From Candidatus Nitrotoga sp. CP45 (GTDB lineage: Bacteria > Bacteroidota > Bacteroidia > Flavobacteriales > Flavobacteriaceae), in NCBI GenBank assembly GCA_943329165.2, contig CALQCV020000050.1:1-10311 (forward strand): a stretch of DNA of 10,311 nt, in the 5' to 3' direction. Below the pieces are notes generated by a model. The model was given only the letters and a program-made list of their open reading frames with translations. It searched no databases and was not told where the DNA came from. The first letter of the stretch is position 1. Every line of letters begins with the position of its first letter. Position numbers and translations under genes: made by a program. This document shows, piece after piece, positions 1-10,311 of the stretch.

Positions 1-1185
1 CAAAATATTTCTGGTTCTGGAGCTGTTACAACACTAAAGCCAGGACAACGACCACAAACTATTCATACTGCCATTGCTGGAAGAATCGAAAAATGGTATG
101 TCAAAGAAGGCGATTTTGTAAACAAAGGAGATACTATTTTATTCATTTCTGAAACTAAAGAAGATTACCTTGATCCGAACTTGGTTAAAAACACCGAAAG
201 CCAAATGAAGGCAAAAGAAATGGCACAAGTTTCTTATGGTGGAAAAGTAACTACACTTTCTGCTCAAATTGCGGCTATTCAAAGCGAAAAGAATTTGAAA
301 CTTCAACAAGCTAAAAATAAAATTAGACAAGGTTACCTTAAAGTAAAAAGCGATAGCATTGATTTAATAGCGGTTAGAACTCAAGTGAAAATTGCCAATA
401 CCCAATTTAATCGTGCAATTGCTTTAAACAAAGAAGGTCTAAAGCCATTAACCGATGTTGAAGAAAAAAGACTAAAACTACAAGAAGTAGACGCTAAAAT
501 CATCACGCAAGAAAACAAACTTTTAGCCAGCGAAAATGAACTTATTAATGCGAGAGTAGAAGTCAATCGAATCATGGCTGAATACAATGAAAAAGAACAA
601 AAAGCAAGAAGTGATCAATATACCGCATTAAGCAATCAATATGATACCGAAGCTCAAGTAAACAAATTAAAAAACCAATATACTAATTATCAAATCCGAA
701 ACGGAATGTACTATATAAAAGCTCCTCAAAGCGGTTATGTCAATAGAGCTTTACAGTCAGGAATTGGAGAAACCATAAAAGAAGGAACTCAAATAGTTAG
801 TATCATGCCATCAAAATATGACATTGCTGTTGAAACTTATGTAACTCCAACCGATTTACCTTTGGTTCATAAAGGAGAAAAAGTAAGAGTTTGGTTTGAT
901 GGTTGGCCTACAATAGTATTTTCAGGTTGGCCTGATATGAGCTATGGAACTTTTGGCGGAAAAATTGTTGCTGTCGAAAATTTTATTAGTGATAATGGTA
1001 AATTTAGAGTTTTAATTGCACCCGATGCGGAAGAAGAACCATGGCCAAAACAAATAAGCATTGGTTCTGGTGCGCAAACCTTGGCTCTTTTAGACAATGT
1101 TCCTGTTTGGTTTGAACTTTGGAGAACTTTAAATGGATTTCCTCCCAATTATTATCAGCCAAAAGAAAATTCACAAAAAAAATAA
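1..1185 (+). CDS. HlyD-family periplasmic adaptor (membrane fusion protein), 5'-truncated
   Basis: The reading frame is open from base 1 and ends at TAA 1183-1185, giving 394 visible residues; the N-terminus with its membrane anchor lies upstream. Adaptors of this family bridge an inner-membrane pump and a TolC-type outer-membrane channel across the periplasm. In fragment numbering, residues about 20-50 (IAGRIEKWYVKEGDFVNKGD) form the first half of a biotinyl/lipoyl-like barrel-sandwich domain. Residues about 85-235 are Lys/Glu/Gln-rich and helical, as expected of the coiled-coil hairpin. Residues about 237-270 (IKAPQSGYVNRALQSGIGE) form the second lipoyl half. A beta-barrel part follows, with a Trp-rich stretch (VWFDGWPTIVFSGWPD) near residues 295-312. 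The TolC-family gene starts 4 nt downstream, so the two are almost certainly co-transcribed. The exported substrate cannot be told without the upstream pump gene. A TTG at 181 is internal to the frame, not a start. Confidence 0.9.
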   Translation, partial: QNISGSGAVTTLKPGQRPQTIHTAIAGRIEKWYVKEGDFVNKGDTILFISETKEDYLDPNLVKNTESQMKAKEMAQVSYGGKVTTLSAQIAAIQSEKNLKLQQAKNKIRQGYLKVKSDSIDLIAVRTQVKIANTQFNRAIALNKEGLKPLTDVEEKRLKLQEVDAKIITQENKLLASENELINARVEVNRIMAEYNEKEQKARSDQYTALSNQYDTEAQVNKLKNQYTNYQIRNGMYYIKAPQSGYVNRALQSGIGETIKEGTQIVSIMPSKYDIAVETYVTPTDLPLVHKGEKVRVWFDGWPTIVFSGWPDMSYGTFGGKIVAVENFISDNGKFRVLIAPDAEEEPWPKQISIGSGAQTLALLDNVPVWFELWRTLNGFPPNYYQPKENSQKK

Positions 1186-1189
1186 AATA

Positions 1190-2578
1190 ATGAAATCAAT
1201 AGTTTTAGTTTTTTTATTTATTGGATTTTTAGGTTTTGGACAAAATTCACAACCAAAAGAATTCAGTTATAATGAATTTTTAGGGTATGTCAAAAGATAT
1301 CATCCATTGGTTAAAAGTGCGAACTTACAGATTAGTTCGGCTCAAGCGAATTTGATGATGGCTCGTGGTGGTTTTGATCCAAAAATTGAAGTAGACTTTG
1401 ACCAAAAAAAATTCAAAGACAATGAATATTATTCTATTCTCAACAGTAGTTTTATCATTCCAACATGGTATGGTATTCAAGTAAAAGCAGGTTTTGACAA
1501 TAATGACGGTATTTACCTAAATCCTGAAAATACTGTTCCAAATCAAGGTTTAACTTCTTTGGGCATCAGCATTCCTCTTGGCCAAGGTTTATTTATCAAT
1601 CAACGCATGGCGGATTTGCGCAAAGCAAAACTGCAAATCAAATTAAGTCAATCTGAACAAAAACTATTAGCCGTCGCAGTTCTATATGATGCCTCTGTTG
1701 CTTATTTTAATTGGAAAAGAAATTATAATGAAATGAAGCTTTATGAAGCGTATACTAAAAATGCTCAAGTCAGATTTACAGGTGTAAAATCGCTTATCAG
1801 AGAAGGTGATAAACCTGCAATTGATAGTGTTGAGGCTGGAATTATCGTAAAAAATAGGTTGTTGAGTTTGGAAGATTCTAAACTTAAATTAAATAAAGCA
1901 AAGCTGGAATTATCTAATTTTCTTTGGCTCGAAAACAACATTCCGCTTGAATTAGCCGATGATTTACTTCCAGAAGAAAAATTAGAACAGACCATTCAGG
2001 AAACTTTACGAACCAATGAATTATTGAATTCTGATAGCTCTATTACGAATCATCCCAAAATTAATGCACTTCAAAGTAAGGTTGACATTTTAATTGTGGA
2101 TAAAAAACTAAAGGCCAATATGATCTTACCAAAAATTGATTTAGTGTATTCCTATTTATCTGAGCCTAGCTATTTAGATGATTATAAATTTCAAGATTAT
2201 AAAGTCGGTTTGAATTTCGCTTTCCCTTTGTTTTTAAGAAAAGAAAGAGGAAGTTTAAAATTGGCAAAATTCAAAGTACAAGATGCACAACTCGATTTAG
2301 ATTTGGAGCGCGTTCAACTGAATAACAAAATAAAAGCGCAACAAATTGAGATTCAGTCATTGCTCAAACAAAAAAACATCATTTCCGACTTAGTAAAAGA
2401 TAACAATACAATGTTGACATCAGAAGACCGATTATTTTCCTTTGGTGAAAGTTCGATTTTTTTAATCAATTCTAGAGAAAACAATTTGGTGTCCGCACAA
2501 TTATCACAACTCGCTATTGAAAACCGTTTTTTTGAATCCAATGCATCTTTGTTTAAAATCATGGCGAATCCTGAATAA
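1190..2578 (+). CDS. TolC-family outer-membrane efflux protein
   Basis: 462 residues, the usual size for an outer-membrane factor of the OEP/TolC family, which forms a trimeric outer-membrane barrel with a long periplasmic helical tunnel. The ATG at 1190 is chosen because it begins a good signal peptide (MKSIVLVFLFIGFLGFGQ, cleavage near residue 17-20); an ATG at 1133 would add 19 residues that overlap the adaptor gene and hide the signal. The internal twofold repeat of the family is visible: a first half from HPLVKSANLQISSAQANL (about 38-55) and a second from NHPKINALQSKVDI (about 288-300). Each half has strand-like segments and long Lys/Glu/Gln-rich helices (about 140-245 and 350-450). It lies 4 nt after the adaptor gene, so both are probably parts of one tripartite exporter. 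No terminator is seen after it; 76 nt separate it from map. Confidence 0.92.
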   Translation: MKSIVLVFLFIGFLGFGQNSQPKEFSYNEFLGYVKRYHPLVKSANLQISSAQANLMMARGGFDPKIEVDFDQKKFKDNEYYSILNSSFIIPTWYGIQVKAGFDNNDGIYLNPENTVPNQGLTSLGISIPLGQGLFINQRMADLRKAKLQIKLSQSEQKLLAVAVLYDASVAYFNWKRNYNEMKLYEAYTKNAQVRFTGVKSLIREGDKPAIDSVEAGIIVKNRLLSLEDSKLKLNKAKLELSNFLWLENNIPLELADDLLPEEKLEQTIQETLRTNELLNSDSSITNHPKINALQSKVDILIVDKKLKANMILPKIDLVYSYLSEPSYLDDYKFQDYKVGLNFAFPLFLRKERGSLKLAKFKVQDAQLDLDLERVQLNNKIKAQQIEIQSLLKQKNIISDLVKDNNTMLTSEDRLFSFGESSIFLINSRENNLVSAQLSQLAIENRFFESNASLFKIMANPE

Positions 2579-2594
2579 GTATTGCTAAAATAAT

Positions 2595-2602
2595 TACTTT
2601 TA
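2595..2602 (+). promoter_or_regulatory. possible -7 box upstream of map
   Basis: TACTTTTA matches the Bacteroidota -7 consensus TAnnTTTG at all but the last base and lies 52 nt before the map start. No TTG is found at the expected -33 distance, so support is weak. Map could instead be read from the upstream exporter transcript, because no terminator is visible between them. Confidence 0.22.
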
Positions 2603-2654
2603 CGCACGATTTCGAGTATAAAGTCCGAACGGAACGAAGTTAAATTTACAGTAC

Positions 2655-3485
2655 ATGATTATCCCAAAGACAAGAGAAGAGATAGAATTAATGCGTGAAA
2701 GTGCGTTACTGGTATCTAAAACCCTTGGCGAAGTTGCTAAAGTAATTAAGCCAGGCGTTACTACCTTACAATTAGACAAATTAGCCGAAGAATTTATAAG
2801 AGATAATGGAGGAATTCCTGGATTTCTTGGACTATACGGTTTTCCGAATACGCTTTGTATGAGTCCGAATGCACAAGTTGTACACGGAATTCCGAATAAC
2901 ATTCCGCTACAAGAAGGCGATGTGATTTCGGTTGACTGTGGTGTGTTGAAAAATGGTTTTTATGGAGATCATGCATACTCTTTTGAAATTGGGGAAGTAC
3001 TACCTGAAGTTAAGAAACTATTACAGGTAACCAAAGAAAGTTTATATGTAGGTATTCGAGAATTCAGAATAGGAAATCGCGTGGAAGATGTTGGAAATGC
3101 TATTCAGAAATACTGTGAATCTAATGGTTACGGTGTAGTACGAGAATTAGTTGGTCACGGATTGGGAACCAAAATGCACGAAGATCCGGAAATGCCAAAC
3201 TATGGGAAACGTGGTCGCGGTAAATTATTCGTCGAAGGAATGGTTGTCGCCATCGAACCGATGATAAATATGGGAACAAAAAACATCAAACAACTCAAAG
3301 ATGGTTGGACAATTTTGACTGCTGACGGAAAACCAAGTGCGCATTTCGAACACAATGTAGCTTTGATTGACGGTAAACCTGAAATATTATCAACATTTCA
3401 GTATATCTATAAGGCTTTAGGAATAGTTAGTAATGAAGAAGATGAATTCAGAAACACAGATTCCACAAATTTGCACAGATTGTAG
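2655..3485 (+). CDS. map: type I methionine aminopeptidase, with C-terminal tail from an inserted repeat
   Basis: 276 residues. The enzyme removes the N-terminal methionine from nascent cytosolic proteins using a dinuclear metal centre. All expected active-site residues of the pita-bread fold are visible: H77 in QVVHGIP, metal ligands D94 (VDCG) and D105 (YGDHA), H168 (VGHGLG), E201 (AIEPM) and E232 (HFEHN). GGIPGFLGLYGFPNTLC at 52-68 is the typical substrate-side segment. The N-terminus MIIPKTREEIELMR starts like the family, which supports the ATG at 2655. The conserved body ends near EEDEFR (residue 266). The last ten residues, NTDSTNLHRL, are encoded by the left inverted repeat at 3452-3481, and the TAG directly follows the repeat. 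The original tail and stop were therefore probably replaced by the insertion. The enzyme should remain active because the tail is beyond the catalytic domain. Confidence 0.96.
   Translation: MIIPKTREEIELMRESALLVSKTLGEVAKVIKPGVTTLQLDKLAEEFIRDNGGIPGFLGLYGFPNTLCMSPNAQVVHGIPNNIPLQEGDVISVDCGVLKNGFYGDHAYSFEIGEVLPEVKKLLQVTKESLYVGIREFRIGNRVEDVGNAIQKYCESNGYGVVRELVGHGLGTKMHEDPEMPNYGKRGRGKLFVEGMVVAIEPMINMGTKNIKQLKDGWTILTADGKPSAHFEHNVALIDGKPEILSTFQYIYKALGIVSNEEDEFRNTDSTNLHRL
3452..3481 (+). repeat. left arm of 30-bp inverted repeat
   Basis: The arm contains three head-to-tail octamers: CACAGATT at 3455, CACAAATT at 3464 and CACAGATT at 3474, spaced 9 and 10 bp. It pairs with 3865-3894 with mismatches only at arm positions 12, 17, 22 and 23. 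It is also read in the map frame, giving the C-terminal residues NTDSTNLHRL. Confidence 0.88.
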
Positions 3486-3486
3486 G

Positions 3487-3861
3487 ATGGAAGATTTTTA
3501 TCTAAAAGAGGAAACCTATCAAATAATTGGTTTGTGCATGGAAGTCCACAAAATTCTTGGCAAAGGACATAGTGAAAATGTATATGGTGATGCTTTGGAA
3601 TATGAGTTTAAAATGAATAATATCCCATACGAAAGAGAAAAGAAATACAATATTGAATATAAAAGCATTGTGCTTCCTAGGTATTATTTTTCTGATTTTA
3701 CAGTTTTTAATGAAATTATATTAGAACTTAAAGCCATTGAAACGCTATCTAATAGTGAATTAAAACAAACCTTAAACTATTTAGCTGCCTCTAAAAACAA
3801 AATTGGTTTACTAATCAATTTTGGTGAAGATAGCTTAAAATACAAACGCGTTATTCTATAA
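3487..3861 (+). CDS. GxxExxY-family protein, PD-(D/E)xK nuclease-like
   Basis: 124 residues from the ATG at 3487, the typical size of the family. The naming motif is present as GHSENVY (27-33). The rest follows the family pattern: YQIIGLCMEVHKILGKG at 11-27, a conserved middle SDFTVFNE (69-76), the strand ILELKAIE (78-85), a helix LKQTLNYLAAS (92-102) and the strand IGLLINFG (106-113). E30, D70, E80 and K82 fit the acidic and lysine positions of a PD-(D/E)xK nuclease active site, to which this family has been related; biochemical activity is not established to my knowledge. An ATG at 3433 would read through the left repeat and part of map; 3487 is preferred because it begins 1 nt after the map TAG and directly precedes the conserved domain. 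That spacing (TAG-G-ATG) allows re-initiation by ribosomes leaving map. The flanking inverted repeats are the obvious candidate substrate. Confidence 0.85.
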   Translation: MEDFYLKEETYQIIGLCMEVHKILGKGHSENVYGDALEYEFKMNNIPYEREKKYNIEYKSIVLPRYYFSDFTVFNEIILELKAIETLSNSELKQTLNYLAASKNKIGLLINFGEDSLKYKRVIL

Positions 3862-3864
3862 TTT

Positions 3865-3894
3865 AATCTGTAAAAATCTGTGAAATCTGTGTTT
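3865..3894 (+). repeat. right arm of 30-bp inverted repeat
   Basis: Three inverted octamers are present: AATCTGTA at 3865, AATCTGTG at 3875 and AATCTGTG at 3884, spaced 10 and 9 bp, the mirror of the left arm. It begins 3 nt after the GxxExxY stop codon. It contains both candidate GTG start codons (3880 and 3889) of the downstream methyltransferase. Confidence 0.88.
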
Positions 3895-4713
3895 AAGTTT
3901 ATACTAAATACCATTCCGCGACCAATGCTTATCCAATTGAGTATTGTAGTTCGACCAATATTGGCTTTTATGTTAAAAGGAAATCGATTCACTGACCCAA
4001 TTGACGGAAAAAGTTTCCGGATGTTTTTGCCATATGGATATGGAAATCAACGAAACAATGTGCTCTCTCCAAGTACGCTTTCGTTAGAGCGACACCGATT
4101 ATTGTGGTTGTATCTGCAGAATGAAACTGATTTTTTTCAATCTGAACTTGATTCCGATTCTCCTATAACCAAAAACAAACGTATCAAATTACGAGATGCT
4201 AAAACAAGATCAGCACTAAAAGTATTGCATTTTGCACCGGAACAAGAGTTTTACAAACGTTTCAAAAAGCAAACTAATATTGATTATACTACAACCGATT
4301 TGCTTTCGCCTTTAGCAGATGTAAAAGCAGATATTTGTAATTTACCATTTGAAGACAATGCGTATGACTTAATCCTTTGCAATCACGTTTTGGAGCACAT
4401 CCCCGATGATACTAAAGCGATGCAGGAATTGTATCGGGTTTTAAAACCAGGCGGCATGGGCATCTTTCAAATTCCACAAGATTTGTCGAGAGCTACAACT
4501 TTTTCAGATAACACCATTGTTGATCAAAAAGAACGAGCAAAAATCTTCGGCCAATACGACCACGTTCGTGTTTATGGTAGAGATTATTTCGATAAACTAA
4601 GAAGTATCGGTTTTACAGTAGTCGAAGAGGATTACACCAACAAAATTGCTCCTGAATTGGTAGAAAAATATTGTTTGGCAAAAGGTGAAATCATCCCAGT
4701 TTGTTTTAAGTAA
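3880..4713 (+). CDS. class I SAM-dependent methyltransferase (Methyltransf_11 type)
   Basis: 277 residues if read from GTG 3880; GTG 3889 (274 residues, beginning at the VFKF segment as MFKF) is equally possible and may be nearer the original start. No ATG is usable: the first, at 3925, falls inside the conserved-looking TIPRPM segment. Both GTGs lie in the right repeat of the GxxExxY element. Numbering from 3880, the Rossmann core shows a variant motif I VLHFAPEQEF (115-124), TTTDLLSPLADVKADI (137-152), LPFED (155-159), the family signature ILCNHVLEHIPDD (165-177) and ELYRVLKPGG (183-192). DHVRVYGRDYF (227-237) and KGEIIPVCF complete the C-terminal part. The substrate is unknown. Residues about 87-113 form a charged linker (SELDSDSPITKNKRIKLRD) just before motif I that looks longer than I expect from flavobacterial relatives. 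It is expressed from upstream or from an unseen promoter; no promoter can be placed within the repeat. Confidence 0.85.
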   Translation: MKSVFKFILNTIPRPMLIQLSIVVRPILAFMLKGNRFTDPIDGKSFRMFLPYGYGNQRNNVLSPSTLSLERHRLLWLYLQNETDFFQSELDSDSPITKNKRIKLRDAKTRSALKVLHFAPEQEFYKRFKKQTNIDYTTTDLLSPLADVKADICNLPFEDNAYDLILCNHVLEHIPDDTKAMQELYRVLKPGGMGIFQIPQDLSRATTFSDNTIVDQKERAKIFGQYDHVRVYGRDYFDKLRSIGFTVVEEDYTNKIAPELVEKYCLAKGEIIPVCFK

Positions 4714-4752
4714 AACCTAAACTTCGGGATAATTATAGTAAGTAAATTTTAC

Positions 4753-4760
4753 TATCTTTA
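4753..4760 (+). promoter_or_regulatory. possible -7 box upstream of the T9SS plug gene
   Basis: TATCTTTA fits TAnnTTTG except at the last base and lies 19 nt before the start codon, similar to the spacing seen at apaG. It overlaps the right side of a 7-bp inverted repeat (ATAGTAA 4735-4741, TTACTAT 4749-4755) that could be an operator or chance. No clear -33 TTG is visible. Confidence 0.3.
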
Positions 4761-4779
4761 CGATTCAGATGTACTAATT

Positions 4780-6030
4780 ATGCTAAAAAATCTCTTATCC
4801 TCTAGCCTTTTGTTGATTACTGCTATTTCTTTTTCACAAGCTGAAAAAGAAGTTTCTCCACCGTACAATATCAAAACCGTAAGCTTTGTTCAAAACAATC
4901 AAAATGCTGTCGCTATTTTTCAATTAGGTGATAGTTTTCAATTACAATTTGATGATTTGTTTGGCAATGAAGCCAATTATTATTATACAATCACACATTG
5001 TGATTATGATTGGAAACCCTCTCAGTTAGCAAAAGCAGAATACCTAAACGGTTTTGACGACCAAAGAATTCAGGATTATACTAATTCCTTCAACTCGCTT
5101 CAGCTTTATTCACATTATAAACTTTCCTTTCCAAATAGATTTACGCAATTTAGAGTTAGCGGAAACTATGTAATTAAAATTTTAAACGAAGATAAAGAAG
5201 TTGTTTTTTCAAGAAAATTTATCCTCTACGAACAAGTGGTTTCTGTACCATTGCAAGTAAAAAGAGCCCGAAACTTGACTTATGTTGAGCAAAAACACAA
5301 TTTAGATTTTGCAATAAAATCAACGTCCATAAATTTCCAAAGTCCGTTACAAAATGTAAAAGTGATGTTGCTGCAAAACGGTAAAATTGACAATGCAATA
5401 ACCAACATTAAACCACAATATACTATTGGTAATGATTTGATATATAAATATGATTCCGAAACCCAATTCTGGGCGGGAAATGAATTTCATTTTTTTGAAA
5501 ACAAAGATATTCGTGCTGCTAATAACAGCATAGCTACCATAGATTCTAAAGGCGGCGTGTACAATGCACATCTTTATTTAGACCAAGCAAAAGCAAATTT
5601 ACCGTATACTTATTTCCCAGATATTAACGGAAACTATATTATAAAAAACATTGGCGCCCAAAACAACGAAATCGAAGCCGATTATGCTTGGGTTTTCTTC
5701 TCTCTTTCAGCTCCAAGTTTATATGGCACAAAATCAATATACGTTAATGGCATGTTCAACAATTTTGCCATGAGCGATGAAAACAAAATGGATTATAATG
5801 CCGAAAAAGGAATCTACGAAAAAGCTATCATGATAAAACAAGGTTTCACCAATTACCAATATGTGATTTCAGAGCCTAAAGGAAAAATTGATCACCAAAA
5901 TGCGATCGATGGTAATTTTTTCCAAACAGAGAATAATTATTTTGTATTAGTCTATTACAAAGAAAATAATCAACGATACGATAGAATTATTGGAAGAGGA
6001 ATAGCAAGTTCAGTTGATATAACTAACTAA
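4780..6030 (+). CDS. type IX secretion system plug protein (DUF5103 family)
   Basis: 416 residues, full length for the family formerly called DUF5103. In Flavobacterium johnsoniae the plug protein associates with SprA, the giant outer-membrane translocon of the T9SS, and closes its periplasmic opening when no cargo is engaged. The N-terminus MLKNLLSSSLLLITAISFSQA is a signal peptide with cleavage near residue 20, so the mature protein is periplasmic. Recognised family segments are YYYTITHCDYDWKPSQL (67-83), followed by YLNGFDDQRI (88-97), then a beta-rich body with FPNRFTQFRVSGNYVIKI and RKFILYEQVVSVPLQVKRA. A C-terminal part resembles a carbohydrate-binding-like beta-sandwich (SIYVNGMFNNFAMSDENKMDY, then YEKAIMIKQGFTNYQY). 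The start is fixed by the signal peptide. The gene is separated by 66 nt from the methyltransferase and by 68 nt from apaG. Family assignment is confident; the mechanistic role is transferred from the described homologue. Confidence 0.88.
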   Translation: MLKNLLSSSLLLITAISFSQAEKEVSPPYNIKTVSFVQNNQNAVAIFQLGDSFQLQFDDLFGNEANYYYTITHCDYDWKPSQLAKAEYLNGFDDQRIQDYTNSFNSLQLYSHYKLSFPNRFTQFRVSGNYVIKILNEDKEVVFSRKFILYEQVVSVPLQVKRARNLTYVEQKHNLDFAIKSTSINFQSPLQNVKVMLLQNGKIDNAITNIKPQYTIGNDLIYKYDSETQFWAGNEFHFFENKDIRAANNSIATIDSKGGVYNAHLYLDQAKANLPYTYFPDINGNYIIKNIGAQNNEIEADYAWVFFSLSAPSLYGTKSIYVNGMFNNFAMSDENKMDYNAEKGIYEKAIMIKQGFTNYQYVISEPKGKIDHQNAIDGNFFQTENNYFVLVYYKENNQRYDRIIGRGIASSVDITN

Positions 6031-6069
6031 AAATTAACACTAATTTATTCTTAAAACCAGTATTTTTCG

Positions 6070-6077
6070 TAATTTTG
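6070..6077 (+). promoter_or_regulatory. -7 box of a likely apaG promoter
   Basis: TAATTTTG matches the Bacteroidota -7 consensus TAnnTTTG at every defined base and lies 21 nt before the apaG ATG. The region upstream has no convincing TTG at the -33 distance, so this is a partial match. Confidence 0.42.
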
Positions 6078-6098
6078 AAATCGTTTAAAAACTCATTT

Positions 6099-6485
6099 AT
6101 GGTTACTCAAATTACAAGAGGCATAAAAATTTCAGTTTTGACTAGTTTTGAAGGCACTTACTTCAAGAACTATAAGCTTCATTTTGCCTTTAGTTATGAA
6201 ATTACCATCGAAAACCACAGCAAGGATTCCGTTCAGTTAAAAACGCGTCATTGGGAAATTCTAGATTCTCTTAACACTGTTGAAATTGTCGACGGCGAAG
6301 GTGTAATTGGCAAAAAACCAGTACTGAAACCAGGCGAAAAACACACTTATAATTCAGGCTGTTTACTTTCATCCCCTTTTGGCGCGATGAGTGGTTATTT
6401 CAATATGATTAATTTTACCACAACCAGAAATTTCAAAGTTATAGTGCCAACTTTTAAATTAAGTGCGCCTTTTGCGTTGAATTAA
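6099..6485 (+). CDS. apaG: ApaG family protein
   Basis: 128 residues, the usual length of ApaG, a single-domain fibronectin-III-like protein. In enterobacteria it has been linked to cobalt resistance and magnesium efflux, and the gene is named for its link to apaH (Ap4A hydrolase), but the molecular role is unsettled. The family core is clearly present: RHWEILDS (50-57), VDGEGVIGKKPVLKPGE (64-80), YNSGCLLSSPFGAMSGYFNM (84-103) and a beta-strand tail FKVIVPTFKLS. The ATG at 6099 (MVTQITRGIKISV) is chosen because family members begin just there; a TTG at 6075 would add eight residues and start inside the -7 box. apaH is not in the window. Downstream, 132 nt without a gene lead to pruA. Confidence 0.92.
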   Translation: MVTQITRGIKISVLTSFEGTYFKNYKLHFAFSYEITIENHSKDSVQLKTRHWEILDSLNTVEIVDGEGVIGKKPVLKPGEKHTYNSGCLLSSPFGAMSGYFNMINFTTTRNFKVIVPTFKLSAPFALN

Positions 6486-6547
6486 AAGTCTTGTTAAAAG
6501 CAAATTAAACTTTGTCCTCTCTTATTAAAAATTCAATATTTCCTTTG

Positions 6548-6555
6548 TACTTTTG
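6548..6555 (+). promoter_or_regulatory. -7 box of a likely pruA promoter
   Basis: TACTTTTG is a full match to TAnnTTTG, 62 nt before the pruA start. A TTTG at 6511-6514 is too far upstream (33 nt) to be its -33 partner. The leader between the box and the gene contains TTAGAT (6564-6569) and ATCTAA (6585-6590), a weak AT-only stem that is probably not meaningful. Confidence 0.45.
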
Positions 6556-6617
6556 TGACACTTTTAGATAACTTTTTTCTAAAAATCTAAGATCTTTACT
6601 AACCTAATAAACTGAAT

Positions 6618-8246
6618 ATGCCAAAAGGTTTTTTTCATGTTCCAAAAGCGGTCAATGAACCCGTAAAATCATACGCTCCAAATTCCCCCGAAAAAGCAGC
6701 AGTTTTAGCAGCTTATAAAAAAATGTGGGGCGAAACTATAGATGTTCCAAACTATATCGGTAGCGAGGAAATTCGAACCGGAATTACCAGAAACATGTCT
6801 GCTCCTCATGACCATCAACATATCGTTGGAACCTATCATTTAGCAGAGAAAAAGCATATTGAAAAAGCGATTACTTCTTCTCTTGATGCGAGGAAGAAAT
6901 GGGCCAATATGGCTTGGGAACAACGTGCTGCTATCTTTTTAAAAGCTGCCGAATTAATTGCAGGTCCATATCGTGCAAAGATTAATGCGGCTACAATGAT
7001 TGCACAATCTAAAACTATATATCAAGCTGAAATTGATGCCTCTTGTGAATTGATTGACTTTTTGCGCTACAACGTAGAATTCATGACACAAATTTACAAC
7101 GACCAACCAAAATCAATTTCTGATGTTTGGAACCGAGTGGAATATCGTCCATTAGAAGGATTTGTATATGCGATTACACCGTTTAACTTTACAGCGATTG
7201 CAGCTAATCTTCCTGCCAGCGCAGCTTTGATGGGAAATGTTGTCATTTGGAAACCAAGTGATAGCCAAGTGTTTTCGGCAAAAATTATTATTGATATTTT
7301 CAAAGAAGCCGGTGTTCCTGATGGCGTTATTAACGTAGTATTTGGTGATCCTGTGATGATTACTGATACCATTTTGGCACATCCTTATTTTGCCGGCGTA
7401 CATTATACAGGTTCCACATTTGTGTTCAAGGAAATCTGGAAAAAAATTGGGACTAATATTCATACGTATAAAACCTATCCAAGAATTGTCGGAGAAACAG
7501 GTGGAAAAGATTTTGTTTTAGCGCATCCAAGTGCGAATGTAAAACAAGTAGTTACCGGAATTACGCGTGGTGCTTTTGAATTTCAAGGACAAAAATGTTC
7601 AGCAGCCTCAAGAGCTTACATTCCTCAAAGTTTGTGGCCTGCAGTTAAGGATCAATTGATTTCCGATATTAAATCTATGAAAATGGGATCACCGGAAGAT
7701 TTCGGAAACTTTATTACAGCCGTAATCCACGAAGGTTCATTCGACAAATTGGCGAAAGCAATTGACCAAGCGAAAGCAGATAAAGATGCAGAAATTATCG
7801 TTGGTGGAAACTACGATAAATCAAAAGGGTATTTTATTGAACCAACGGTGATCGTTACCACAAATCCAAAATATGCTACGATGGAAACAGAGCTTTTTGG
7901 ACCAGTAATGACACTTTATGTGTATGAAGATGCAAAATGGGCAGAAACATTAACATTGGTTGACGAAACTTCAGAATATGCTTTGACCGGAGCGATTTTC
8001 AGTCAAGACAGATATGCGATTGAAGAAGCAACTTTAGCTTTACAAAATAGCGCTGGTAATTTTTACATCAATGACAAACCAACCGGAGCCGTTGTTGGAA
8101 TGCAACCATTTGGTGGCGCCAGAGCTTCGGGAACAAATGATAAAGCGGGTTCAATGCAAAACTTATTGCGTTGGGTTTCGCCACGAACTATCAAAGAAAC
8201 TTTTGTCACTCCGGAAGATTATCGTTATCCGTTTTTGGGCGAATAA
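6618..8246 (+). CDS. pruA: L-glutamate gamma-semialdehyde (1-pyrroline-5-carboxylate) dehydrogenase
   Basis: 542 residues, matching the monofunctional long form of this aldehyde dehydrogenase (ALDH4-like) rather than the PutA fusion. It oxidises glutamate semialdehyde to glutamate with NAD+, the second step of proline catabolism, in the cytosol. The ALDH machinery is intact: N190 in TPFNFTAIAANLP, K212 in WKPS, the GST cofactor motif at 265-267, general base E293 in VGETGGK and catalytic C327 in GQKCSAASRAY. ELFGPV (425-430) and PFGGARASGTNDKAG (497-511) are the typical C-terminal segments. The N-terminus MPKGFFHVPKAVNEPVKSYAP, followed by a segment ending near the IGSEEIRTG residues, fits this subfamily and supports the ATG at 6618. 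The proline dehydrogenase partner is not in the window. The gene ends 23 nt before an intrinsic terminator, so it closes the transcript. Confidence 0.97.
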   Translation: MPKGFFHVPKAVNEPVKSYAPNSPEKAAVLAAYKKMWGETIDVPNYIGSEEIRTGITRNMSAPHDHQHIVGTYHLAEKKHIEKAITSSLDARKKWANMAWEQRAAIFLKAAELIAGPYRAKINAATMIAQSKTIYQAEIDASCELIDFLRYNVEFMTQIYNDQPKSISDVWNRVEYRPLEGFVYAITPFNFTAIAANLPASAALMGNVVIWKPSDSQVFSAKIIIDIFKEAGVPDGVINVVFGDPVMITDTILAHPYFAGVHYTGSTFVFKEIWKKIGTNIHTYKTYPRIVGETGGKDFVLAHPSANVKQVVTGITRGAFEFQGQKCSAASRAYIPQSLWPAVKDQLISDIKSMKMGSPEDFGNFITAVIHEGSFDKLAKAIDQAKADKDAEIIVGGNYDKSKGYFIEPTVIVTTNPKYATMETELFGPVMTLYVYEDAKWAETLTLVDETSEYALTGAIFSQDRYAIEEATLALQNSAGNFYINDKPTGAVVGMQPFGGARASGTNDKAGSMQNLLRWVSPRTIKETFVTPEDYRYPFLGE

Positions 8247-8269
8247 TTTTATAATTGTTTATAATTATC

Positions 8270-8299
8270 AAAGTCCGACTTTTTACTCGGACTTTTTTT
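8270..8299 (+). terminator. intrinsic terminator after pruA
   Basis: A perfect 9-bp stem, AAAGTCCGA (8270-8278) with TCGGACTTT (8287-8295), closes an 8-nt loop. The downstream arm runs into a tract of seven T (8293-8299), as expected of a rho-independent terminator. It lies 23 nt after the pruA stop codon. Confidence 0.88.
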
Positions 8300-8305
8300 A
8301 TACGG

Positions 8306-8331
8306 TTGAAAATTAATTTTTTGTATATTGG
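8306..8331 (+). promoter_or_regulatory. possible promoter of the secreted hydrolase gene
   Basis: TTG at 8306-8308 and TATATTGG at 8324-8331 resemble the flavobacterial -33 TTG and -7 TAnnTTTG boxes. The gap is 15 nt, shorter than usual, and the -7 box has one mismatch. The -7-like box ends 28 nt before the ATG at 8360. A promoter is expected here because the gene follows a strong terminator. Confidence 0.38.
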
Positions 8332-8359
8332 GGCGTCAAAATCAAATAACCAACAATAC

Positions 8360-10311
8360 ATGAAATCAAAAATTACCCTATTGTTTTTCGGATTATTTTC
8401 TGCATTGGGTCTAGCCCAAGATAAAGCATATGATTTATTAAAAGATAAAACCCAGACAAATATACTTTATGATCGTGTTTTTGGCGTGTCCAATGCCACA
8501 GAATTGAGGAAGACATCCATTACTTCAGGCTATTTCAATCAGGTTTATCACGAAATACAACGTGCCGATTTTTCGCAATCGTTGCCAAAATACGAAACGC
8601 TTAAAGACGCTGCTAAATTAGGTTCGGTAAATAACCAAATTCCACTTGCACTTTTAATTTCTGAATTCGAAACCATCAAAAAAAGAGCACTGGAAAATGG
8701 TGATGTGTTTTCAAACAGCAATAATAAAATGGAGCTAAAACCAAATGCTAACAATGTATTTGAAAAACATTCGATTACTGTTATGGCGCCACTAATTGCT
8801 ACATCGGCTAAAGCATCGTTTGTTCTGAAAGACAATTTTATCTTTAATACCACGGCAAAAGTTATTGCAGCTATTTATATCAAATCGGAAGAAACATCTA
8901 GTTGGAAACAAATCACAACAAACAGCCCTTTTACACTGCCTCTGAATCAAAATGGTAAGCATATAGTATACTGCAAAATTGCATTCACTAATCAGGAAAC
9001 GATAACACAATCATTTGAAATTGAAATCGGTGATGCTCCATCGGTAGCAAACAAAAACGCACAGCCTTTTGCACCGAATGTAGTAAATACGATTACATCC
9101 ACAATTCCATATCAAGGTTATGGAGAAAGTGCTGCCTTTGTTGGACAAGGACAATATGAAATTTTCTTGGACAATGTGAATGGCGTTCTTGACAAACCAA
9201 TATTTCTTTTGGATGGTTTTGATCCAGGAGATACCCGAAATACGACTGCTATCTACAGCTTTTTAAATTATGGAACAGGCCAAAATTTAGCTACCGATTT
9301 AAGAGCACAAGGCTTTGATATTATCATCTTGAATTTTCCAACCTATACGCGTCCTTCAACAACGACTGTTATAGATGGCGGAGTGGATTATATCCAAAGA
9401 AACGCCATGATTTTAGTGGAGCTTCTCAACCAAATCAATGCTCAAAAAGTAGGCGCCACAAAGAATGTGGTTATCGGACCAAGTATGGGCGGATTAATAG
9501 CTAGATATGCTTTACGTTATATGGAAATGAATAGCTTGAATCACGATACCCGATTGTATATTTCATTTGATTCACCGCATCAAGGCGCTAATGTACCTAT
9601 TGGATTCCAACATTTGTTTAATTATATGGCTTATGGTCCGGCTGCAATTACTGCAGTTCAACCAATTGTTGATGGTTTGATGAAAAGTCCGGCCGCGAGA
9701 GAAATGTTAATCGACCAATTTGAAGGTCATTTGCAAAACGAAAGCGCTTTTGAATTCAATACAGCTGCTACAACTTTATTACCAACAGGCTGTCCAAATT
9801 ACAGAACACCATTTCAAAACGAATTAAATGCCATGGGCTTCCCAACCACAGTTCGTAACGTTTCTATTACCAATGGAGCCGGAAATGGAACGATGAATTA
9901 CACTCCCGATTTTGAAGTAATGAATCACACTTTTAATATAACATCATCACAAAGAGCGATTATTAATTTGCGTTATACCCCAAACACCAACACAACCAAT
10001 CAGGTAAGCCGCTTTAGAGGACAACAATTTGTAGTTTTCTTTTGGATTACTGGTTTTGAAAGTGTAGCCAGTTCAAAAGCACCCACTTACACCGCAGGTC
10101 TCGATACGGCACCGGGAGGGCGATTTGATATGACGGGTTTGGCGGGAGGCTTAGGCACAGATCCATTACTAACAGAATTTTTTGCCAATTTGAATGCCGA
10201 TTATTTTACTTTTATACCAACATGGAGTTCGATGGCAATCTCAAATACTCAAAATATATACTCTCCGGTAACTGGAAGTTCAGTTACTCCATTTGCGGCT
10301 TCATCTATCCC
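8360..10311 (+). CDS. secreted alpha/beta-hydrolase, lipase/esterase-like, 3'-truncated
   Basis: An uninterrupted frame from ATG 8360 to the window end gives 650 residues without a stop codon. MKSKITLLFFGLFSALGLAQ is a signal peptide with cleavage near residue 19. Residues about 20-270 contain beta-rich sequence that I cannot assign to a named domain (VMAPLIATSAKASFVLKDN; AVIYIKSEE-like strands; a possible Ig-like fold). The hydrolase domain starts about 278: KPIFLLDGFDPGD (279-291, oxyanion-hole strand), FDIIILNFPTY, then the nucleophile elbow VIGPSMGGLIARYAL with predicted catalytic S375, and SFDSPHQGANVPIG with D404. The GxSMGG elbow and DSPHQG segment resemble PGAP1-like or triacylglycerol-lipase folds; the catalytic His is not placed. 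No T9SS sorting domain is visible because the C-terminus is missing, but a long secreted enzyme with this layout in a T9SS-bearing organism is a plausible client. The substrate (lipid or other ester) is unknown. Confidence 0.82.
   Translation, partial: MKSKITLLFFGLFSALGLAQDKAYDLLKDKTQTNILYDRVFGVSNATELRKTSITSGYFNQVYHEIQRADFSQSLPKYETLKDAAKLGSVNNQIPLALLISEFETIKKRALENGDVFSNSNNKMELKPNANNVFEKHSITVMAPLIATSAKASFVLKDNFIFNTTAKVIAAIYIKSEETSSWKQITTNSPFTLPLNQNGKHIVYCKIAFTNQETITQSFEIEIGDAPSVANKNAQPFAPNVVNTITSTIPYQGYGESAAFVGQGQYEIFLDNVNGVLDKPIFLLDGFDPGDTRNTTAIYSFLNYGTGQNLATDLRAQGFDIIILNFPTYTRPSTTTVIDGGVDYIQRNAMILVELLNQINAQKVGATKNVVIGPSMGGLIARYALRYMEMNSLNHDTRLYISFDSPHQGANVPIGFQHLFNYMAYGPAAITAVQPIVDGLMKSPAAREMLIDQFEGHLQNESAFEFNTAATTLLPTGCPNYRTPFQNELNAMGFPTTVRNVSITNGAGNGTMNYTPDFEVMNHTFNITSSQRAIINLRYTPNTNTTNQVSRFRGQQFVVFFWITGFESVASSKAPTYTAGLDTAPGGRFDMTGLAGGLGTDPLLTEFFANLNADYFTFIPTWSSMAISNTQNIYSPVTGSSVTPFAASSI

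Follow-up and report, generated by a model that had tools for sequence, protein, structure and literature searches.

A gene for a predicted Cas4-like nuclease (GxxExxY) and its flanking word arrays as a probable selfish unit comparable to REPIN-RAYT

The small GxxExxY gene that lies between map and a methyltransferase gene in the stretch of DNA analysed here, together with the inverted arrays of short words that frame it, is probably one selfish unit, similar to REPIN-RAYT systems in its working while not homologous to them. The stretch, hereafter called the window, is 10,311 nucleotides long and represents contig C50 of a 2.0-Mb assembly that is 77% complete. In the mechanism we propose, a minimal Cas4/RecB-type nuclease, whose gene stands within inverted arrays of short words, would recognise those words and bind paired arrays either as a duplex or as the hairpin that they can form when single-stranded. 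It would then cut at paired arrays or at an empty junction, and repair by copying would deliver the unit to the corresponding site of another genome, in the manner of homing, and would place bare arrays at further positions of a genome, in the manner of REPINs. Recognition, binding, cutting and copying of the words by the nuclease are what we infer from comparing sequences. A wider proposition, to which we give roughly even chances, is that a class of mobile DNA found across phyla has GxxExxY proteins as its enzymes and is a counterpart of REPIN-RAYT with an independent origin: a Cas4-like nuclease would read word arrays, insert copies of its own unit at fixed gene junctions in other species and spread bare palindromes through genomes.

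Features of the GxxExxY unit and its neighbours, in window coordinates
Feature	Position	Strand	Remarks
map, type I methionyl aminopeptidase	2655..3485	+	left neighbour of the GxxExxY gene
Left arm	3452..3481	+	words CACAGATT 3455-3462, CACAAATT 3464-3471, CACAGATT 3474-3481; Map's last codons are also read from the arm
GxxExxY protein, 124 aa	3487..3861	+	predicted minimal Cas4/RecB-like PD-(D/E)XK nuclease; conserved E30, D70, E80, K82, Q94, Y98
Right arm	3865..3894	-	words CACAGATT 3884-3891, CACAGATT 3875-3882, TACAGATT 3865-3872; methyltransferase GTG start inside the arm
Class I methyltransferase	3880..4713	+	right neighbour; GTG start (3880) within the right arm
Type IX secretion plug protein	4780-6030		beyond the methyltransferase

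The two arms match at 26 of 30 positions and stand 5 nt from the gene on the left and 3 nt on the right, values that a sequence-only reading of the window had given and that we reproduced. Elsewhere in the window, 30-bp pairs with loops of up to about 600 all fell short of 26 matches, and when the whole window was shuffled 20 times with its dinucleotides kept, the best pair reached 23 of 30. The same reading had called the arms inverted repeats. They do match in inverted orientation, but they are arrays of an 8-bp word rather than plain repeats: each holds three copies with spacers of 1 and 2 nt, about one word per helical turn, and the words agree better between the arms than the spacers do (91% versus 71%, a comparison biased because the words were located by pattern). 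The unit is also tight, as had been proposed, if judged by its gaps, but it overlaps both neighbouring genes, since the left arm codes for the end of Map (its ORF runs to 3485) and the right arm carries the methyltransferase GTG (3880). In relatives in which this junction is closed, Map has a common C-terminus, often ending in PLVL, which in the window is replaced by residues encoded by the left arm, and the methyltransferase starts with ATG in place of the GTG of the window. An alternative in-frame ATG at 3433 would lengthen the GxxExxY protein to 142 residues. An Rfam search of the window returned no matches. The description of the gene as standing alone did not survive, given that GxxExxY genes number six in this assembly, which also has 25 array matches to the window's word type, the window's own two arms counted in.

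The protein scores 129.9 bits against the TIGR04256 profile (GxxExxY protein; curated cut-off 35, E = 6e-38) and 114.3 bits against PF13366 (PDDEXK_3; curated cut-off 22, E = 5e-33). Its proposed PD-(D/E)xK-like residues E30, D70, E80 and K82 proved invariant, together with H21, Q94 and Y98, in an alignment of 51 sequences from which frames with stops were left out. The best PDB structure match of an AF2 model (pLDDT 92.8) is SSO0001, a Cas4. By prediction, then, the fold is that of a minimal Cas4/RecB-like PD-(D/E)XK nuclease, an alpha-beta core carrying D, ExK and QxxxY. Compared with Cas4/RecB-type PD-(D/E)XK nucleases (SSO0001, 4ic1), the GxxExxY protein differs in having only 124 residues, and no CRISPR genes were found among the eight window ORFs scanned by profile. 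A PDB sequence search with the window protein gave no match at E<=1, and a search with the profile gave two Csn2 chains at E about 1; PADLOC left the window protein without a match and gave a relative (L045) a weak Cas4 match. Within the genus, GxxExxY is present in 98 of 121 genomes, with at most 9 genes per genome, and the other 23 have no match; across the phylum it is present in 152 of the 296 genomes sampled.

Arms of this kind are the rule around GxxExxY genes. We scored the inverted match of the flanks with a cut of 12, the 95th percentile of the far-flank control being 11. At this cut, matching inverted word arrays were found at 121 of the 149 loci with both flanks present, against 4 of 131 control windows 800-1000 bp away, so that GxxExxY genes elsewhere are not consistently without arms, an outcome that the sequence-only reading had named as fatal to it. 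Arm-bearing loci include four from Cyanobacteria, one from a planctomycete, one from a Pyrinomonadaceae and two from Melioribacter-type records. The 28 loci, including L130 and L136 of other phyla, in which arms are absent at the cut used count against the selfish-unit reading. All six GxxExxY genes of the window's assembly score at least 13, and the words around them, judged by eye, are CACAGATT, CACGAAG, CACAAAG, CGCAAAG (twice) and a CATAGA type. The word consensus is C-R-C-N-R-A-K-like, a pattern that was also the selection criterion, and the distance between words is 8-13 bp in 422 of 508 cases. When the word labels of 124 genes are placed on the protein tree, 30 changes are needed where 71 are expected (minimum 59 in 200 shuffles). 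Because the word label follows the protein tree, arms and gene evidently travel together. Linked inheritance alone can explain this match of word and clade, and it does not follow that the protein reads the word. From the mutual information between protein columns and words, a measure uncorrected for descent, we name no recognition residues. At L370, a locus from another Bacteroidota order, two whole divergent palindromes frame the gene in place of single arms.

Related arrays also occur in large numbers without a gene. Using a strict three-word pattern, with the arms of gene units counted unless subtracted, we found up to 212 window-type arrays per genome, the reversed pattern giving 0 in all 121 genomes; a second word gave up to 276 arrays per genome against up to 3 for its control. 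Of 50 array loci fetched, 43 could be scored, 42 of them outside ORFs of 100 codons and three adjoining a GxxExxY gene. Among the other 40, an inverted partner lies downstream in 22 (within 250 nt in 21) and upstream in one. A 400-kb portion of one relative contains 8 strict general arrays, none within ORFs of 120 codons, and 0 for the reversed control. One gene-less array pair of the window's assembly (L008:317-383, on G000:C61) has an 11-nt loop and a left arm nearly the same as the window's, and is flanked by a guanylate-kinase-like end and, on the other side, a nadD-like gene, both named by eye. In the same assembly a longer dispersed repeat (L009-L013, on G000:C216, C3 and C6) holds a loop-less CACAAATT-word palindrome within conserved flanks. 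Three arrays in the same orientation follow each other in 91-bp steps at G052:C53:15702-15910, a spacing suggestive of tandem copying of a small unit.

The number of arrays varies with the presence of the protein. Window-type arrays have a median of 0 and a maximum of 8 in the 23 genomes without GxxExxY, and medians of 5.5 in genomes that have the protein with no close class (n=36) and 18.5 in those with a close class (n=62); the second word shows the same behaviour. After summing both words and subtracting two arms per gene, genomes with and without GxxExxY differ at p=9.5e-5 (size-matched, p=0.005); a size-matched comparison of 13 versus 38 genomes gave p=1.3e-5 and 3.5e-4. Genome size is a strong covariate of array counts, which climb with it, and all 28 genomes of at least 4.6 Mb have the gene, which counts against the link, as do four GxxExxY-bearing genomes with no array of either word. 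Phylogenetically independent pairs agree in direction (4.8 to 1.0; 4.0 to 0.1), the pairs being too few at median p of 0.22 and 0.125, and they fail to separate cognate from non-cognate protein classes, with one genome misplaced in class B. Regression favours specificity for the second word (t=3.9 for class B and 1.7 for class A), though not clearly for the first (3.8 for class A and 3.1 for class B). Elsewhere in the phylum, in another order, the link is weak: one word is found in 37 of 94 genomes with the gene versus 3 of 22 without (p=0.015), with p=0.12 for at least three copies, and several bare palindromes there have the divergent (opposite) sense, which also counts against the proposed link. 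The pattern is owed in part to genome size and to vertical inheritance.

The unit lies where one gene stops and the next begins, and is decayed or missing in many relatives. The map-methyltransferase junction was fetched from 110 of the 121 congeneric genomes; 107 could be resolved and three could not. The GxxExxY gene is present in 38, 35 are closed, meaning that the stop of map overlaps or almost reaches the start of the methyltransferase, and 34 are otherwise different. Empty junctions, which the sequence-only reading had suggested seeking, thus exist in relatives, and the opposite outcome, the gene at this locus in all of them without repeats, was not observed. No word array was seen in the closed junctions displayed. 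Among the 34 otherwise different junctions there are arrays without a gene (L017, L022 and L197) and, by eye, remnants (L212 and L252), and at least 5 of the 38 junction genes are split or truncated. Two junctions (L216 and L236) hold another palindrome (CCTGCAAGGTTTTC...), and four (L043, L185, L214 and L232) hold an unrelated ORF, zinc-ribbon-like by eye, in a gap of 828-848 nt. At L047, L055, L060 and L064 a second, weaker GxxExxY match lies on the far side of the methyltransferase.

The 38 junction genes belong to two distant lineages, I and II, with 19 members each; the median dN/dS in lineage I is 0.12, indicating purifying selection. On the tree of flanking proteins, lineage I versus II requires 13 changes (shuffled mean 13.05), as if random, while I, II and closed together require 26 (shuffled mean 31.9, minimum 27), some phylogenetic signal that counts against the selfish-unit reading. 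On a protein tree of 60 congeneric genes, junction membership changes twice, compared with 19.7 changes expected by shuffling. All 18 relatives that are at least 69% identical to the window protein are at the map junction. Other lineages hold junctions of their own: six recurrent ones account for 57 of 64 loci in a sample drawn by best match. Judging from sequence identity, recent transfer is clear for one pair only, G051/G031, in which the genes are 99.5% identical and the flanks 88-89%; the high-identity tract starts at the left arm and ends about 65 nt inside the methyltransferase. Against frequent transfer, the identity of the genes correlates with that of their flanks (r=0.54 and 0.75), and the gene is more alike than the flanks in only 45 of 171 and 13 of 171 pairs. 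Given this correlation, vertical inheritance followed by loss may account for much of what is seen at the junction.

These junction states would also be expected of a homing-endonuclease-like element and nothing more, in which the empty gene junction is cut by the nuclease, whose gene is then copied into it, the arms are landing or regulatory sequence and the dispersed arrays are unrelated relics or decayed units. The fidelity of lineages to their own junctions, the coexistence of occupied, decayed and closed states and the co-conversion-like tract of G051/G031 all fit this explanation. However, window-type arrays reach 212 per genome where genes reach 9 at most, a large number if the arrays are decayed units; roughly half of those scored at a distance from genes form tight pairs, and the displayed closed junctions lack a word array. 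We therefore consider homing alone unlikely. Adoption by the host is somewhat less probable again. The arrays would then be sites at which the nuclease acts in repair, replication or chromosome organisation, with selection on the host keeping both, as purifying selection, residence at conserved junctions and partly vertical inheritance might suggest, yet 23 of 121 congeners have no match to the protein, the gene decays or is absent at the junction, and a single genome carries several different words.

Movement of the arrays by another transposase, for example a Y1/TnpA-REP enzyme, with GxxExxY as a passenger or host factor within them, we place between these two in probability, and likewise as unlikely. 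Y1_Tnp occurs in 87 of the 121 genomes, genomes with both Y1 and GxxExxY have the most first-word arrays, and Y1_Tnp affects first-word counts (t=2.9); among GxxExxY genomes, moreover, Y1 carriers have more first-word arrays (p=8.5e-5, genome size uncorrected). Against this, nine genomes with Y1 and without GxxExxY average 1.4 and 1.1 arrays of the two words, none reaching 10 when summed, whereas six genomes with GxxExxY and no Y1 match have at least 20 arrays (171 in G004). The second word shows no Y1 effect (t=-0.7), and the GxxExxY effect with Y1_Tnp in the model is t=5.3 and 4.6. Y1 transposases, Y1_Tnp being the family compared, are neither needed nor sufficient for the arrays. It is very improbable that the arms serve a small gene simply as terminators in both directions or as regulatory hairpins: they do lie at the gene ends and are able to pair, but the periodicity of the words, their multi-copy dispersal and their link to the presence of the gene are unexpected for terminators, and words agree between the arms better than spacers, with the bias noted above. 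Dispersal by decayed units, terminators or Y1 transposases is less likely than the selfish-unit reading.

As characterised in two papers (PMC3733652, PMC6006769), REP/REPIN sequences with their RAYT are dispersed palindromic repeats outside genes, often paired, and tied to a nuclease gene that has such repeats on its flanks. The GxxExxY arrays are likewise palindromic, dispersed outside genes and of the type that flanks the gene. They differ in being built of short words (C-R-C by eye) where REPs are hairpins with a GTAG tag, in having several words per genome and in belonging to lineages resident at fixed junctions. The repeat-flanked gene product matches PF13366 only, and its PD-(D/E)XK Cas4-like fold contrasts with the HUH-Y1 fold of RAYT (TnpA-REP); as the enzyme fold differs, the GxxExxY system is not a member of REPIN-RAYT. 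A logic like that of REP/RAYT with an unrelated fold had been proposed from the window's sequence. By comparison this holds, in that the arms go with the gene, bare arrays are intergenic and counts track the protein, while the action of the enzyme on the repeats stays putative. The GxxExxY site, occupied, degenerate or empty in different species and with a co-conversion-like tract in one pair, also resembles those of homing endonuclease genes, and the same insertion site has empty homologues. Free-standing homing endonuclease genes are described by a cycle model of occupied, degenerate and empty site states. Unlike them, the GxxExxY unit is framed by inverted word arrays, is intergenic and has dispersed gene-less relatives. 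The arrays resemble MITEs as short non-coding palindromes that are possibly moved in trans, and differ in that no transposase partner was found for them (Y1_Tnp being the transposase compared).

By its enzyme and the build of its repeats the system appears to be new, while its logic parallels one known system, REPIN-RAYT. No description of such a system was found in the open literature (full text, titles and abstract starts), which takes in few subscription papers, and none of six array strings occurs in open-literature text; GxxExxY is mentioned there in passing only. For a family whose only name is its motif, the selfish-unit reading suggests a function and supplies a substrate on which it can be tested. 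Should the nuclease move the arrays, palindromes that are mobile through one nuclease will have arisen on at least two occasions, by way of enzymes that are not related, and some of the short intergenic repeats in Bacteroidota, Cyanobacteria and others would be accounted for.

With the protein of L045 as query, there were 0 matches in 50,697 phage records and 8 in 72,556 plasmid records. A paper on an algal virus includes a GxxExxY protein among its entries, and predicted viral structures with the GxxExxY fold exist, the best at 29% identity and a TM of 0.82.
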